Origin: Bacteroidales bacterium | Lineage (GTDB): Bacteria; Bacteroidota; Bacteroidia; Bacteroidales; F082 | DNA: 64,000 bases | Direction: 5' to 3' | Assembly (NCBI GenBank): GCA_030690365.1 | Contig: JAUYGX010000010.1 | Coordinates: 1-64,000, forward strand | In this document: positions 1 to 64,000 of the stretch, piece by piece | How positions within the stretch are numbered: position 1 is the first letter of the stretch | Layout of the letters: each line of letters begins with the position of its first letter | The notes under the pieces: model-generated | The model's input: the letters and a program-made list of their open reading frames with translations, nothing else | The model's database searches: none | What the model was told of the DNA's origin: nothing | Program-made: the position numbers and the translations under genes

Positions 1-1
1 C

Positions 2-1495
2 GCGGCAACCGAATTTAAAAAGAGATTGCTGGTGCTCATCGGCAATGCAGCCCACTACATCGAAATAAAAACGTTTCATTCCTACTGTTTTGATTTGTTG
101 GGCAAGGTTGGAAGTTTGGATAAATCGGATACCATTTTGAAAACCACCATTGAAAAAATAAAGAATGGCGAAGTGGAGGCAAACCGAATTACGAAAACTG
201 TTTTGGTAATTGATGAAGCACAAGACATGAATGCCGATGAATTTGCCCTGATAACTACTTTGATGGAACAGAACGAAGAAATGAGGGTGATCGCGGTGGG
301 AGATGACGACCAAAATATTTACGAATTCAGAGGGTCAAGCTCAGGATATTTGAAGCAGTTTATGACAGAAAGCAAGGCCGCCAGGCATGAACTCATCGAA
401 AATTACAGAAGCAAAAACAACCTGGTTGAATTTACTAACGGGTTTGTAAAAAAGATTCGCCACCGTTTGAAAGAAACCCCCATCGCAGCAAAACAAACCG
501 ACAACGGACATATAAAATTAGTGCATTACCAAAACGGAAATCTCATTTCAGCATTGGTACAAGACATTCTTTCAACAGGACTTGCCGGAACTACCTGTGT
601 ACTGACAAAAACAAATGATGAAGCATTACAAATCACGGGTTTACTTTTAAAAAACGGAATGCAGGCAAAGCTGATTCAAAGCAACGATGGTTTTGGTTTA
701 CAGAATCTTGCAGAAGTTCGTTTTCTGTTGAATGAGATTAACCTGGGTGATGAAGTGAAAATGGTGAGCGATGAAGTGTGGGCAGATGCAAAAAGTGGAA
801 TGAGAAAAAAATTCCAACACAGTTCAAAGTTGGAGGTATGCAACAACCTCATTAAACTGTTTGAAGAAAGCAACTCCCAAAAAAAGTACAAATCCGATTT
901 TGAAGTTTTCGTCAGAGAATCAAAACTTGAAGATTTCTACAGTGGAAGCGGAGAAACCATTTTTGTTTCCACCATTCACAAAGCCAAAGGAAAAGAGTTT
1001 GAAAATGTTTTCATCATGCTCGAAGACTTCAGCGCTGCATCCGATGAAGCCAAACGCCAGTTGTATGTTGCCATGACAAGAGCAAAACGTAACCTGATAA
1101 TTCACTTAAACGGAAATTTTCTTAACAACATCACAGCCGAAAATTTGGAGCGAGTCGAAGATAGAGAAGAACGTTTATTGCCAAAAGAAATGGCCATGCA
1201 CTTGTCGTTCAGGGATGTTTGGTTAGATTATTTTATCACAAGGCAACACCTTGTTTCGCAACTGACAAGCGGAGATACTTTAACAATAAATAGTGATGAA
1301 TGCAGGAATTCCAAAGGACAATCTGTTTTGAAATTTTCGAGGCAGTTTCTCAATACAATTGAAACGCAAAAACAAAAAGGTTTTTACTTGAAACAAGCAA
1401 AAGTGAATTTTGTTGTTTACTGGAAAAAGGAAGATGCAGCACAGGAATCGAAGATTATTTTACCTGAATTGATTTTTGAAAGACAAGACAATTGA
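2..1495 (+). CDS. UvrD/Rep-like superfamily 1 DNA helicase, C-terminal part (5' end outside window)
   Basis: The reading frame is open from base 2, so the true start lies left of the window; the TTG at 26 is not a convincing start. The visible part begins with AATEFKKRL followed by TFHSYC, the order of helicase motifs Ia/Ib. It continues with VLVIDEAQDM (Walker B, motif II), GDDDQNIYEFRG (motif III), ENYRSKNNL (motif IV), VSTIHKAKGKEFENVF (motif V) and YVAMTRAKRNLIIH (motif VI). These are the hallmarks of UvrD/PcrA/Rep ATP-dependent 3'-5' helicases. The Walker A motif must lie off the edge. The tail after motif VI (about 130 residues) carries no domain I recognise. Some large Bacteroidota proteins fuse a RecQ helicase to such a UvrD half, so this could be the C-terminal half of a fusion; that cannot be seen here. 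Confidence 0.88.
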   Translation, partial: AATEFKKRLLVLIGNAAHYIEIKTFHSYCFDLLGKVGSLDKSDTILKTTIEKIKNGEVEANRITKTVLVIDEAQDMNADEFALITTLMEQNEEMRVIAVGDDDQNIYEFRGSSSGYLKQFMTESKAARHELIENYRSKNNLVEFTNGFVKKIRHRLKETPIAAKQTDNGHIKLVHYQNGNLISALVQDILSTGLAGTTCVLTKTNDEALQITGLLLKNGMQAKLIQSNDGFGLQNLAEVRFLLNEINLGDEVKMVSDEVWADAKSGMRKKFQHSSKLEVCNNLIKLFEESNSQKKYKSDFEVFVRESKLEDFYSGSGETIFVSTIHKAKGKEFENVFIMLEDFSAASDEAKRQLYVAMTRAKRNLIIHLNGNFLNNITAENLERVEDREERLLPKEMAMHLSFRDVWLDYFITRQHLVSQLTSGDTLTINSDECRNSKGQSVLKFSRQFLNTIETQKQKGFYLKQAKVNFVVYWKKEDAAQESKIILPELIFERQDN

Positions 1496-1505
1496 AATAC
1501 ACACC

Positions 1506-1628
1506 TTATTTTTCCATCCCGGACATCTTTTCTTTGACTTTTTCTTTGTCTTCTCCAATAGATATTGGTAAAAATACAAAATCCTTATCTTCAAAAGGTT
1601 CAAGTATTTTTTCGGGCTTCCTGCAAGT
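1506..1628 (-). pseudogene. Possible C-terminal gene remnant, about 40 codons without a start
   Basis: On the minus strand, between the sirtuin stop and the helicase stop, one frame reads without interruption for 40 codons to a TAA at 1506-1508. The peptide contains FVFLPISIGEDKEKVKEK and ends SGMEK. Its mix of charged and hydrophobic residues looks like a real protein C-terminus, not noise. The frame is closed upstream by a TGA at 1629-1631 and has no ATG, GTG or TTG near its beginning. A decayed or truncated gene is the simplest reading. Thioredoxin-like tails come to mind but the match is too short to claim. Confidence 0.35.
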
Positions 1629-1642
1629 TCATCTCGTTCTTC

Positions 1643-2320
1643 TTAAATCAGCTTTTGCAGCCTGGCTACGCCTGTTCCGGCTTTTTCCTGAATAATATGC
1701 AGATTTTTTATCCCCTGAATGGGAAAGGCCTTGGGGTCGATGTAGTATTTGGGGATTTCGGGTCGTACATAATGTATCAGGCTGGCGGCCGGATACACCA
1801 CCATGGAAGTACCTATCACCACCAGGATATCGGCCAGTGAGGCGATTTCGATGGCTGGCTCTATCATAGGAACGGCCTCTCCAAACCAAACAATGTGGGG
1901 CCGGAGCTGACTCCCTTTCGGGCACAGATCGCCCAGTTTAACTTCCCAACCTTTGCATTCGTATTTCAGGTCAGGATCAACAGAACTGCGTATTTTTTTA
2001 AGTTCTCCGTGCAGGTGCAATACATTTTTTGAACCGGCCCTTTCGTGCAGGTCATCCACATTCTGGGTGATGATTTGAACATCGAAGTCTTTCTCGAGTT
2101 CCACCAAGGCCAGGTGTCCGGCGTTGGGCTCAACTTCAAAAAGTTGCTTGCGACGCTGGTTGTAAAACTCATTTACCAAGGCTGGATTCCGCGCCCAGGC
2201 TTCGGGGGTGGCCACATCTTCCACACGGTGGTTGTTCCACAATCCATTGTTATCGCGGAAGGTACTGATACCACTTTCGGCACTCATACCGGCACCGGTA
2301 AGTACAACAAGTCTTCTCAT
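1643..2320 (-). CDS. cobB: NAD-dependent protein deacylase, sirtuin (CobB/Sir2 family)
   Basis: This 225-residue protein has the sirtuin core. GAGMSAESGISTFR (residues about 9-22) is the NAD-binding GAGxS motif with the GIPxFR-like segment, QNVDDLHERAG holds the TQNxDxLHxxAG signature, LHG carries the catalytic His, and GTSMVVYPAA fits the GTSxxVxPA motif. Known sirtuins remove acyl groups from lysine using NAD+, giving O-acyl-ADP-ribose and nicotinamide; small bacterial CobB proteins often accept succinyl-lysine. The usual Cys4 zinc site is not evident: only scattered cysteines (CKGWEVKLGDLCPKG) are present, so zinc binding is doubtful. It is a single gene, convergent with the helicase upstream. 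Confidence 0.93.
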   Translation of the reverse strand: MRRLVVLTGAGMSAESGISTFRDNNGLWNNHRVEDVATPEAWARNPALVNEFYNQRRKQLFEVEPNAGHLALVELEKDFDVQIITQNVDDLHERAGSKNVLHLHGELKKIRSSVDPDLKYECKGWEVKLGDLCPKGSQLRPHIVWFGEAVPMIEPAIEIASLADILVVIGTSMVVYPAASLIHYVRPEIPKYYIDPKAFPIQGIKNLHIIQEKAGTGVARLQKLI

Positions 2321-2360
2321 TTATATTGGTGCTTTTTGCAAAGATACACCTGAAATCAAT

Positions 2361-2385
2361 AAAAAACGCCCTCCGGAGAGGGCGT
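2361..2385 (-). terminator. Intrinsic terminator downstream of mdh
   Basis: CGCCCTC (2367-2373) pairs with GAGGGCG (2378-2384) across a CGGA loop. Reading the minus strand, the stem is followed by six T residues. It lies about 45 bases past the mdh stop codon and before the sirtuin start, so it should end the mdh transcript. Confidence 0.85.
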
Positions 2386-2431
2386 ATCAAGTCTACACAA
2401 GAATCGCAACCATCAATGAATAGACCTTAGG

Positions 2432-3373
2432 TTATTCAAATAATTTCATGTCGTCGAGCGACTTCATTAAATCTTTAACTGCCTGGGCAGAGGTATTTAG
2501 TAAAGCCTGCTCCTCTTTATTCAAGGCAATCTTAATAATTTCTTCGATGCCATTTTTGCCAATTTTACAAGGCACGCCCAAATATACATTTTTTAATCCA
2601 TATTCACCGTTTAACAAGGCGCAAACTGGCAAAACACGATTTTGATCGTCAACAATGGCTTCTACGATTTGTGCAGCAGCAGCACCGGGAGCATACCAGG
2701 CACTGGTTCCCATCAGGCTGACCAATTCACCACCACCTTTTTTGGTGCGTTCCACAATTTTATCCAACTCTTCTTTTCCCAGCAATTCTGTAACAGGGAT
2801 ACCATTCACCGAAGTGTACCTGGGCAGTGGCACCATGGTATCGCCGTGACCACCCATCAGCAAGGCGTGTACATCGATAGGATCAACGTTGAGCGCGTTT
2901 GCAATAAAGGCACGATAACGTCCTGTATCCAGCGTTCCGGCCATACCAAATACTTTCGACGATGGTTTGTTGGCTGCCAAATAGGCAGCGTAAGTCATTA
3001 CATCCAGAGGATTGCTCACAATAATGATGATGGCATCAGGAGAATATTTGGTGGCTTTCTCCGTAACTTCCTTTACAATGGAGGCATTGGTTTTGATAAG
3101 GTCGTCGCGCGACATTCCTGGTTTCCGTGGAATGCCGGAGGTGATAACGATAACGCCAGATCCTTTGGTGGCCAGATAGTCGTTGGTAACGCCGGTAACC
3201 CGGGTGTTAAAGTGGTTAATGGGGGCTGACTGCCAGATGTCGAGGGCTTTACCTTCGGCAGTTCCTTCTTTGATATCTACCAGCACAACTTCCTTTGCCA
3301 GGTTTTTGTGTGCTATTACATTGGCAACAGTTGCTCCAACGTTTCCGGCTCCAATTACAGTGATCTTTTGCAT
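2432..3373 (-). CDS. mdh: Malate dehydrogenase
   Basis: This is an NAD-dependent (S)-malate/oxaloacetate oxidoreductase of the citric acid cycle, of the LDH-like MDH type common in Bacteroidota. The start at 3373 (MQKITVIGAGNVGATVA) puts the GxGxxG Rossmann motif at residues 7-12 and gives 313 residues, the family's normal length; 13 more codons upstream are open but would displace the fold. SGIPRKPGMSRDDL supplies the substrate-binding arginines, VSNPLDVMTY is the conserved NAD/active-site segment, and GGHGDTMVPL carries the catalytic His. The gene is divergent from dut and followed by a strong terminator, so it is probably monocistronic. Confidence 0.96.
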   Translation of the reverse strand: MQKITVIGAGNVGATVANVIAHKNLAKEVVLVDIKEGTAEGKALDIWQSAPINHFNTRVTGVTNDYLATKGSGVIVITSGIPRKPGMSRDDLIKTNASIVKEVTEKATKYSPDAIIIIVSNPLDVMTYAAYLAANKPSSKVFGMAGTLDTGRYRAFIANALNVDPIDVHALLMGGHGDTMVPLPRYTSVNGIPVTELLGKEELDKIVERTKKGGGELVSLMGTSAWYAPGAAAAQIVEAIVDDQNRVLPVCALLNGEYGLKNVYLGVPCKIGKNGIEEIIKIALNKEEQALLNTSAQAVKDLMKSLDDMKLFE

Positions 3374-3739
3374 AATCTGAGATATTATTTTTGGTTTACT
3401 CTTACTTTTCATCAGCCAAATGTACTAATATTTTCTTATTTACATATGTTTATTCATCAACGATAGCATTCTCTTATCTATTTAAAAAAGGCTCTAAATA
3501 ACCTGTGAATTTTTGCGTAATCAACCCATTTTGAACCACCTGAGATAAAAAGGCGGCCATTAGAATGCAAATTTATACTATCAGAGGAATTTCTAAAGAA
3601 AATTCCAAATGAATTAACTTTTTTTAATGACAGATTGTAGCATGGCAGGAGGATTAACTACTGAATGCCCGCTAATTTTAGCTATTTTTGCCTCCTTGCA
3701 TTATATTTGTTGCCAAGTTGATATAAACCAGACACATCC
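3374..3739. other. Divergent intergenic region mdh/dut
   Basis: These 366 A/T-rich bases separate two divergent genes and hold no convincing open frame. A TATATTTG box near dut is the only recognisable signal. The mdh promoter should also lie here but I could not place it with confidence. Confidence 0.5.
3702..3709 (+). promoter_or_regulatory. Candidate -7 box for dut
   Basis: TATATTTG matches the Bacteroidota TAnnTTTG consensus exactly and sits 30 bases before the dut ATG. No clear TTTG box at the expected distance upstream was found, so only the -7 element is claimed. Confidence 0.45.
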
Positions 3740-4174
3740 ATGAAAGTAAAAATTGTTAACAAGTCGCCGCATCCGTTACCGGAATATCAAACATTGGCTT
3801 CGGCCGGAATGGATTTAAGGGCTTTTTTAACAGAACCAATTCATTTAAGACCCCTCGAAAGAACGCTCATACCCACCGGATTGTACATCGAATTGCCACT
3901 TGGTTACGAAGCACAGGTTCGTCCACGCAGCGGTTTGGCCGCCAAACATGGCATCACTGTTTTAAATACACCAGGTACCATCGATGCTGATTACCGGGGC
4001 GAAATCAAGGTGATTTTAGTGAATCTGTCCAACGAACCTTTCGAAATTGTGAATGGTGAGCGCATTGCCCAAATGGTAATTTCGACGCATGTACAGGCTC
4101 AATGGGAACAGGTTGAGGTACTTACCGAAACCGAACGAGGTGCCGGCGGGTTTGGACATACCGGGAAAAATTGA
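3740..4174 (+). CDS. dut: dUTP diphosphatase
   Basis: Trimeric dUTPase, hydrolysing dUTP to dUMP and pyrophosphate, which keeps uracil out of DNA and supplies dUMP for thymidylate synthesis. At 144 residues it has normal length. The five conserved motifs are visible: ASAGMDLRA (motif 1), VRPRSGLA (2), [14 protein letters not shown] (3, with the catalytic Asp), ERIAQMVI (4) and the C-terminal [10 protein letters not shown] (5, the Gly-rich lid with its Phe). It begins a plus-strand run that continues into the TPR gene after 30 bases. Confidence 0.97.
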
Positions 4175-4204
4175 ACAACTCAGAAAAAATATTCAATACT
4201 AAAG

Positions 4205-5932
4205 ATGAACTATAAATCGCTGATACTGATATTAATAATTGGAGTGCTTGCCGGAAATACTGCCTTTGCACAAGGTAAAAAGTCGAAGCGCAAGGCGAAG
4301 CAGCTTACCGAAGCCGAAAGCTTACACGAGGCTGATTTGTTTGGACATGCTTTGGTGGAAAAAAGCAAGGGAAATGTTCAGGGTGCTTTGTCGTATTTTG
4401 ATCAGGCACTGGAAATAGATCCTTTGGATGCCGCCGCCTGGTACGAAAAAGCCAATTTATTTTTAAATCTTAACCGAAAGGATGAAGCCCTCGAAGCCGC
4501 GAAAAAGGCCATGGAGATTGATGGGAAAAATAAGTGGTATCTTGTTCTGTATGCCAATGCCAGCAAAGCAAACGATCGGTACGACGAATATGTAAAAACC
4601 TACGAAACACTCTCACAAGAATACCCCAACGACCTGGACTTTTTAAACGAACTGGCCTTTGCCTATTATTATACCGGCGACTATAAAAAGGCCATTGTAG
4701 CGTATGATAAAATTGAAGATGAAATAGGGGTTAACGAACAGCTTACCACTCAAAAAGTAAGCTTCTACGATAAACTAAAGGAGCCTGAAAAAGGGGTGGA
4801 AGAATACCAGAAACTCATCGATTCAAAGCCGGAGGAACCCAGATACTATGCGTTGATGGCGGAGTATTGTGCAAAAAACGGCCTCGACGACCAGGCCATT
4901 ACAGCCTATAAGAAAATTGTTGAACTCAACCCCAACGATCCTTACGTACATATATCTTTGGCCGATTATTACAACAAAAAAGGTGACCTCGATCGTTCGT
5001 TTGAACAATTGAAGCTGGGGCTGGCCAATAAGTCGCTTGATTTAAAAACCAAAATCAATGTGTTGGTGAATTATTATCAGGGAAACCTGACCGATGTTCA
5101 GAAAAAACACGCACTTGAATTGTCGGAAGTACTCATGAAAGCGCATCCCGACGAAATGTTGTCGCATACCTTTTATGCCTCCATGTTGTTCGAGAACAAT
5201 GAATTCGAAAAAGCCAGGGGATTATTTGTCGATATTCTGAAAGATGAAACCAACAACTATTCCATCTGGGAGCAATTGCTTTTGTGCGATTTAAATCTAC
5301 AGAATTTTGATCTTTTGGGAAAGGATGCCGAAGAGGCCGTGGATTATTTCCCAAACTATCCCCAACCTTACTTTTTTGCGGGACTGGCCAATTTGCAAAC
5401 CAAAGATTTTGTTAAAGCCAAAGCCTACCTGGAATCGGGGAAGTCGTTTGTGGTTAACAACGACGCCCTGCTTGAGCAGTTTTATTCAACACTGGGCGAC
5501 ACCTATTATGCGCTCGAAAATACGGATGCTGCCTTTGAGTCGTACGATAAAGCCCTCGTCATCAATCCGAAAAATGCCCTGGTATTAAATAACTATGCCT
5601 ATTATCTTTCGCTGGAAACCAAAAACCTGGATAAGGCTGCCACTATGGCCAAACAAGCTGTAGACCTCGATCCATACAACAGCAATAACCTCGATACCTA
5701 CGCCTGGGTGTTGTACAAACAGGGTAAATACAGTGAAGCCATCATTTGGATAGAAAAGGCTTACGACAACAAAGGCGATAAAAGCGGTGTGGTACTCGAA
5801 CATTATGGCGATATTCTATTCAGGCTCGACCGCAAAGATGAAGCTTTTGATTTTTGGAAAGCAGCCTACGAAAAGCCGGAACATTCCGAATTGCTTCAAA
5901 AAAAGATAACTGATAAAAACCTCTATGAATAG
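4205..5932 (+). CDS. Exported tetratricopeptide-repeat protein
   Basis: This 575-residue protein has a signal peptide (MNYKSLILILIIGVLAGNTAFAQ, cleavage after AFA) followed by a short Lys-rich stretch and then tandem TPR helices nearly to the end. Typical repeats can be read at ALSYFDQALEIDPLDAAAWY, AITAYKKIVELNPNDPYVHI, AFESYDKALVINPKNALVLN and AATMAKQAVDLDPYNSNNLD. TPRs are protein-binding scaffolds, so a periplasmic or outer-membrane-associated assembly role is inferred. It overlaps the next gene (DUF4292 lipoprotein) by 8 bases, and the M23 protein follows with a 1-base overlap, so the three are almost certainly co-expressed and probably linked to the cell envelope. Confidence 0.9.
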   Translation: MNYKSLILILIIGVLAGNTAFAQGKKSKRKAKQLTEAESLHEADLFGHALVEKSKGNVQGALSYFDQALEIDPLDAAAWYEKANLFLNLNRKDEALEAAKKAMEIDGKNKWYLVLYANASKANDRYDEYVKTYETLSQEYPNDLDFLNELAFAYYYTGDYKKAIVAYDKIEDEIGVNEQLTTQKVSFYDKLKEPEKGVEEYQKLIDSKPEEPRYYALMAEYCAKNGLDDQAITAYKKIVELNPNDPYVHISLADYYNKKGDLDRSFEQLKLGLANKSLDLKTKINVLVNYYQGNLTDVQKKHALELSEVLMKAHPDEMLSHTFYASMLFENNEFEKARGLFVDILKDETNNYSIWEQLLLCDLNLQNFDLLGKDAEEAVDYFPNYPQPYFFAGLANLQTKDFVKAKAYLESGKSFVVNNDALLEQFYSTLGDTYYALENTDAAFESYDKALVINPKNALVLNNYAYYLSLETKNLDKAATMAKQAVDLDPYNSNNLDTYAWVLYKQGKYSEAIIWIEKAYDNKGDKSGVVLEHYGDILFRLDRKDEAFDFWKAAYEKPEHSELLQKKITDKNLYE

Positions 5933-6755
5933 CCGCAACCGATTTTTTTTGTTGATGTTGGTTTCAGTGATGTTGCTGGGTGCCACTTCTTGCAGAAGCA
6001 AAAAACAGGTGTTGAAAAAGTCGATCCATGAATATGGTTTCGATTACTTGTATGCCAAGTTGAACGAAAATCAACTGAATTTTAATTCGCTTTCAGCCAG
6101 ATTTAGCCTTTCCTTTGAAATGGACAAAAAAATGACCAATCTCAGGGGACAGTTACGCATCCAAAACGACAGTGTGATCTGGATTTCCTTTAGCCCTGCA
6201 TTGGGCATCGAAGCCGCCCGGGTGTTGTTGAGCAACGACAGTGTGTTTTTCATTAACCGGCTTAACAAAACCTATTTTACGGGTCGCTACAACCTCATCG
6301 ACAGCCTGCTCAATACCACCATCGACTACGATTTATTACAGTCGATGCTTGTGGGGAACGACCTCACCCAATACGACATTAACAAATATAAATCCTCGGT
6401 GGATGGTGGTTTGTACAAGATGACCATCCGCGAACGCAGGAAGATAAAACGGTATATAAAATCAGGTGAAATTGCCACGAAAGTGCTGGTTCAGCAAATT
6501 TGGCTCGATCCTGAGAACTTTAAAATGCGGCGCATCGACCTGAAAGAACAAGGTGAGGAATCGCACAACAACCTGCAGGTGTCGTACAGTGATTATGTTA
6601 AAATCGGAGGGCAGCTTTTCCCTTCTAAAATTCACATTGATATCAACAGTCAAAAGACCATCCACATCGATATTGATTTTGGGAAAACCGAGCTCAATCA
6701 GGAAGTTAGCTTTCCGTTTAGTATCCCTTCGAAATACGATAAAATGATTAATTAA
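5925..6755 (+). CDS. DUF4292 domain lipoprotein
   Basis: The 276-residue product has a lipoprotein signal peptide ending in the lipobox LLGATSC, so it should be acylated and membrane-anchored. The rest resembles the DUF4292 family of Bacteroidota, whose members share a lipid-carrier-like (LolA/LppX-type) beta fold: alternating strands such as DSVIWISFSPALGIEAARVLLSNDSVFFINR, and a later QIWLDPENFKMRRIDL. Function is not established. Its start overlaps the TPR gene and its stop shares one base with the ATG of the M23 gene (TAATG), so translation is coupled in a three-gene envelope operon. Confidence 0.87.
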   Translation: MNSRNRFFLLMLVSVMLLGATSCRSKKQVLKKSIHEYGFDYLYAKLNENQLNFNSLSARFSLSFEMDKKMTNLRGQLRIQNDSVIWISFSPALGIEAARVLLSNDSVFFINRLNKTYFTGRYNLIDSLLNTTIDYDLLQSMLVGNDLTQYDINKYKSSVDGGLYKMTIRERRKIKRYIKSGEIATKVLVQQIWLDPENFKMRRIDLKEQGEESHNNLQVSYSDYVKIGGQLFPSKIHIDINSQKTIHIDIDFGKTELNQEVSFPFSIPSKYDKMIN

Positions 6756-7963
6756 TGGCTATGGGGCGATTACTTTATGCCGGTTTTTTTACAATCTTAT
6801 TTTCCTTTGCGGGACTGCAATTGTCGGCTCAGGAAAGTCAGGAACAACTGGAGGCCAAGCGTAAAAAAATCGAAGCTGAAATTATCTATACCAATAAATT
6901 AATTGAGGAGATAAAAAGCAATAAGCGTACTACATTAAACCAGCTTAACCTGGTGGAGGCCAAAATCACCAACAGAAACAACCTGCTGGCTAACTACAAA
7001 CTTGAAATCCATTCGGTTACCATCAGCATCCAGAGCACTGAGCTGAGCATCCGTAACCTGAACAATGACCTTAAAAAACTAAAGAAGGGATATGCCAAAA
7101 TTGCCTGGTATACCTATCAATACCGCACTTCGTATAACAAGCTGATTTTTCTTTTCTCGGCCGAAAGTATCAACCAGGCCTATCAGCGCATGCGCTATCT
7201 TGATCAGTTAAGCGTTTTTATCCGCGAGCAGGCCAAAGAAATCTCCGAAAAGGAAAAGGAGAAAACGGCTGCTCTTTCCACTCTACAGAAAAAAAAGGAT
7301 CAGTTGAGTACGTTGATGAAACGCGAAAGCAGCCAGGTTTATGCCCTCGAAAACGAAAAGAAAGACAAAGAAAAGGTGACAGCCTCCTTCAGTGGAAGAG
7401 AAAAGGAGTTGCGTAAATCGTTGAAAGACAAAGAAAAAGAAGCTGATAAGCTTGCCAATCAGATCGAAGCCATCATTGCACTTGAAACCAAGCCAAAGCC
7501 TGTTGAAGGCAAGCCGGCCTCCTACACGCTTACTCCTGAAGAACGGATACTATCCAACTCGTTTGTTGCCAATAAGGGCAAACTTCCCTGGCCATTAGAA
7601 CGGGGCGTGGTGAGCGAAACCTATGGTGTTCACAAACATCCAATCCTGAAAAGGGTACAAACAAAAAACAATGGAGTCGATCTGTCGACTGACAAAAATA
7701 GCGAGGCTCGCTGTATTTTTGATGGTGTGGTGGCCAGTGTTACCCGCATTTCGAACACTAACATTGCCGTGATTATTAAGCATGGCGATTATTTCACGGT
7801 GTATTCAAATCTGGATGAGGTAATTGTGAAAAAAGGCGATCGGGTGAAAACTCGTCAGATGCTGGGCAGGGTACATACCAACTTAAAGGGCGAAACCGAA
7901 CTTCATTTTGAAGTACGAAAGGGCGTTTCTCCGCAAAATCCGGTTTACTGGATTGCCAAATAA
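6755..7963 (+). CDS. EnvC-like murein hydrolase activator / M23 peptidase-domain protein
   Basis: The 402-residue protein has a signal peptide (ending LQLSAQ), a long coiled coil over residues about 25-245 (Lys/Glu-rich heptads, for example EKEKEKTAALSTLQKKKDQL) and a C-terminal LytM/M23 domain over about 275-400. In the M23 domain, VSETYGVHKHPILKRV replaces the usual GxxxHP...GxHxGxD zinc-site pattern with NNGVDLSTDKN, and the later HFEVRKG lacks the full HxH pair. A degenerate site is the hallmark of EnvC/NlpD-type activators, which stimulate amidases and do not cut peptidoglycan themselves. A role in cell division or envelope remodelling is inferred. Last gene of the TPR-DUF4292-M23 operon. 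Confidence 0.9.
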   Translation: MAMGRLLYAGFFTILFSFAGLQLSAQESQEQLEAKRKKIEAEIIYTNKLIEEIKSNKRTTLNQLNLVEAKITNRNNLLANYKLEIHSVTISIQSTELSIRNLNNDLKKLKKGYAKIAWYTYQYRTSYNKLIFLFSAESINQAYQRMRYLDQLSVFIREQAKEISEKEKEKTAALSTLQKKKDQLSTLMKRESSQVYALENEKKDKEKVTASFSGREKELRKSLKDKEKEADKLANQIEAIIALETKPKPVEGKPASYTLTPEERILSNSFVANKGKLPWPLERGVVSETYGVHKHPILKRVQTKNNGVDLSTDKNSEARCIFDGVVASVTRISNTNIAVIIKHGDYFTVYSNLDEVIVKKGDRVKTRQMLGRVHTNLKGETELHFEVRKGVSPQNPVYWIAK

Positions 7964-7976
7964 TTAAAAAAAACTA

Positions 7977-9938
7977 CTATTTCCTGATGATCTTACCGTG
8001 GTCAATTTCCCTGGTTGGCGATATCAGTCGGTAAAAGTATATCCCCGGTGTCAGGTGTGTGGTTTCCAATTCCAATTGCTGGTTGTTACGGGAGTTGATT
8101 TCCTGTTGAAAAACAATTGACCCCAGTTGATTATAAATGTCCAGCCTCACCCAAACTTCGCTCAAAACCGACAACTTTGCCCTCAGGTTGTTGGCAAACG
8201 GATTTGGATAAAACTGTATTGATTCGTTCTGACGATTTTCCGCTAAACCTACACTGGTATCCACTACCAGTGTGATGGGTACCACCTTTACGGGAAGTTG
8301 ATTCGACAGAATTTGCAGTTCGCATTGATAGGTACCGGTGGGGAGACCATTGCTGTTGTAATGGAGTTGGATGAAAGTTTCGGCATCAGGCTGAACCGTA
8401 TAGCTGCCGGCTGTAACAGATATCCAGCCCGGTTGGCCTGGAATATTTAGTGTAAACGCCAAATCCGTTAAGCCGGTATTGGTTAACAACAGATCGTGTG
8501 TCCTGCTGCTGTTGGGTTCAATGGAGTCGGTTACTGTGCACATCTCCAAGCGGATAATGGGCCCCTGGTAGATTTGTTTAATGGCATTGAAAACATTCAG
8601 CCTTCCACCCGAAACCGTAAGCGTATCGAAGTACGGAAGTGGATCAACTCCGTTTAATATGGCCTCTTTTATGGCCAGTGCTCCGGCACCCGGATCTGAT
8701 TTGTAATTGAACATAAAAGCCGAATCGGCAGCGGCATACAAAAGTGCTACGGCTCCTGTGACATGTGGTGTAGCCATCGAGGTTCCGGTACTGTTTCCGT
8801 AAGTATTGTTGACACGGCACGACATTATGTTGGTTCCGGGAGCTCCCAGATCAATGGTGGTGGTTCCATAACCGGCACCCTGATATTTTATATCCGATTT
8901 GGTGGTGTTGGTCACCGATATCATGTAGGGGGTGGTAAAAGCAGTTGGCACATCGCCTACCACATCAATGTTCCAATCTCTGTTTGCAGTGGCAGCAATG
9001 CTCAACACCCCAATTTGCCCCAGGCTGTCGTACATGGCTTCCCAAATGGGAAAATTCTGAGGATTTCCCTGATCTATTCCAAAAGAGCAATTGTCGGCCA
9101 CCACAAATGCACCTTCGGCACCATTGGTTTGGTTGTAACGCTCGCGTTCGGTATAAATATATGAAAGTGCTTCTACCACTGTTGCTTCGCTGGTAGATGA
9201 CGAACCGGCTATTGGCATCACCTGGGTACCCCAGTTGATTCCTGTTACACCTTTTCCATTGTTTCCGGTAGCGGCTGCAATTCCGGTTACATGTATGCCA
9301 TGGTTATATAGAGGAATGTTCCCTGTATGATTATAGGCATTCCAACCATGAATATCATCAATGTATCCATTTTGGTCGTCATCGATGTTGTTATTGGGGA
9401 TTTCAAATCGGTTGGTCCAGAAATCAACATCTTCATGATTGAGGTCGCTGCCTCCATCTACAATGGCAATAACAATTGTGTCGCCCAGAGAAGTAAGTCC
9501 CCCTGTAGTGAGATCCCATGCTGAAGTAGCATCAATGTCAGCTCCCGGCAACCCACCTGATTGGCCGGTATTAAGTAACGACCACTGACTACTTAAAAAG
9601 AACGGGTCGTCGGGAAGACAACTTTCTTCAGAACCACGTTCTGTAACCAGGTGATTTTGCTGGGCATTGGCCACCTTTTCGTTGTTGAACAAGGTATGCA
9701 ACAAAACCAATTGATTTGTTTTTCGGGTGTCGATAAAGAGTTGATAAATTTTAAATCGCTCTGAAACAGTATGATAATCCGTGATCCCAGAATCATTGAG
9801 GTCGGTTAACAGGTTTTCGATGGTAGATTTAGTGTTCAGCTGAACCAATAATTCACCATCAAGGGCTTTGGGTTTTTGTGCAATTAGTGTACCTGACAGA
9901 ATAAAGATAAACAGGAGTCCTGATATAAAGGTTTTCAT
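7977..9938 (-). CDS. Secreted S8 family serine peptidase (subtilase) with type IX sorting domain
   Basis: The start at 9938 gives 653 residues beginning with a signal peptide (MKTFISGLLFIFILSGTLIAQ). An open frame continues upstream but contains a terminator hairpin and is rejected as coding. The catalytic triad is present: Asp in IVDGGSDLNHEDV, His in NHGIHVTGIAAATGNN, Ser in GTSMATPHVTGAVALL. After the protease domain comes a beta-sandwich spacer, and the last 75 residues have the type A T9SS sorting pattern (FYPNPFANNL, LDIYNQLG, LTPGIYFYRL, GKIIRK). It is therefore exported across the inner membrane, passed through the type IX system and released or anchored outside. The role is probably extracellular protein degradation. 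Convergent with the M23 gene. Confidence 0.95.
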   Translation of the reverse strand: MKTFISGLLFIFILSGTLIAQKPKALDGELLVQLNTKSTIENLLTDLNDSGITDYHTVSERFKIYQLFIDTRKTNQLVLLHTLFNNEKVANAQQNHLVTERGSEESCLPDDPFFLSSQWSLLNTGQSGGLPGADIDATSAWDLTTGGLTSLGDTIVIAIVDGGSDLNHEDVDFWTNRFEIPNNNIDDDQNGYIDDIHGWNAYNHTGNIPLYNHGIHVTGIAAATGNNGKGVTGINWGTQVMPIAGSSSTSEATVVEALSYIYTERERYNQTNGAEGAFVVADNCSFGIDQGNPQNFPIWEAMYDSLGQIGVLSIAATANRDWNIDVVGDVPTAFTTPYMISVTNTTKSDIKYQGAGYGTTTIDLGAPGTNIMSCRVNNTYGNSTGTSMATPHVTGAVALLYAAADSAFMFNYKSDPGAGALAIKEAILNGVDPLPYFDTLTVSGGRLNVFNAIKQIYQGPIIRLEMCTVTDSIEPNSSRTHDLLLTNTGLTDLAFTLNIPGQPGWISVTAGSYTVQPDAETFIQLHYNSNGLPTGTYQCELQILSNQLPVKVVPITLVVDTSVGLAENRQNESIQFYPNPFANNLRAKLSVLSEVWVRLDIYNQLGSIVFQQEINSRNNQQLELETTHLTPGIYFYRLISPTREIDHGKIIRK

Positions 9939-9961
9939 GGTGTTTGTAATTAGTCTTGCGA

Positions 9962-9969
9962 CAAAAGTA
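9962..9969 (-). promoter_or_regulatory. Candidate -7 box for the S8 peptidase gene
   Basis: On the minus strand this reads TACTTTTG, an exact TAnnTTTG match, 23 bases before the ATG at 9938 and directly after the T-run of the hairpin at 9972-10008. It suggests that the peptidase has its own start of transcription below that terminator. Confidence 0.45.
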
Positions 9970-9971
9970 AA

Positions 9972-10008
9972 AAAAAGCCGGTTGAGTGAATCTCTCAACG
10001 GGCTTTTT
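9972..10008 (-). terminator. Terminator hairpin in the divergent S8 peptidase/lipA region
   Basis: AAAAAGCC (9972-9979) and GTTGAG (9981-9986) pair with CTCAAC (9994-9999) and GGCTTTTT (10001-10008), with one G-G mismatch. On the minus strand the stem is followed by a long T-run. It lies about 33 bases upstream of the S8 peptidase ATG. A terminator here implies either a short minus-strand transcript that starts between 9980 and 10190 or an attenuated leader. Confidence 0.7.
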
Positions 10009-10163
10009 GCAACCATTGTAATCAAATTAGCTATTTCGTTAACAGAACTTTTCTTTTTACGAAGTGAATTACATGCAAAAGGCTTATTTTGGTTTATGGA
10101 AATTAACTGTTGAGTGCAGGTGGTTAAACCCATGATTTTTATCTCCATGTGTGCGGGTTTTGT

Positions 10164-10171
10164 TACTTTTG
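10164..10171 (+). promoter_or_regulatory. Candidate -7 box for lipA
   Basis: TACTTTTG fits the TAnnTTTG consensus and lies 21 bases before the lipA ATG. A convincing TTTG -33 element is not visible. Between the box and the gene, CAGTT and AACTG form a small inverted repeat (10172-10187). Confidence 0.45.
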
Positions 10172-10192
10172 CAGTTCGTTTAAACTGTAATA

Positions 10193-11059
10193 ATGAACAC
10201 CCCAAATAAAGAGAGCATTCTTCGGAAACCTGAATGGTTGAAAATTAAAATCCCTTCGGGTAAGGAGTATGTGAACGTACGCGAAATTGTTGAGAAAAAC
10301 CATCTCCATACCATCTGTGTAAGTGGGCATTGTCCCAATATGCATGAGTGCTGGGGCCGTGGTACTGCCACCCTGATGATCCTTGGGGATATCTGTACAC
10401 GCTCGTGCGGATTTTGCAATGTTAAAACCGGGAGACCAAAAGCTGCCGACTGGGAAGAACCGGGGCGTGTGGCCGAATCGGTGAAACTGATGAAACTGAA
10501 GCACTGTGTACTGACTTCCGTCGACCGTGACGACCTGGACGATCTGGGTGCCGGAATATGGGCAAAGACGGTGGAAGAGATCAAAAAGCTAAATCCCGGA
10601 ACCACCCTCGAAACGTTGATTCCCGATTTTGATGGCCGCGAAGATTTAATTCAACTGGTGATCGATTCAGGCCCTGAGGTGATCTCTCATAACCTGGAAA
10701 CGGTGCGCCGCATTACACCATGGGCGCGCAGCCGGGCCAAATACGATTTAAGCCTGCACACCCTGAGCATCATTGCTAAATCGAATGCTGTAGCCAAATC
10801 GGGCATCATGGTCGGACTGGGTGAACAACCCGAAGAAGTACTCGAAACACTGCGCGATATGCGCTCGGTGGGAGTGGAAGTGGTTACCATTGGTCAGTAT
10901 CTACAGCCCACCAAAAAGCACCTGATGGTGAAAGAATTTGTCACCCCGGAACAATTTCAGGAATATAAAATTGCAGGATTAGACATGGGTTTTCGGTTTG
11001 TGGAAAGCAGCCCGCTGGTTCGTTCTTCTTACAGGGCCGAAAAACATGTTTCAAAATAA
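10193..11059 (+). CDS. lipA: Lipoyl synthase
   Basis: Radical SAM enzyme that inserts two sulfur atoms into the octanoyl chain on lipoyl domains of 2-oxoacid dehydrogenases and GcvH. The 288-residue protein has both Fe-S cluster motifs: Cys42, Cys47 and Cys53 (auxiliary cluster, CVSGHCPNMHEC) and Cys68, Cys72 and Cys75 (CTRSCGFC, the SAM cluster). The C-terminal SSYRAE carries the Ser that ligates the auxiliary cluster. Length is normal. It is followed after 15 bases by lipB, which makes the octanoylated substrate, so the pair forms one lipoylation operon. Confidence 0.97.
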   Translation: MNTPNKESILRKPEWLKIKIPSGKEYVNVREIVEKNHLHTICVSGHCPNMHECWGRGTATLMILGDICTRSCGFCNVKTGRPKAADWEEPGRVAESVKLMKLKHCVLTSVDRDDLDDLGAGIWAKTVEEIKKLNPGTTLETLIPDFDGREDLIQLVIDSGPEVISHNLETVRRITPWARSRAKYDLSLHTLSIIAKSNAVAKSGIMVGLGEQPEEVLETLRDMRSVGVEVVTIGQYLQPTKKHLMVKEFVTPEQFQEYKIAGLDMGFRFVESSPLVRSSYRAEKHVSK

Positions 11060-11074
11060 ACCCGAACTTATTTA

Positions 11075-11791
11075 ATGAAAACCATCCAATCAAAAAACCT
11101 ACAGGTCCAATTTAAGGATCTGGGACTGATACAATATAAACAAGCATGGGACGAACAAGAAATGCTGTTTGATCGGGTAGTGGCGGTTAAAGAAGCCAAC
11201 AGAACTAACCCTGTTCCTGAGCTGACCCCAAATTTTTTGCTTTTCTGCTCACATCCCCATGTATATACATTGGGCAAAAGCGGCAACGAGTCGAACCTGT
11301 TGATCAACCCTGATTTTCTGGCATCAAAAGGCGCTGAACTTTACCGCATCAACCGTGGTGGCGACATTACCTACCACGGACCCGGTCAGCTGGTGGGTTA
11401 TCCCATCCTCGATCTGGTAAATTTTGGTGTTTCCATCAAATCTTATATCAATATTCTCGAAGAAGTAATTATCCGCTCGCTGAGGTATTATGGCATAACA
11501 GGCACACGTGCCGACGGTGCCACCGGAGTTTGGCTCGACACCGACAAACCTGCCAGGGCACGGAAAATTTGTGCCATAGGAGTGCGTACCAGCCATTGGG
11601 TGAGCATGCATGGATTTGCCTTCAATGTAAATACCAACCTCGATTATTTTAATTATATCATTCCCTGCGGAATTCAGGGCAAAGGGGTCACCAGCTTGCA
11701 AAAAGAACTGGGCCGCGAAGTCGATATAACGGAAGTGCAGGCTTTGCTGAAACGCGAATTCCAGCAGGTATTTGGTATGGAATTGATTTAA
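11075..11791 (+). CDS. lipB: Octanoyl-[acyl-carrier-protein]:protein octanoyltransferase
   Basis: Transfers octanoate from acyl carrier protein to the lysine of lipoyl domains, the step before LipA. The 238-residue product shows HPHVYTLGKSG near residue 68, RGGDITYHGPGQLVGYPILD (the family signature), ARKICAIGV with the catalytic Lys, and IIPCGIQGKGVTSL with the catalytic Cys. It is translated from the lipA transcript. No terminator was recognised after it. Confidence 0.96.
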   Translation: MKTIQSKNLQVQFKDLGLIQYKQAWDEQEMLFDRVVAVKEANRTNPVPELTPNFLLFCSHPHVYTLGKSGNESNLLINPDFLASKGAELYRINRGGDITYHGPGQLVGYPILDLVNFGVSIKSYINILEEVIIRSLRYYGITGTRADGATGVWLDTDKPARARKICAIGVRTSHWVSMHGFAFNVNTNLDYFNYIIPCGIQGKGVTSLQKELGREVDITEVQALLKREFQQVFGMELI

Positions 11792-12139
11792 CCTGTACTA
11801 TTCATGAGCATGTGCGATATTTCCAAATTCACTGATTTAAACGTACAATCAATATTACGGTGCGCTGCACCTTGAATCCAGTGACAACAAAATAGCTATA
11901 AATATTTTCGGTGGGTTGCACCTCAAAATATACCCTAAAAGCCTATACAGAATATACTTGAATGCAGCTCAACTCATTGATTGATATGTCCGGTTTAAAA
12001 AGGCGAATCATGAAAATAATCAAATATCAGCACGGGAGTTGATCGGATATCGCATTAGAATAATTTAAAAAATCAAGTTTCTTAGTCAGATTACCTTTCT
12101 TTTTTACAAGAGTCGAAATCATCCCCGACTATTGCCTTT
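11792..12139. other. Convergent intergenic region lipB / GNAT-nitrilase
   Basis: These 348 bases lie between two convergent genes and hold no plausible gene. They contain two similar palindromic units (annotated separately) in an A/T-rich setting. Confidence 0.5.
11859..11922. repeat. Pair of REP-like palindromic units
   Basis: Two near-copies in the same orientation, 51 bases apart: GGTGCGCTGCACC (11859-11871, stem GGTGC/GCACC) and GGTGGGTTGCACC (11910-11922, stem GGTG/CACC), each with an A/T-rich preamble (ATTACGG, ATTTTCGG) and an A/T-rich tail. The layout of short G/C stems in an intergenic spacer resembles REP-type repeats, which in other genomes are mobilised by RayT (Y1) transposases. 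No such transposase is in the window. Confidence 0.5.
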
Positions 12140-13681
12140 TTATTTACCCTTGGCCGGATTTAGCGTTTTCAAATCAAAAATATCTTTTCTTCGGTCTTTC
12201 AGGTTTCTCACGCTGCCAAATTGATTCAGTTCCCGTAACAAATCAATATCCACATCCGCAATCAGGATCATCTCTGTATTGACGGTGGCTTCGGCTTTGA
12301 TGCCGCTTGCCGGGAATGGAATATCACATGGTGTAAACACCATGGATTGAGCAAATTGAATGTGCATGTTGTTTACTTTTGGCAAGTTGCCCACACAGCC
12401 GGCGATGGCCACATAGCATTCATTTTCGATGGCCCTGGCTTGTGAACAATGGCGAACCCGTGAATATCCATTCTGGGTATCCGTTAAAAACGGGATAAAC
12501 AGGATGTCCATACCCTGATCTGCTAAAATCCTGCTGAGTTCCGGAAACTCCGAATCATAACAAATCAAAATGCCAATCTTTCCGCAATCTGTATCAAATG
12601 TTTTCAATTTAGTGCCTCCCTGCATTCCCCATACTCTTTCCTCATCAGGGGTTATGTGCAGTTTTTCGTAGCTTTCGATGGTTCCGTCTCTTCTGCAAAG
12701 GTGTCCGACATTGTATAAAAGTCCATCCCTGATTTCGGGCATCGAACCTGTGATGATGTTGATGTTATACGAAATAGCCAATTCAGAGAATTTCTGCACA
12801 ATTTCAGGTGTATACCTGGCCAATTCGCGGATGGCCTCGGCTTCGGGAAGGTGATTGTTGGCAGCCATCAGCGGGGCGTTGAAAAACTCAGGAAACAGGG
12901 CAAAGTCTGACCGATAATCTGATACCGCATCCACAAAATACTCAGCCTGTTGCATGAGTTCATCCAAATTCTTATACAACCTCATTTGCCACTGAATCAA
13001 TCCCAACCGGACTACCTTTTTTTGTGAGGTGGCCAGAATGGTTGGTTCTTCGTAATAAATATTATCCCACTTCAACAGAACGGCATATTCATTCGAGGCC
13101 TCATCGCCTTCGAGATATCCTTTCAAAATTTTAGATGGATGAAAATCGTTGGATATTTGAAAATTCAATACGGGGTCGTGAATTTCTCTTCTTTTTACCT
13201 TTTCGATGTACTCTTTGGGAGATAACTCCAGGGCATATTTATGGTAATTTGGTATTCTGCCCCCAAAAGCGATGCCCCTGAGATTGAGCTTTTCACACAA
13301 CTCTTTTCGGTAATCGTACAACCTTCTTCCGAGTCGCAAACCCCTGAATTCTGATTTGATGAACACATCAATACCGTATAGAATATCCCCATTGGCAGTG
13401 TGGGTATCGAAGGTGTAGTTTCCGGTAATTTCCTGATAGGTATGGCGTTCGCCGAATTTATTGTAATCTACAATGATCGACAAAGCACATCCGGCCAGTT
13501 GGTCGTTTACTTTTATAACTACCTGACCTTCTGGAAATTTGTTGATGAGCGATTCGATATGAGATTCCTTCCAATAGGCGTTGGGCATGCTCGGGTAAGC
13601 TTCAATCATGGCCGCTTTTAACTCATTATAGTCATCAAGGGTTAAAAACTGCAGGTCAACATTTTCTATATTTTGTGCCAT
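12140..13681 (-). CDS. Fusion of GNAT acyltransferase-like domain and carbon-nitrogen hydrolase
   Basis: The 513-residue protein has two domains. Residues about 10-200 resemble a GNAT domain (GIDVFIKSEFRGLRLGRRLYDYRKELC, the acetyl-CoA binding Q/RxxGxG/A region). Residues about 225-500 form a nitrilase-superfamily amidohydrolase with the Glu-Lys-Cys triad: Glu in FALFPEFFNAPL, Lys in YEKLHITPDE, Cys in GILICYDSEFPEL. The fusion is known in Bacteroidota and other phyla, with substrate unassigned. The name 'bifunctional GNAT/carbon-nitrogen hydrolase' is structural, not functional. It is a single gene flanked by non-coding stretches. Confidence 0.92.
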   Translation of the reverse strand: MAQNIENVDLQFLTLDDYNELKAAMIEAYPSMPNAYWKESHIESLINKFPEGQVVIKVNDQLAGCALSIIVDYNKFGERHTYQEITGNYTFDTHTANGDILYGIDVFIKSEFRGLRLGRRLYDYRKELCEKLNLRGIAFGGRIPNYHKYALELSPKEYIEKVKRREIHDPVLNFQISNDFHPSKILKGYLEGDEASNEYAVLLKWDNIYYEEPTILATSQKKVVRLGLIQWQMRLYKNLDELMQQAEYFVDAVSDYRSDFALFPEFFNAPLMAANNHLPEAEAIRELARYTPEIVQKFSELAISYNINIITGSMPEIRDGLLYNVGHLCRRDGTIESYEKLHITPDEERVWGMQGGTKLKTFDTDCGKIGILICYDSEFPELSRILADQGMDILFIPFLTDTQNGYSRVRHCSQARAIENECYVAIAGCVGNLPKVNNMHIQFAQSMVFTPCDIPFPASGIKAEATVNTEMILIADVDIDLLRELNQFGSVRNLKDRRKDIFDLKTLNPAKGK

Positions 13682-14001
13682 GGTGTAAATTACATTTAAT
13701 GATGCTTAAAGCAAATGCATAAGTACAACTTTCTGTGGAATTAGCGTAAAATATTTTTATCAGGATTTGTTGGTACACTTTGAAATATAATGGTTTAGTG
13801 GAGAATAGGGATTCTCTTGTCTGTTCACTCTCTTGTCCGCGTTTTCAGCATTACTCTAACATGAAACTTTTCTGGCTCATCCAGGTTAGTTTACTGTACT
13901 GAAGACCCTGGGGATTTTTTCCAATCCGGTGGGTCGAATATAGTTGTAATCAACCATGGACAATAATTCATTACCTTCGAAACCCAAAACTGATCTGTCA
14001 A
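13682..14001. other. Divergent intergenic region
   Basis: These 320 bases lie between the divergent GNAT-nitrilase and ERCC4 genes. I see no gene, strong hairpin or clear promoter box in them. Confidence 0.4.
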
Positions 14002-14634
14002 ATGAACATCACCATCATCGCCGACAACCGTGAAAGAGCCTCGGGAATCCCGGAGCTGCTGGCCGAAAAAAACGTCCTTGTCATGATGAAACAACTGGCT
14101 GTAGGCGATTATATGATTGACGGTGATATCGTGATAGAACGCAAAACAAGCACTGATTTTGTACAGTCAATCCTTTCGGGCCATCTGTTTGATCAATGTG
14201 CCAGGCTCAGGAAAACAGGTCTGCATTCGCTGATCATTGTTGAAGGGAATCCTTTTAATACAAGGCATCACATCAAACCGGAAGCCATCAAAGGAGCGTT
14301 GTTGTCGGTAAGCTTGTCGTGGCAAATCCCGGTGATCCGATCCTCTGGAATTGAAGACACGGCACAGCTCATGATCATGGCCTCCGAACAACAACTTAAT
14401 CCACCCTTTTTTATTCGCAAGATGGGCAAAAAGCCAAAAAAGGAACAAAAACAACAGCATTACCTGATTCAGACCCTTCCGGGAATTGGCCCGGCCCTGG
14501 CACAAAGGCTATTGGCTCATTTCAACAGCATTGAACAAATTGTGCTGGCCGATATGGATTCATTGATCAAGGTAGAAGGTGTTGGCAAACAGAAAGCAAA
14601 GCGGTTATTTGAGTTTTTCAGGAAAGAATGTTGA
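14002..14634 (+). CDS. XPF/ERCC4-type structure-specific nuclease with helix-hairpin-helix domain
   Basis: The 210-residue protein starts with ADNRERASGIPELL, then AVGDYMIDGDIVIERKTSTDF (residues about 34-54), which contains the GDY...ERKxxxD active site of the XPF/Mus81/Hef nuclease family. The C-terminal part has helix-hairpin-helix motifs (LPGIGPALAQRLL and VEGVGKQKAKRLF, about 155-205), used for DNA binding and dimerisation. Known relatives cut branched DNA near junctions. Compact bacterial versions without the helicase half are much less studied than archaeal and eukaryotic ones. Its neighbour, the convergent SNF2 ATPase, is also a DNA-acting protein, but nothing shows they work together. 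Confidence 0.88.
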   Translation: MNITIIADNRERASGIPELLAEKNVLVMMKQLAVGDYMIDGDIVIERKTSTDFVQSILSGHLFDQCARLRKTGLHSLIIVEGNPFNTRHHIKPEAIKGALLSVSLSWQIPVIRSSGIEDTAQLMIMASEQQLNPPFFIRKMGKKPKKEQKQQHYLIQTLPGIGPALAQRLLAHFNSIEQIVLADMDSLIKVEGVGKQKAKRLFEFFRKEC

Positions 14635-14965
14635 ATAGTACCTGATAAAGTATCGAACATTTAAAACAATGTGATTTTCTAAAACTACCTCACTTCCGCC
14701 CACCGGGTTAGAAAAAAACCCGCCATCTCGTATGAGTTTTTCAACTTTTCCTCCAGATTTCCAGACACATCCCATTCAATTTCGTAGTCATAGGCAAATT
14801 AATATTCATATTTTCTTAAAGTGGTATCCGATCATCTGCTGTAAGCAATAAATACCTGAAAATTAAGGAATAAATCCATTGCAGTCTGGCTTTAGCCGAC
14901 TGCAACAAGCCCCTCTGTTTTAAGCAACTGTTATATCGTAAAAAGGGAATTCCAAAAACCAGAGA
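14635..14965. other. Convergent intergenic region ERCC4 nuclease / SNF2
   Basis: These 331 bases carry no recognisable gene. They hold the long hairpin at 14879-14905 and a weaker CGGGTT/AACCCG hairpin near 14705. Confidence 0.45.
14879..14905. repeat. Palindromic hairpin, REP-like or terminator-like
   Basis: TTGCAGTC (14879-14886) pairs with GACTGCAA (14898-14905), and inside it GGCT pairs with AGCC around a TT loop with one bulged base. There is no T-run on either side, so factor-independent termination is not clear. It lies about 60 bases past the stop of the minus-strand SNF2 gene. Confidence 0.5.
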
Positions 14966-17617
14966 TTAAATGGGCAGTTTAAACTTCATGGTGACCTCCC
15001 CCGTTTCTTTATTGACTTCAATTTTTTGAGTCTCCAGACCCATGTCCTTTCCTGTAGTCATTTTAAACAAACCGGAGAGAAACTGCATCCCGTTGTTCAT
15101 AACGGCCTCAAGTTCCTCTGTGTTGATGGCAGGTTTCTGATCCTTTTCGGGGGCGATTTCTGAAACTTCCTCCTGCTGATCTGATTCTTCTGAAAAATCA
15201 AGTTCATAAGCGTGAGGTTCAGCTTGTAATGGTTTTTCAACGATTTCGAGATCCTGTTGGATGGTCTTTAGTTGTTCTGATTCGGCGGCCCGGTTTTCTG
15301 TTTCGGTAATAAATTCTTCCAGTTGCTGGATGAATTGAGAACGGCCTTTGGTACTAAAGTCCACAAAATTTGTATTGGCATCATCGCCTAATACACCGTC
15401 AAAAAGGCTTTGTTTAACCAACAATCCGGAAGCAATTTGTTGTTCAATGGAATTGCGGGTGATGAGGTTGTAGATGGTTAGCTTGTTGCTTTTTTGGCCA
15501 AGCCGGTCGATGCGGCCAATACGTTGGTTTTTCTTGGCCGGATTCCAGGGAAGTTCAAAATTTATCAGGGTGTCGGCCACTTGTAAATTAAGACCCGTAC
15601 CACCGGCTTCTGTAGATAAAAACACCTTGTACTGTGGATTTGTTTCAAATTTCCTGATCAACTCACCTCTCGATTGCACAGGTATTTTCCCGTTCAATTC
15701 GACGAATCCGATATTATTTTCCCTGAGAAGCCTTCCAATCAGTTTGTGTACTTTAACCCATTCGGAGAAAATAATAATCTTCGAGTCATTATTTGGAACA
15801 TCCAATTTGTCGAGCAAGATGTGTTTGAGTTCTTCCAGCTTGGGCGATTCGTTGGTCTGGTCATCAATCAGATAGGTTGAATCGCACACCATGCGCATAT
15901 TGGCTAAAAGAAGTTGCATGCGCTGAAGGTCGTAGGGAGTAAGGAATTTTTTATGGATAATCCGAGCCAATGCGCTAGCATAGGAACCGTGATAATCTGC
16001 CTGTAACGGCGACAATTCAACAGGGATGTTGATTTGTACCAAATTGGGCAATTGATCAATGACCTTTCTCTTTTCTCGTCTGACGAGGATATCTTCGAGC
16101 TTTTTATTCAACTCTTGAAGGTTATAATAGCCGTTGATTTTATTGTACCGCTCTGTGTCGAACAAACAGTATTGATAGGAGAATTCCCACAAAGGGCCAA
16201 AAAATTCAGGATCGAGGATCCCCATGATGGAATAAATGTCGATTAACCTGTTTTCAATGGGCGTCCCGGTGATGGCCAGCTTATGTTTTACCTCAATTCT
16301 TTTTAAAGAATCAGCCGTTTTGGTTTCATAATTTTTGGCTCGTTGCACTTCATCCAAAATCAGAAAATCAAAACCAGCCTTGCTGATGGCTACCTGATCG
16401 CGCATCACCGTTTCGTAGTTTACGATCACAAAAAGACAACCGGCATTTTTATATTGTAATGCCCGCTCGTCCGGTAAGCCTTGGACTATCAGTGCCTTTT
16501 CATCGGTAAACTTTTCTATTTCCTTTTTCCATTGTTCTTTGATGGAGGCAGGACAAACCACCAGTGTTTTTGTAAACCCGAAAATTTGCTTTTTCAGCAC
16601 AGCTATTCCAATGGCTTGAATGGTCTTGCCAAGTCCCATTTCGTCAGCAATAATGGCGTTTTTCCTGAAGAGTGCAAATTCAATGCCCTCCTTCTGGTAA
16701 GGATATAATTCGGCATGAATGGAGCTATAATCAGGCGCAGTGCTTGTACGGAGGCTTTCCATCATCCTGAGTTCAAATGCAACTCCGATTTTCTCTATAA
16801 CCTCCTGACGAATACACACATGTGGGTTCCTTCCGGCCTCTTCTATAAAACTCAATAATTCGGTGGCTTTTTCATCTTCAATCCAACTTGAGTTTTTAAA
16901 ATACCTGGAGATTAAAAGATGCTCGTCAATTGACAACTTATGGGGATAGTACCAGGTGATTTTGTAATCATTCAACGGGTCGCAAAAGACTTCGACAAAG
17001 GGAAACTTCTTGTCCAATCTGGCGAAGAGTGCCTGATTTTCTTTTAATTCCTTAAAAGCAAACATGATGTGCTTGGTAGTTCCCAGTTTGTTTAACCGGG
17101 CATCCAAGCTGTTGCTATAGCCGGTTTCATTTTCAAAATCGCGCAAAAAGATATCATACCTGATGCCCTTTTCATTAGTCAAAAGGTGATCGCCATAAAT
17201 ATTATCTGCCCAATGGATGCGGTAGGCCGCTTTTTCAGCCTTCTGCCTGCGCTCTTGCATTACCCGCCTGATCATACCCTGACGGGTATATTTTTTATGT
17301 TCGATATGCTCCTTTGGCGAGAGCAAATGCAGCTCGTTTTCAACCTGTAGCAAACAGGCATAGGAATTTCTGTCCCAGCCATTGTTTTCCTTATCGATTG
17401 AGGGGGTAATATGGTCCTCTTCATCAATATCCAGGCAACATTCGGTAATTTCACTTTTCAAATCATCATTAATGATCAGCTCATATCGCGAAACCGATTG
17501 CGACAATATCTGACACTGCCCGTTGTTAAAAATAATTTCACCATGGGCAAGTTCATTTGACTGGAGTTGGTTTTTGAGCTTTTCTTTTTGGGCAATGATT
17601 ATTTCCTGAATATTCAT
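14966..17617 (-). CDS. SNF2-family DEAD/H box ATPase (Swi2/Snf2-like)
   Basis: The 883-residue protein has an N-terminal part of about 270 residues without a recognised domain, then a complete Snf2 motor. Motif I is ADEMGLGKTIQAIGIA, motif II FLILDEVQRAKN (DEVQ instead of DEAH), motif III LAITGTPIENRL. The helicase C-lobe has SKIIIFSEWVKVHKLIG (IV), STEAGGTGLNLQVADTLIN (V) and QRIGRIDRLGQ (VI). Snf2 proteins use ATP to translocate on duplex DNA and displace bound proteins; bacterial ones such as RapA act on RNA polymerase. The acidic, low-complexity tail (about 770-830) is probably disordered. It appears to be a single-gene unit with a large spacer upstream. Confidence 0.92.
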   Translation of the reverse strand: MNIQEIIIAQKEKLKNQLQSNELAHGEIIFNNGQCQILSQSVSRYELIINDDLKSEITECCLDIDEEDHITPSIDKENNGWDRNSYACLLQVENELHLLSPKEHIEHKKYTRQGMIRRVMQERRQKAEKAAYRIHWADNIYGDHLLTNEKGIRYDIFLRDFENETGYSNSLDARLNKLGTTKHIMFAFKELKENQALFARLDKKFPFVEVFCDPLNDYKITWYYPHKLSIDEHLLISRYFKNSSWIEDEKATELLSFIEEAGRNPHVCIRQEVIEKIGVAFELRMMESLRTSTAPDYSSIHAELYPYQKEGIEFALFRKNAIIADEMGLGKTIQAIGIAVLKKQIFGFTKTLVVCPASIKEQWKKEIEKFTDEKALIVQGLPDERALQYKNAGCLFVIVNYETVMRDQVAISKAGFDFLILDEVQRAKNYETKTADSLKRIEVKHKLAITGTPIENRLIDIYSIMGILDPEFFGPLWEFSYQYCLFDTERYNKINGYYNLQELNKKLEDILVRREKRKVIDQLPNLVQINIPVELSPLQADYHGSYASALARIIHKKFLTPYDLQRMQLLLANMRMVCDSTYLIDDQTNESPKLEELKHILLDKLDVPNNDSKIIIFSEWVKVHKLIGRLLRENNIGFVELNGKIPVQSRGELIRKFETNPQYKVFLSTEAGGTGLNLQVADTLINFELPWNPAKKNQRIGRIDRLGQKSNKLTIYNLITRNSIEQQIASGLLVKQSLFDGVLGDDANTNFVDFSTKGRSQFIQQLEEFITETENRAAESEQLKTIQQDLEIVEKPLQAEPHAYELDFSEESDQQEEVSEIAPEKDQKPAINTEELEAVMNNGMQFLSGLFKMTTGKDMGLETQKIEVNKETGEVTMKFKLPI

Positions 17618-18281
17618 TCTGATGGTTTTATGATGAAATACTAATTTTATTGATGCTGATCGGGATGAAACAAGTTATCAACCTGATGCAAGAACCAAAA
17701 ATCCGAAAAAAACACATGCTCAGAAGGTAGGGGTCTAAGATTTTTTCAACTTTTTCAAAGGTTAAATTGGTGAAAAAGTTGATTTGCAATTTTGTTTATA
17801 GGCACAAAAAAAATCCGGAGTCGATAGCAGTTAGTTTTTTAGTTGAAGTAGTAGTCTTTAAACAATCCCGATAGTGTTGCTATCAATACCAGATTTAATG
17901 GAGCAAAACTATATAGAATAATTCTAAATAACAAGAAGCAAGTGAAATTATTTTTGCGACATTTTTAATATACTGAAAACCAGATTTTAAAAGTTAACCA
18001 ATCGTATCGATTTGGGAAAAGGCAAGGATAAAAGGGACGATTGACCACACACATTGGGGCCAAAATGTGACTTCATGAATGGGCAAAATTGATGAGAAGC
18101 CTCAGTTTTTCTTCAAAGCTTCTCGAAATATGATCACTTTCCTGGATTTAAATCCCGAATTATTATAATATTTTTGGATTCGAATCCAATACAAGCATTT
18201 TTGTAGCAGGTTCGAAGTTAAGTTTCCTATCATGAATTATCCAAAACCATTGGTTCCGACCCAAAAACAGTGGAAAAAAAT

Positions 18282-18434
18282 ATGAATTTGCTTGAAAAAG
18301 TGGATGTTATTTTCAGGTTGCAACCCTTATCAAGAAACCTTAAAAATGAACTGAAGAAAATACAAAAAGCATACCCTTCGCATAGTTTTACCCTTGTCAA
18401 CAGCGCCAACTACCACTCTTTTCTTACAAGTTAG
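18282..18434 (+). CDS. Small open reading frame, 50 codons, doubtful
   Basis: An ATG frame on the plus strand encodes 50 residues beginning MNLLEKVDVIFRLQPLSRNL and ending in a TAG. An A-rich run (GTGGAAAAAAA) just before the ATG could be a ribosome-binding region. The early segment (LQPLSRNLKNELKKI) is faintly like the beginning of Crp/Fnr-type proteins, so it may be the truncated stub of a regulator. There is no other support. Confidence 0.25.
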   Translation: MNLLEKVDVIFRLQPLSRNLKNELKKIQKAYPSHSFTLVNSANYHSFLTS

Positions 18435-18457
18435 TTGATAATTTCGGCTTAAAAAAA

Positions 18458-18489
18458 GTGCCAATAAACCCTATCAGGTTCGTTGGCAC
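18458..18489 (-). terminator. Intrinsic terminator of the mutA-mutB operon
   Basis: GTGCCAA (18458-18464) pairs with TTGGCAC (18483-18489), extended by AACC/GGTT around the loop. On the minus strand the stem is followed by seven T residues. It lies 37 bases past the mutB stop. Confidence 0.8.
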
Positions 18490-18525
18490 TCTTGTTTTAT
18501 GAATAATGAACTGGCTTTCAGGTTA

Positions 18526-20661
18526 CTACCTTGCCTTCATCAGTAAATTCAGCATCTGTATTCCGGCTTCGGAGATAACGGTTCCGGGACCGAAGACGGC
18601 CACAACTCCGGCATCAAACAAAAATTGATAATCCTGGGTTGGTATTACTCCACCCACAATCACCATGATGTCTTCGCGACCGAGTTTTTTAAGCTCTTCT
18701 ATCACCTGGGGCACAAGTGTTTTATGACCTGCAGCGAGACTGGATACACCCAAAATATGTACATCATTTTCAACAGCCTGGCGGGCTGCCTCAGCGGGTG
18801 TCTGGAACAAGGGTCCGATGTCTACATCAAAGCCCAGGTCAGCATAACCCGTAGCCACCACTTTGGCTCCTCGGTCGTGGCCATCCTGCCCCATCTTGGC
18901 GATCATAATACGTGGTCTCCTGCCTTCCAGCTCTGCAAACTTGTCGGCCAGCTCACGTGCTTTTTTGAAGGAAGAGTCGTCGCCGGCTTCGGCAGCATAT
19001 ACTCCTGAAATTGATCTGATCACAGCTTTATACCTTCCCATTATTTTTTCGCAAGCATACGAAATTTCTCCGAGACTGGCACGGTTTTTTGCTGCTTCTA
19101 CTGCCAATTCAAGTAAATTACCTTCACCAGTTTCACAGGCTTTGGTAATATTATCCAAACATATCTGAACTGAAGCCTCATCGCGGTTGGCCCGCAATTT
19201 TTTCAAACGTGCAATTTGCGATTCGCGTACGGCGGTATTGTCAATTTCAAGCGTTTCGATGGGATCTTGTTTTTCAAGCTTGTATTTATTAATCCCCACG
19301 ATCACATCTTTGCGCGAATCGATGCGTGCCTGCTTACGTGCAGAGGCTTCTTCGATGCGCATTTTGGGTAATCCCGTTTCGATGGCCTTCGACATGCCGC
19401 CCATTGCTTCCACTTCTTCGATGAGCTTCCAGGCGCGTTCGGCCAGCTCATGGGTGAGTGTTTCCACATAATAGGAGCCGGCCCATGGATCCAGGGAGCG
19501 ACAGATTTCGGTTTCTTCCTGCAAGTAAATCTGCGTGTTACGTGCAATACGTGCCGAAAAATCGGTCGGCAAAGCGATGGCTTCATCTAATGCATTGGTA
19601 TGCAAACTCTGGGTATGGCCTAAAACGGCACCCAATGCTTCCACGCAAGTACGGGCCACGTTGTTGTACGGATCCTGCTCGGTTAAACTCCAGCCTGAAG
19701 TTTGGGTATGGGTGCGCAGGGCCATGGATTTTTCGAGTTTGGGATCGAATTGTTTTACAATCTTGGCCCACAACATACGTCCGGCGCGGAGTTTGGCTAT
19801 TTCCATGAAATGGTTCATACCCGACCCCCAGAAAAAGCTCAATCGCGGAGCGAACTCGTCGATTTTCAGTCCTGATTTCAGTCCGGTGCGGATGTAATCG
19901 AGTCCATCGGCCAATGTATAGGCCAGCTCAATGTCGGCGGTAGCCCCGGCTTCCTGAATGTGGTATCCTGAAATAGAAATCGAGTTGAACTTGGGCATTT
20001 TTTTTGCCGTGTATTCAAAAATATCGGAGATAATCCGCATGGAAGGTTCGGGCGGATAGATATAGGTATTACGCACCATGAATTCCTTGAGAATGTCATT
20101 TTGGATGGTTCCTTCCAATTCATCCAGTTTGGCACCCTGTTCGAGTGCCGTCACAATATAGAAAGCCAAAACGGGCAACACGGCACCATTCATGGTCATG
20201 GAAACGGAGATTTTGTTTAATGGAATCTGATTGAACAGGATTTCCATGTCGAGGATGGAATCGATGGCCACGCCTGCTTTTCCAACATCTCCCACAACGC
20301 GCTCGTGATCGGAGTCGTAACCCCGGTGCGTGGCCAGGTCGAAAGCCACGGAAAGTCCTTTCTGGCCTGCAGCCAAATTTCTGCGGTAAAATGCGTTTGA
20401 TTCTTCAGCAGTGGAAAATCCGGCGTACTGCCGAATGGTCCAGGGCCTGGTAACATACATGGTTGAATAGGGGCCACGCAAAAACGGCGGAATACCGGCT
20501 GCATAATTCAAATGAGGCATCCCCTTCAAATCGGCAGCAGAGTAAGCAGGTTTCACATTGATGTGCTCGGGTGTTTCCCACAAAGCATTTTTGCTGTGAT
20601 GCACATCCCCGGGAGCAGAAGGGTTGTTATTTATATTGATATGTTTAAAATTCGGTTTCAT
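18526..20661 (-). CDS. mutB: Methylmalonyl-CoA mutase, large (catalytic) subunit
   Basis: Adenosylcobalamin-dependent mutase interconverting succinyl-CoA and (R)-methylmalonyl-CoA, the route to propionate in Bacteroidota or from odd-chain substrates back to the TCA cycle. At 711 residues it has full length. The N-terminal TIM barrel has the substrate segment [31 protein letters not shown] and [12 protein letters not shown]. The C-terminal domain (about 580-711) carries the B12-binding DxHxxG motif as [10 protein letters not shown], plus a GGVIP segment. It is second in a two-gene operon, 13 bases after mutA. Confidence 0.97.
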
Positions 20662-20674
20662 TGGTCGATGTTTT

Positions 20675-22546
20675 TTATTGCTGGTACTGGTTATTTTGAA
20701 TTCCGATAAGTTGTTGAAATTCGAATAGTTGTTCCAGCAAGTTACTCTTTACATGAATAAAATGCTTCATTCCGATGGCTTGCAACGATTCAACCAAATC
20801 GGTTGGGTAACCGGCCAGCACCACAATAGTTTCTTTATTCAGGGCCTTAAAAATAGGTTGAGCTATGGTAGCATATTCATCATCACTGCTACAGATCACC
20901 ACAATATCCGGTTTCGCCTGTCTGGCGGCTTCAATGCCCTGATCCACAGTAGAGAATCCGTTGTTGTCGACAATCTGGTATCCGGCACAACCGAAAAAGT
21001 TACCTGCAAACTGTGACCTTGCTTTTTGCATGGCCAGGTTGCCATAAGTAAACATCCATACCACCGGCCGGTGTTCTTTTCTGGCAAATTCATCGGTGGC
21101 AAAGCGTAGTTTTTCAAGCTGTTCGGCCCCGCGATAGGGTTTCAACGTTTCGATTCCGGGTTCAATCTTTACCATTTTATTAATTGGAAGTGCCTGTATT
21201 TGCTCATTGGTGTTTGGATATTGGTTGGTTCCCAGAATTGATTTTCTGCGGAAAGCAATGTCCATGTCTTTCTTTTGAGCTTCGGCTTTCACTTTTTCCT
21301 GGATACTTCCTTTTTTCAGTGCTTCCAGATAACCTCCGTTTTCGTCCACTTCGAGGAACAATTTCCACGCATTCTGAATGAGTTCGTGGGTAAGGGTTTC
21401 GATATAATACGACCCTGCGGCAGGATCGGCGATTTTGTCGAAATACGACTCGCCTTTCAGGATGAGTTGCTGGTTGCGGGCAATGCGCTCCGAGAAATCG
21501 GTTTCGGTTTCATAAACAGCATTAAAGGGCAATACCGTGAGCGAATCAACACCACCTAAAATGGCCGACATGCTTTCGGTGGTTGTGCGCAACATGTTTA
21601 CATAAGGGTCGTAAACGGTTTTGTTCCAGGTTGAGTTGGAGCAATGGATGTGCATCTTGGCGTTGGCCGCGTTGTTTAAGCCGTAGGCATTTACGATTTT
21701 AGCCCAAAGATAGCGGGCTGCCCTGAATTTGGCTATTTCCATAAAATAATCGGAACCAACAGCCATATGGAATCGGATGTGAGGAGCTACTTCATCAATG
21801 TCGAGTCCTTTACCGGTAAGGTAGGTCAGGTATTCGGCTCCTAAAGCTAGCATAAAGCCCAGTTCACTTACCGTTCCGGCACCTGCATTGTTAAATAAAT
21901 GTCCCTTGATGGTCAGGTATTGAAAATTCGGGAGATGCCTTGTAGCCTGGTGCATTTCCACAAGCTGACTCATATCTTCTTCAAAAGAATGGATATACTT
22001 TCCACAGGTAGTTAAAGTACCAATGGGATCGAAAATTACTGAGCCTTTTATGTTTTCAAGGTCGCGGTTGTATTTTTTGGCCAACGAGTCGATCATTTTC
22101 ACCATGTTGAGTGGCTGATGGGTACGAAAGTTGACTTCCATCAAGTCGAGGCGGATATTTTGCAGCAAGGATTCCACTTCCTTTTCACCGGGGTTGGCAT
22201 CGCATTTAAAAATAAACCCCAATGAGTCGATGCCTTTTAGTTTAATGTCCTGGGCTTTTGCATTGGCTGAGGCAACATCTTCCACTTGAATATCCTGACG
22301 GACAAGCCAGGTATTTTGTTCTTCACGATTGCCGCGTACATAGGGAAAATGTCCCGGAACAGCCTCCATGTGTGGAAAATCGGCCAGGTTTTCTTCACGG
22401 TAAAAAGGCTGCACGGTAAATCCTTCGCCGGTTTTCCAGGTGAGCTTTCGGTCGTAGTCGGCGCCTTTAAGGTCTTTGATTATCTTTTCCTTCCATGCTT
22501 CCGTCGCAATGGGCGGAAATTGGCTGAAAAGTGTTTCTTTCTCCAT
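20675..22546 (-). CDS. mutA: Methylmalonyl-CoA mutase, small subunit
   Basis: The 623-residue protein is homologous to MutB along its length ([37 protein letters not shown] aligns with the B12 domain, [20 protein letters not shown] with the barrel). It lacks the DxHxxG cobalamin motif, as the structural small subunit does. It pairs with MutB as a heterodimer. It is first in the operon, directly behind a good promoter. No epimerase or meaB-type chaperone gene lies alongside, so those must be elsewhere. Confidence 0.95.
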
Positions 22547-22764
22547 GTTATCGAAATTTAAAACAGGTGCAAAATTAACACAAAAATAAAGGTGGCAAGG
22601 AAAAGGGCCAGTTTATTGTGAATTAATTAACAAAGTAAACGTTATTTGGAAAGAGTAAAAATGCGGTTGCATTACTGCTTTTTCATCAGGAGGGGTTGTG
22701 AGATGTAGGATACTCAGAGTTCAAGGAAAAAGTTGCAGAATGATAATAATAAGTCAGGAGATTT
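22547..22764. other. Intergenic region between the HlyD-type gene and mutA
   Basis: Both flanking genes are on the minus strand. The right-hand side of this map (near 22570-22600) holds the mutA promoter; no terminator for the lanthipeptide operon is obvious. No cobalamin riboswitch was seen before mutA: the leader is too short. Confidence 0.45.
22571..22599 (-). promoter_or_regulatory. Promoter of mutA-mutB
   Basis: On the minus strand TTG (22599-22597) is followed after 18 bases by TAATTTTG (22578-22571), an exact fit to the Bacteroidota TTTG/TAnnTTTG promoter in both elements and spacing. Transcription would start near 22564, leaving a leader of about 17 bases. Confidence 0.65.
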
Positions 22765-24102
22765 CTATGTGTTCTCTGTGTCTCCGTGGTTAAGACTGTA
22801 TCTTTTCTGTTCAGTTAATATTGATCTGATAGGTTGCATTAGTCGATATAGCAATCGAATATCTTCTGTTACTATCTCTGCGGATCCCTGCATGTTTTGA
22901 GAAAAAGGGATGTCGACCCCATAGCTGGTTTTTATTCCATTGGGGAAACTTACTTCCACATAATAAAAATTCTCACTCGGTATAGAAGATATATTTTGAA
23001 CAAATCCTTCAAGCATGCCAAACTCCATGTATGGAAAGTTACTTAACTTGATGTTCACCCGCTGACCTTTTTTTACTTTCCCGGCACCTGTTACAGGTAA
23101 TAATAATTTACCAATGATTTTTTCCGTGTTTTTTGGAACAATTGTGATTACTTTTTCACCAGAAACAACATGTTGATTTTCGCTCCAATACTTTGTGAAG
23201 ATGCAGATGCCGGATATCGGGGCTATTAGCACATACCGTTGCTCCCAAATCGCTATCTGTGCTTTTAGGTTATTATAAGATTCGTTTACACTGATTAATA
23301 AATTCTCTTTATGCTGTCTATCTTGCAATTGCAAGTCGAGTATATTATTTTCTAATTGAGAGATCTGTATGTTAATGTTGGCCAATGAAGTATTAATACT
23401 TTCAAAAGCATTTTTTTTACTTAGATATTGACTTTGTGATTTTTCTAATTCAGCTTCAAGTATTGTAAGACTTTCGAATAATATTTGATTTCTCTTGTAG
23501 TCTTTCTCTGCTAACTGAAAATCCAACATCATTGTTTGCTTTTGATCTGTTGTTCGGCCATAATAGACTTTATAGTCTTGAATTTGCTGCCGGATGGCGT
23601 CAATCTTTTTGTCATAATAATTCAGTTGTGTGTAATTCCTGTATTCATTATAGTTGGAGATAAATCCTGAATAATATGACTGAAGTTCGCCAAGATTCAT
23701 GCCGTTTGATGCTAATGCCTGTAAACCTGTAATTGGTTGACTTTCAAGTAAACTAATTTCTAATGAATCTAATATACTTTTAACCAGGAGTACGTCTTTG
23801 TAAACAGCAGGATTTTCGATGATGGCCAGAACCCTATTCTCGGATATAGGCTCATTATTAACCACGTATAAAGAATCTATCCTTCCGTTTGTTTTCGCTA
23901 CCACATCAGCCGGTGGATCTAATGTGGTTATTTCTATGGTTGAGTTGATAAAATCAGGATATTTAAAAAACCAACTGCCGAAAAGCAATAACACAACAAT
24001 GATAAAAATCAGTGAGACACCCCAACGGATAATCTTGTTGGGTGTTTTTCCGAGTATCTCGTCAATTTCTTCAGTACGTATGTTTAATTGATTTAGTGGC
24101 AT
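22765..24102 (-). CDS. HlyD-family membrane fusion (adaptor) protein of the lanthipeptide exporter
   Basis: The 445-residue protein has one N-terminal transmembrane helix (about residues 28-48, WGVSLIFIIVVLLLFGSWFF), a first lipoyl/barrel half (DVVAKTNGRIDSLYVVNNEPI), a long central coiled coil (about 110-290) and the second half (APISGICIFTKYWSENQHVVSGEKVITIVP). That is the layout of HlyD/LcnD adaptors linking a peptidase-containing ABC transporter to the outer membrane. It is last in the lanthipeptide operon, 107 bases after the ABC gene. Its last eight residues (NHGDTENT) are encoded by a repeat-like sequence common between genes in other genomes, suggesting that the original stop was replaced. 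Confidence 0.9.
   Translation of the reverse strand: MPLNQLNIRTEEIDEILGKTPNKIIRWGVSLIFIIVVLLLFGSWFFKYPDFINSTIEITTLDPPADVVAKTNGRIDSLYVVNNEPISENRVLAIIENPAVYKDVLLVKSILDSLEISLLESQPITGLQALASNGMNLGELQSYYSGFISNYNEYRNYTQLNYYDKKIDAIRQQIQDYKVYYGRTTDQKQTMMLDFQLAEKDYKRNQILFESLTILEAELEKSQSQYLSKKNAFESINTSLANINIQISQLENNILDLQLQDRQHKENLLISVNESYNNLKAQIAIWEQRYVLIAPISGICIFTKYWSENQHVVSGEKVITIVPKNTEKIIGKLLLPVTGAGKVKKGQRVNIKLSNFPYMEFGMLEGFVQNISSIPSENFYYVEVSFPNGIKTSYGVDIPFSQNMQGSAEIVTEDIRLLYRLMQPIRSILTEQKRYSLNHGDTENT
22767..22794 (-). repeat. Repeat-like tail ('...CCACGGAGACACAGAG...') overlapping the HlyD stop
   Basis: On the minus strand the sequence around the stop contains AACCACGGAGACACAGAGAA. From experience this string recurs in intergenic DNA of many unrelated bacteria. 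Here it supplies the final codons of the HlyD gene. Only one copy is visible in this window, so repeat status rests on prior knowledge. Confidence 0.4.
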
Positions 24103-24209
24103 TTATCTGACATGGGTTTATGTTATTTTTAACTTATATTTCTTTACTTAAGACGCTGATTACGCGGGTATCTTTTATAATCCTTACCTGAACTAATCTG
24201 CGTCTGATC

Positions 24210-26417
24210 CTAGCTTCCAAGTTCTAACTGGTTTTTTACTAAATGATAATAGGCTCCTTTCAAAGCTGTTAGTTCTTTATGGTTCCCCCTTTCTACTATT
24301 TTTCCTTTTTCCAAAACAACAATCTGATCTGCGTTTTTAACAGTACTTAACCGGTGTGCCACCACAATTACCGTTTTGCCCTGATAAAACTCATTGAGAT
24401 TCTCCATGATAATTTTCTCGTTGTTAGCATCAAGGGCATTGGTAGCTTCATCAAAAAAGATAAACTGCGGATTTTTATACACCGCCCTGGCAATAAGGAT
24501 CCTTTGTTTCTGTCCCTGGCTAATCCCCGATCCCTCCTGACCAATTTTTGTGTTAAAACCCAGGGGCAATCCCTCGATATATTCCCTGATGTTGGCAATT
24601 TTAACTGCATAAAGCAATTTCTCCCGGTCAATGGTTTCGTCGCTGATGGCGATATTGTTGGCAATGGTATCAGAAAATATATAGCCGTCCTGCATAACAG
24701 CTCCAACACTTGAGCGCCAAAATTTGGCAGAAATATTGTCAATACTGAACTCGCCAAGCCTTATTTCGCCCTTGGTTACTTTATAAAAGCCAAGCAATAG
24801 CTTTATCAGGGTAGTTTTCCCACTGCCGCTGGTACCTACTATGGCCGTTATTTTGTTTTCAGGGATGATCAAACTTAAATCCTGAAGTACCATTGGTGAA
24901 CGTGGTCCTTCATATTGAAACGACAGATTTGAAATGTTAATCTGTTTATCCTCGGGTAGTCGTTCAATCATCAAGTTCTCCTCTGACAAGGGTTCTTCGT
25001 CCTCCTTCAGGTGTATCTCACCCAAACGTTCGAGACTGATTTTGGCGTCTTGTGCCGAACGGATAAAGCCTATCATTTGTTCAATCGGTGCATTTAACTG
25101 GCCGATAATGTATTGTACAGCCATCATCATCCCTAAAGTCATACTTCCGGTAACAACCGATTCTGCCGCCACAAAAGTAATCAGGATATTTTTCGATTGA
25201 TTGAAAAAAGCACCGCCGGCTTGTTGGTATTGATTTAATGCCAGTCCCTTTATGTTGACCCTGAACAATCGTGCCTGTATTTTTTCCCATTCCCACCTTT
25301 TTTGCTTCTCACAGTTGTTCAATTTTATTTCCTGCATGCCTGTTATCAGTTGGATTAAATTACTCTGGTTATCCGACATCTGGGCAAAGCGTTTAAAATC
25401 CAGTTCCCGTCTGCGTTTCATAAAAACCAGCACCCACAATACATAAAGAACGCTGCCAATAAAGAAAATAGCTAATATCTTTAAACTGTAAATCCCCAAC
25501 ACAACAGCGAAAATAACGAGGTTAACCATTGAGAACAGCACTTGCAACGAAGAGGCCGTTAAAAAATTCTCGATACGTGTATGATCTCCTATGCGCTGCA
25601 TGAGGTCCCCTATCTTTTTACTGTCGAAGAATCCGATGGGAAGCTTCATCAGTTTGATAAGAAAATCGGAAATAAGTGAAATGTTGATGCGGGTACTCAC
25701 ATGCAGCAATATCCAACTGCGAATAAATTCGACGGTAGTCTGGCTAACGAAAAGCACCAACTGGGCGATGAGGACCAGGGTGATAAAACCCAAATCCCGA
25801 TTGCTAATACCCACATCCACCACTGCCTGGGTAAGGAATGGGAAAATGAGTTGAAGCAAGCTACCCAGGATCATCCCCAGGATAAGCTGTACAATGAATT
25901 TGCGGTGCGGTTTAAGATAAGATAGTAAAAAGAGGAAGCTTCTTTTATCGGGCTTATCATCTTCCTGTGTATAAAAATCAGGTGTAGGTTCCAGTAGCAG
26001 GCAAATTCCCTGATCTTCTTCACCATGTACTGTACTCAGCCACCCTTTCAGAAATTCTTCTTTGGTATAGTTAACCAAACCATGAGCCGGGTCCGAAACC
26101 TTAATTGTTTCATTACCCTTTTTCCCTTTTATATCGTAAACCACCACAAAATGTCGCTGTTTCCAGTGAACAATGCACGGTAGGGGTGCATCCTTGGTCA
26201 ACTTTTCAAAAGGTATCTTAACGCCCATCGAACGAAACCCGATGCCCTCGGCCGCATCGCTGATACCCAGCAACGAAACACCCTCACGTGTGATATGGCT
26301 CAGTTCCCTTAGTTTTTGCAAACTATACGCTTTCCCATGATACTTTGCCACCATGCGCAGACAGGCAGGGCCACAGTCCATGGCGTCGAGTTGCTTGGTG
26401 AATGGGAATCTTGCCAT
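24210..26417 (-). CDS. Peptidase-containing ABC transporter (C39 leader peptidase, permease and ATPase)
   Basis: All three parts of a PCAT/LanT exporter are in one 735-residue chain. The C39 peptidase (1-140) has catalytic Cys in QLDAMDCGPACLRMVAKYHG, His in VHWKQRHFVVVYD and Asp in VSDPAHG. The membrane domain (about 165-440) has six helices. The ATPase (about 490-735) has Walker A GTSGSGKTTLIKLL, signature GISQGQKQR, Walker B FIFFDEATNALD and the H-loop VVAHRLSTV. It should cut precursors after the double glycine and export the mature peptide. Both precursors here end their leader in KGG, so enzyme and substrates fit. The gene lies 2 bases from the elimination-subunit gene. Confidence 0.95.
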   Translation of the reverse strand: MARFPFTKQLDAMDCGPACLRMVAKYHGKAYSLQKLRELSHITREGVSLLGISDAAEGIGFRSMGVKIPFEKLTKDAPLPCIVHWKQRHFVVVYDIKGKKGNETIKVSDPAHGLVNYTKEEFLKGWLSTVHGEEDQGICLLLEPTPDFYTQEDDKPDKRSFLFLLSYLKPHRKFIVQLILGMILGSLLQLIFPFLTQAVVDVGISNRDLGFITLVLIAQLVLFVSQTTVEFIRSWILLHVSTRINISLISDFLIKLMKLPIGFFDSKKIGDLMQRIGDHTRIENFLTASSLQVLFSMVNLVIFAVVLGIYSLKILAIFFIGSVLYVLWVLVFMKRRRELDFKRFAQMSDNQSNLIQLITGMQEIKLNNCEKQKRWEWEKIQARLFRVNIKGLALNQYQQAGGAFFNQSKNILITFVAAESVVTGSMTLGMMMAVQYIIGQLNAPIEQMIGFIRSAQDAKISLERLGEIHLKEDEEPLSEENLMIERLPEDKQINISNLSFQYEGPRSPMVLQDLSLIIPENKITAIVGTSGSGKTTLIKLLLGFYKVTKGEIRLGEFSIDNISAKFWRSSVGAVMQDGYIFSDTIANNIAISDETIDREKLLYAVKIANIREYIEGLPLGFNTKIGQEGSGISQGQKQRILIARAVYKNPQFIFFDEATNALDANNEKIIMENLNEFYQGKTVIVVAHRLSTVKNADQIVVLEKGKIVERGNHKELTALKGAYYHLVKNQLELGS

Positions 26418-26419
26418 AG

Positions 26420-27322
26420 CTAATTATTGTACTTTTCTTTTGCTATTTCCGAACGGTAATATCTAAACAAAAAACCATAAATGACCATTTCATGTAAGCG
26501 TTGCTTCGACCGGAATAACCTATTCATTATCATGTGAATCAAACTGCTAAGTAAATTATCTATTGGAATTTCTAACTGATTATTCAGTTTTAAACTAATG
26601 ATTTCAGAAATAATTCTTTGTGACTTTTGTGATTTAATATCAAGTAGTTCAAATAATGGCATATATGGACTTTCTTTATCGTTTTCCCGATTCAGGAAAT
26701 CAAAAATAACCTTTTTTTCGTCACGGTACTTATTACTCAGTTGAAGTATTAAGGAGGAATCAAGGCTGAACTCTTTACCAAAATTTTCAGCAAGAACACT
26801 TATCAGGTCAAGTTTTTGTTGTGTTGAATAATTGAAATCTGCTAATAACTGATCAATTGCCCGCATACTGAATAACCAGCGTATTTTTTCACCCTCATCT
26901 CCTTCTATTTGTTCGAGCATGCTTACAATCATTACACTATCGTACCAGAATAAAGTTTCAGCAAGCTCCATTGAGTTTGTACCATAGCGTTCCAGTTCAC
27001 GCTTATATGTATCAATTTGAATTTTATGAATATGCCCGGAATCGGTATATGGTTTGCAAGCTTCGAAAACTGTCTCAATTACTTTCCCTATTTTCTTTTC
27101 TCCGTTAAGCTTTAATCGCCAACGTGTATGGATTTTTGGATCTGCATACCTGATAAAAAACCATTTATCTATTAGTTTTTCAGCGTATAATTGCTCGCTT
27201 ACAGTGTTGATGATTTCAATAAGAATTAAATCAGCAGTTTTCTGGCCTGAATAGATTTTATAATATAGCCATTTATCGCCCGCGAAAAATGTTCTTTGCA
27301 TTTGGTTTAACGGTTCACTCAT
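26420..27322 (-). CDS. Lantibiotic dehydratase, elimination subunit (SpaB C-terminal / thiopeptide-type domain)
   Basis: At 300 residues, this matches the family called thiopeptide-type bacteriocin biosynthesis protein, equivalent to the C-terminal third of a one-piece LanB. The start is typical: DKWLYYKIYSGQKTADLILIEII, then KLIDKWFFIRYADPKIHTRWRLKL. In class I lanthipeptide synthesis this domain removes the tRNA-derived glutamate from Ser/Thr, leaving dehydroalanine or dehydrobutyrine. It overlaps the glutamylation-subunit gene by 8 bases, so both halves of the dehydratase are made together. I do not assign an established gene symbol. Confidence 0.92.
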   Translation of the reverse strand: MSEPLNQMQRTFFAGDKWLYYKIYSGQKTADLILIEIINTVSEQLYAEKLIDKWFFIRYADPKIHTRWRLKLNGEKKIGKVIETVFEACKPYTDSGHIHKIQIDTYKRELERYGTNSMELAETLFWYDSVMIVSMLEQIEGDEGEKIRWLFSMRAIDQLLADFNYSTQQKLDLISVLAENFGKEFSLDSSLILQLSNKYRDEKKVIFDFLNRENDKESPYMPLFELLDIKSQKSQRIISEIISLKLNNQLEIPIDNLLSSLIHMIMNRLFRSKQRLHEMVIYGFLFRYYRSEIAKEKYNN

Positions 27323-29588
27323 CTAATACTGATTTGGCTAATGCAACATGATTTTTGTGAAAGGCAACCACTATTTCGTTGGTGAATCCTCCTTCAGGAG
27401 CTTCAACGATAAGATTTTTATCAGTAAATAAAAATTCTTTAAGTGTAAATGAAGACCTGTTCTTTACCTGATCAAGCAGTATCTGGATACACATGGTGTT
27501 TTTTAGGTTCAGATAAAGTTCATTGTCATTATCAGCCAGCAACAATTCATCTGGAAGATTATTATGATCTGCTAATGATCGAAATGCAGCGACTTGCTTT
27601 GTCTCCTCTTTCAATTCAAAAACAGGCTCCAGGTCTTTTTTATTGAAATTCCAGCTTGCTCTGGATAGAATGATGTTTTTATATATTACTCTTGGCAGAA
27701 AACGAAACTGCTGACCCAACGGACCCCAGCTAAACATGACACCACCACGGAGGTTCTGTGTCTGAAGATCACATAAGAACTGATATACAGGCAGGGCATT
27801 CGATGAATAATTATGTGCAGAAGTAAGTCTTGGTACAATGAATTTGTTTAGTCTTTTAGACCTTAAAAGAATTTGATTACCTCTTACTGACAGGTATAAG
27901 TCATCTAACTTTAATTGAAACTCATCTTTTACACTTGATTTAGCCAGATAGGGTATTTCATATGCTCGCAAAGTTGGCCGTAAAAGAATATTTCCGGTTC
28001 GTGATTCGGGCAAATGAGCGATTTCAGCAAAAAGAACATCTTTGTCATGTGCTTCATCCATCTCAATAATTTCATCTACCAGGTTATGTGCTTTTTGGTC
28101 AGCATGACAAAATCGTCCAATTAGGTTGGCTGCGGTAGAACCACTGAAAGCCTTTACGTATAGTACCGGTTTATCCTGATCCTTACTTTTAATAATCTGA
28201 ACCATAGCTGATACCGTTTCCGGAAGATCGGTCCAGTTACCATCCAATTCATTAAGGTCGTTATCCGTTAACTCCACTACATTGTGGTTATTCGCAATAG
28301 CATCAATATATTTCTTTTGCAATAATGAATAGACACGGTTCCATTTGATGTCGTTTGTTTGTTGTTGACCGCCCGGCAATGCTAAATCATCAACAAGAGG
28401 TGCTATATCTCCGGTTAAATTCTGCAGATAACCTATTCCCGTTTCATTATCTAATGCGTGAAGCAGAGAAATTTCTTCATCTTCATATCGTTCGGTAAAT
28501 GCATCACGAAATTTTGATAGATTATTATCTGGATTTCTAATACTTAATCTATTGAGAACTTCAAACGCCCTCAACAAATCATCAGTAGTATCTGTGTTTA
28601 GCGAACATGTTTTTGCTTGTTTTACCATGTCGGTTTGAAATAAATATTTTAATTCATATTTTGTTTCAAGCTGTTTCAATTCCTCGGCTATTTGCTCATA
28701 ATCCAAGACCTTTCTACCAATACCCTCTATCTTGAGTTTTCCCAGTTTCAATTGTATGCTATTTAAAACCTGTATTACCTTGTTAACATATTCATTTTGG
28801 TGTAACCCTGAAAGTACATTCAAAATTTGATCAAGGAACTCATCACCTGTAACCGCAGAATCCAAATCGCTGACAAGCAACTGAGATTCAATCAACTCGT
28901 CAATGAAATCCTTTGCATCTTCAAATGAAATCTCATCATCAACAATCATTTCTACTAACTCGTTAACATAAGCTCCTGTTTTAGCTTTGTTGAGTATCAG
29001 TTGAAGGTATTCTGAATTGTCAACGGCTACAATATGGTGTACACGCCTGCTGTTGAGATAATAATATTCAACGTACCTCAATTGTTCACCTATGGTATAA
29101 ATGCTTGAGTTAGGATAAAATTTAACCTGAGTTTTTATTTCCATATGTTTAGAAAGATCAAATGACAAAGCACACAGATAGTTCATATCCAGTCGGGTAT
29201 GACAAATGTTGTGTTGTTGTGGGAAAAGATGGATATTGGTCTCATGATCTAATCCACCAGTTGTAAAACCGGCAAACAAACCAAATGGTGTACATCTGGT
29301 TGACATCCTAAGAAAATAGCGCATAAGGCCGGCTTTTAGCTTAGCCAGTTTTTTTTCATCTTTCTTCCCGCTCACCATTTCATCCTTTAACCATTTTTGC
29401 ATTTCGTAGAACAAAGGTGGTGATGCAATATAAATGGCTTCGCTGATGACAGGGTGATGGCACATTTCTTTTATTTCATCATCGGATATATATTCTTTTC
29501 GAGTTAGTTTTATAATAAATTCTAGTGGAAACAAGGGGGTGCGAAGGATAAAGTTTCTAAATATATTATAAGGGGAACCACTACTCAT
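27315..29588 (-). CDS. Lantibiotic dehydratase, glutamylation subunit (LanB N-terminal part)
   Basis: The 757-residue protein begins with the LanB entry motif (FILRTPLFPLEF, residues 12-23) and continues with MRYFLRMSTRCTPFGLFAGF (about 90-115), a strong lantibiotic-dehydratase signature. It ends before the elimination domain, which is the next gene. LanB N-terminal enzymes transfer glutamate from glutamyl-tRNA(Glu) onto Ser and Thr of the precursor core. Splitting of LanB is known from thiopeptide pathways and from Bacteroidota lanthipeptides such as pinensin. It follows a lanC gene by 13 bases. Confidence 0.94.
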   Translation of the reverse strand: MSSGSPYNIFRNFILRTPLFPLEFIIKLTRKEYISDDEIKEMCHHPVISEAIYIASPPLFYEMQKWLKDEMVSGKKDEKKLAKLKAGLMRYFLRMSTRCTPFGLFAGFTTGGLDHETNIHLFPQQHNICHTRLDMNYLCALSFDLSKHMEIKTQVKFYPNSSIYTIGEQLRYVEYYYLNSRRVHHIVAVDNSEYLQLILNKAKTGAYVNELVEMIVDDEISFEDAKDFIDELIESQLLVSDLDSAVTGDEFLDQILNVLSGLHQNEYVNKVIQVLNSIQLKLGKLKIEGIGRKVLDYEQIAEELKQLETKYELKYLFQTDMVKQAKTCSLNTDTTDDLLRAFEVLNRLSIRNPDNNLSKFRDAFTERYEDEEISLLHALDNETGIGYLQNLTGDIAPLVDDLALPGGQQQTNDIKWNRVYSLLQKKYIDAIANNHNVVELTDNDLNELDGNWTDLPETVSAMVQIIKSKDQDKPVLYVKAFSGSTAANLIGRFCHADQKAHNLVDEIIEMDEAHDKDVLFAEIAHLPESRTGNILLRPTLRAYEIPYLAKSSVKDEFQLKLDDLYLSVRGNQILLRSKRLNKFIVPRLTSAHNYSSNALPVYQFLCDLQTQNLRGGVMFSWGPLGQQFRFLPRVIYKNIILSRASWNFNKKDLEPVFELKEETKQVAAFRSLADHNNLPDELLLADNDNELYLNLKNTMCIQILLDQVKNRSSFTLKEFLFTDKNLIVEAPEGGFTNEIVVAFHKNHVALAKSVLDE

Positions 29589-29601
29589 ATTCTAAATTTT
29601 A

Positions 29602-30795
29602 TTAACTCAACAATAAACATTCATCCCAAGATGGGGCATCATCAGATACTACCGACAAAAGAGCCAAGCCGATGCCGGTTACTCCTTGTAATAAACCAGG
29701 TGAATTGTACCAACCACCATATTCTTCACTTCTCCATGTTTTATAACCCGCCAAACCATCTTCAAATTTGGCCATATCAATAGTTTGTTTAAACCAAAAA
29801 TCTGCCGTTTCTTTCAAAGTTTCAACTCCCGTATTGAGATACATGCGGTGAAAAATATGTGCAATTCCGGCTGTGCCATGGCATATCCTTGCATCTATCA
29901 CACGGTTTTTCTTAAAGTCTCTTCGTTTTGCTGCATGGTGAATAGTTAATAAGGCTTCCTCTTCCCAGTCTTTTCTTCCCAATGCTTGGGATGCATGCCA
30001 TAAAGCCACTGAGATACCCAGATCACCATAGCACCAGGCAAGCCTACTTGCTTCAGGTTTTTTTGTGCTTTCAAGCGATAAGACCGGATAAATTGAATTA
30101 AACCCATTTCCCAGTTTTTGATTTAACAGATATTTTATCGCACCTTCTAGTAAATATTTTGATTTAATTCTGTTAATGTTGCATTTATAGGTTCTCGATA
30201 ATATTTCGATTATACTTGCAATTCCATGTGAAAGACTTATGTTATAACCTGTTTCTCCTGTTTCCTGGTAAAGTACCGATTTCCATTTTATCCCATTAAT
30301 AGATTTCTCACTTACCTCATCAAGTACATCAACAAAATTATGAATGTATTGAGAGATATTAACGGATATTCGTCGATTTAAAAAATAAAGTCCAATTCCA
30401 ATCCCTCCCCTCATGAAGTCATAATTACCAGAACGAATTTGGTTTATCATCAATGGGTATAAAAAATTGTCTACTTCACTTAAAAGTTCATCAGAATTAA
30501 AATCAAAAAAGTCATTTTTGGCTAAATGCTCAATTGTCCAACCAATACCCGCCAGACCATTTGAAAAAGTAAAATCAATATTGTCACCATTTACGTTATC
30601 AAGAATAGTAGAAACCAATGAAAACCCTGTATTATAGGCTTCCTGGTCTGATTTATACCGGGCATAATAAAAATTAAACAACGCCGTTCCACATGCCCCA
30701 TTGTATAAGTCATAACCAATATGAAGGTTCGACTTGTTTAAACAATGATATATTTCATCCAACTTAGATTCAACTTTTATTGTAAAGTTTTCCAT
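29602..30795 (-). CDS. Lanthionine synthetase C family cyclase, copy 1
   Basis: The 397-residue LanC-like alpha-toroid has all zinc and catalytic residues: His in LSHGIASI, Cys in LAWCYGDLGIS, and the Cys-His pair in ARICHGTAGIAHIF. The repeated Gly-rich helices (GLAGIGWTIEHLAKND) fit the fold. LanC binds zinc, activates Cys thiols and adds them to dehydro-residues to form (methyl)lanthionine. It shares large identical blocks with its tandem neighbour (GLAGIGWTIEHLAKN, DECLLLS at the C-terminus), so the two arose by duplication and have diverged. Confidence 0.94.
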   Translation of the reverse strand: MENFTIKVESKLDEIYHCLNKSNLHIGYDLYNGACGTALFNFYYARYKSDQEAYNTGFSLVSTILDNVNGDNIDFTFSNGLAGIGWTIEHLAKNDFFDFNSDELLSEVDNFLYPLMINQIRSGNYDFMRGGIGIGLYFLNRRISVNISQYIHNFVDVLDEVSEKSINGIKWKSVLYQETGETGYNISLSHGIASIIEILSRTYKCNINRIKSKYLLEGAIKYLLNQKLGNGFNSIYPVLSLESTKKPEASRLAWCYGDLGISVALWHASQALGRKDWEEEALLTIHHAAKRRDFKKNRVIDARICHGTAGIAHIFHRMYLNTGVETLKETADFWFKQTIDMAKFEDGLAGYKTWRSEEYGGWYNSPGLLQGVTGIGLALLSVVSDDAPSWDECLLLS

Positions 30796-30834
30796 TATTG
30801 TTCATTGTTAATAATTCTAGATTTTATTGTTTGA

Positions 30835-32016
30835 TTAACTCAATAACAAACACTCATCCCATGTCGGATCAATATCAGAAACAGCTGATATCAAGGCAAG
30901 ACCAATTCCGGCAATACCTTCAAGAAAACCAGAATCGTTAACCCATCCTTCTTCAGTCCCTTTCCAGTATTTATAACCGGCCAAACCATCATCAAACTGT
31001 GCCATTTTTAAAGTCTGATCAAACCAGTATTCAGAAGCTTCTTTAAGCTGGTGAATACCTGTAGAAAGATACATTCGGTTGAATACATGTGCAATCCCTA
31101 CAGTTCCATGACACAGAGCGGCATCTGAAACCATGTTTTCTATTAAATCACGCCGTTTTGCAGAATGTAATAAAATAGTAATTGATTCTTCTTCCCAATC
31201 TTTTCTATCTAATATTTTTGATAGTTGCCACAGTGTTGTTGCAATACCCAGATCGCCAAAACACCATGCAAGCCTGGATTCGAGAGTGTCAATATTTTCA
31301 AGTGAATGGCTTGGGAAAAGTGAATTACTCCCATCAGAACTCTTTTTTTGCTTTAGAATATAATTAACAGCGCCCTCAATTAGTTTTTTAGCTTTTACCT
31401 GATGAATTCCTTCCTTATATATTTTCCCAATTAACATTGCAATACTGGCTATTCCGTGAGAAAGACTAATACTATATCCCTCTTCACCTGTCCTGAAATA
31501 AAGAACTGATTTCCACTTTAGTGAATTTACATCCTTTTCGCTTAATAACTCCAGTTCATCAATCAAAGTTTCTAAATACTGAGCTTTTTTGTTCAATGTT
31601 TTTCGGCTAAGAAAATATAAACTAATTCCAATTGAGCCATTTAAGTAATCATATCGACCTATTTTTAATTCTTCTATCATTTTCGAATATAAATACTCAT
31701 CCAAATCGCTTAACAATTCGTCGGAATCAATATCCAGAAAATTATTTTTAGCCAAATGCTCTATTGTCCAGCCAATTCCTGCCAACCCGGATGAAAAAGT
31801 GTGATAAACAAACCCGGAATTTATACTGTCAATAACCTCAATAATTTGATTATAGCCCTTATCGTACGCCTCCTGATCATTCCTGTATTTTGCATAATAG
31901 AAGTTAAATAATGCAGATCCGCTACTACCAGTAAACAAATCAACTTTACTAACATCAGAATTGGAGTTCAAGCAATGATAAATCTCATCAATTTTTCTTT
32001 GTAATAGTTTTTTCAA
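30835..32016 (-). CDS. Lanthionine synthetase C family cyclase, copy 2
   Basis: The 393-residue protein keeps the complete LanC site: His in LSHGIASIA, Cys in LAWCFGDLGIAT, Cys-His in ALCHGTVGIAHVF. Because both tandem copies keep all key residues, both are probably active. The frame starts at a TTG (32016), preceded in frame by a TGA, and the N-terminus (KIDEIYHCLN) aligns with copy 1, which starts with ATG. The weak start codon, together with the hairpin at 32047-32080 just upstream, would lower enzyme output relative to the precursors. Confidence 0.92.
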   Translation of the reverse strand: MKKLLQRKIDEIYHCLNSNSDVSKVDLFTGSSGSALFNFYYAKYRNDQEAYDKGYNQIIEVIDSINSGFVYHTFSSGLAGIGWTIEHLAKNNFLDIDSDELLSDLDEYLYSKMIEELKIGRYDYLNGSIGISLYFLSRKTLNKKAQYLETLIDELELLSEKDVNSLKWKSVLYFRTGEEGYSISLSHGIASIAMLIGKIYKEGIHQVKAKKLIEGAVNYILKQKKSSDGSNSLFPSHSLENIDTLESRLAWCFGDLGIATTLWQLSKILDRKDWEEESITILLHSAKRRDLIENMVSDAALCHGTVGIAHVFNRMYLSTGIHQLKEASEYWFDQTLKMAQFDDGLAGYKYWKGTEEGWVNDSGFLEGIAGIGLALISAVSDIDPTWDECLLLS

Positions 32017-32046
32017 TTTTCAAATATTAGAGAGAGAAATTAAAAA

Positions 32047-32080
32047 GAAGATGTAGAAACATTAATGTTTCTACATCTTC
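32047..32080 (-). terminator. 34-base perfect palindrome, terminator between precursor 1 and lanC
   Basis: GAAGATGTAGAAACATT (32047-32063) is followed directly by its reverse complement, giving a 17-bp stem that could form a hairpin with a small apical loop. On the minus strand five T residues follow. It sits 14 bases beyond the precursor stop and 31 bases before the lanC start, the place where lanthipeptide operons often carry a leaky terminator. Confidence 0.8.
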
Positions 32081-32093
32081 CGAATAATGGCTA

Positions 32094-32306
32094 TTAGCAG
32101 CAAGCGCATCCTGAAATGTCACTACCAGGTTGCGTTGTTACACAACAAGCAACATCTGAACCTGTAGCACAGCAATTTGCATCCGAACCAGTAACACAGC
32201 AAAAATATGCTGAGGTTGTTGCGGCAAGTCCCCCTTTAACTTCATTAAGATTAGAAATAGATTCTTTGTTTAAAAACAGCTTTTTGTTTAAAATCTTTTT
32301 TTTCAT
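32094..32306 (-). CDS. Class I lanthipeptide precursor 1 (double-glycine leader, CC-repeat core)
   Basis: The 70-residue peptide has a 26-residue leader (starting MKKKILNKKLFLNKESI, ending NEVKGG) and a 44-residue core with 9 Cys and 11 Ser/Thr. Within the core, CCVTGSDAN and CCATGSDVA form a 9-residue tandem repeat, followed by a third CC pair and the tail PGSDISGCACC. The leader's KKLFLNKESISNLN resembles the KKLxLxKxTIxxL pattern of class I lanthipeptide leaders in Bacteroidota. Ser/Thr would be dehydrated by the split LanB, Cys rings closed by LanC, and the leader cut after KGG by the C39 exporter. Ring pattern and activity are unknown. Confidence 0.92.
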   Translation of the reverse strand: MKKKILNKKLFLNKESISNLNEVKGGLAATTSAYFCCVTGSDANCCATGSDVACCVTTQPGSDISGCACC

Positions 32307-32356
32307 TTTACAAAATATTTAATGATTAAGATAATGATTGAGAAAAATTAAAGGTA

Positions 32357-32389
32357 AAGATGCAGAAGCTATTGCGGCTCCCGCATCTT
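32357..32389 (-). terminator. Hairpin terminator between precursor 2 and precursor 1
   Basis: AAGATGC (32357-32363) pairs with GCATCTT (32383-32389), and the loop contains a weaker GGAGC/GCTTC pairing. On the minus strand, pyrimidine-rich TACCTTTAATTTTTC follows. It stands 13 bases past the precursor 2 stop and shares the AAGATG stem sequence with the hairpin after precursor 1, so gene and terminator were duplicated together. Confidence 0.65.
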
Positions 32390-32401
32390 ATTGAAAACGT
32401 A

Positions 32402-32599
32402 TCAGCAGCAAACACAGCCCGAAATAGCACTGCCAGGATGACCTGAGACACAACAAATATATCTTGTACCTGTAACACATCCACAAGAATAATATTCACA
32501 AGTTCCACTTAAATTTACATTACCCCCCTTAACTTCATTCAGATTAGAAATGGATTCTTTGTTCAAAAACAGCTTTTTGTTTAAAATCTTTTTTTTCAT
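32402..32599 (-). CDS. Class I lanthipeptide precursor 2
   Basis: The 65-residue peptide has the same 26-residue leader as precursor 1, residue for residue, ending NEVKGG, and a 39-residue core with 8 Cys and 8 Ser/Thr. The core differs in its first half (LSGTCEYYSCGCVTGTRY) and matches precursor 1 at the C-terminus (PGSAISGCVCC against PGSDISGCACC). The 25 bases upstream of the ATG also match the other copy. This is first in the lanthipeptide operon. The equal number of Cys and Ser/Thr would permit full ring closure, but that is only arithmetic. Confidence 0.92.
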   Translation of the reverse strand: MKKKILNKKLFLNKESISNLNEVKGGNVNLSGTCEYYSCGCVTGTRYICCVSGHPGSAISGCVCC

Positions 32600-32700
32600 T
32601 TTTCAAGATATTAAATGATTAATAATATTGGGTTTTTACCCAGTTTGTTTATTTGCTGGTTTGCCTGTCAATTTTCATTAATTGGGTTGAATTGATTTTT

Positions 32701-32735
32701 GCCATCCTAATACATCTAAAATATAGTAGGATGGC
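32701..32735. promoter_or_regulatory. Inverted repeat, candidate operator upstream of precursor 2
   Basis: GCCATCCTA (32701-32709) and TAGGATGGC (32727-32735) form a perfect 9-bp inverted repeat with a 17-base A/T-rich spacer, about 100 bases before the first precursor gene. There is no T-run after it on either strand, so a protein-binding operator is more likely than a terminator. No regulator gene lies in the cluster. Confidence 0.4.
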
Positions 32736-33000
32736 ATCGTATGTCGAATTTATTCTTCCCCAATACAAAGATGTACTTGGTTGTACAACAGGGGAAGTAT
32801 TTGTATATAAGCTTTATTACATTATCAAAAAAAGTCAGATTTAAAAATGCAGGTTTTTCTTTTAAGAATCTGATATTACTGCTGCCCTGATTATCAATTA
32901 CTTGTTGATCATATGAAATAGAATAGCTCAATATGGGGCATCTAAAAGATGATTTGGTGTTGTTAAATGAAAGGAATAATATTTTCAGATTTCCCTGCAT
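32716..33000 (-). CDS. Doubtful 94-codon open frame upstream of the lanthipeptide precursors
   Basis: An ATG frame runs for 94 codons, beginning MQGNLKILFLSFNNTKSS and containing NVIKLIYKYFPCCTTKYIFV. Its stop lies inside the inverted repeat at 32701-32735. No family is recognised, the composition is that of A/T-rich DNA, and no clear ribosome-binding site was seen. It could be a small cluster protein or a decayed gene. Confidence 0.22.
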   Translation of the reverse strand: MQGNLKILFLSFNNTKSSFRCPILSYSISYDQQVIDNQGSSNIRFLKEKPAFLNLTFFDNVIKLIYKYFPCCTTKYIFVLGKNKFDIRCHPTIF

Positions 33001-33374
33001 ATTTGTTTACGCTTAATTTGTGCTGTAAACGTAATAAGAAAAACAAAACAAAAATCAACAAAAAACAAAAATATTTTTGTTATGCCTACAGTTTTGCTAA
33101 TAAGTATTTATGCCTTCCTCTCTCAATGCAAATGTAATGCGTTGATTTACTAACTTATACTACTCAAACGATCCATGATACCAGGTATGTGGAAATGATA
33201 AAAAAAATTAAACTCCACCATCATTCTTTTCATTTTGTTGTATGGATAAGGATTGTAAAATAATATTCCACAAGATCAGGGTAGTTATCTGGTAGTTGTT
33301 CCTCGATATTTCCAAAAACCGATTCATCTGTGAATTGGCAAACACATCATGAAAAATGAGCTACTTGTTAATAA

Positions 33375-34175
33375 TCAGGGTTTTTCAATAAACTTCAACG
33401 GTTTCACCAGACCCGAATAGCCGACGAGTTCCATTTTTACCGAGCCAACGATTACCTCTGATTCACCCATGATAGGCACATGGTTTTCATCATCGCTTAC
33501 CCACACAAACATGGGATATTTGTCTGCAAAAATATCACCGGTGGCCATCATGGGAGCGATTTTGAGACATTTGATTTTTCCCCATTTGGTTTTTAAAATG
33601 CCGGTCCCTTTGAATTTTATGGCAGAAGTATACACCGAATCATCCAAAAAAAAGTTGAGATAAAACATGCTGTCCGCATCAAAATCGCTTACTTTAAAGG
33701 TACGCATGTAATAGATGGCTGAGATTACATCCTGCACATTGGGTGGGATTTTTTTAGTTTTTCTGGTACTTCTCGCCTCCAGTGTTTCCCTGTTGAAAAC
33801 CACCTTGTCGTCTTTTTCAAATTTCCCCTCACGGGTTTCGCGCAAGAAAATATAGGGCAACAGAGTCTGTTGATCGGTATACGACTGGAACTTGTCTCTT
33901 ACCTTAAAAAAGAAGTTGAAAACACCGGTGGAATTCCCCTCACCAATAAAATGAAATACCGTTCTGTTTTCTTCGGTATTCTGTTCTTGCCATTCGTTTA
34001 CCGATAAAAAGGCCTCACCGGCCGTTACATTACCGATGCCGGAATGGTAATACACACGGTATTCAAGCCTTTCGCCGGTTTTAAAGGCGTGGTTTGGAAT
34101 GGGTTCCTGAGCTGATGAAGCTACTGAACTGAGCAGGAGAATCACTCCTAGAATATAATTGACCATCTTCATCAT
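33375..34175 (-). CDS. DUF3108 domain exported protein
   Basis: The 266-residue product has a signal peptide (VNYILGVILLLSSVASSAQ) and then matches the DUF3108 pattern seen across Bacteroidota and Proteobacteria: FKTGERLEYRVYYHSGIGNVTAGEAFLSV near the start, YFLRETREGKFEKDDKVVFN in the middle, and KIAPMMATGDIFADKYPMFVWVSDDENHVPI before the end. Function is not established; an envelope location is inferred. It follows leuS on the same strand after 51 bases and may share its transcript. Confidence 0.88.
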   Translation of the reverse strand: MMKMVNYILGVILLLSSVASSAQEPIPNHAFKTGERLEYRVYYHSGIGNVTAGEAFLSVNEWQEQNTEENRTVFHFIGEGNSTGVFNFFFKVRDKFQSYTDQQTLLPYIFLRETREGKFEKDDKVVFNRETLEARSTRKTKKIPPNVQDVISAIYYMRTFKVSDFDADSMFYLNFFLDDSVYTSAIKFKGTGILKTKWGKIKCLKIAPMMATGDIFADKYPMFVWVSDDENHVPIMGESEVIVGSVKMELVGYSGLVKPLKFIEKP

Positions 34176-34226
34176 GGCACAAACCTATAAAAAGTATGGT
34201 TCTTAAAAGGCATCGGTTGTGGGTAT

Positions 34227-37200
34227 TTATATTACGATATTGATAATTCTCTTGGGCACGACTATTATTTTGCGAAGTGGTTTTCCTTCCATCCACTTTT
34301 TGGCTTCATCGGATTCGAGGGCGGCTTTTTCTATTTCCATTATTTCGAGATTTGCCGGTAACTCCAGCTTAAAGCGCATTTTGCCGTTAAATGAAACGGG
34401 ATACTGAAAGCTGGTTTCCACCAGATATTTTTCATCGTATTGGGGAAAATCAACCGTGCTGATGCTTCCAACATGTCCAAACGACTGCCACAGTTCTTCG
34501 GCCACGTGAGGCGCGTAAGGCTCAATCAATAAAGCCAAAGGCTCCAGAATTTCACGCTTGTGGCAGTTTAGTTCCATGAGCTCGTTTACGCAGATCATAA
34601 AAGCGCTCACACCGGTGTTAAACGAAAATCGTTCTATGTCTTCACGTATTTTTTTTATGGTTTTGTGCAACACTTTCAACTCGTCGTTTGAAGCCGTTTC
34701 ATTGGTGACGATCTGCTGATCATCGTCGTTGAAATACAGCCGCCAGAGCCGTTTCAAAAACCTGAAAACGCCTTCAATACCATTGGTGTCCCAGGGTTTG
34801 TCCTGCTCAAGAGGCCCCAGGAACATTTCATATAAACGCAATGTATCGGCACCATATTTTTCGATGAGCGCATCCGGGTTCTGGACATTGTGCTTTGATT
34901 TGGACATTTTTTCCACTTCCCAGCCACAGATGTATTTTCCCTCCTCCAAAATAAACTTCGCATTTCTGAATTCTTCGCGCCAGGCTTTAAATCCTTCGGT
35001 ATTCAACACATCGTTTTCCACCAGATCAATATCTACATGCAGGCGTTGTGTGTCATAATCCTTGCGCAAGTTGTGCGAAACATATTTGTTGGTTCCCTGT
35101 ATGCGGTATACAAAACTCGATCTTCCCTGAATTTTTCCCTGGTTAATTAGTTTTTTATAAGGCTCAGCTTCGCAAGCCAGGCCCAGATCGAACAAAAATT
35201 TATTCCAGAAACGGGAGTAAATCAAATGACCCGCTGCATGTTCGTCACCACCCACATACAAGTCTACATTGCGCCAGTACTGGTTGGCTTCCGCAGAAAA
35301 ATATTCTTCCTTATTTTGTGGATCCATATAACGCAGATAATAACCGCTCGAACCTGCAAAACCAGGCATGGTGTTGGTTTCCAGAGGATACCCTTCTTTT
35401 GTTTTCCAGTCCGTCAGTGCGGCCAATGGTGGATCTCCCTGCTCAGTAGGTAAATAACTCTCTACCTTGGGAAGTTTTAGAGGCAACTCGCTTTCATCCA
35501 GGGCATAAGGCATTCCATCTTTATAGTAAATTGGAAATGGTTCACCCCAATAGCGTTGGCGACTGAAAATGGCATCACGCAAGCGGAAATTGATGGTTCC
35601 ATAGCCAATGCCCATTTCCTGTATTTTGTTGATGGTCGTGCTGATGGCTTTTTTTACTTGCATCCCGGAGATAAAACCAGAGTTCACCATCACACCTTCC
35701 TTGCTGTCGATGGAATCTTCCCAGGTAGCAGGATCAGTAGGCTCCTCCCCTTCGGCCACCACCACCTGGATGATGGGCAATTTAAAATGCCGGGCAAAGG
35801 CAAAATCGCGGGAATCGTGACCGGGAACCGCCATAATGGCCCCAGTTCCATATCCGGCCAGCACATAGTCTGCAATCCAGATGGGAAGTTTTCCACCCGT
35901 AAGTGGGTTAATGCCATAGGCACCGGTAAATTCACCGGAGATATTTTTTACTTCAGTCATACGTTCCCGTTCCGAGCGATTTTTGGCCCAGGAAACGTAT
36001 GCCTCTACTTGTTCTTTTCTGTCGGGAGTGGTGATTTGCGTCACCAACTCGTGTTCAGGAGCGAGCACCATGAAAGTGGCTCCAAAAAGTGTATCGGGAC
36101 GGGTGGTGAAGACGGTGATCTTTCTTTTGATTTCTTTTGTGACCCCACCTAAATCCTCCCCAAGGGGGAGGACTTTATCCTCTTCTATAAACCAATTATT
36201 CTCGTCAAGTATGTCAGGCATGACATTGTTTGATTTGGAAATCTGCTCCCTCCCCTCCGGGGAGGGGTGGGGTGGGGTAAAAGAATCTCCTTTATCAGTA
36301 GTCTTTACTTCTACTTCTTTTACCCCACCTAAATCCTCCCCAAAGGGGAGGACTTTGGGATCCTCTATAAGTTTGTTGTCTATGTATATTTTAATAGCCT
36401 TTATCACTTCCTCCAAATGATCAATAACATCACTATTTTTAAAACGAATAATTGAATACCCGTTTTCTTCCAGGGTTTCTGTTCTTAGTTTATCTGCTTT
36501 AGCCTGATATTCATGAATTTCACCATCAAGTTCAATAACCGTTTTTTTGCTTAAACAAACAAAATCGACAATGTAAGCTTCTATGGCATGTTGCCTTCTA
36601 ATTCGATATCCGATTCTGTCTTTTCGTAAATTTTCCCACAATAACGCTTCTGCATCAGTGGGATTTTTCCTTAATTCCCTAACGTAATCCTTATTAGCAA
36701 ACCAGGTACCTTTATCTGTTCCATAATAACCAGGCGTATTCTCCGGATCATTTTCATTCTCCACAATATTCTCCTCCCTCCCCAAAGGGGAGTCCCCGAT
36801 GGCTATCGGGAGGGGTGGGGTAAATAACGAATCTCCTTTATCAGTTTTCGTTCGTTCTGCTTCAGTAACCCCACCTAAATCCTCCCCAAAGGGGAGGACT
36901 TTGGGTGATTCGCTTAATTCTTCATGAGAGAACTGCTCCCACCCCTCCGGGGAGGGGTGGGGTGGGGTAATCAGTTCATCTTCTTTATACCTTTCTTCTG
37001 TGGTTTTTGTTCCTTCATTTACCCCACCTAAATCCTCCCCTTTGGGGAGGACTTTAGTGGGTTCATCTCCATCCCACACCTCAAAATCTACACTCGCTCC
37101 TTCGCTCCTGCCAATCCAGTTGCGCTGCATTTCTTTGATGGGTTCTGACCAGTCCACCGTTTCCAGACCATCGAGTAGCCGTTGTGCATAGGCTGTAATA

Positions 37201-37949
37201 CGCAACGACCACTGCATCATGAGTTTTTTTTCAACAGGATGTCCACCCCGCTCAGAAAGGCCTTCCTTGACTTCGTCGTTGGCCAAAACTGTACCCAATT
37301 CAGGACACCAATTGACCATGGTTTCTGAAAGGTAGGCCAGGCGATAATGCATCAGGATTTGCTGCTGTTCTTTTTCAGAAGCTTTTTTCCAAAACTCAGC
37401 TGTAAAAACCTCTTCATATGAACTGGCTGCCTCAATAGATGAGTTCCCATTTTCCTCAAATTGAGTAATCAGTGTGCTTATGTCTTCCGCTTTGTCGGTT
37501 TTTTTGTTGTACCACGAATGAAAAAGGCGGATAAAGGTCCATTGGGTCCATTTGTAGTAATCAGGATCGGAAGTGCGTACTTCACGGTCCCAATCGAATG
37601 AAAAACCTATTTTGTCCAGTTGCTCGCGGTAACGAAGGATGTTTTTTTCTGTGGTTATTTCAGGATGAGTACCGGTTTGAATGGCGTACTGCTCAGCAGG
37701 AAGTCCGTAAGCATCGTAGCCCATGGGATGCAACACATTAAAACCTTGATGACGTTTATAACGGGAGTAAATATCGGAGGCAATATATCCCAATGGGTGT
37801 CCAACATGTAAACCCGCTCCCGAAGGATAAGGAAACATATCCAACACATAATATTTAGGCTTATCGTGATTGATGTCAGCCTTAAAAGTTTTATGTTCAC
37901 TCCAGTAATTCTGCCATTTCTTTTCAATGCGGTCAAAATCGTATCCCAT
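34227..37949 (-). CDS. leuS: Leucyl-tRNA synthetase with a large in-frame insertion carrying an endonuclease domain
   Basis: Charges tRNA(Leu) with leucine and hydrolyses mischarged tRNA. The class I synthetase parts are complete: HIGH-type motif in [16 protein letters not shown] (residues 40-55), editing-domain segments TTRPDTLFG and [20 protein letters not shown] in EKMSKSKHN, and the anticodon-binding C-terminus. Total length is 1240 residues; Bacteroidota LeuRS are usually about 930-950. Residues about 299-603 are extra. They fall right after [19 protein letters not shown], at the start of the CP1 editing domain, and LeuRS resumes with [13 protein letters not shown], so the break is in one beta-hairpin loop. 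Without the insert about 935 residues remain. The frame is maintained throughout with no stop, so the whole fusion is probably translated. Confidence 0.95.
36142..36176 (-). repeat. A repeat, copy 4 of 4 in protein order
   Basis: Encodes [11 protein letters not shown](V), residues 592-603 of LeuRS, and is the last repeat before the synthetase resumes. The central palindrome here is CCTCCCC-TTG-GGGGAGG. Confidence 0.8.
36243..36278 (-). repeat. B repeat, copy 3 of 3 in protein order
   Basis: Encodes [12 protein letters not shown] (residues 558-569). CCCTCCCC and GGGGAGGG pair around a GGA loop. Confidence 0.8.
36322..36356 (-). repeat. A repeat, copy 3 of 4 in protein order
   Basis: Encodes [11 protein letters not shown](V) (residues 532-543), directly after the nuclease domain. 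It differs from the copy at 36868-36902 at no base I can find. Confidence 0.8.
36370..36704 (-). other. DUF559 endonuclease-like domain within the leuS insertion
   Basis: Residues about 416-526 of the LeuRS frame match the DUF559 family, relatives of the very-short-patch repair (Vsr) fold: [60 protein letters not shown], and [20 protein letters not shown]. The Asp of YIVDFVC and the Glu and Asp of VIELDGEIH are positioned like a PD-(D/E)xK catalytic site, and all are intact, so nuclease activity is plausible. It has no start codon of its own and can only be made as part of LeuRS unless initiated internally. Confidence 0.85.
36771..36821 (-). repeat. B repeat variant (51 bases), copy 2 of 3 in protein order
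   Basis: Encodes [17 protein letters not shown] (residues 377-393). It keeps the TPP start and G-R-E-E end of the B unit but has a second palindrome (CCCGATAGCCATCGGG) in the middle, and its outer stem uses CTCCCC/GGGGAG. Confidence 0.75.
36868..36902 (-). repeat. A repeat, copy 2 of 4 in protein order
   Basis: Encodes [11 protein letters not shown](V) (residues 350-361), with palindrome CCTCCCC-TTT/AAA-GGGGAGG. Confidence 0.8.
36933..36968 (-). repeat. B repeat, copy 1 of 3 in protein order
   Basis: Encodes [12 protein letters not shown] (residues 328-339). One base in the stem differs from the copy at 36243-36278, giving Trp in place of Arg. Confidence 0.8.
37021..37055 (-). repeat. A repeat, copy 1 of 4 in protein order
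   Basis: Encodes [11 protein letters not shown](V) (residues 299-310) and marks where the LeuRS sequence is left. The loop of the palindrome is inverted relative to the other A copies (Lys codon AAA instead of Phe TTT). Confidence 0.8.
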
Positions 37950-37973
37950 TACAATATCTATTTATCTTTTCAA

Positions 37974-38669
37974 TTATTTACTTTTTGCCAATTGCTCGAA
38001 ACTCAGGTCCATGAGTTCAAATTTTTCCCAGTGTTGGTAATCAAAATGCCACCATTCGCTTGGATAAACAGTGAATCCATGGTCGTTCATCACCCGAATC
38101 AACAAGGCTCTGTTTACTTTTATGCGCTCCAGAAGATTTGAAAAATCTGGTGCTGCCGTATCGCTAAAACTATCGTATCCGGTTGGCATTTCCAATTCCT
38201 TACCTGTGGTCAGATTGATCAGACTTACATCCACAGCGGCACCCCGGTTGTGACGTGATCCGGAAAACGGAGAAGCCACGAATGTGGTATCGTGATAAAC
38301 CTCGTAGAACTTCACGGTAGCCGCATATGGACGGTATGCATCATAAACGAGTAAACCAAGGTTTTGTTTTGAAAGGCTTTCCTGAACATTATTTAATGCT
38401 TCGGCAACAGGTCTCCTTACAAATGCTTTGGGTTGGGTATAAATTTGCTCTCCGGTAAAATTATTTGCCGTAGTATATCTGATATCCAGTTTAATACCCG
38501 GTACATATTGTTCAATATCCACCAGCTCATCCTCCGGATTCTGATTTACAGCCTCCTGATATGCATCTACAGAGCGCATAACTTTAATATGCTTCTCATA
38601 AGGAGTTGCAACCTGCGCAATTATGATTGCAGGAAAAACCGTGACCAGTAAAATTAGAAACCATTTCAT
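37974..38669 (-). CDS. D-alanyl-D-alanine dipeptidase, VanX/DdpX type (M15D)
   Basis: Starting at 38669 the protein has 231 residues with a signal peptide (MKWFLILLVTVFPAIIIAQ), so it works outside the cytoplasm. Zinc-site motifs of the M15D family are present: SRHNRGAAVDVSLI (SxHxxGxAxD) and EWWHFDYQ (ExxH), with DIRYTTANNFTGEQIY and YDAYRPYAATVKFY as family markers. VanX-type enzymes cleave D-Ala-D-Ala; outside vancomycin-resistance clusters they serve in peptidoglycan recycling or peptide use. No van genes are near it, so no resistance role is implied. It lies 24 bases upstream of leuS. Confidence 0.92.
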   Translation of the reverse strand: MKWFLILLVTVFPAIIIAQVATPYEKHIKVMRSVDAYQEAVNQNPEDELVDIEQYVPGIKLDIRYTTANNFTGEQIYTQPKAFVRRPVAEALNNVQESLSKQNLGLLVYDAYRPYAATVKFYEVYHDTTFVASPFSGSRHNRGAAVDVSLINLTTGKELEMPTGYDSFSDTAAPDFSNLLERIKVNRALLIRVMNDHGFTVYPSEWWHFDYQHWEKFELMDLSFEQLAKSK

Positions 38670-38790
38670 GTCGACCGAATCAGGCTGCAAAATTACAAAA
38701 AGTAGAGGCTTCTTTTATGTGCGCCCATGGAAGCTTTGCCAGGTGATAGGTGACATTAAAATCTCATGGGTTTTCGGGTTGAAGTTTTAC

Positions 38791-38798
38791 TAATTTTG
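38791..38798 (+). promoter_or_regulatory. Candidate -7 box for the radical SAM gene
   Basis: TAATTTTG fits TAnnTTTG. It would leave a leader of about 150 bases before the ATG at 38958; that leader contains a 25-codon ATG frame at 38823 whose meaning is unclear. Confidence 0.35.
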
Positions 38799-38957
38799 TC
38801 ACCCTTAAATGCACTGATTCGCATGAATATATATGCTGCTACCAAATACCTTTCATCGGTCTCCAAAGGCTTGATTTGTCTGGTAATTTTCTCTGAGCTC
38901 TAGTACAAGCTTCACCTCTTTTCTTCTCTTTTTTCATTTTTCTTTTTTTTGTACACA

Positions 38958-40286
38958 ATGTCCTATTCATCATACCTGAATGATCTGGTAAACAAAAACC
39001 ACCAGACATTTAAACAGCACAGCAATATACAGTGGATTAATTCCTACCGTGCAATGGACCTGGAAAACCACCGCAATTTGATGATCAATTCCTTTTCCGA
39101 CAAGGTAAATTGGTCGTTTAAGGAAACAAAACCCTGGATAAATTCAATTTCCAAAGGTTGTCAACTGTGTGGCGAAGGCCAATGGTCGTGTTTGTTTATT
39201 ACCGGTTTGTGCAATGCCCATTGCTTTTATTGCCCCACTTCGCAGAATGCCGATCATTTACCCACCACCCAGCAACTTGAGTTTTCAAATCCGCAGGATT
39301 ATGCAGCTTATATCAACAAATTTGAGTTTAAAGGTGTGAGTTTTAGCGGTGGGGAACCTTTGCTGTTTTTCGACAGATTGCAGGATTTTATCACCACCAT
39401 CCGAAAGCAATGTGTCCCTGAATTGTACATTTGGATGTATACCAATGGCAAATTGTTTACCAAAGAGAAGGCGGAGATTCTTGGAAAACTGGGTTTGGAT
39501 GAAATCCGTTTCGACATTGGGGCCACCCAATATAACATCGATACCATTCATTTTGCCAAAGGGCTTATTCCCAATATCACAGTTGAAATTCCTGCCGTTC
39601 CTGAAAAAAAGGATTTTATAAAAACATTGCTTCCTGCATTGATGGAAGCAGGTGTTACCAATATAAACCTCCACCAGATGCGGCTCACAGAGCATAATGT
39701 TTCAAAACTGGAAAAACATCCCTATACCTACCTGCACGGAGAAGCGCCAACAGTTGTTGATTCTGAGCTGGCAGCCCTGGAACTGATAAATTTTGTGGAT
39801 GAAAACCAGTTGACTATCGGAATCAATTATTGTGGGTTTCAATACAAAAACCGGTTTCAAAAATCAGGTTACCGCCTTAAATTGGCTCAGAAGCTGATTG
39901 GGCCACCGGCCTGGATTACCGAAGCGGGTTACATTGGACAAATGATTGGCTTTACCAAAGAAACTCCGGAAGAACCCAAATTATTGACTTTGAAAGATTT
40001 CATCGGTAACAGCCATCTGTATCACCAGATCGAGATCAGCTTTTTTGGTGTAATTTTGCAGGAGAAGAGTGAGGCTGACAGCGATGTTTTTGAAATTAAA
40101 TTAGGAGAACAATCCTATGTGGTTCGTCAAAAAACGGCTGGTCCGGTGCTGATTATTTTAAACGAAGACTTTGAAGAATTAATTCAGCTTCTCTCGGGTC
40201 AAAATCCAAATCCTCCCGAAAAAGAGGACTTGTTTACCATTTGGAAGCACACCGTCATCGAAACCGGTTTTAGAGAATACATGTGA
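38958..40286 (+). CDS. Radical SAM protein with extra N-terminal cysteines
   Basis: The ATG at 38958 was chosen over an upstream TTG and gives 442 residues. Cys-Asn-Ala-His-Cys-Phe-Tyr-Cys in ITGLCNAHCFYCPT is the CxxxCxxC site that binds the 4Fe-4S cluster and SAM. KGVSFSGGEPLLFFDRLQDF is the GGEP motif. Just before it, KGCQLCGEGQWSC adds three cysteines that may hold a metal or second cluster. The C-terminal 120 residues lack a recognised domain. The reaction is unknown. Nothing in the neighbourhood suggests a substrate; the downstream FAD enzyme is on the opposite strand. Confidence 0.88.
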   Translation: MSYSSYLNDLVNKNHQTFKQHSNIQWINSYRAMDLENHRNLMINSFSDKVNWSFKETKPWINSISKGCQLCGEGQWSCLFITGLCNAHCFYCPTSQNADHLPTTQQLEFSNPQDYAAYINKFEFKGVSFSGGEPLLFFDRLQDFITTIRKQCVPELYIWMYTNGKLFTKEKAEILGKLGLDEIRFDIGATQYNIDTIHFAKGLIPNITVEIPAVPEKKDFIKTLLPALMEAGVTNINLHQMRLTEHNVSKLEKHPYTYLHGEAPTVVDSELAALELINFVDENQLTIGINYCGFQYKNRFQKSGYRLKLAQKLIGPPAWITEAGYIGQMIGFTKETPEEPKLLTLKDFIGNSHLYHQIEISFFGVILQEKSEADSDVFEIKLGEQSYVVRQKTAGPVLIILNEDFEELIQLLSGQNPNPPEKEDLFTIWKHTVIETGFREYM

Positions 40287-40291
40287 TCTGG

Positions 40292-41407
40292 TTATTTGTT
40301 CAGTAATGCATCTACATAATTCCCAATGGCCAGTGAGGCAGTTAATCCTGGCGACTCCATGCCAATCAGGTTGACAAAACCAGGCAAGCCTCTTTCACTT
40401 TCTTCCCGGATATAGAAATCGCGCGGCGGACCTTCCTTTGTTTGTGTTTTTGGACGAATTCCGGCCATTTCAGGAATCAGGTCTTCTTCTTCCAAAAAGG
40501 GTAAAAACCGCCGTGTGGATTCAAAAAAAGCTTTTCGTCTTGAAGGAGTCAGGGTATAATCGTATTCGTTTGTATCCAGGTATTGCACATCCGGCCCAAG
40601 TTTAACGCCACCACCCATATCAATGGTAACATGGATTCCCAGCGCATCCTTGGAAGGTACGGGATACACCAGGCGGTTTAACAGCTTGTGCTTGGGCGGC
40701 TGGATTCTGAAATATTCTCCTTTACAAAAATGAATGGTTAAATCCTCATCGTTTACCCCAACCATGGACGCAATATTAAACGATTCGAGTCCGGCAGCAT
40801 TAATTACCTTTTTCGAGGTAAACGAAAATGGCTGACCATCAGCATCATTTAGGTCAATCTGATAACCTTCGGTCAGTTTTTTTATTCCGGTGACAACCGA
40901 ACTGTAGGCAAACTGAACGCCATTGTTGATGGAATTGGTTTCTAACCGTTTTAAATACCAATAGGAATCGATCACTCCGGTTGAAGGCGAAAACAACGCT
41001 TTTATAGCAAACAGGTTCGGTTCCATGGCTCTAACCTCTTCCTGCGTCATCCAATATAAATCGGTAACACCATTGTTCAGGGCCTTTTGTTCAACCTGTT
41101 CAAGCGCCGGGATTTCCTCTTCGGTGGTGGCCACAATAAGCTTTCCACACCGGTTATATGGCAGTTCGTACTGATCGCAGAAATCATATAAAAGATCCCT
41201 TCCATCCACGCAAAGCTTGGCTTTGAGACTGTTTTTTACATAATAAATCCCGGCGTGTATCACCTCACTGTTTCGGCTGCTGGTTTCCTGACCAAAGGTA
41301 GGATGTTTCTCCACCACAAACACCTGCGGAATGTGTTGTGATAGCTTTTCAGCGATGGCCAGACCAACCACTCCGGCACCAATAATGGTAATTTCTGCAT
41401 CGAACAT
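40292..41407 (-). CDS. FAD-dependent oxidoreductase, L-2-hydroxyglutarate dehydrogenase-like
   Basis: At 371 residues, this is a DAO-fold flavoprotein. EITIIGAGVVGLAIAEKL is the FAD dinucleotide motif at the N-terminus, VEKHPTFGQETSSRNSEVIHAGIYY matches the LhgO/L2HGDH signature, and IGMESPGLTASLAIG ends the FAD site. LhgO oxidises L-2-hydroxyglutarate to 2-oxoglutarate and feeds electrons to the membrane. That substrate is the best guess; close relatives act on other 2-hydroxy or amino acids. It is convergent with the radical SAM gene, 5 bases apart. Confidence 0.88.
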   Translation of the reverse strand: MFDAEITIIGAGVVGLAIAEKLSQHIPQVFVVEKHPTFGQETSSRNSEVIHAGIYYVKNSLKAKLCVDGRDLLYDFCDQYELPYNRCGKLIVATTEEEIPALEQVEQKALNNGVTDLYWMTQEEVRAMEPNLFAIKALFSPSTGVIDSYWYLKRLETNSINNGVQFAYSSVVTGIKKLTEGYQIDLNDADGQPFSFTSKKVINAAGLESFNIASMVGVNDEDLTIHFCKGEYFRIQPPKHKLLNRLVYPVPSKDALGIHVTIDMGGGVKLGPDVQYLDTNEYDYTLTPSRRKAFFESTRRFLPFLEEEDLIPEMAGIRPKTQTKEGPPRDFYIREESERGLPGFVNLIGMESPGLTASLAIGNYVDALLNK

Positions 41408-41657
41408 ATGACGAAGGAATGAATTTCAGATCACTTAATATTAACACAAAATGATGCCTGGCATACCAGGTTTCATTAACAAAAAGCAAAAGTAAGAAGA
41501 TTAAGATCAGAAATTACAATGAAAATCCGGAGCGACAGAATGCTAATATTACTTGTTTTATGCCTGTATCAGACAAAGGATTATTGCGCAGATTGTTTTT
41601 TACGTCGAAAGATTGTAGGTAAATCAGATACGAATGTCGTCCAATAAATTTAGCCTT

Positions 41658-42104
41658 TTACCCACGGATTTTATCCAGCAAGGTGTTAAGTTGCCGGGCT
41701 TCGTCCTCGGTAATGGTCTTAAGCAACTCATCCTGCTGCGATTCGCAATGATCCATTTTGGCCAATAAATCCAATCCATCCTGGGTAATAACAACATCCT
41801 TTAGTCGTCTGTCGGTGGCGCTTTCGGTGCGCTGAACCAAATTGCGCAGCACAAGCCGGTCTACCAGGCGGCTGACATCAGAGCTTTGGTCAAGCATACG
41901 TTCTTTTAAAAAACCAATACTTGATGGCTGACTTTTAAAACCTCTGAGTACCCTTAGGATATTATACTGTTGAATACTGAGTCCATGTTTCTTTACCACC
42001 TGAAGAAAACCGTGACTTAACTGATTGGTGGTATAGGTAAGGTTAATGATTGCTTTGTGAAATTCATTGCGAAACCTACCTTTAATTTCATCTTCAATCT
42101 TCAT
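41658..42104 (-). CDS. MarR-family transcriptional regulator
   Basis: The 148-residue winged-helix protein has the MarR layout: dimer helices at both ends, HGLSIQQYNILRVLRGF (helix-turn start), SSDVSRLVDRLVLRNLVQRTESATDRRLKDVVIT (recognition helix and wing with the conserved DRR). MarR proteins usually repress nearby genes and respond to small ligands. It follows the methyltransferase gene by 8 bases, and YceI lies just upstream, so one or both may be its targets; this is inferred from position only. Confidence 0.92.
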   Translation of the reverse strand: MKIEDEIKGRFRNEFHKAIINLTYTTNQLSHGFLQVVKKHGLSIQQYNILRVLRGFKSQPSSIGFLKERMLDQSSDVSRLVDRLVLRNLVQRTESATDRRLKDVVITQDGLDLLAKMDHCESQQDELLKTITEDEARQLNTLLDKIRG

Positions 42105-42112
42105 ATCCTATA

Positions 42113-42715
42113 CTATTTGCTTTTTCTGGCTACAAACCTGATTACCTGTGAAATACCCTGATGAAATTCACCCTCATTTAAAGTTACACCCAATTCTTGT
42201 ATGTTCAACTCCTGCATTTGGGGAGAAAAATCTTCCCAAATTTCATCTTTTGAAAACAACATTTCAATGTTTCGTGGGCCACCTGTATTCAATTCAAGCT
42301 GCTTTTTGGCAAATCCTTCAAAAATAACAAAACCTCCGGGCTTTAGTTTGCTCAACATCTTGCTGTGAAAAAGCTGTCGTTTTTCCGCTGGCAGGTGTAC
42401 AAAAACAAAAACGATGCAATCGAAATAATTTTTACGCAGTACCACATCTTCAGCATCATCAACAATATAATCGATTTTTACCTCATACAAATCGGCCAGC
42501 ATATCGGCCTTTATTTTGCCGTTTTCAGCGCTATCGAAGGCGGTAACATCCCACCCAAGAGTGGCAGCGAAAACCGCATTGCGGCCTTCACCCTCTCCCG
42601 GAAATAATATCTTTCCGGGTTTCAGGCGATTAATCTGCTCTTTATAAAATTTGTTGGGTTCAACACCATAAGCAAATTGTGCTGCTCCATATCGCTGATT
42701 CCAAAATGATTCCAT
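42113..42715 (-). CDS. Class I SAM-dependent methyltransferase
   Basis: The 200-residue protein starts FWNQRYGAAQFAYGVEPNKF, a TehB-like entrance, and contains the SAM-binding GEGEGRNAVFAATLGWDVTAFD (motif I followed by the acidic residue of motif II) and the later FDCIVFVFVHLPAEKRQLFH (motif IV region). Its substrate is unknown; relatives include tellurite-resistance TehB and thiol methyltransferases. It is co-transcribed with a downstream MarR regulator. Confidence 0.88.
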   Translation of the reverse strand: MESFWNQRYGAAQFAYGVEPNKFYKEQINRLKPGKILFPGEGEGRNAVFAATLGWDVTAFDSAENGKIKADMLADLYEVKIDYIVDDAEDVVLRKNYFDCIVFVFVHLPAEKRQLFHSKMLSKLKPGGFVIFEGFAKKQLELNTGGPRNIEMLFSKDEIWEDFSPQMQELNIQELGVTLNEGEFHQGISQVIRFVARKSK

Positions 42716-42740
42716 TTAAGGTGATTGATTTTTATAAACC

Positions 42741-42775
42741 AGCCCGTTTTCGCAACATAGTTGCGAAAACGGGCT
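42741..42775. terminator. Long perfect hairpin between yceI-like gene and methyltransferase
   Basis: AGCCCGTTTTCGCAAC (42741-42756) pairs perfectly with GTTGCGAAAACGGGCT (42760-42775) around a 3-base loop, a 16-bp stem. The minus strand after it reads GGTTTATAAAAATC, not a full T-run. It sits 82 bases past the YceI stop and 25 bases before the methyltransferase ATG, so it may act as terminator or leader structure. Confidence 0.55.
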
Positions 42776-42857
42776 GCAATAGTTTTAAAGATTTGCATGG
42801 GTTCCATCGCAAAACGGTTTCTTTGAGGCAATTTTTGGCGATTCCATGTTCAATCTT

Positions 42858-43445
42858 TTATTTCATTTTTAATAACTCCACCCTGGCGGTAATGGTCACT
42901 TCTTCGCCTACCACCAATCCACCTGTTTCAAGTGCATTGTTCCAGGTAAGGCCATAATCCTTGCGATCTAACTTTCCGGTAAGTTTAAAACCGGCTTTTG
43001 TATTTCCCCACGGATCCACAACCGTTCCGCCATATTTAGCATCAAGTGTAACTAATTTGGTTACTCCATGCATGGTAAGATTTCCCGATAAGGAATAAAC
43101 ATTGCCGGATTTTTTAGTAAACGAGGTGCTTAAAAAAGTAATCTGCGGGTACTTGTCAGCATCAAAAAAATCGGCTCCCCTGAGATGATCGTCGCGGTCG
43201 CTGTTTTCGGTATTAATGCTTTTTACCTCAATGGAAAATTCGATGTTAGCATTTGTAAAATCTTCATTATCTGAAGCTATAGTTCCCGCAAAATCGGTAA
43301 ACTTACCTGTAACTTCAGAAATTACCATGTGGTCGATACTGAATTCAACGGAGGTGTGCGCTTTGTCGATCTCCCAATTTGTTGTTTGCGACTTCAGACT
43401 AACAAAAGCCAAAAGGCTTATTAATAGTATTCCAGTTTTTTTCAT
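42858..43445 (-). CDS. YceI-family lipid-binding-like periplasmic protein
   Basis: The start at 43445 gives 195 residues with a signal peptide (MKKTGILLISLLAFVSLKSQ). The YceI lipocalin-like barrel is clear: NWEIDKAHTSVEFSIDHMVI near the N-terminus, DDHLRGADFFDADKYPQITF, and DRKDYGLTWNNALETGGLVVG before the end. YceI proteins bind polyprenoid lipids; the physiological role is uncertain. It is expressed from its own upstream region. Confidence 0.94.
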   Translation of the reverse strand: MKKTGILLISLLAFVSLKSQTTNWEIDKAHTSVEFSIDHMVISEVTGKFTDFAGTIASDNEDFTNANIEFSIEVKSINTENSDRDDHLRGADFFDADKYPQITFLSTSFTKKSGNVYSLSGNLTMHGVTKLVTLDAKYGGTVVDPWGNTKAGFKLTGKLDRKDYGLTWNNALETGGLVVGEEVTITARVELLKMK

Positions 43446-43564
43446 TGTATAAATATTAGATTTTTTAGTTAACAAGGTGCAAATGTAAGTACAACCATTA
43501 TATGTTGCAACACATTTTTAGTTAAATTTATGTTAATCGTTTTAAGTATTTCATTATATGATGT

Positions 43565-44080
43565 TTAGTGTTTTTTTCGTGTGGTTGTGAGCAGAACGAT
43601 AATCATCACCAAAAAAATGGTTAGCAAACTGCTGAAAAATGCCCTTGAAAGGGTAAACAGGAAATGGTGAAAATTAAATACTTCCAATAAGGATAACGCC
43701 AGTTGATGAATAAAAACCAACACCAGGGTATACCTGAAAAAACCGCTTACTCCCAGTTTGTTTAATCCGGGCGATTCACCCGGGCCAAACTCCAGGTTGC
43801 CAAATAATAACCGGATAATTCCGGGACGCATAAAAGCCAAAAGCACCGTAGAGCCGGCATGCAACCCGGCCGTATTGGTAAAAAGATCCACCGAAAGACC
43901 TGTAATAAAACCCAGCAAAAGCAACAAACTGGAGTTGATGTTGTTGGGCAAAAGCAGAATAAACAAAATGTAAATGGAAGGATTTAGATAACCGCCAAGA
44001 TTCATGTGATTGAATACCAGTACCTGTAGCAGGATGAGTATGACAAACCGAAAGATATTTCTAAGTAATAATCCTGGCAT
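43565..44080 (-). CDS. mreD: Rod shape-determining protein MreD
   Basis: A small integral membrane protein of 171 residues with five or six hydrophobic helices (IFRFVILILLQVLVFNHMNL, FLTIFLVMIIVLLTTTRKKH and others), in the standard place after mreC. The ATG at 44080 shares one base with the mreC stop (TGATG). MreD links MreC and PBP2/RodA to the elongasome. The pbp2 and rodA genes that often follow are absent here; a YceI gene comes next. Confidence 0.9.
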   Translation of the reverse strand: MPGLLLRNIFRFVILILLQVLVFNHMNLGGYLNPSIYILFILLLPNNINSSLLLLLGFITGLSVDLFTNTAGLHAGSTVLLAFMRPGIIRLLFGNLEFGPGESPGLNKLGVSGFFRYTLVLVFIHQLALSLLEVFNFHHFLFTLSRAFFSSLLTIFLVMIIVLLTTTRKKH

Positions 44081-44892
44081 CACTCACTAATTTTAATTAA
44101 CAACGAATCCTGCTCGGCTGCCATTTGGTTTTTGATCAGGTAAACATGGCGTAAGCTGTTAAAATCGGTAGAAAATTCCAGAATCGCAGTACTTAAAAGA
44201 CCCCCGGTATTTCGCTCATGACTTGTTACCACTCCAATCAAAAGGTCTTTTGGAAAAATTAATGAGTTTCCACTCGTCACTATACTGTCGCCTGGTTGAA
44301 GTTGAATTTGTGATGGAATGTCGATAATGGTACCCAAAAGATAATCTGTCTGGTCCCAAACCACATTAATCAATTGATAATTACTTTTAATTCTGCCGCT
44401 AATCTTCATGTTTTGATGCAACATAGACATAATCACCGAATAGTGCTCCGAAACTCCAATTACAATCCCAACAATGCCCATTGATGAAATGGCTCCCATT
44501 TCCTTTTCAACTCCATCTTTTTCGCCTTTGTTGACCATAATCAGGTTATTTGGATTGGAAACGGTACTGCTGACCACCATGGCCGGAATATAGGTATACA
44601 GACTATCAGGATGAACGGACAACGAATCGATGTTTTCAGTTGCAAGCGGAACCAGGGACCTTAAACGTGCGTTTTCAACCACCAATTTATCATTTTCCTG
44701 TTGCAAACCAAAATAATTGGTGATGCCTGAATAGCTGGAGAAAATCGATCCTGAAAAATCGTTAACAAAGTTAAACTTCAGTGTACGCTGATACGAAAAG
44801 CTATTGCTCAACAACAAAACAGATACAATTTCGAGAATGATAAATAGTGTGAAAAACTGGTTACGCCATAAAAACTGAAACAGGTTTCGCAT
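44080..44892 (-). CDS. mreC: Rod shape-determining protein MreC
   Basis: The 270-residue protein has one N-terminal transmembrane helix (FFTLFIILEIVSVLLLS), a coiled coil (LQQENDKLVVENARLRSLV, about 62-82) and the beta domain seen in MreC (VNKGEKDGVEKEMGAISSMGIVGIV, GDSIVTSGNSLIFPKDLLIG). MreC connects MreB filaments to cell-wall synthases in the periplasm. It is 20 bases downstream of mreB. Confidence 0.94.
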   Translation of the reverse strand: MRNLFQFLWRNQFFTLFIILEIVSVLLLSNSFSYQRTLKFNFVNDFSGSIFSSYSGITNYFGLQQENDKLVVENARLRSLVPLATENIDSLSVHPDSLYTYIPAMVVSSTVSNPNNLIMVNKGEKDGVEKEMGAISSMGIVGIVIGVSEHYSVIMSMLHQNMKISGRIKSNYQLINVVWDQTDYLLGTIIDIPSQIQLQPGDSIVTSGNSLIFPKDLLIGVVTSHERNTGGLLSTAILEFSTDFNSLRHVYLIKNQMAAEQDSLLIKISE

Positions 44893-44912
44893 TAGGGTTC
44901 AAATTGAGAATA

Positions 44913-45935
44913 CTAACGGATGAGGAAAGTAAATTTATCAAAGTTTTTAAGTGCAATACCGGTACCTCTGGCTACTGCCCGCAGTGGATCTTCGGCCACG
45001 TGAACGCTGAGTTTGGTTTTGTGGTGAATTCTTTTGTCCAATCCACGCAACATCGAACCACCTCCGGCCAGGTAGATTCCTGTACGGAAAATATCGGCAG
45101 AAAGTTCGGGGGGTGTTTTTTCGAGGGCATTCAGCACAGCGGCTTCAATCTTTGAAATGGACTTATCCAGACAACTGGCAATTTCCTTATAATTTACGAT
45201 GACTTCTTTGGGAATACCTGTAAGCATATCTCTTCCGTGAACAGCATAGTCGTCAGGTGGATTATCCAGTTCGGTAATGGCGGCGCCCACTTCAATTTTG
45301 ATGCGCTCGGCAGTCCGCTCTCCGATGGTAATATTGTGTTGCTTACGCATATATTCTTCGATGTCGGCGTTGAAATCATCGCCGGCGATGCGGATAGAGG
45401 TGTTGTTTACAATTCCACCCAGCGCAATTACTGCAATTTCGCTGGTTCCTCCACCAATATCGATAATCATGTTACCGGTGGGTTCAAGCACATCGATACC
45501 AATACCGATCGCGGCTGCCATGGGCTCGTGAATCAACCTGATTTCTTTGGCCCCGGCCTGTTCAGCCGAATCTTTTACTGCCCGTTCTTCCACTTCAGTG
45601 ATTCCCGAAGGAATACAAATAACCATTCGCAACGCGGTAGGGAAAAGGGATTTTTTCATGCCAATCATTTTGATCAACTCCCTGATCATATATTCTGCAC
45701 TTTGAAAATCGGCAATCACACCATCACGAAGCGGACGAATTGTTTTGATATTCTCGTGCGTTTTACCATGCATCATCATGGCTTTTTTTCCAACCGCGAT
45801 AATTTTGCCGGTATTTCTCTCTATGGCAACAATCGAAGGCTCATCAACAATCACTTTATCGTTGTATATAATAATGGTGTTGGCGGTGCCAAGGTCGATG
45901 GCTATTTCCTTTGTCAGAAATGAAAAAAATCCCAT
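44913..45935 (-). CDS. mreB: Rod shape-determining protein MreB (actin-like)
   Basis: The 340-residue actin homologue shows IDLGTANTIIIYNDK (phosphate 1), MIDIGGGTSEIAVIALGG (phosphate 2) and YLAGGGSMLRGLDKRI (adenosine motif). The membrane-associated filament guides lateral wall synthesis and keeps rod shape. It is 23 bases after purH in the same direction, so shape and purine genes share an operon. Confidence 0.97.
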   Translation of the reverse strand: MGFFSFLTKEIAIDLGTANTIIIYNDKVIVDEPSIVAIERNTGKIIAVGKKAMMMHGKTHENIKTIRPLRDGVIADFQSAEYMIRELIKMIGMKKSLFPTALRMVICIPSGITEVEERAVKDSAEQAGAKEIRLIHEPMAAAIGIGIDVLEPTGNMIIDIGGGTSEIAVIALGGIVNNTSIRIAGDDFNADIEEYMRKQHNITIGERTAERIKIEVGAAITELDNPPDDYAVHGRDMLTGIPKEVIVNYKEIASCLDKSISKIEAAVLNALEKTPPELSADIFRTGIYLAGGGSMLRGLDKRIHHKTKLSVHVAEDPLRAVARGTGIALKNFDKFTFLIR

Positions 45936-45958
45936 ATGTGTATTTTTAGTAGTTCGGT

Positions 45959-47473
45959 TTAATGTTTAAAATGTCGGATTCCGGTGGTTACCATGGCCAT
46001 GTTGTGGGCATTGCAATAGTCAACCGAATCCTGATCGCGCATACTTCCTCCTGGTTGAATTACGGCTTTTATCCCTGCTTTATCAGCGATTTCAACAGAA
46101 TCGGCAAAGGGAAAAAATGCATCCGAAGCCATAACTGCTCCTTCAAGAGGCAGCTCAAAGGTACGCGCTTTTTCAATAGCTTGCTTCAATGCATCCACTC
46201 TTGATGTTTGTCCGGTTCCTGACCCAACCAATTGTTTATTGTAGGCCAAAACAATGGTGTTCGATTTGGTGTGTTTTACAATTTTGTTAGCAAATATCAG
46301 ATCCTCAATTTGTTTAACCGAAGGTTCGGCATTGGTAACAGGCGTTAAATCGGCCGGAATTTCTGTAATCAAATCTTTCTCCTGTACAATAACGCCATTT
46401 AACAACGATTTGTATTGCATGGCAGGCAATTGTACAGGTTTTAATTTCAGGATAATTCTGTTTTTCTTTGTTTCTAGTATTTCCAGGGCTTTCAAATCAA
46501 AGCCGGGAGCCACAATTATCTCGAAAAAGATCTTGTTGATTTCAACGGCCGTAGCTTCATCAACAATTCTGTTGGTCACCAAAACACCACCAAAGGCTGA
46601 AAGGGGATCGCCTGCCAGTGCATCGTTCCACGCATCCGTAAGATTTTCGCGCGAAGCCAGTCCACAGGCATTGTTGTGTTTAATTACGGCAAAAGTGGTT
46701 TCCTCAAAATCGTTGATGAGGTTTATGGCTGCGTCCAGATCGAGCAGGTTGTTGTAAGAAATAGCTTTACCATGGATTTGCTCGAAAATATCTTCCAGTT
46801 TTCCAAAGAAACTCCCTTTTTGATGTGGGTTTTCGCCATATCTGAGCGAATGCATCCGGGTTTGGCTTACTTTAAAAGCATCTACCCTACCCTTGTTCAT
46901 CCAGCTAAAAATGGCTGTATCGTAATGCGAGCTCACATTAAACGCCTGAACGGCAAAATAGCTGCGGTCGTCGCGGCCCGAATATCCGTTTTTGTCTTCA
47001 ATCAACTGGAGCAATTCGGGATAATACGATGATGATGGAATAACAAGTACTTCGTTGAAATTTTTAGCGGCTGCCCGGATAAGCGAAATCCCTCCAATAT
47101 CTATTTTTTCAATGATCTCGGCTTCATTCTGGGTAGATTTTACTGTTTCCCCGAAAGGGTACAAATCTACCACAACCAAATCGATGGGTGGAATATGGTA
47201 TTCCTCAAGCTGGTGCTGGTCGTTCATATTGTCGAGCCGGGCCAAAATACCCCCCATAATAGCCGGATGCAGGGTTTTTACTCGTCCGCCCAAAATAGAT
47301 GGAAAACCGGTGAGCGACTCAACTGTCTCGGCCTGAAATCCATTCTGAACGATAAAATCATAGGTTCCTCCGGTACTTAATATCCTGACATTTAATTTGC
47401 TTAAGGTTTCCAGCACGGGCAAAAGGCCGTCTTTATAATAAACACTGATAAGTGCAGTTTTAATTTTTTTCAA
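45959..47473 (-). CDS. purH: Bifunctional AICAR formyltransferase / IMP cyclohydrolase
   Basis: Catalyses the last two steps of de novo purine synthesis (AICAR to FAICAR to IMP). The 504-residue product has the MGS-like cyclohydrolase domain (about 1-190: LISVYYKDGLLPVLETLSKLNVRILSTGGT, GRVKTLHPAIMGGILAR) and the formyltransferase domain with LRYGENPHQKGSF, KHNNACGLA and the C-terminal AVIQPGGSMRD. The start codon is TTG (47473); no in-frame ATG lies between it and an upstream stop. First gene of purH-mreBCD. Confidence 0.96.
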   Translation of the reverse strand: MKKIKTALISVYYKDGLLPVLETLSKLNVRILSTGGTYDFIVQNGFQAETVESLTGFPSILGGRVKTLHPAIMGGILARLDNMNDQHQLEEYHIPPIDLVVVDLYPFGETVKSTQNEAEIIEKIDIGGISLIRAAAKNFNEVLVIPSSSYYPELLQLIEDKNGYSGRDDRSYFAVQAFNVSSHYDTAIFSWMNKGRVDAFKVSQTRMHSLRYGENPHQKGSFFGKLEDIFEQIHGKAISYNNLLDLDAAINLINDFEETTFAVIKHNNACGLASRENLTDAWNDALAGDPLSAFGGVLVTNRIVDEATAVEINKIFFEIIVAPGFDLKALEILETKKNRIILKLKPVQLPAMQYKSLLNGVIVQEKDLITEIPADLTPVTNAEPSVKQIEDLIFANKIVKHTKSNTIVLAYNKQLVGSGTGQTSRVDALKQAIEKARTFELPLEGAVMASDAFFPFADSVEIADKAGIKAVIQPGGSMRDQDSVDYCNAHNMAMVTTGIRHFKH

Positions 47474-47633
47474 GGCAATGGTTCTGATTAATTATCGATA
47501 AATTTGGTTAGATGCGTTTACTGATTTGCAAAATAACATGAATTAATTAAAACTTATTATACTTTTACCTACTATTTTAATCGAAATTTGACATTTAATA
47601 TTTTTCGAAAATAATTGCTCAAATCCATTAAAA

Positions 47634-48875
47634 ATGATCCTCTTCAAACTGATATACGAGAGCTTTTTGTTCGCCATTAATGCGCTGGTGGTTAATAAGG
47701 TCAGGACCTTGTTGTCGCTTTTGGGTATTACCATTGGGATTTTTTCCATTATTTCGGTTTTTACTGTTTTCGACAGCCTTGAATATGCCATTAAAAGCGA
47801 AATCAACTCCCTGGGCAACAATGTTCTATTTATTCAAAAGTGGCCCTGGGCCATGGGTAAAGACTATCCCTGGTGGAAATATTACCAGCGCCCGGAAGCC
47901 AGGATGAGTGAGATGGATGAGCTGATGAAACGAAGCAACACGGTGGAAGCAGCCGCTTTTATGGTAAGCGTTTCACGCAATGCCTACCACAATAACAACA
48001 GCATGGAGAATGTACCTGTTGTAGCCGTTTCGCAGGATTACGTAAAAGTAATGCCTTTCGATTTGCAAGAAGGACGCTACTTTACATCCATCGAATCGCA
48101 TGGAGGTAAAAATATTGCCATCATCGGTTCCGATGTGGCTAAAAACCTGTATCAGAGTCTTGATCCGGTGGGGCAAACCATCAAGGTGTTTGGCAGAAAG
48201 CTAAATGTAATCGGCGTCATAAAAAAGCAGGGCGAAGATGTGTTTGGAAACTCCAAAGACAACTGGATTATTATCCCCATCAACTATGCACGTAATCTAT
48301 TGGATTTAAATAATATAGGAACCACTATTGTGGTCATGGCCAAACCAGGTATTTCCAATGAGCAAATGATGGACGAATTAACCGGAATCATGCGTTCGAT
48401 CCGCAAACTGGCCCCCGCCGCCGATGATAATTTTGCCCTAAACGAAACCGATATCATCAGCAAAGGGTTCGATCAGCTATTTTCGGTAATCGCTATGGTT
48501 GGATGGTTCATAGGAGGATTTTCACTTTTGGTTGGCGGGTTTGGCATCGCCAATATCATGTTTGTGAGTGTGAAAGAACGAACCAATCAGATTGGTATCC
48601 AAAAAAGCCTGGGAGCCAAGAATTATTTCATTTTGCTTCAGTTTTTGTTCGAATCCGTCTTTCTTTCACTTATGGGAGGCATTGTCGGATTGTTGATCGT
48701 ATTTATTCTCACCATCGTGGTATCATCGGTATTTAGTTTCACACTAAATTTAACTTTTGCTAACATCATGCTGGGAGTTGTGGTATCGGCATTAATCGGG
48801 CTTATTTCAGGATTTGTACCTGCCTGGACAGCTTCGCGGCTCAATCCGGTGGATGCCATGCGCTCAAATTTCTAA
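47634..48875 (+). CDS. ABC transporter permease, MacB/FtsX type
   Basis: The 413-residue membrane protein has the MacB permease layout: one N-terminal helix (RTLLSLLGITIGIFSIISVFTVF), a large periplasmic domain (about 45-280) and three C-terminal helices (FIGGFSLLVGGFGIANIMFVSVKERTNQIGIQKSLGA, IVGLLIVFILTIVVSS, SALIGLISGFVPAW), ending with the typical ASRLNPVDAMR. Such proteins move substrates mechanically from periplasm to outside, or extract lipoproteins (LolCDE). No ATPase subunit lies next to it, so its partner must be elsewhere. Confidence 0.92.
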   Translation: MILFKLIYESFLFAINALVVNKVRTLLSLLGITIGIFSIISVFTVFDSLEYAIKSEINSLGNNVLFIQKWPWAMGKDYPWWKYYQRPEARMSEMDELMKRSNTVEAAAFMVSVSRNAYHNNNSMENVPVVAVSQDYVKVMPFDLQEGRYFTSIESHGGKNIAIIGSDVAKNLYQSLDPVGQTIKVFGRKLNVIGVIKKQGEDVFGNSKDNWIIIPINYARNLLDLNNIGTTIVVMAKPGISNEQMMDELTGIMRSIRKLAPAADDNFALNETDIISKGFDQLFSVIAMVGWFIGGFSLLVGGFGIANIMFVSVKERTNQIGIQKSLGAKNYFILLQFLFESVFLSLMGGIVGLLIVFILTIVVSSVFSFTLNLTFANIMLGVVVSALIGLISGFVPAWTASRLNPVDAMRSNF

Positions 48876-49065
48876 ACTTGACTATATTATTGGTTGTAAT
48901 TGATTTAACATTTTGATTATAACCTTCCGTAATAAATCCATCCAAATTAAATAATTGATTCTGTAGGAGTTAATCCTGATTTAAAAATCAAAAACAAGAA
49001 AGGTTTTTTTTGATTGCCAAAACTGTGCAATATTTGGTTACCTTTACCCTCAAAGAAGTGAGCCA

Positions 49066-50817
49066 ATGGAAAAGCGATGGGTGCTTAAAGAAAAACCTGA
49101 TAACGAAGTAGTTGAGCAGCTGTCACAATCACTGAATATCAATAAAGATCTTCTGAAATTGTTGGTGCAACGTGGAATTATAAATTACCAGGGAGCAAAA
49201 ACATTTTTTAGGCCTAAACTCGAAAACCTGCACGATCCATTTTTAATGAAAGACATGGATAAGGCTGTGAACCGGGTTATAGAAGCCATCAACAAAGGGG
49301 AAAAAATATTGGTATATGGTGATTATGATGTAGATGGTACTACCGCTGTGTCGTTGGTGTACTCGTTTCTGAAAGACATTTACAAAAAAATTGGTTTTTA
49401 TATCCCTGACAGATACTCCGAAGGTTACGGAGTTTCGTATAAAAGCATCGACTACGCGGTTGAAAATGACTACAAGCTCATGATCACCCTGGATTGTGGC
49501 ATAAAAGCAGTCGCAAAAGTGGATTACGCAAACGAAAAGGGATTGGATATCATTATTGGCGATCATCACCGGCCCGGTGATACACTTCCCAACGCCATAG
49601 CGGTACTCGATCCAAAACAACCCGATTGTAACTACCCTTTTAAAGACCTATCAGGATGTGGTGTTGGTTTTAAATTGGTTCAGGCCATTTCCGAAAAAAA
49701 AGGAATCAGCAAGGAACGATCCTTTGCCTGTCTTGATTTGGTGGCCATCAGCATTGCTGCAGACATTGTTCCGATTATTGGCGAAAACAGAATTCTGGCC
49801 TATTATGGATTAAAACAGTTAAATAAAAACCCACGCGTAGGAATTCAGTCACTTTTAAAATCGGCCGGAGTAGATGAACAAAATAATTTCGATAACGAAG
49901 GGTTTTTCGACCGCGAAATAACCATCAGCGACATCGTTTTTTTGCTGGGACCACGCATCAACGCTGCCGGCAGAATTGAAAGTGCTACCGATTCGGTAAA
50001 ATTGCTTATCAGTAACAACATGATTTATGCTGCTAAATTGGGCAAACAAATCAATGAACTAAATACTACCCGCCGCGATCTCGACACCAATATTACCATG
50101 GAAGCCATGGAAATTTTAAACAGCGATATCATCAAGTTTAATAAAAAATCAACTGTCGTATATCGCGAACACTGGCACAAAGGAGTTATTGGCATCGTAG
50201 CATCACGTCTTATTGAAGCTTATTACCGTCCTACTATCGTATTGACCAAATCTGATGGTCTGATTACAGGATCTGCCAGGTCGATCAAAAACTTTGATAT
50301 TTACGATGCCATCGACTCGGTACACCATCTGCTCGAACACTTTGGGGGTCATACCTATGCCGCCGGACTGGCTTTAAAACCAGAAAACCTGCAAACATTC
50401 ATTGATGAATTTGAACAATACGCTAATGACAACCTGACGGATGAAATGCTGGTTCCTGAAATTGAAATCGACGGCGAATTGTATATCGGCGACATTGGTT
50501 CAAAATTCTACAGAATCCTAAAACAATTCGCACCCTTTGGCCCTGGAAACATGGCACCGGCCTTTATTACCCACAATGTGATTGATACCGGATACGCTAA
50601 ATTAGTTGGAAAAGGCGATGTTAAACACCTGAAATTTTCAGTGGTTCACCCCGACCGGACCGGAAATCCAATTCCGGCCATCGCATTTAATATGGGAGGA
50701 TATTTTGAAAAAGTACAGAGCGGAAAACCGTTTAGTATCTGCTATCACATTGATGAAAACACCTGGCTTGGCAATACCACCCTGCAACTGCGCATCCTCG
50801 ACATCAAATTTGATTAA
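49066..50817 (+). CDS. recJ: Single-stranded-DNA-specific exonuclease RecJ
   Basis: 5'-3' exonuclease on single-stranded DNA, in RecF-pathway recombination, mismatch and base-excision repair. The 583-residue protein has all DHH-superfamily motifs: ILVYGDYDVDGTTAVS (residues 81-96), MITLDCGIK, IIGDHHRPGD, LDLVAISIAADIVP, and the DHHA1 region with HFGGHTYAAGLALK. Metal-binding Asp and His residues are intact. The C-terminal OB-like domain is present. It is transcribed alone, with convergent neighbours. Confidence 0.96.
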   Translation: MEKRWVLKEKPDNEVVEQLSQSLNINKDLLKLLVQRGIINYQGAKTFFRPKLENLHDPFLMKDMDKAVNRVIEAINKGEKILVYGDYDVDGTTAVSLVYSFLKDIYKKIGFYIPDRYSEGYGVSYKSIDYAVENDYKLMITLDCGIKAVAKVDYANEKGLDIIIGDHHRPGDTLPNAIAVLDPKQPDCNYPFKDLSGCGVGFKLVQAISEKKGISKERSFACLDLVAISIAADIVPIIGENRILAYYGLKQLNKNPRVGIQSLLKSAGVDEQNNFDNEGFFDREITISDIVFLLGPRINAAGRIESATDSVKLLISNNMIYAAKLGKQINELNTTRRDLDTNITMEAMEILNSDIIKFNKKSTVVYREHWHKGVIGIVASRLIEAYYRPTIVLTKSDGLITGSARSIKNFDIYDAIDSVHHLLEHFGGHTYAAGLALKPENLQTFIDEFEQYANDNLTDEMLVPEIEIDGELYIGDIGSKFYRILKQFAPFGPGNMAPAFITHNVIDTGYAKLVGKGDVKHLKFSVVHPDRTGNPIPAIAFNMGGYFEKVQSGKPFSICYHIDENTWLGNTTLQLRILDIKFD

Positions 50818-50825
50818 ACCCGGTA

Positions 50826-51356
50826 CTATTGCAGGCTTTTTAGTTTGATGGATAACGCTATCAGGATGACACCGATGACAAGGGCCAGAATCCCAATAAG
50901 TCTCACGAAAATGGAAGCCGTTTCAAAGGGAATGAAAAACAAAAGAATTCCAAATCCCAACGTAATGATACCATTGATTAAAAGCATCCTTTTGTCTGCC
51001 GCTGACTGAATATTCATCATGATTACCAATTGGCTTATGCCCAGGATAATGGCCCAAACGCCAATGACAATAACGAAAATCTCAACGGATTTTTGAGTAA
51101 AAAAGGCTAACACAACGCCCAATCCGAAAGTGATAATGGAGCTTATTAAATCACTTGCATAGTTTCGGCTGTGTTTTATGTTGGTGTACACACCAAAAAA
51201 CATGGCCACTCCAACAATTATCATGATGATTCCAAAATACATCACGATCACTTTTAAAGTATCAATTGGAGAAAAAATTGCCATCAGACCAAATAGAAGC
51301 GCGATAATCCCGTTAAAGGTGAGTACCCACCAGTTTGATAATGCATTTGATTTCAT
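50826..51356 (-). CDS. HdeD-like DUF308 membrane protein
   Basis: Using the start at 51356 the product is 176 residues with six predicted transmembrane helices in three pairs (WWVLTFNGIIALLFGLMAIF, VIVMYFGIIMIIVGVAMFFG, LISSIITFGLGVVLAFF, and so on). The repeated G-I/L-pattern is that of HdeD/DUF308 proteins. HdeD is linked to acid resistance in E. coli; the role in Bacteroidota is unknown. Confidence 0.88.
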   Translation of the reverse strand: MKSNALSNWWVLTFNGIIALLFGLMAIFSPIDTLKVIVMYFGIIMIIVGVAMFFGVYTNIKHSRNYASDLISSIITFGLGVVLAFFTQKSVEIFVIVIGVWAIILGISQLVIMMNIQSAADKRMLLINGIITLGFGILLFFIPFETASIFVRLIGILALVIGVILIALSIKLKSLQ

Positions 51357-51433
51357 AGTTTTATGTTTTAAAAGGATAAATTTACACAATTTTTGATTGA
51401 TAGTGGAAATAGTACCATGATCAAAATATAAAA

Positions 51434-52819
51434 TCAGGAATTGTTGTTTTCTTTAAGTTGGCGATTAAATGATTTTGGCGCTACCGTTGGCAAGGCTCGT
51501 TGAGTTCCCCAACTTTTTTTCATTGAAATACTGATGAGGAAATTTTTTAATCCACTTCCTGGCATATCCAGTATCTTTCTGGAAGTCATTGCTTTGGTAA
51601 TCCACCTTATTTTGCGTGATTCGCCCGGAGTGACAAATCCGTTTTTAATGCTGTAGTTTCTGTTGTATAACAACAGGTTATGCAATGGGATATTTACCGG
51701 ACAAACGCTGTCGCACTTACCACAAAGCGTGGAAGCATAACTCAGGTGCTTATAAGTTTCAAAATCTTTCATAAAAGGAGTTACCACGGCTCCGACAGGC
51801 CCTTGATAGGTAGTACCATAGGTTTCGCCACCCACCAATTTATACACGGGGCACACATTGGCACAGGCACCACAACTAATGCAGGTAAGTGCCTGACGTT
51901 GCTTTTGCATTTCCAACACTTTCGATCTTCCATTGTCAATGAGTATCAGAATAAGTTCTTCAGGCCCACTAAATTCACCCTCTTTTCTGGGTCCGGTGAT
52001 AATGCTGTTGAAAGGCGAAATTGTTTTGCCCATTTGATAAGATGCAAGCAGAGGCCAATACAAATCAAGGTTTTCCAATGCGGGAATCAGCATGTCAATC
52101 CCGGCCAACACCAATTGAATTTTGGGTAGTGAAATGGTTGCCAGAGAATTGCCTTCATTTTCGGTGGTCGCAATTCCACCCATATCACTTATCAGAAAAT
52201 TGCATCCGGTAATACTTATATCGGCAGCAGCTATTTTCTGCTGTAGGTAGTTTTTTGTAAATTCTTTGGCTGCGTCAGGATTTAAATTTTCAGGAGCAGA
52301 TAATTTTACATGCAGAAGATCCGATACTTCTTGTTGGGTAAAAATCCGATTGGGAGTTCCCATGTGGCTTGGCTTCTCCCCTGCCAACTGTGCAATAAAA
52401 TCCGCTGTATCAGTTTCAACTACCTCAACACCCGAATTTTTGAGCGATTGTCCAAGACCAATCTCTTCAAAAACCATCGATTTTGATCTTACAGCCTTGG
52501 TTACCTGATGGTTTTTGATTATTTTTTTTATTTCAAGCTTTGCTTCAGCTGCATCACGCGCCCAAATTACTTTACCACCATTGGCCAGAAAATTGTCTTC
52601 AAACTCAATCAGATATCTATCCAACTCATTGATGACCTTGTATTTTAAATATCCGGCCTTTTGGCGGGCTACCGATAGTTTTGAAAATTGCTTTAAGGCA
52701 TTGTTTATGGCCGTTTCATGCTGGTTTAAGGCAAGAACCACCGACTCCTGTTTCCCGGGGTTATTGATTGCCTGGGCGGCACGCGATGTAAAGTCCTTAT
52801 ATTCCGGGTTAATTGCCAC
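51434..52819 (-). CDS. lutB: Iron-sulfur protein of the L-lactate utilisation complex (LutB/LldF)
   Basis: The 461-residue protein has an LUD domain (about 80-300, with ITGCNFLISDMGGIATTENEGN) and two ferredoxin-type cluster motifs, CISCGACANVCPVYKLVGG and CGKCDSVCPVNIPLHNLL. Known LutB oxidises L-lactate to pyruvate together with LutA and LutC. Neither partner is next to it, which is unusual, since lutABC normally sit together. It begins with GTG and follows rpiB by 10 bases. Confidence 0.92.
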   Translation of the reverse strand: MAINPEYKDFTSRAAQAINNPGKQESVVLALNQHETAINNALKQFSKLSVARQKAGYLKYKVINELDRYLIEFEDNFLANGGKVIWARDAAEAKLEIKKIIKNHQVTKAVRSKSMVFEEIGLGQSLKNSGVEVVETDTADFIAQLAGEKPSHMGTPNRIFTQQEVSDLLHVKLSAPENLNPDAAKEFTKNYLQQKIAAADISITGCNFLISDMGGIATTENEGNSLATISLPKIQLVLAGIDMLIPALENLDLYWPLLASYQMGKTISPFNSIITGPRKEGEFSGPEELILILIDNGRSKVLEMQKQRQALTCISCGACANVCPVYKLVGGETYGTTYQGPVGAVVTPFMKDFETYKHLSYASTLCGKCDSVCPVNIPLHNLLLYNRNYSIKNGFVTPGESRKIRWITKAMTSRKILDMPGSGLKNFLISISMKKSWGTQRALPTVAPKSFNRQLKENNNS

Positions 52820-52829
52820 TTCTACACTT

Positions 52830-53279
52830 TTATATTAACTGATTAATTTTATTTACCCGAGCCAAATGACGGCCTCCTTCAAAGGGGGTGTTTAAAAAAG
52901 TATCTGCAATTTCCCATCCTTCTTCAAAAGTAACAAATCTACCGGGTAACGATAGCACATTGGCATCATTATGTTGTCGGGTAAGTTTGGCCTGTTCAAC
53001 ATCCCAGCATAAACCGGCACGAACATTAGGATACTTGTTGGCAGTCATTTGTGCACCGTTTCCGCTTCCACAAAATATGATACCACGCTCCAATTCTCCC
53101 TTGTTGATGGCACTGGCCAACGGGTGAATCATATCGGGATAGTCAACGCTTTCTTCTGAATCGGTTCCAAAATCAATTATTGTATATCCCGCTTTCTCAA
53201 GCTTTTCTTTTAAAAACGTTTTCAGGGCATATCCACCATGATCGGAGGCCATAGCCAAAATCGTGCTGCTTTTTATCAT
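52830..53279 (-). CDS. rpiB: Ribose 5-phosphate isomerase B
   Basis: Interconverts ribose 5-phosphate and ribulose 5-phosphate in the pentose phosphate pathway. The start at 53279 gives 149 residues, the normal length. ILAMASDHGGYALKTFL near the N-terminus, GIIFCGSGNGAQMTANKYPNVRAGLCWD with the active-site Cys, and ARQHNDANVLSLPGRF are the RpiB motifs. It heads a two-gene unit with lutB. Confidence 0.95.
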   Translation of the reverse strand: MIKSSTILAMASDHGGYALKTFLKEKLEKAGYTIIDFGTDSEESVDYPDMIHPLASAINKGELERGIIFCGSGNGAQMTANKYPNVRAGLCWDVEQAKLTRQHNDANVLSLPGRFVTFEEGWEIADTFLNTPFEGGRHLARVNKINQLI

Positions 53280-53814
53280 TGTTGAAAAAATATGCGACAA
53301 ATTTAGGCATTTTTCAGGGCAAAATAATAAAAGAACTGAAAGCCATTTGTTTTAAGTTTTTGCCTATTCTGGCAATAAACGGGTAATGAGTTTGTGATCA
53401 AAATTTTACCTTTTTTCACACTTTTATTGTTAATATCTGCGTATTTTTGTTGATAATTATTTGGTAAGTCGTAGTTTGTAAACATGTGTTTTGGGTTGCT
53501 GTGAGGTTTCACTTTTTTTCAAAAAGTTTTGAAAAGTTTTCCATACTAATGAACATATTTTGGATGTAAAACACAGCATGATTTTATAAGTGTACTTAAA
53601 AATAATGAGGATGTTGATAAGTGATTATTAAATTGATTTTAATCCGGTTAAGAAATTTTACCTTGTTAATGAACTGTTGAAAAAAGGGTATTATTTAATT
53701 TTCCTAATAATTGAGATACTAATAATCAAACATTTTAACAGCGCTATAAATATTAACATTTATTTAATTAAATAAAAAATATAATAGGGCTTCATTGTTC
53801 ATAGTTAAAAAGAG
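53280..53814. other. A/T-rich divergent intergenic region rpiB/nadA
   Basis: These 535 bases are very rich in A and T, and no gene is convincing. Two TGTTGATAA strings (near 53448 and 53613) differ by two bases from a DnaA box, and a short TTTAATTAAATAAA palindrome lies near 53762. Promoters for both flanking genes are expected. I do not claim an origin or RNA gene. Confidence 0.4.
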
Positions 53815-54750
53815 ATGGATTTTAAAAAAGAAATACTTAGGCTAAAGAAAGAAAAAAATGCGTTGATTCTGGCGCATTTTTATCAGATTCCGGAAATACA
53901 GGATATAGCCGATTATGTGGGCGATAGTTTAGGGCTTGCTCAAAAAGCTTCGGAAGCGAAATCAGATATGATTGTCTTTGCCGGAGTACATTTTATGGCC
54001 GAAACGGCCAAAATGCTCAATCCTGATATTCCGGTGGTTTTGCCCGATTTAAATGCCGGATGTTCGCTGGCCGATTCGTGCCCATACGACGATTTTAAAA
54101 AATTCAAAGAACAACATCCTGATCACCTTGTTATTAGTTATATCAACACCACAGCAGCTATCAAAACACTGACTGATGTTGTTTGTACTTCCGGAAATGC
54201 GGTTCAAATTGTGGAATCATTTCCCAAAGATCAGAAAATAATTTTTGCACCTGATAAAAATCTGGGTGGATATATCAACAATATCACTGGCCGGAATATG
54301 GTACTTTGGAATGGTACCTGTCAGGTACATGATATGCTTAAAGCTGAGTCGCTGATTGACTTGCAGGAAAAAAACCCGGATGCAAAAATTATTGCCCACC
54401 CCGAATGTAGCGCCGCCATTTTGGAACTTGCAGCCTATATCGGATCCACCACCGGAATGATCAAGTTCACACAAAAAGATGCTTCAAAAAAGTACATTGT
54501 TGCTACCGAAACGGGCATTCTACATCAGATGAAAAAGCTTTCGCCAGAGAAGGAATTTTTGATTGTGCCATCGGATAGTACCTGTTCGTGCAACGATTGT
54601 CCGTATATGAAATTGAATACAATGGAAAAGTTGTATCTTGCGTTGAAAAATGGGGAACCATCAATTACCTTGGATGCCGAAACCATTGAATTGGCTAAAA
54701 AGCCCATTGTTCACATGCTTAATATTTCAAAAAAGTTGGGAATCATATAG
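53815..54750 (+). CDS. nadA: Quinolinate synthase
   Basis: Condenses iminoaspartate with dihydroxyacetone phosphate to quinolinate in NAD synthesis, using an oxygen-sensitive 4Fe-4S cluster. At 311 residues, it shows AHFYQIPEIQDIADYVGDS, NAGCSLADSC (first Cys ligand), WNGTCQVHD (second) and the C-terminal STCSCNDCPYMKLNTMEKL (third). nadB and nadC are not adjacent. Confidence 0.97.
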   Translation: MDFKKEILRLKKEKNALILAHFYQIPEIQDIADYVGDSLGLAQKASEAKSDMIVFAGVHFMAETAKMLNPDIPVVLPDLNAGCSLADSCPYDDFKKFKEQHPDHLVISYINTTAAIKTLTDVVCTSGNAVQIVESFPKDQKIIFAPDKNLGGYINNITGRNMVLWNGTCQVHDMLKAESLIDLQEKNPDAKIIAHPECSAAILELAAYIGSTTGMIKFTQKDASKKYIVATETGILHQMKKLSPEKEFLIVPSDSTCSCNDCPYMKLNTMEKLYLALKNGEPSITLDAETIELAKKPIVHMLNISKKLGII

Positions 54751-54763
54751 TTAATCAGTTAAA

Positions 54764-55306
54764 ATGAAAAAAAAACTGTTATTGTACCTGGTGGTAATAG
54801 TGCTTGTGGCGGGTACTTCCTGCGCCGGAAAAGCGTATTTTACAAAGGAAATGAGAGCCAATTTGCATCAGAATCAGTTAAAGGAAAATGAAGTTCAATA
54901 TTTCAATTCCGGTAAAATTGTACTTACCCGAAATCTGTCTTATGCAGAAACTCAAATTGCCAGAGGAACGATCCGCTACGAAAACGGACAATATATAGAA
55001 GAAATTATTATTCCTAAAAATACCCCCGGAGTAGCTGTAGATCAGTCAAAAGACAACATGAGTATTTCGTTCGAAACAGGCGAAAACCGTCAGTTAACTT
55101 TCAAATGCAATACCGACGGATATTATCAGTTATCAGCTTTGAGCTGGAAAGATAATTATGGGCAGGTAAAGTACGATACCACAATGTATTATCTAACACC
55201 AGCCTCCAGTAAAGCCTTGCTGATGGTTGGAAAAGATTATGTAAATAAGTTCGAAAAACAAAAACGAGTTTTAAAAGGAAGAACCGTTTCTTCGGGACAT
55301 GAATAG
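54764..55306 (+). CDS. Hypothetical lipoprotein
   Basis: The 180-residue product has a lipoprotein signal (LLLYLVVIVLVAGTSC) and should be lipid-anchored. The rest is a beta-rich domain (YFNSGKIVLTRNLSYAETQIARG, GENRQLTFKCNTDGYYQLSA) that I cannot assign. It follows nadA by 13 bases and overlaps the MORN-repeat gene by 8 bases. Confidence 0.8.
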   Translation: MKKKLLLYLVVIVLVAGTSCAGKAYFTKEMRANLHQNQLKENEVQYFNSGKIVLTRNLSYAETQIARGTIRYENGQYIEEIIIPKNTPGVAVDQSKDNMSISFETGENRQLTFKCNTDGYYQLSALSWKDNYGQVKYDTTMYYLTPASSKALLMVGKDYVNKFEKQKRVLKGRTVSSGHE

Positions 55307-56822
55307 ATTAATTTATATTTGGGTTATTATACTGATAGTTTTTCAATTAAAAGTGTCAGCACAAACCGAAGGAGTACCACACCCTGATGGCTATACCGTA
55401 TTTTATTCACCCGATAGCGTTGTTGTGAGCGAAGGTATTATGGTGGAAGGAAAACCAAACGGATATTGGAAAAATTATTATCCGGATGGTACATTAAAAT
55501 CGGAAGGAAACCGAAAGGATTTTCAACTGGACAGCCTGTGGCGGTTTTACAATGAAGATGGAAAACTTGTTCTTGAAATAGAATACATACATGGCAAAAA
55601 AAATGGGTACAGAACAACCTATCAGGGAGATGAAGTTACCCGTGAGCACTTTGAAAACGATGTAAAGCAAGGCCATAGCTACCTACTTTCGATCAACCTG
55701 AAAGTTAAATCAAAGATACCTTTCGTAAATGGCCTGGAGGAGGGAATCGCACGTGATTACGACACTACCGGCAATGTCATTCAGCTGGTTACCTACAAAA
55801 GGGGATATGTTATTGAAAGAGAACGAATTAATCGTTATAATTCTAATGGGCAGAAGCATGGAAAATGGAAGTGGTTTTTCGATGATGAAATCACAGTGCA
55901 GCAAGAGGGAAGTTACAAAAATGGATTAAAGGACGGTTATTGGAAGGAATACGACCGTGATGGTAATTTAATGTCGGCCACCAAATATATGGATGGCGAA
56001 AAAATGGAAATGGCCGAAGAATTGGTTAAACTGGACATGCGTACGGATTATTATCCCAACGGGAAGGTCAAGGTAAAAGCCACTTACACCAAAGATGGAG
56101 TTCCTGAAGGCGTGCGTCGGGAGTATAATGAAATTGGTGAGGTTGAAAGATCTTTTATTTTCCGAAAAGGCAAAATTGTGGCCGAAGGAATTTTTACCGA
56201 TGCAGGCAAGCGTCAGGGGCTTTGGAAAGAATATTATCCTAACGGTAAAATAAAGGCTTCCGGAAATTACCTTGATGACTTACGTGAGGATGTTTGGAAG
56301 TTTTATTTTCCGAAAGGCCAGCTCGAACAGATTGGAAAATATGTAAAGGGGGTTCCTGACAGCCTATGGCGCTGGTATTATTCAAACGGAAATATGCTGC
56401 GCGAAGAAAATTACTACAACGGGTTGGAAGACGGTACTTACACCGAATTCGATGACAAGGGAAATATCATTACCACTGGCGATTACCTTGATGGCAAAAA
56501 AGAAGGATTCTGGACTTTGGAAGTAGGCGATACCCGAAAGGAAGGCAACTATAGCGAAGGCCTTCGCACCGGAATATGGAAAATATTCTATCCGGATGGT
56601 ACGCTTGCATTCGAGGGAAAATTTGTTGATGATTTGCCAAATGGAAAACACCAATGGTGGTGGCCCGATGGAAAAAATAAGAAACAGGCCGAATTCGTGA
56701 TGGGTCGTAGGAGTGGAGAATTGAAAAAATTTAATGAAGACGGTACACTTTTAATCGTAATTAGTTACAAAGCGGGCAAAGAAGTTAAATATGATGGCTT
56801 GGACACTGATATCGATGAGTGA
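55299..56822 (+). CDS. Exported MORN-repeat protein (YwqK-like)
   Basis: The 507-residue protein starts with a signal peptide (LIYIWVIILIVFQLKVSAQ) and then carries about fifteen MORN/YwqK units of 22-24 residues, each with a G-x-W-x-x-Y-x-x-D/N-G core (for example KPNGYWKNYYPDGTLKSEG, LRTGIWKIFYPDGTLAFEG, VPDSLWRWYYSNGNMLREE). Such repeats form extended beta sheets used for membrane or protein contact. Annotation as an 'antitoxin' by similarity to YwqK is not supported by context, since no toxin gene is next to it. Confidence 0.9.
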   Translation: MNRLIYIWVIILIVFQLKVSAQTEGVPHPDGYTVFYSPDSVVVSEGIMVEGKPNGYWKNYYPDGTLKSEGNRKDFQLDSLWRFYNEDGKLVLEIEYIHGKKNGYRTTYQGDEVTREHFENDVKQGHSYLLSINLKVKSKIPFVNGLEEGIARDYDTTGNVIQLVTYKRGYVIERERINRYNSNGQKHGKWKWFFDDEITVQQEGSYKNGLKDGYWKEYDRDGNLMSATKYMDGEKMEMAEELVKLDMRTDYYPNGKVKVKATYTKDGVPEGVRREYNEIGEVERSFIFRKGKIVAEGIFTDAGKRQGLWKEYYPNGKIKASGNYLDDLREDVWKFYFPKGQLEQIGKYVKGVPDSLWRWYYSNGNMLREENYYNGLEDGTYTEFDDKGNIITTGDYLDGKKEGFWTLEVGDTRKEGNYSEGLRTGIWKIFYPDGTLAFEGKFVDDLPNGKHQWWWPDGKNKKQAEFVMGRRSGELKKFNEDGTLLIVISYKAGKEVKYDGLDTDIDE

Positions 56823-56858
56823 TCTGTTTTTAGATTGAATGAATTTAAATAACAAGCA

Positions 56859-56892
56859 TTTGTATCGCCATCAGACAAATTTTATATCTTCG
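56859..56892 (+). promoter_or_regulatory. Candidate promoter for the OB-like lipoprotein gene
   Basis: TTTG (56859-56862) and TATCTTCG (56885-56892) are 22 bases apart, near the Bacteroidota TTTG/TAnnTTTG pattern, with one mismatch in the second box. The ATG is 46 bases further on. Confidence 0.4.
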
Positions 56893-56938
56893 CACGATTA
56901 TTAAACCGCATTTAAAGTTAACCAAATAGCAAAAAATC

Positions 56939-57562
56939 ATGAAAAAATTTATTTTTAGCCTTGTCATGTTGGCCTTAATAGGAACAGCTTGTCAAAATAG
57001 CCAGGTAAAAAACGAAACAGCCGCTCAAGAATCACTTGAAGTAAAAATGGATGAAATTGCATTGGTTAGCATTGCTGATTTTGACAGCCTCGCTGGTAAT
57101 TATGTAGGCAAACAAGTGAAGTTGGAAGGAACCATTGATCATATTTGCAGGCATGGCGGACAACGTGCATTTGTTGTAATTCCTGAATCCGGAGCACGCG
57201 TTAAGATTACACCCGATGAAACCATCGCTGCTTTTAATACCGAGCTCGAAGGAAATCAAATTGTTCTGATTGGCTTGGTTGAAGAACAACGAATTGACGA
57301 AGCCTATATCAAAGAATGGGAAGAGGAAATTAAGGCCGGTGCCGTTAAAACCGATGACAAAGGTGAAGGCTCGCACTTAGGCGGCAATGTTGAAAAGGGC
57401 GGCGAGGGTGCCGATTTAGCCGAAGAAATGGAAAAAGTAAATAATCTCCGTCAGGAATTGCTTGATTCAGGCAGTGATCACCTTTCATTTTATTCTGTAA
57501 AATGTTCATCTTATGAAGTTGTTGAATCAACTGAAAATGATGAAGAAGGCGACGAGAACTAG
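56939..57562 (+). CDS. Hypothetical lipoprotein with OB-fold-like core
   Basis: The 207-residue product has a lipoprotein signal peptide (LVMLALIGTAC). Residues about 55-115 (GNYVGKQVKLEGTIDHICRHGGQRAFVVIPES) look like an OB-fold of the type used in small exported proteins, with the Cys-Arg-His-Gly-Gly-Gln motif possibly binding a ligand or metal. The tail is acidic (ENDEEGDEN). It is the first gene of a possible unit with the PepSY-type membrane gene 26 bases downstream. Confidence 0.75.
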   Translation: MKKFIFSLVMLALIGTACQNSQVKNETAAQESLEVKMDEIALVSIADFDSLAGNYVGKQVKLEGTIDHICRHGGQRAFVVIPESGARVKITPDETIAAFNTELEGNQIVLIGLVEEQRIDEAYIKEWEEEIKAGAVKTDDKGEGSHLGGNVEKGGEGADLAEEMEKVNNLRQELLDSGSDHLSFYSVKCSSYEVVESTENDEEGDEN

Positions 57563-57588
57563 TATTCATCCACATTACATCTTAATTA

Positions 57589-58143
57589 ATGACTTTTAAC
57601 TGGCGCAAATGGAATAGGGCCACCCACCGGGATTTTGGCTATCTGTTTTTTGGGATGACCCTGATCTATGCTATTTCGGGAATTGCTATCAACCACATCG
57701 ACGACTGGAATCCGAATTATGTGGTTACCTCCGAAGAAGTTCAGGTTAACATCAGTGAACAACGTCCTGATAAAAAGCAGATTAAACAGTGGCTAGATCA
57801 AATTGACGAGTCAGGTAATTACAAAAGCCATTATTTTCCCAATTCGGATATTCTCAAGATTTTTATCAAAGACGGAACCGTATATATTGACCTTACTAAT
57901 GGAGAAGGATTGGTTGAAAAATCCACCAGACGCCCTTTGTTCAGGGAAGTAAATTATCTACATTATAATCCGATAAAATACTGGACCTGGTTTTCGGATT
58001 TGTTTTGTGGCGCACTCATTATTTTGGGTATTTCCGGTTTATTTATTGCCCGTGGAGGACTGGGTATTACCGGGCGTGGTGCCTGGATGGCTCTATTGGG
58101 AATCGTTATACCCATTATTTATTTAATGATTTATTTCTACTAA
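57589..58143 (+). CDS. PepSY-associated transmembrane protein
   Basis: The 184-residue protein starts FNWRKWNRATHRDFGYLFFGMTLIYAISGIAINH, the typical beginning of PepSY-associated TM proteins, then a soluble part (PDKKQIKQWLDQIDES) and two C-terminal helices. Relatives are tied to iron uptake or cytochrome functions; the function here is unknown. It lies between the OB-like lipoprotein and a 62-residue membrane protein, 4 bases before the latter. Confidence 0.85.
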   Translation: MTFNWRKWNRATHRDFGYLFFGMTLIYAISGIAINHIDDWNPNYVVTSEEVQVNISEQRPDKKQIKQWLDQIDESGNYKSHYFPNSDILKIFIKDGTVYIDLTNGEGLVEKSTRRPLFREVNYLHYNPIKYWTWFSDLFCGALIILGISGLFIARGGLGITGRGAWMALLGIVIPIIYLMIYFY

Positions 58144-58147
58144 CCTC

Positions 58148-58336
58148 ATGAACGAATACCTGATTATACTGATATTTATCTTGTGGTACACACTTTCGAT
58201 GGTTGTTTCCGAAACCATTGGCAAGAGAAAGAAAATTGGAGTGCAGTGGGTATTTTTCTTCTGTATGATGCTTTCACCCGTTGTTGGCTATGCCGTTACC
58301 TTTTTGCTTCCTGATAACTTAAAAGCCGCGAAATAG
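58148..58336 (+). CDS. Small hypothetical membrane protein
   Basis: The 62-residue product has two hydrophobic helices (YLIILIFILWYTLSMVV and VFFFCMMLSPVVGYAVTFLL) separated by a basic loop (GKRKKIGVQ). It is translated from the same strand 4 bases after the PepSY-type gene and its 3' end overlaps hemW by 18 bases tail to tail. Small two-helix proteins with this 'phospholipase D nuclease-like / TM' layout are common; no function is assigned. Confidence 0.7.
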   Translation: MNEYLIILIFILWYTLSMVVSETIGKRKKIGVQWVFFFCMMLSPVVGYAVTFLLPDNLKAAK

Positions 58337-59452
58337 TGTTCCTGCAATACCATCTGCAAATAGTTTCCCCAATTTTGTGAGCCGATAGGTGTTGCCTTGC
58401 CTGATGGCTTTGTTTTGTTGAACAAATGGTTGAATATCCAATTCGAAACCGGTTTTAAACTTACTTCCAAATACATTTAAAATATGTTCGGTATCGCAGC
58501 CCCATGAAGTGCGTAAACTGGTCATTATATATTCGTTATATTGCTGATCTACCGAAAGAATTTCCTTTTCAAGTACCAGATGGTCCACCGTAGGAGCTTC
58601 ACAATAGGCTTTCATGTTTTTTACATTCCATTGTCGGGTAATCCCGTTAAATGAATGTGCCGAGGGTCCAAGGCCCAAATAATGGCCGCCAAGCCAGTAT
58701 ATGCTATTGTGTTTTGAATAGTATCCCTCTTTGGCAAAATTCGAAATCTCATAATGGATATATCCATGCTTTTCAGTTTCCTCGAGTAAAATTTCAAAAT
58801 GTTGTACAGTTTGATCTTCTTCTGTGGAAGCTGTTTTCTTTTTATTAATCAGAACATCAAGATTTGTTCCTGGCTCCACTGTGAGCGCATAAGATGAAAG
58901 GTGAGGCAGTTTATAATCGAAAAATATCTGTAGGTTTTTTTTCCACTTTTCGTCCGTAAGTGTAGGAATGCCATAAATTAAATCGATGGTCATATTGTTA
59001 TACCCCAGGTTTAACGCGTTTTCGATGGCGTTTCTGGCCTGTGAAGATCCGTGCGCACGGTTTAAGTATTCGAGATCGTCATCAAAAAAACTTTGAATAC
59101 CAATGCTAAATCTGTTGACCGGCGTTTCATCTTTCAATCTTTTCAGATAGTCAGGTGACAGGTCATCAGGGTTGGCTTCAAGTGTAATTTCAACTTCTTC
59201 AATAACCTGATAATGAGATTTTATGGTGTTTATTAATTCATTAATTTCTGTGGGATCAAGTATAGTTGGGGTGCCACCTCCAAAATAAATGGTATTTACC
59301 CATTGGTCATTCAAATAGCTGGTGCGGAGTTCAATCTCCTTCTTTAGGGCCAAAAGAAACGACTGTTTGTACTTTTGTGAAATGACCGTATAGAAGTTAC
59401 AATAGTGACATTTTTTGCGACAAAATGGTATATGGATATAGATTCCGGCCAT
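58319..59452 (-). CDS. hemW: Radical SAM heme chaperone HemW
   Basis: The 377-residue protein has IPFCRKKCHYCNFYTV (CxxxCxxC cluster site), FGGGTPTILD, and the GIQSFFDDDLEYLNRAHGSSQA segment shared by HemN/HemW. The C-terminal HemN_C domain is present (VDQQYNEYIMTSLRTSWG). Members of this size without the HemN Cys extension are HemW, which binds heme and delivers it to membrane proteins; they are not coproporphyrinogen oxidase. Single gene. Confidence 0.92.
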   Translation of the reverse strand: MAGIYIHIPFCRKKCHYCNFYTVISQKYKQSFLLALKKEIELRTSYLNDQWVNTIYFGGGTPTILDPTEINELINTIKSHYQVIEEVEITLEANPDDLSPDYLKRLKDETPVNRFSIGIQSFFDDDLEYLNRAHGSSQARNAIENALNLGYNNMTIDLIYGIPTLTDEKWKKNLQIFFDYKLPHLSSYALTVEPGTNLDVLINKKKTASTEEDQTVQHFEILLEETEKHGYIHYEISNFAKEGYYSKHNSIYWLGGHYLGLGPSAHSFNGITRQWNVKNMKAYCEAPTVDHLVLEKEILSVDQQYNEYIMTSLRTSWGCDTEHILNVFGSKFKTGFELDIQPFVQQNKAIRQGNTYRLTKLGKLFADGIAGTLFRGF

Positions 59453-59569
59453 GATTAGATTATCTGATTTTTTGCAAAATAACTAATAAAGCTGGTTTCA
59501 AGCTCTCGTTTTATTGAATTGACACCGATAATTTAAAGGGATAGAAAATACCTGTTGGTATTCAGTGTT

Positions 59570-60190
59570 TTAAATAAAATTTTCAAGTCGTTCTTCATGC
59601 GGAGCGAGCGGTTTTTCTAAAAAAATGGTCGTTTTGGCCTGTGCTTTTACTTTCTCAACTTCTGGATTGTTAGCATAGTAATCTATGTAAATATAGATAT
59701 GTTCTCTCGTGGAGACCACATTCCCCTTCGGATCTGAAAATTCGTATGTAAACTTGTTTTTTGGGATTTCAATGTCGGGATAGTGCCTTAAAAGCTGGTC
59801 TAAAACCTTTTGTTTTTCTTTATCTGAGATCAGTGATTCGGCGCTCACTTTGGTTGTAGCAAAAAAGAACACGTCGTTCAGAAAGTGAAATTGCAATAAA
59901 AGCGAAAATTTTTCCACATGCTTTTTGTAGTAATAAATCGTGTGGCCTGGTATTTTTTCTTCATGATTTGAAATATACGATACTTCACCAACCTGTTTTG
60001 AAAGTTTTTTTGACTGAATTTCATTCAAACCCAAACCCTGATAGGTAATTTTATATTGAGTTTGAAGTGTTGCTTTTTTATTAAAAACGTTCTTTAGATC
60101 GTCAAGAGATTGAATAGGATTTTCCCGTTCGTAAAACGAAGCATTTTTAGTAACGGGTTTCTTTATTTGTTTACGAAAAAAAGAGAACAT
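59570..60190 (-). CDS. Hypothetical protein
   Basis: The 206-residue product starts MFSFFRKQIKKPVTKNASFY and has no signal peptide or membrane helix. It is a mixed alpha/beta protein (IPGHTIYYYKKHVEKFSLLLQFHFLNDVFFFATTK). I recognise no family. It is transcribed with the flippase gene upstream (96 bases apart). Confidence 0.65.
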   Translation of the reverse strand: MFSFFRKQIKKPVTKNASFYERENPIQSLDDLKNVFNKKATLQTQYKITYQGLGLNEIQSKKLSKQVGEVSYISNHEEKIPGHTIYYYKKHVEKFSLLLQFHFLNDVFFFATTKVSAESLISDKEKQKVLDQLLRHYPDIEIPKNKFTYEFSDPKGNVVSTREHIYIYIDYYANNPEVEKVKAQAKTTIFLEKPLAPHEERLENFI

Positions 60191-60286
60191 AGTTGAATTT
60201 TTATAGGTTTTCTACTGGCTGAATCTTTTTAATTTTCAGCCTTAATGGCTGCCCAAAGTTAAGCAATGATTTTGTATCCGTATATA

Positions 60287-61768
60287 TTATCCCGTATTAT
60301 TTTTACTGATACTGGTTTTCTTTACTTCCTTCAGATACGTGATTAATACAAACACCATCAAGAGAATGGTATTTAAGGTAAGCTGAAGGTAAGTTTCCAG
60401 TTGGTTGGTTTGTCTTGAAATATAGTAAATTCCCACTGCAAGTAACGTGTAAAAAACAATTTTTTTGTATTGATAATCGATGCGGTAAATTTGTCTTCCC
60501 CAAATAAATGAAACGACCATGATGATGAAATAACAGACAAAATTGGCCCAGGCCGCTCCAATGTAACCGTATTTTGGAATCCAGATAGCATTCAAAACAA
60601 TGGTGAGCACACTTCCTACCACCGCAATAATGGCTCCGTATAGGGTTTTGTTCGTAAGTTTATACCATACTGAAAGGTTGTAGAACACGCCCAGAAATAA
60701 TTTGGCTGCCAGTACAATGGGTACGATGCTTAAGCCTGCCCAAAATGCCGGGCCTATAAAGTATTTGAAAATACTTATATAAAGCATAACACCCAGGAAA
60801 ATGAACCAGCAAAAAATGACAAAATAAGTCATTACCTGGCTATAAATTTGCTTGGCATCCGACTTTTCGGATTCGGCAAAAAAGAATGGCTCTGCCGCAT
60901 ACCTGAACATCTGTATAAACAGCATCATAATAATGGCCAATTTATAGCTTGCACTGTAGATTCCAAGAAGTGCTTCAGATGTGGAGCTATCTGGCAGCAG
61001 ATATTTCAGCATGATTTTGTCAGCGACCTCGTTAATCATTCCCGATAAGGAAACCACTAAAATGGGCAAGCCATAGGCCAGCATTTTACGCAATAACGGC
61101 CAGTTAATGGATATTTTAAAAGTCGACAATTCAGGAATCAGCAGAGCCAGGGTGGCTAAACTTCCAAGTGTATTGGCGATAAATACAAAGGTTACCAGAT
61201 TTGTACTGCGGTAGATGGGCAATTCGTTTAGTTTTTCTCCAGCCAGTTTTGGAATTACCCACAAGAACAATATATTTAATGCGATGGTAATCAGCACGCT
61301 TAAAATGCGGATAGTTGAAAACCTCCTTGCCTTGTTTTGATAGCGCATCCGGGCAAAAGGAAGTGCTGTAAATGCGTCTACCCCAATGATGATTCCGATA
61401 TATAAAATGTATTCTTTATTGGAAGGATAATCGATTATTTGTGCTATAGGAGCTGTAAAAGCAACGATAATGGATATGAACAACACAGATGTTATTAACA
61501 AAGATGTGGCGGCCGTGTTAAACACTTCTTCTGGATTTTTACTCTTACTCACGTATCTGAAAAAAGAAGTTTCCATGCCATAAGTAAGCAGAACAAGCAA
61601 CAAGGCTACCCAGGAATATAAAACTGTGATTTGACCATATTCTGCCTGGTTGAAAACCATGATGGTATAAAAGGGGACAAGCAGGTAATTTAGAAATCGC
61701 GGAACCATCGTTCCAAGCCCGTAGATGGCCGTTTCCCCGGCCAGGCGTTTAATTGGGTTTACTGGCAT
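60287..61768 (-). CDS. Oligosaccharide flippase family (Wzx-like) membrane protein
   Basis: The start at the ATG 61768 gives 493 residues; a GTG two codons earlier is also possible. It begins with AGETAIYGLGTMVPRFLNYL, the usual entry of polysaccharide-biosynthesis flippases, and contains about 12-14 transmembrane helices to the end. Flippases of this group move lipid-linked sugars across the inner membrane. No glycosyltransferase is next to it, so the substrate is unknown. Confidence 0.9.
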   Translation of the reverse strand: MPVNPIKRLAGETAIYGLGTMVPRFLNYLLVPFYTIMVFNQAEYGQITVLYSWVALLLVLLTYGMETSFFRYVSKSKNPEEVFNTAATSLLITSVLFISIIVAFTAPIAQIIDYPSNKEYILYIGIIIGVDAFTALPFARMRYQNKARRFSTIRILSVLITIALNILFLWVIPKLAGEKLNELPIYRSTNLVTFVFIANTLGSLATLALLIPELSTFKISINWPLLRKMLAYGLPILVVSLSGMINEVADKIMLKYLLPDSSTSEALLGIYSASYKLAIIMMLFIQMFRYAAEPFFFAESEKSDAKQIYSQVMTYFVIFCWFIFLGVMLYISIFKYFIGPAFWAGLSIVPIVLAAKLFLGVFYNLSVWYKLTNKTLYGAIIAVVGSVLTIVLNAIWIPKYGYIGAAWANFVCYFIIMVVSFIWGRQIYRIDYQYKKIVFYTLLAVGIYYISRQTNQLETYLQLTLNTILLMVFVLITYLKEVKKTSISKNNTG

Positions 61769-61879
61769 TTTCACGGCTCAAATGTAGCTAAAAACACTTT
61801 GGGCTTCTATTGTATTTTTGAATAGATTTATATGCTTTTAAAAAGATCATTGTCTTTTACCAATCCAGAAAGTTTGCCA

Positions 61880-64000
61880 CTATATTTGTGGAAATGTGAG
61901 TGTAAAAGTAGTACCTTTTCCAGGATTTGAGGTAAAACGGATTTGTCCGTTATTTTCTAAAACGATGGATTTTACAATGGCAAGTCCCAATCCTGTTCCA
62001 CTTGTTTTGGTGGTAAAATAGGGTTTGAAAATGTTTTGCCGGGTGTCTAAATCCATGCCTTTTCCATTGTCGGCAATAGAAATGATCACCTGATCAGATT
62101 CTGTTGTACAGCGAATTGTTATTTCCTTCCGGGGTTGATTGGTGAACGACTGTACCGCGTTTTTAATCAGGTTGTTCATCACTCTGATCATGTCTTTTTC
62201 CACTGCTTTGATTTTACAATCGGGAGCGGTCTTATCAAGCTTGAAATTTATACCCTCCTGACTATCAAAAAGTGCTACCACACCATCCAATAATTCATTT
62301 ATTCGGATTTCCTCAATGGTTTTAGTGGGTGTAGAGGCAATTTCACCGAACATGTCGGCCACATTGTTTAGGGTTTCGATTTGCTCGATCAGTGATTTTG
62401 TAATAGACGCGATTTTCTGTGGGAAATCGGGCTGATGCTCCTGGTAGGCTTTGTCCAGATACTGTACATTCAGCTTCATAGGTGTGAGTGGATTTTTAAT
62501 CTCATGAGCAATCTGCCGGGCCATCTCACGCCAGGTACTTTCTCTTTCCGAATGTTTTAGTAATTCTGCGCTCACCTCCAATTTTTCGACCATGGAATTG
62601 TACTGATTGATTAATTGTCCGATTTCATCTTTGTTGTGCCAGTAGATTATTTTATTTGGTTTGTCGATTTGTATGGAGGCCATTCGTTGTTGAAGCATTA
62701 ACAAAGGTCGCGTTAAAATACGTGATATGATCAGTGTTAAAAGCGTACCAATAATTCCGATTAAAACTGCCAAATTGATAAAGGTGGCGAGCAAACCCGA
62801 ATATGTTTGTGTAACTTCTGTTTGTCGTGCAAAAAATGGCAGGTTAATAATGGCTTGTGGTTGATTTTCTGATAAAAACAAGGGAAGGTACGACGAATAA
62901 TACGTTAACGATCCTATTTTTTCCTCAGTAATATATGATGGCTGATGGTACAGAATAAGCGCCTGATAGGCTTCAGGATTAATCAGGTTTGAAAGCAATC
63001 CTTTTGTTTCCATCTCGGGTCGGGAAGTTGCCGCTAGCTTTCCTGTGGGTTCGTATAAGTTTATATCTGAAAAGAAAACCAGAGAGAATTTTTTAATTAA
63101 GACTTCCAGTTGGCTGTTTTCTTCCTCTGTAAACCGAATATCCTGCCCAAGTTTATGCTGTAATTCAATAAAAACGGAATAGGTCTTTTCTTCGAGCTGT
63201 TTTTTTGTTTCGTTGATTGAGTTGTTTTTCATGAAAAAAATGGTCACCAAGGCCAATAAAACAATAGTAAGGATAATGGTACCGGTTATAAACAATTGAA
63301 GTTTCGTCCTGAGCGAAACTGATTGTGAAACTCCACTTTTCGCGATCAAATTTATCAGATAATACAGCCCCGCTAACAATGAGAAAACCAAAAAAAGCAT
63401 TGAAAAAGGAAATAGAATCATATTGGTACTCTTGATAACCTGGCTCACAATAATCTTCTCCTCATCGGAAATTGGAACGATATAATGGCGGTATCCATGT
63501 GAAGTATAGAAAGATTCTTTGTCTGGCAGTGGCTCAGAATTGTATATAATTGGATAGTGGAAATCACCGAATTTGTAAAACAATGAACTGTTAAAATAGC
63601 GGGCGTAGGAAAGATTTTTGAGACTGTAAGCCTGGGCTCTTTGATCGATTAATAGTTCCGGGTAGCCAAGACCTTCGGGTACATAGGGTGCTACTATTTC
63701 GAGATAGATATTTTTTCCCCTGTTATCAGGTAGTTTAACAGTCAGAATACCCAGGTAATATATATTTTCTGTATGATTATCAATCAAGTACAAACTTGAG
63801 TCGATGGCATGCTTTCCAGATTGTAAGATAAGTTCATCAAAAAAGCTGTCACACGAAATCAAGTCTTTTTCATTCTGTATATCCAGATAATCCGTTGAAT
63901 CGCAAATCGTTATTTGTATATTGTATTTTTTAAAAGAGGATTGAAAATATTGATCTTTCAGGTATTGTTCAATGCGCTCCAAATCGGGTTCTGAATCCTT
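61880..64000 (-). CDS. NtrY-like sensor histidine kinase (5' end outside window)
   Basis: The frame is open to the right edge, so the start lies beyond it. Visible parts: an extracytoplasmic region, a helix MILFPFSMLFLVFSLLAGLY, a second sensor region between LFITGTIILTIVLLALVTIFF and INLAVLIGIIGTLLTLIISR, a HAMP linker, then HisKA with the phosphorylated His in QIAHEIKNPLTPMKLNVQYL, and the ATPase domain with NLIKNAVQSF (N box), IADNGKGM (G1) and TSGTGLGLAIVKS (G2). The HEIKNPLTP form is typical of NtrY-type kinases. A partner regulator is not in the window. Confidence 0.9.
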   Translation of the reverse strand, partial: KDSEPDLERIEQYLKDQYFQSSFKKYNIQITICDSTDYLDIQNEKDLISCDSFFDELILQSGKHAIDSSLYLIDNHTENIYYLGILTVKLPDNRGKNIYLEIVAPYVPEGLGYPELLIDQRAQAYSLKNLSYARYFNSSLFYKFGDFHYPIIYNSEPLPDKESFYTSHGYRHYIVPISDEEKIIVSQVIKSTNMILFPFSMLFLVFSLLAGLYYLINLIAKSGVSQSVSLRTKLQLFITGTIILTIVLLALVTIFFMKNNSINETKKQLEEKTYSVFIELQHKLGQDIRFTEEENSQLEVLIKKFSLVFFSDINLYEPTGKLAATSRPEMETKGLLSNLINPEAYQALILYHQPSYITEEKIGSLTYYSSYLPLFLSENQPQAIINLPFFARQTEVTQTYSGLLATFINLAVLIGIIGTLLTLIISRILTRPLLMLQQRMASIQIDKPNKIIYWHNKDEIGQLINQYNSMVEKLEVSAELLKHSERESTWREMARQIAHEIKNPLTPMKLNVQYLDKAYQEHQPDFPQKIASITKSLIEQIETLNNVADMFGEIASTPTKTIEEIRINELLDGVVALFDSQEGINFKLDKTAPDCKIKAVEKDMIRVMNNLIKNAVQSFTNQPRKEITIRCTTESDQVIISIADNGKGMDLDTRQNIFKPYFTTKTSGTGLGLAIVKSIVLENNGQIRFTSNPGKGTTFTLTFPQI

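Follow-up and report, generated by a model that had tools for sequence, protein, structure and literature searches.

A candidate homing-type element within the reading frame of leucyl-tRNA synthetase: a DUF559 nuclease between hairpin repeats

Homing elements are usually found where the host gene is spared, within introns or inteins or as free genes. REPIN/RAYT systems combine an HUH (Y1) transposase with inverted pairs of tagged hairpins, and the palindromic elements of Rickettsia carry, to our knowledge, no nuclease. Passages of PMC3943268 describe homing nucleases in introns, in inteins or as free genes and present one of them, I-Bth0305I, as a multi-domain protein, and part of PMC9403480 assigns a DUF559 gene of Thermosynechococcus to the EDxHD family. 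According to sections of PMC10969869, Rickettsia palindromic elements are stretches of palindromic DNA of about 150 bp that lie in frame in unrelated genes, and tagged hairpins are given as REP features in a portion of PMC3733652.

In the window, the whole 64-kb stretch of DNA that was analysed, leuS occupies positions 34227-37949 of the minus strand as one uninterrupted frame of 1240 codons whose product matches the leucyl-tRNA synthetase (LeuRS) model TIGR00396 (E 6e-275). Residues 299-603 (36141-37055, minus strand) constitute an in-frame insert of 305 codons, or 915 bp, in a loop of the CP1 editing domain; it is missing at the equivalent site of other leuS genes, the LeuRS editing domain (PF13603; 35625-36131, minus strand) resumes directly after it, and 935 residues are left when it is subtracted. 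Pfam recognizes LeuRS editing, class I synthetase and anticodon domains together with a DUF559 (PF04480) nuclease domain at residues 420-521 (36387-36692, minus strand; E 1e-30), which lies between an N-terminal linker (36693-37055) and a C-terminal linker (36141-36386), both on the minus strand, largely hairpin-encoded and mostly disordered by prediction. The insert also matches MTES_1575 and, weakly, DUF2726, only DUF559 exceeding the Pfam cut-off, and its domain matches include neither a DNA-binding domain beside DUF559 nor a transposase domain. In an AlphaFold model of the CP1 region the editing fold is predicted to persist despite the insert (comparison with 1obh, the Thermus LeuRS: Z 21.8, with an rmsd of 1.6 for 160 residues), strands immediately flank the insert on both sides, the nuclease is folded, and pLDDT falls below 50 in the linkers at model residues 89-202 and almost all of 320-400. 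The window genome, which is 99.6% complete, has one strong LeuRS editing-domain match, that of leuS with its insert (a second PF13603 match is weak and lies within an 881-codon frame), and we therefore infer that the insert-bearing protein must charge tRNA-Leu.

A scan of the window returned 13 GC-rich hairpins, 6 of them inside the 0.9-kb stretch of the insert. Two features of the sequence-only reading are borne out, namely that leuS has some 305 extra codons in a CP1 loop with an open frame and a remainder of about 935 residues, and that the insert is made of palindromic units and a whole DUF559-type nuclease. The insert hairpins have the form CCTCCCC-NNN-GGGGAGG with a G-rich tag, and their orientations alternate around the nuclease. 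Hairpins of an A type, encoding the peptide KVLPxGEDLGGV, lie at 37033-37051, 36880-36898, 36334-36352 and 36154-36172; those of a B type, encoding TPPHPSPEG, lie at 36938-36961 and 36248-36266; and a shorter hairpin adjoins the nuclease at 36777-36792. The four copies of the main unit are spaced by 180, 546 and 153 bases, each divisible by three, and an 18-base part of this unit is found in four exact copies plus one with 3 mismatches, as compared to a mean of 0.04 at that tolerance in shuffled windows. One arm of the shorter hairpin puts a Shine-Dalgarno-like GGAGG ahead of a GTG codon, residue 396 (36762-36779), where translation of the nuclease might begin internally. No Rfam family scored above its gathering threshold in 34000-38200; sub-threshold matches of the insert to four microRNA models were far below gathering and were taken as chance hairpin matches. 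Elsewhere in the window there is a perfect 34-base palindrome at 32047-32080 and a 37-base hairpin at 42740-42776.

A Foldseek search with the nuclease domain model (pLDDT 90.6) ranked a Neisseria endonuclease-like protein first and I-Bth0305I second, with Vsr as a weaker match, and the sequence profile also matches both of the leading proteins. For I-Bth0305I (3r3p) the profile E-value by hmmsearch was 8.7e-6 and the Foldseek E-value 1.1e-4, with a TM score of 0.76 by target length. The insert nuclease is, as judged by profile and modelled fold, a predicted relative of the EDxHD/Vsr-like homing endonucleases. All 101 in-frame copies share an E, a D, an E-x-D and one more D without exception, and 100 of them have an H; the likely catalytic residues have thus been kept. 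For the nuclease, dN/dS lay between 0.03 and 0.25 wherever dS was finite, which was the case for 13 of 15 pairs, several being close to saturation (the G000 domain is shifted by one residue in this comparison). Given the invariant residues and the low dN/dS, the putative nuclease activity appears to be under selection. In-frame copies often lack a methionine in the 60 residues upstream of the domain (46 of 101, versus 3 of 33 free copies), so that many of the nucleases would be made only along with the host protein, unless translation begins at GTG or TTG.

Twenty-one leuS genes, the window's and 20 others, were aligned from 61 genomes searched. DUF559 is present at the window's CP1 site in 8 of the 21 (one partly N-masked); 2 contain the hairpin-encoded peptide alone, 1 contains this peptide with a C-terminal nuclease fragment, and the other 10 show no trace of peptide or nuclease. 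Patchiness of this kind (8 filled sites, 3 remnants, 10 empty) speaks against a domain fixed in all close relatives, an outcome by which the sequence-only reading would have fallen. At the leuS site of the congener G002 only a scar is found. LeuRS has further sites as well. Near window residue 950, four of the 21 genes, all from the window's family (G033, G031, G008 and G030), carry a degenerate DUF559-like domain, which at L054, L055, L056 and L057 has no E-x-D-G motif, and at a third site, after the editing domain, a complete DUF559 insert is seen in L146 and L189.

As a correction to the sequence-only reading, such inserts are not specific to leuS. DUF559 also occurs in frame with many unrelated proteins: 23 Pfam-defined families in all, internally in 19 and at one end of the frame in 4 (PurL, phosphoglycerate mutase, GNAT and alpha-2-macroglobulin). 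Of 295 genomes in the order, 124 encode DUF559; the best 150 matches include 27 in frames longer than 250 codons. The hosts of these 27 are LeuRS (10, all at the CP1 loop), IleRS (4, in one loop), HsdR (3), type ISP enzymes (2), N6/N4 methylases (2) and one each of ValRS, HsdM, Eco57I, an epimerase, DegT and GNAT; LeuRS, IleRS and HsdR were named mostly by conserved motifs, with one per kind named by Pfam. Across the phylum, DUF559 occurs in 222 of the 395 genomes sampled, and long frames account for 51 of the best 150 matches. The 20 of these 51 loci that were fetched, long contigs being preferred, comprise MetH (5), Eco57I-type enzymes (3), LeuRS, RecG, methylmalonyl-CoA mutase and HsdR (2 each), a methylase, a type ISP enzyme and two loci without host identification, and 9 of the 20 come from eight genomes that are each a single contig of between 2.2 and 4.3 Mb. 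Scanning of named genomes, a sample biased by its LeuRS/IleRS-type query, placed 73 of 82 domains in long frames among the best 80 loci of 551 and added as hosts methylmalonyl-CoA mutase, MetH, RecG, UvrA, PurL, acetyl-CoA synthetase, Tgt, RecJ, CoA transferase, Mfd, alpha-2-macroglobulin and phosphoglycerate mutase. Outside of Bacteroidota there is a LeuRS case in a Paceibacterota record and an Mfd case in a Rickettsiales record; in the latter (L183, 4609-8988) DUF559 is situated between arrays of hairpin-encoded peptide, a possible link to the Rickettsia palindromic elements. Common hosts include restriction-modification genes, namely those for HsdR, HsdM, methylases, Eco57I and type ISP enzymes (L007, L092, L094, L104, L106, L107, L109, L267), and free DUF559 genes sometimes lie 0.6 to 4.5 kb from a closely similar partner (L111, L112, L115, L116). 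The window genome itself has a second DUF559, in frame inside hsdR and between tandem hairpins that differ in sequence from those of leuS.

Within a host family the element recurs at the same site. By reading of the individual genes, the site was repeated in 4 of 4 IleRS, 5 of 5 RecG, 9 of 9 methylmalonyl-CoA mutase and 6 of 7 MetH copies, LeuRS with its two rare additional sites being the exception to the one-site pattern. Close HsdR homologues that are empty have a loop of 10-11 residues where filled genes hold the element, and of three filled HsdR genes two have a common nuclease lineage and the third a different one. A target-site duplication could not be defined in this filled/empty comparison, in which the loop is partly replaced rather than cleanly split.

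Hairpins are likewise a recurrent feature of the element's ends. Within 400 bp, the 88 long-frame copies with full flanks average 0.89 hairpins on the left and 1.00 on the right, as compared to 0.069 for a background of 2135 windows from the same loci. Hairpins flank 57 of these 88 on both sides and 74 on one side or both; 14 have none, so that 31 miss them on at least one side. Among 35 short-frame copies, 15 are flanked on both sides and 25 on one side or both. These counts dropped L128, L133 and L150 (on contigs shared with L099, L102 and L096) and domains below 75 bits, and 7 of 130 rows had incomplete flanks. In the window genome, 3 of 8 A-type hairpins are away from DUF559. Among 20 loci fetched for hairpins outside leuS, one was an hsdR end and one (L227) had a 400-codon frame through the hairpin; the idea that hairpins remote from DUF559 also sit in genes was set aside, the longest frame through the hairpin being below 200 codons in 18 of the 20. 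Hairpins are present in 11 of 12 genomes with DUF559 versus 1 of 9 without, a partly circular association since the patterns were derived from the DUF559 loci of these same genomes (G002, G003, G005 and G013, which had no family-level DUF559 search, are omitted). A reversed control pattern gave 0 hits in all 25 genomes searched.

Several observations bear on mobility. A unit of 538 bp, bounded by CCCCTCCNNNGGAGGGG, is common to an hsdR and a methylase copy of G084, which are 75% identical over it; elsewhere the two loci match only in short hairpin-like stretches. This genome has just four CCCCTCCNNNGGAGGGG hairpins, all of them ends of the two element copies; both such hairpins of G288 are element ends, and all five in G000 lie in the hsdR element, one of them probably counted twice at a contig break. 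At 75% identity, the move between genes in G084 is not recent. The pS values of nuclease and host were 0.183 and 0.486 for G000-G001, 0.166 and 0.482 for G000-G004, 0.051 and 0.504 for the LeuRS of two Dokdonia species, and 0.241 and 0.634 for RecJ, with no host window as low as the nuclease in any of them. Thus, within the window's genus, the nuclease is younger than the leuS around it. In other pairs the values are equal (L101-L102, 0.402 and 0.408; L149-L155, 0.508 and 0.479). Overall, among 27 usable pairs (host pS up to 0.65), the nuclease was younger than every host window in 6, one of them, G001-G004, marginal, older in 5 and within range in 16; the windows overlap and pairs share genomes, so these tests are not independent. 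The 16 pairs without an age difference indicate that many inserts are inherited along with the host gene. Divergent nucleases occupy one and the same LeuRS loop in Aequorivita, those of L149 and L155 showing 59% identity to the L160 nuclease, compared with 73-82% between the hosts. Taken together, the two-gene unit of G084, the younger nuclease within the genus and the divergent Aequorivita nucleases at one loop support mobility.

A tree of the nuclease (134 rows, 100 columns, many unresolved forks) required 36 changes of host label, with a minimum of 24 and 69.8 after shuffling. The LeuRS label alone required 14 changes (shuffled mean 43.9), only 2 of them forced by well-supported branches. 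Tree and residue counts dropped L128, L133, L150 and domains below 80 bits. The copies thus cluster by host beyond chance, as site-specific lineages would, and repeated entry at the LeuRS site is suggested. An AU test with 30 of the 58 LeuRS rows against 49 others (37 other in-frame and 12 free copies; six rows of an HsdR-type branch omitted) did not reject a single clade of LeuRS-site nucleases (p 0.101).

We consider it likely that the insert is a selfish, homing-type mobile element that stays in its host protein instead of splicing. The unit would consist of a small EDxHD/Vsr-like DUF559 nuclease between hairpin repeats, placed in frame within an exposed loop of a conserved protein and translated within it, with removal never apparent. 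By analogy, the insert would work like a homing element: the recurrent sites, the decoupling of element and host ages in some pairs and the nuclease family lead us to infer that the nuclease cleaves alleles whose site lacks the element, and that the filled allele then serves as the repair template, so that the element is copied into the cut one. The hairpins would delimit the unit and might also assist it in reaching new genes. Selection would purge insertions that break the frame or that the protein fold cannot bear, full-size translation being presumed for those that persist, and loss of the element would leave hairpin-encoded scars.

An unlikely alternative is that the hairpins themselves are the mobile units, REPIN-like and driven by another enzyme or by slippage during repair, with DUF559 as cargo or as a dedicated processing nuclease; spread would occur by transposition to new loci, and repeated sites would just mirror where proteins tolerate inserts. 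The short-frame DUF559 genes that also lie between hairpins, the arrays of hairpin units, the A-type hairpins of the window genome that are away from DUF559 and the presence of the G084 unit in two unrelated genes would all fit such a process. The insert, however, has no transposase domain, the hairpins searched in G084 (4 of 4) and G288 (2 of 2) occur only as element ends, and the share of long-frame order copies at one LeuRS loop (10 of 27) is a tighter focus than tolerance alone would predict. It is improbable, by a wider measure, that the nuclease is a domesticated accessory domain retained for its usefulness to the host protein or the cell. Purifying selection, the 16 of 27 pairs of matching age and the degenerate DUF559-like domain at the second LeuRS site in several family members are compatible with domestication, but the hosts have no common function, presence is patchy even inside a genus, and in 11 of 27 pairs the nuclease is not of the same age as its host.

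The chance that the insert is an intein or intron remnant, spliced now or formerly, seems very small to us. Conserved host genes and a homing-type nuclease are what such a remnant would show; against it, no Pfam or NCBIfam intein model matches, the insert starts with K and ends with V before T, lacking His-Asn, the frame is fully open, and no Rfam family exceeds its gathering score, which upholds the sequence-only reading on both the intein and the intron. Smaller still, and close to negligible, is the chance of an assembly or binning artefact. The window genome comprises 155 contigs, two of which divide hsdR between them at the hairpin repeats, but the same insert is found in congeners and the same architecture recurs in named isolates and in single-contig genomes, making the false join weighed by the sequence-only reading unlikely.

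The homing-type reading has wider implications. We see an even chance that the inserts are a distinct class of mobile DNA, widespread in Bacteroidota and present as well in records from Paceibacterota, Zambryskibacteria and Rickettsiales, in which unspliced in-frame homing cassettes of DUF559 with hairpin ends are permanently housed inside essential proteins and rely on tolerant loops instead of splicing. If the reading is true, homing can proceed without splicing, the DUF559 family gains a likely role, a possible step in the origin of inteins becomes testable, and oversized synthetases and repair proteins in annotations are accounted for. We found no description of such inserts in the open-access full-text literature searched.

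Set against known systems, the insert does not fit four classes. It has no detected splicing domain, starting nucleophile or terminal His-Asn as an intein would, neither the known RNA fold nor the interrupted frame of a group I/II intron, not the size of a Rickettsia palindromic element, and not the RAYT transposase. With REP/REPIN sequences and their RAYT it shares tagged hairpins in inverted pairs and an adjoining nuclease gene, and differs in that DUF559 replaces the HUH transposase and in lying within coding sequence. With Rickettsia palindromic elements, as they are described, it shares palindromic in-frame DNA in unrelated genes, but it has 915 bp and a nuclease compared to about 150 bp in the relevant sections of PMC10969869. 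Like inteins with a homing nuclease, it is in frame, patchy and found in conserved genes as site-specific lineages; unlike them, it apparently remains in the protein. Finally, it resembles the EDxHD homing endonucleases and I-Bth0305I in nuclease fold and profile, in mobility within conserved genes and in a spread that seems independent of the host gene. I-Bth0305I is multi-domain as portrayed in passages of PMC3943268, whereas DUF559 in the insert stands without a detected DNA-binding partner. Relative to the EDxHD enzymes covered by those same passages (PMC3943268), the leuS-type nuclease would be distinguished by its hairpin ends and by being translated as an unspliced part of its host protein.
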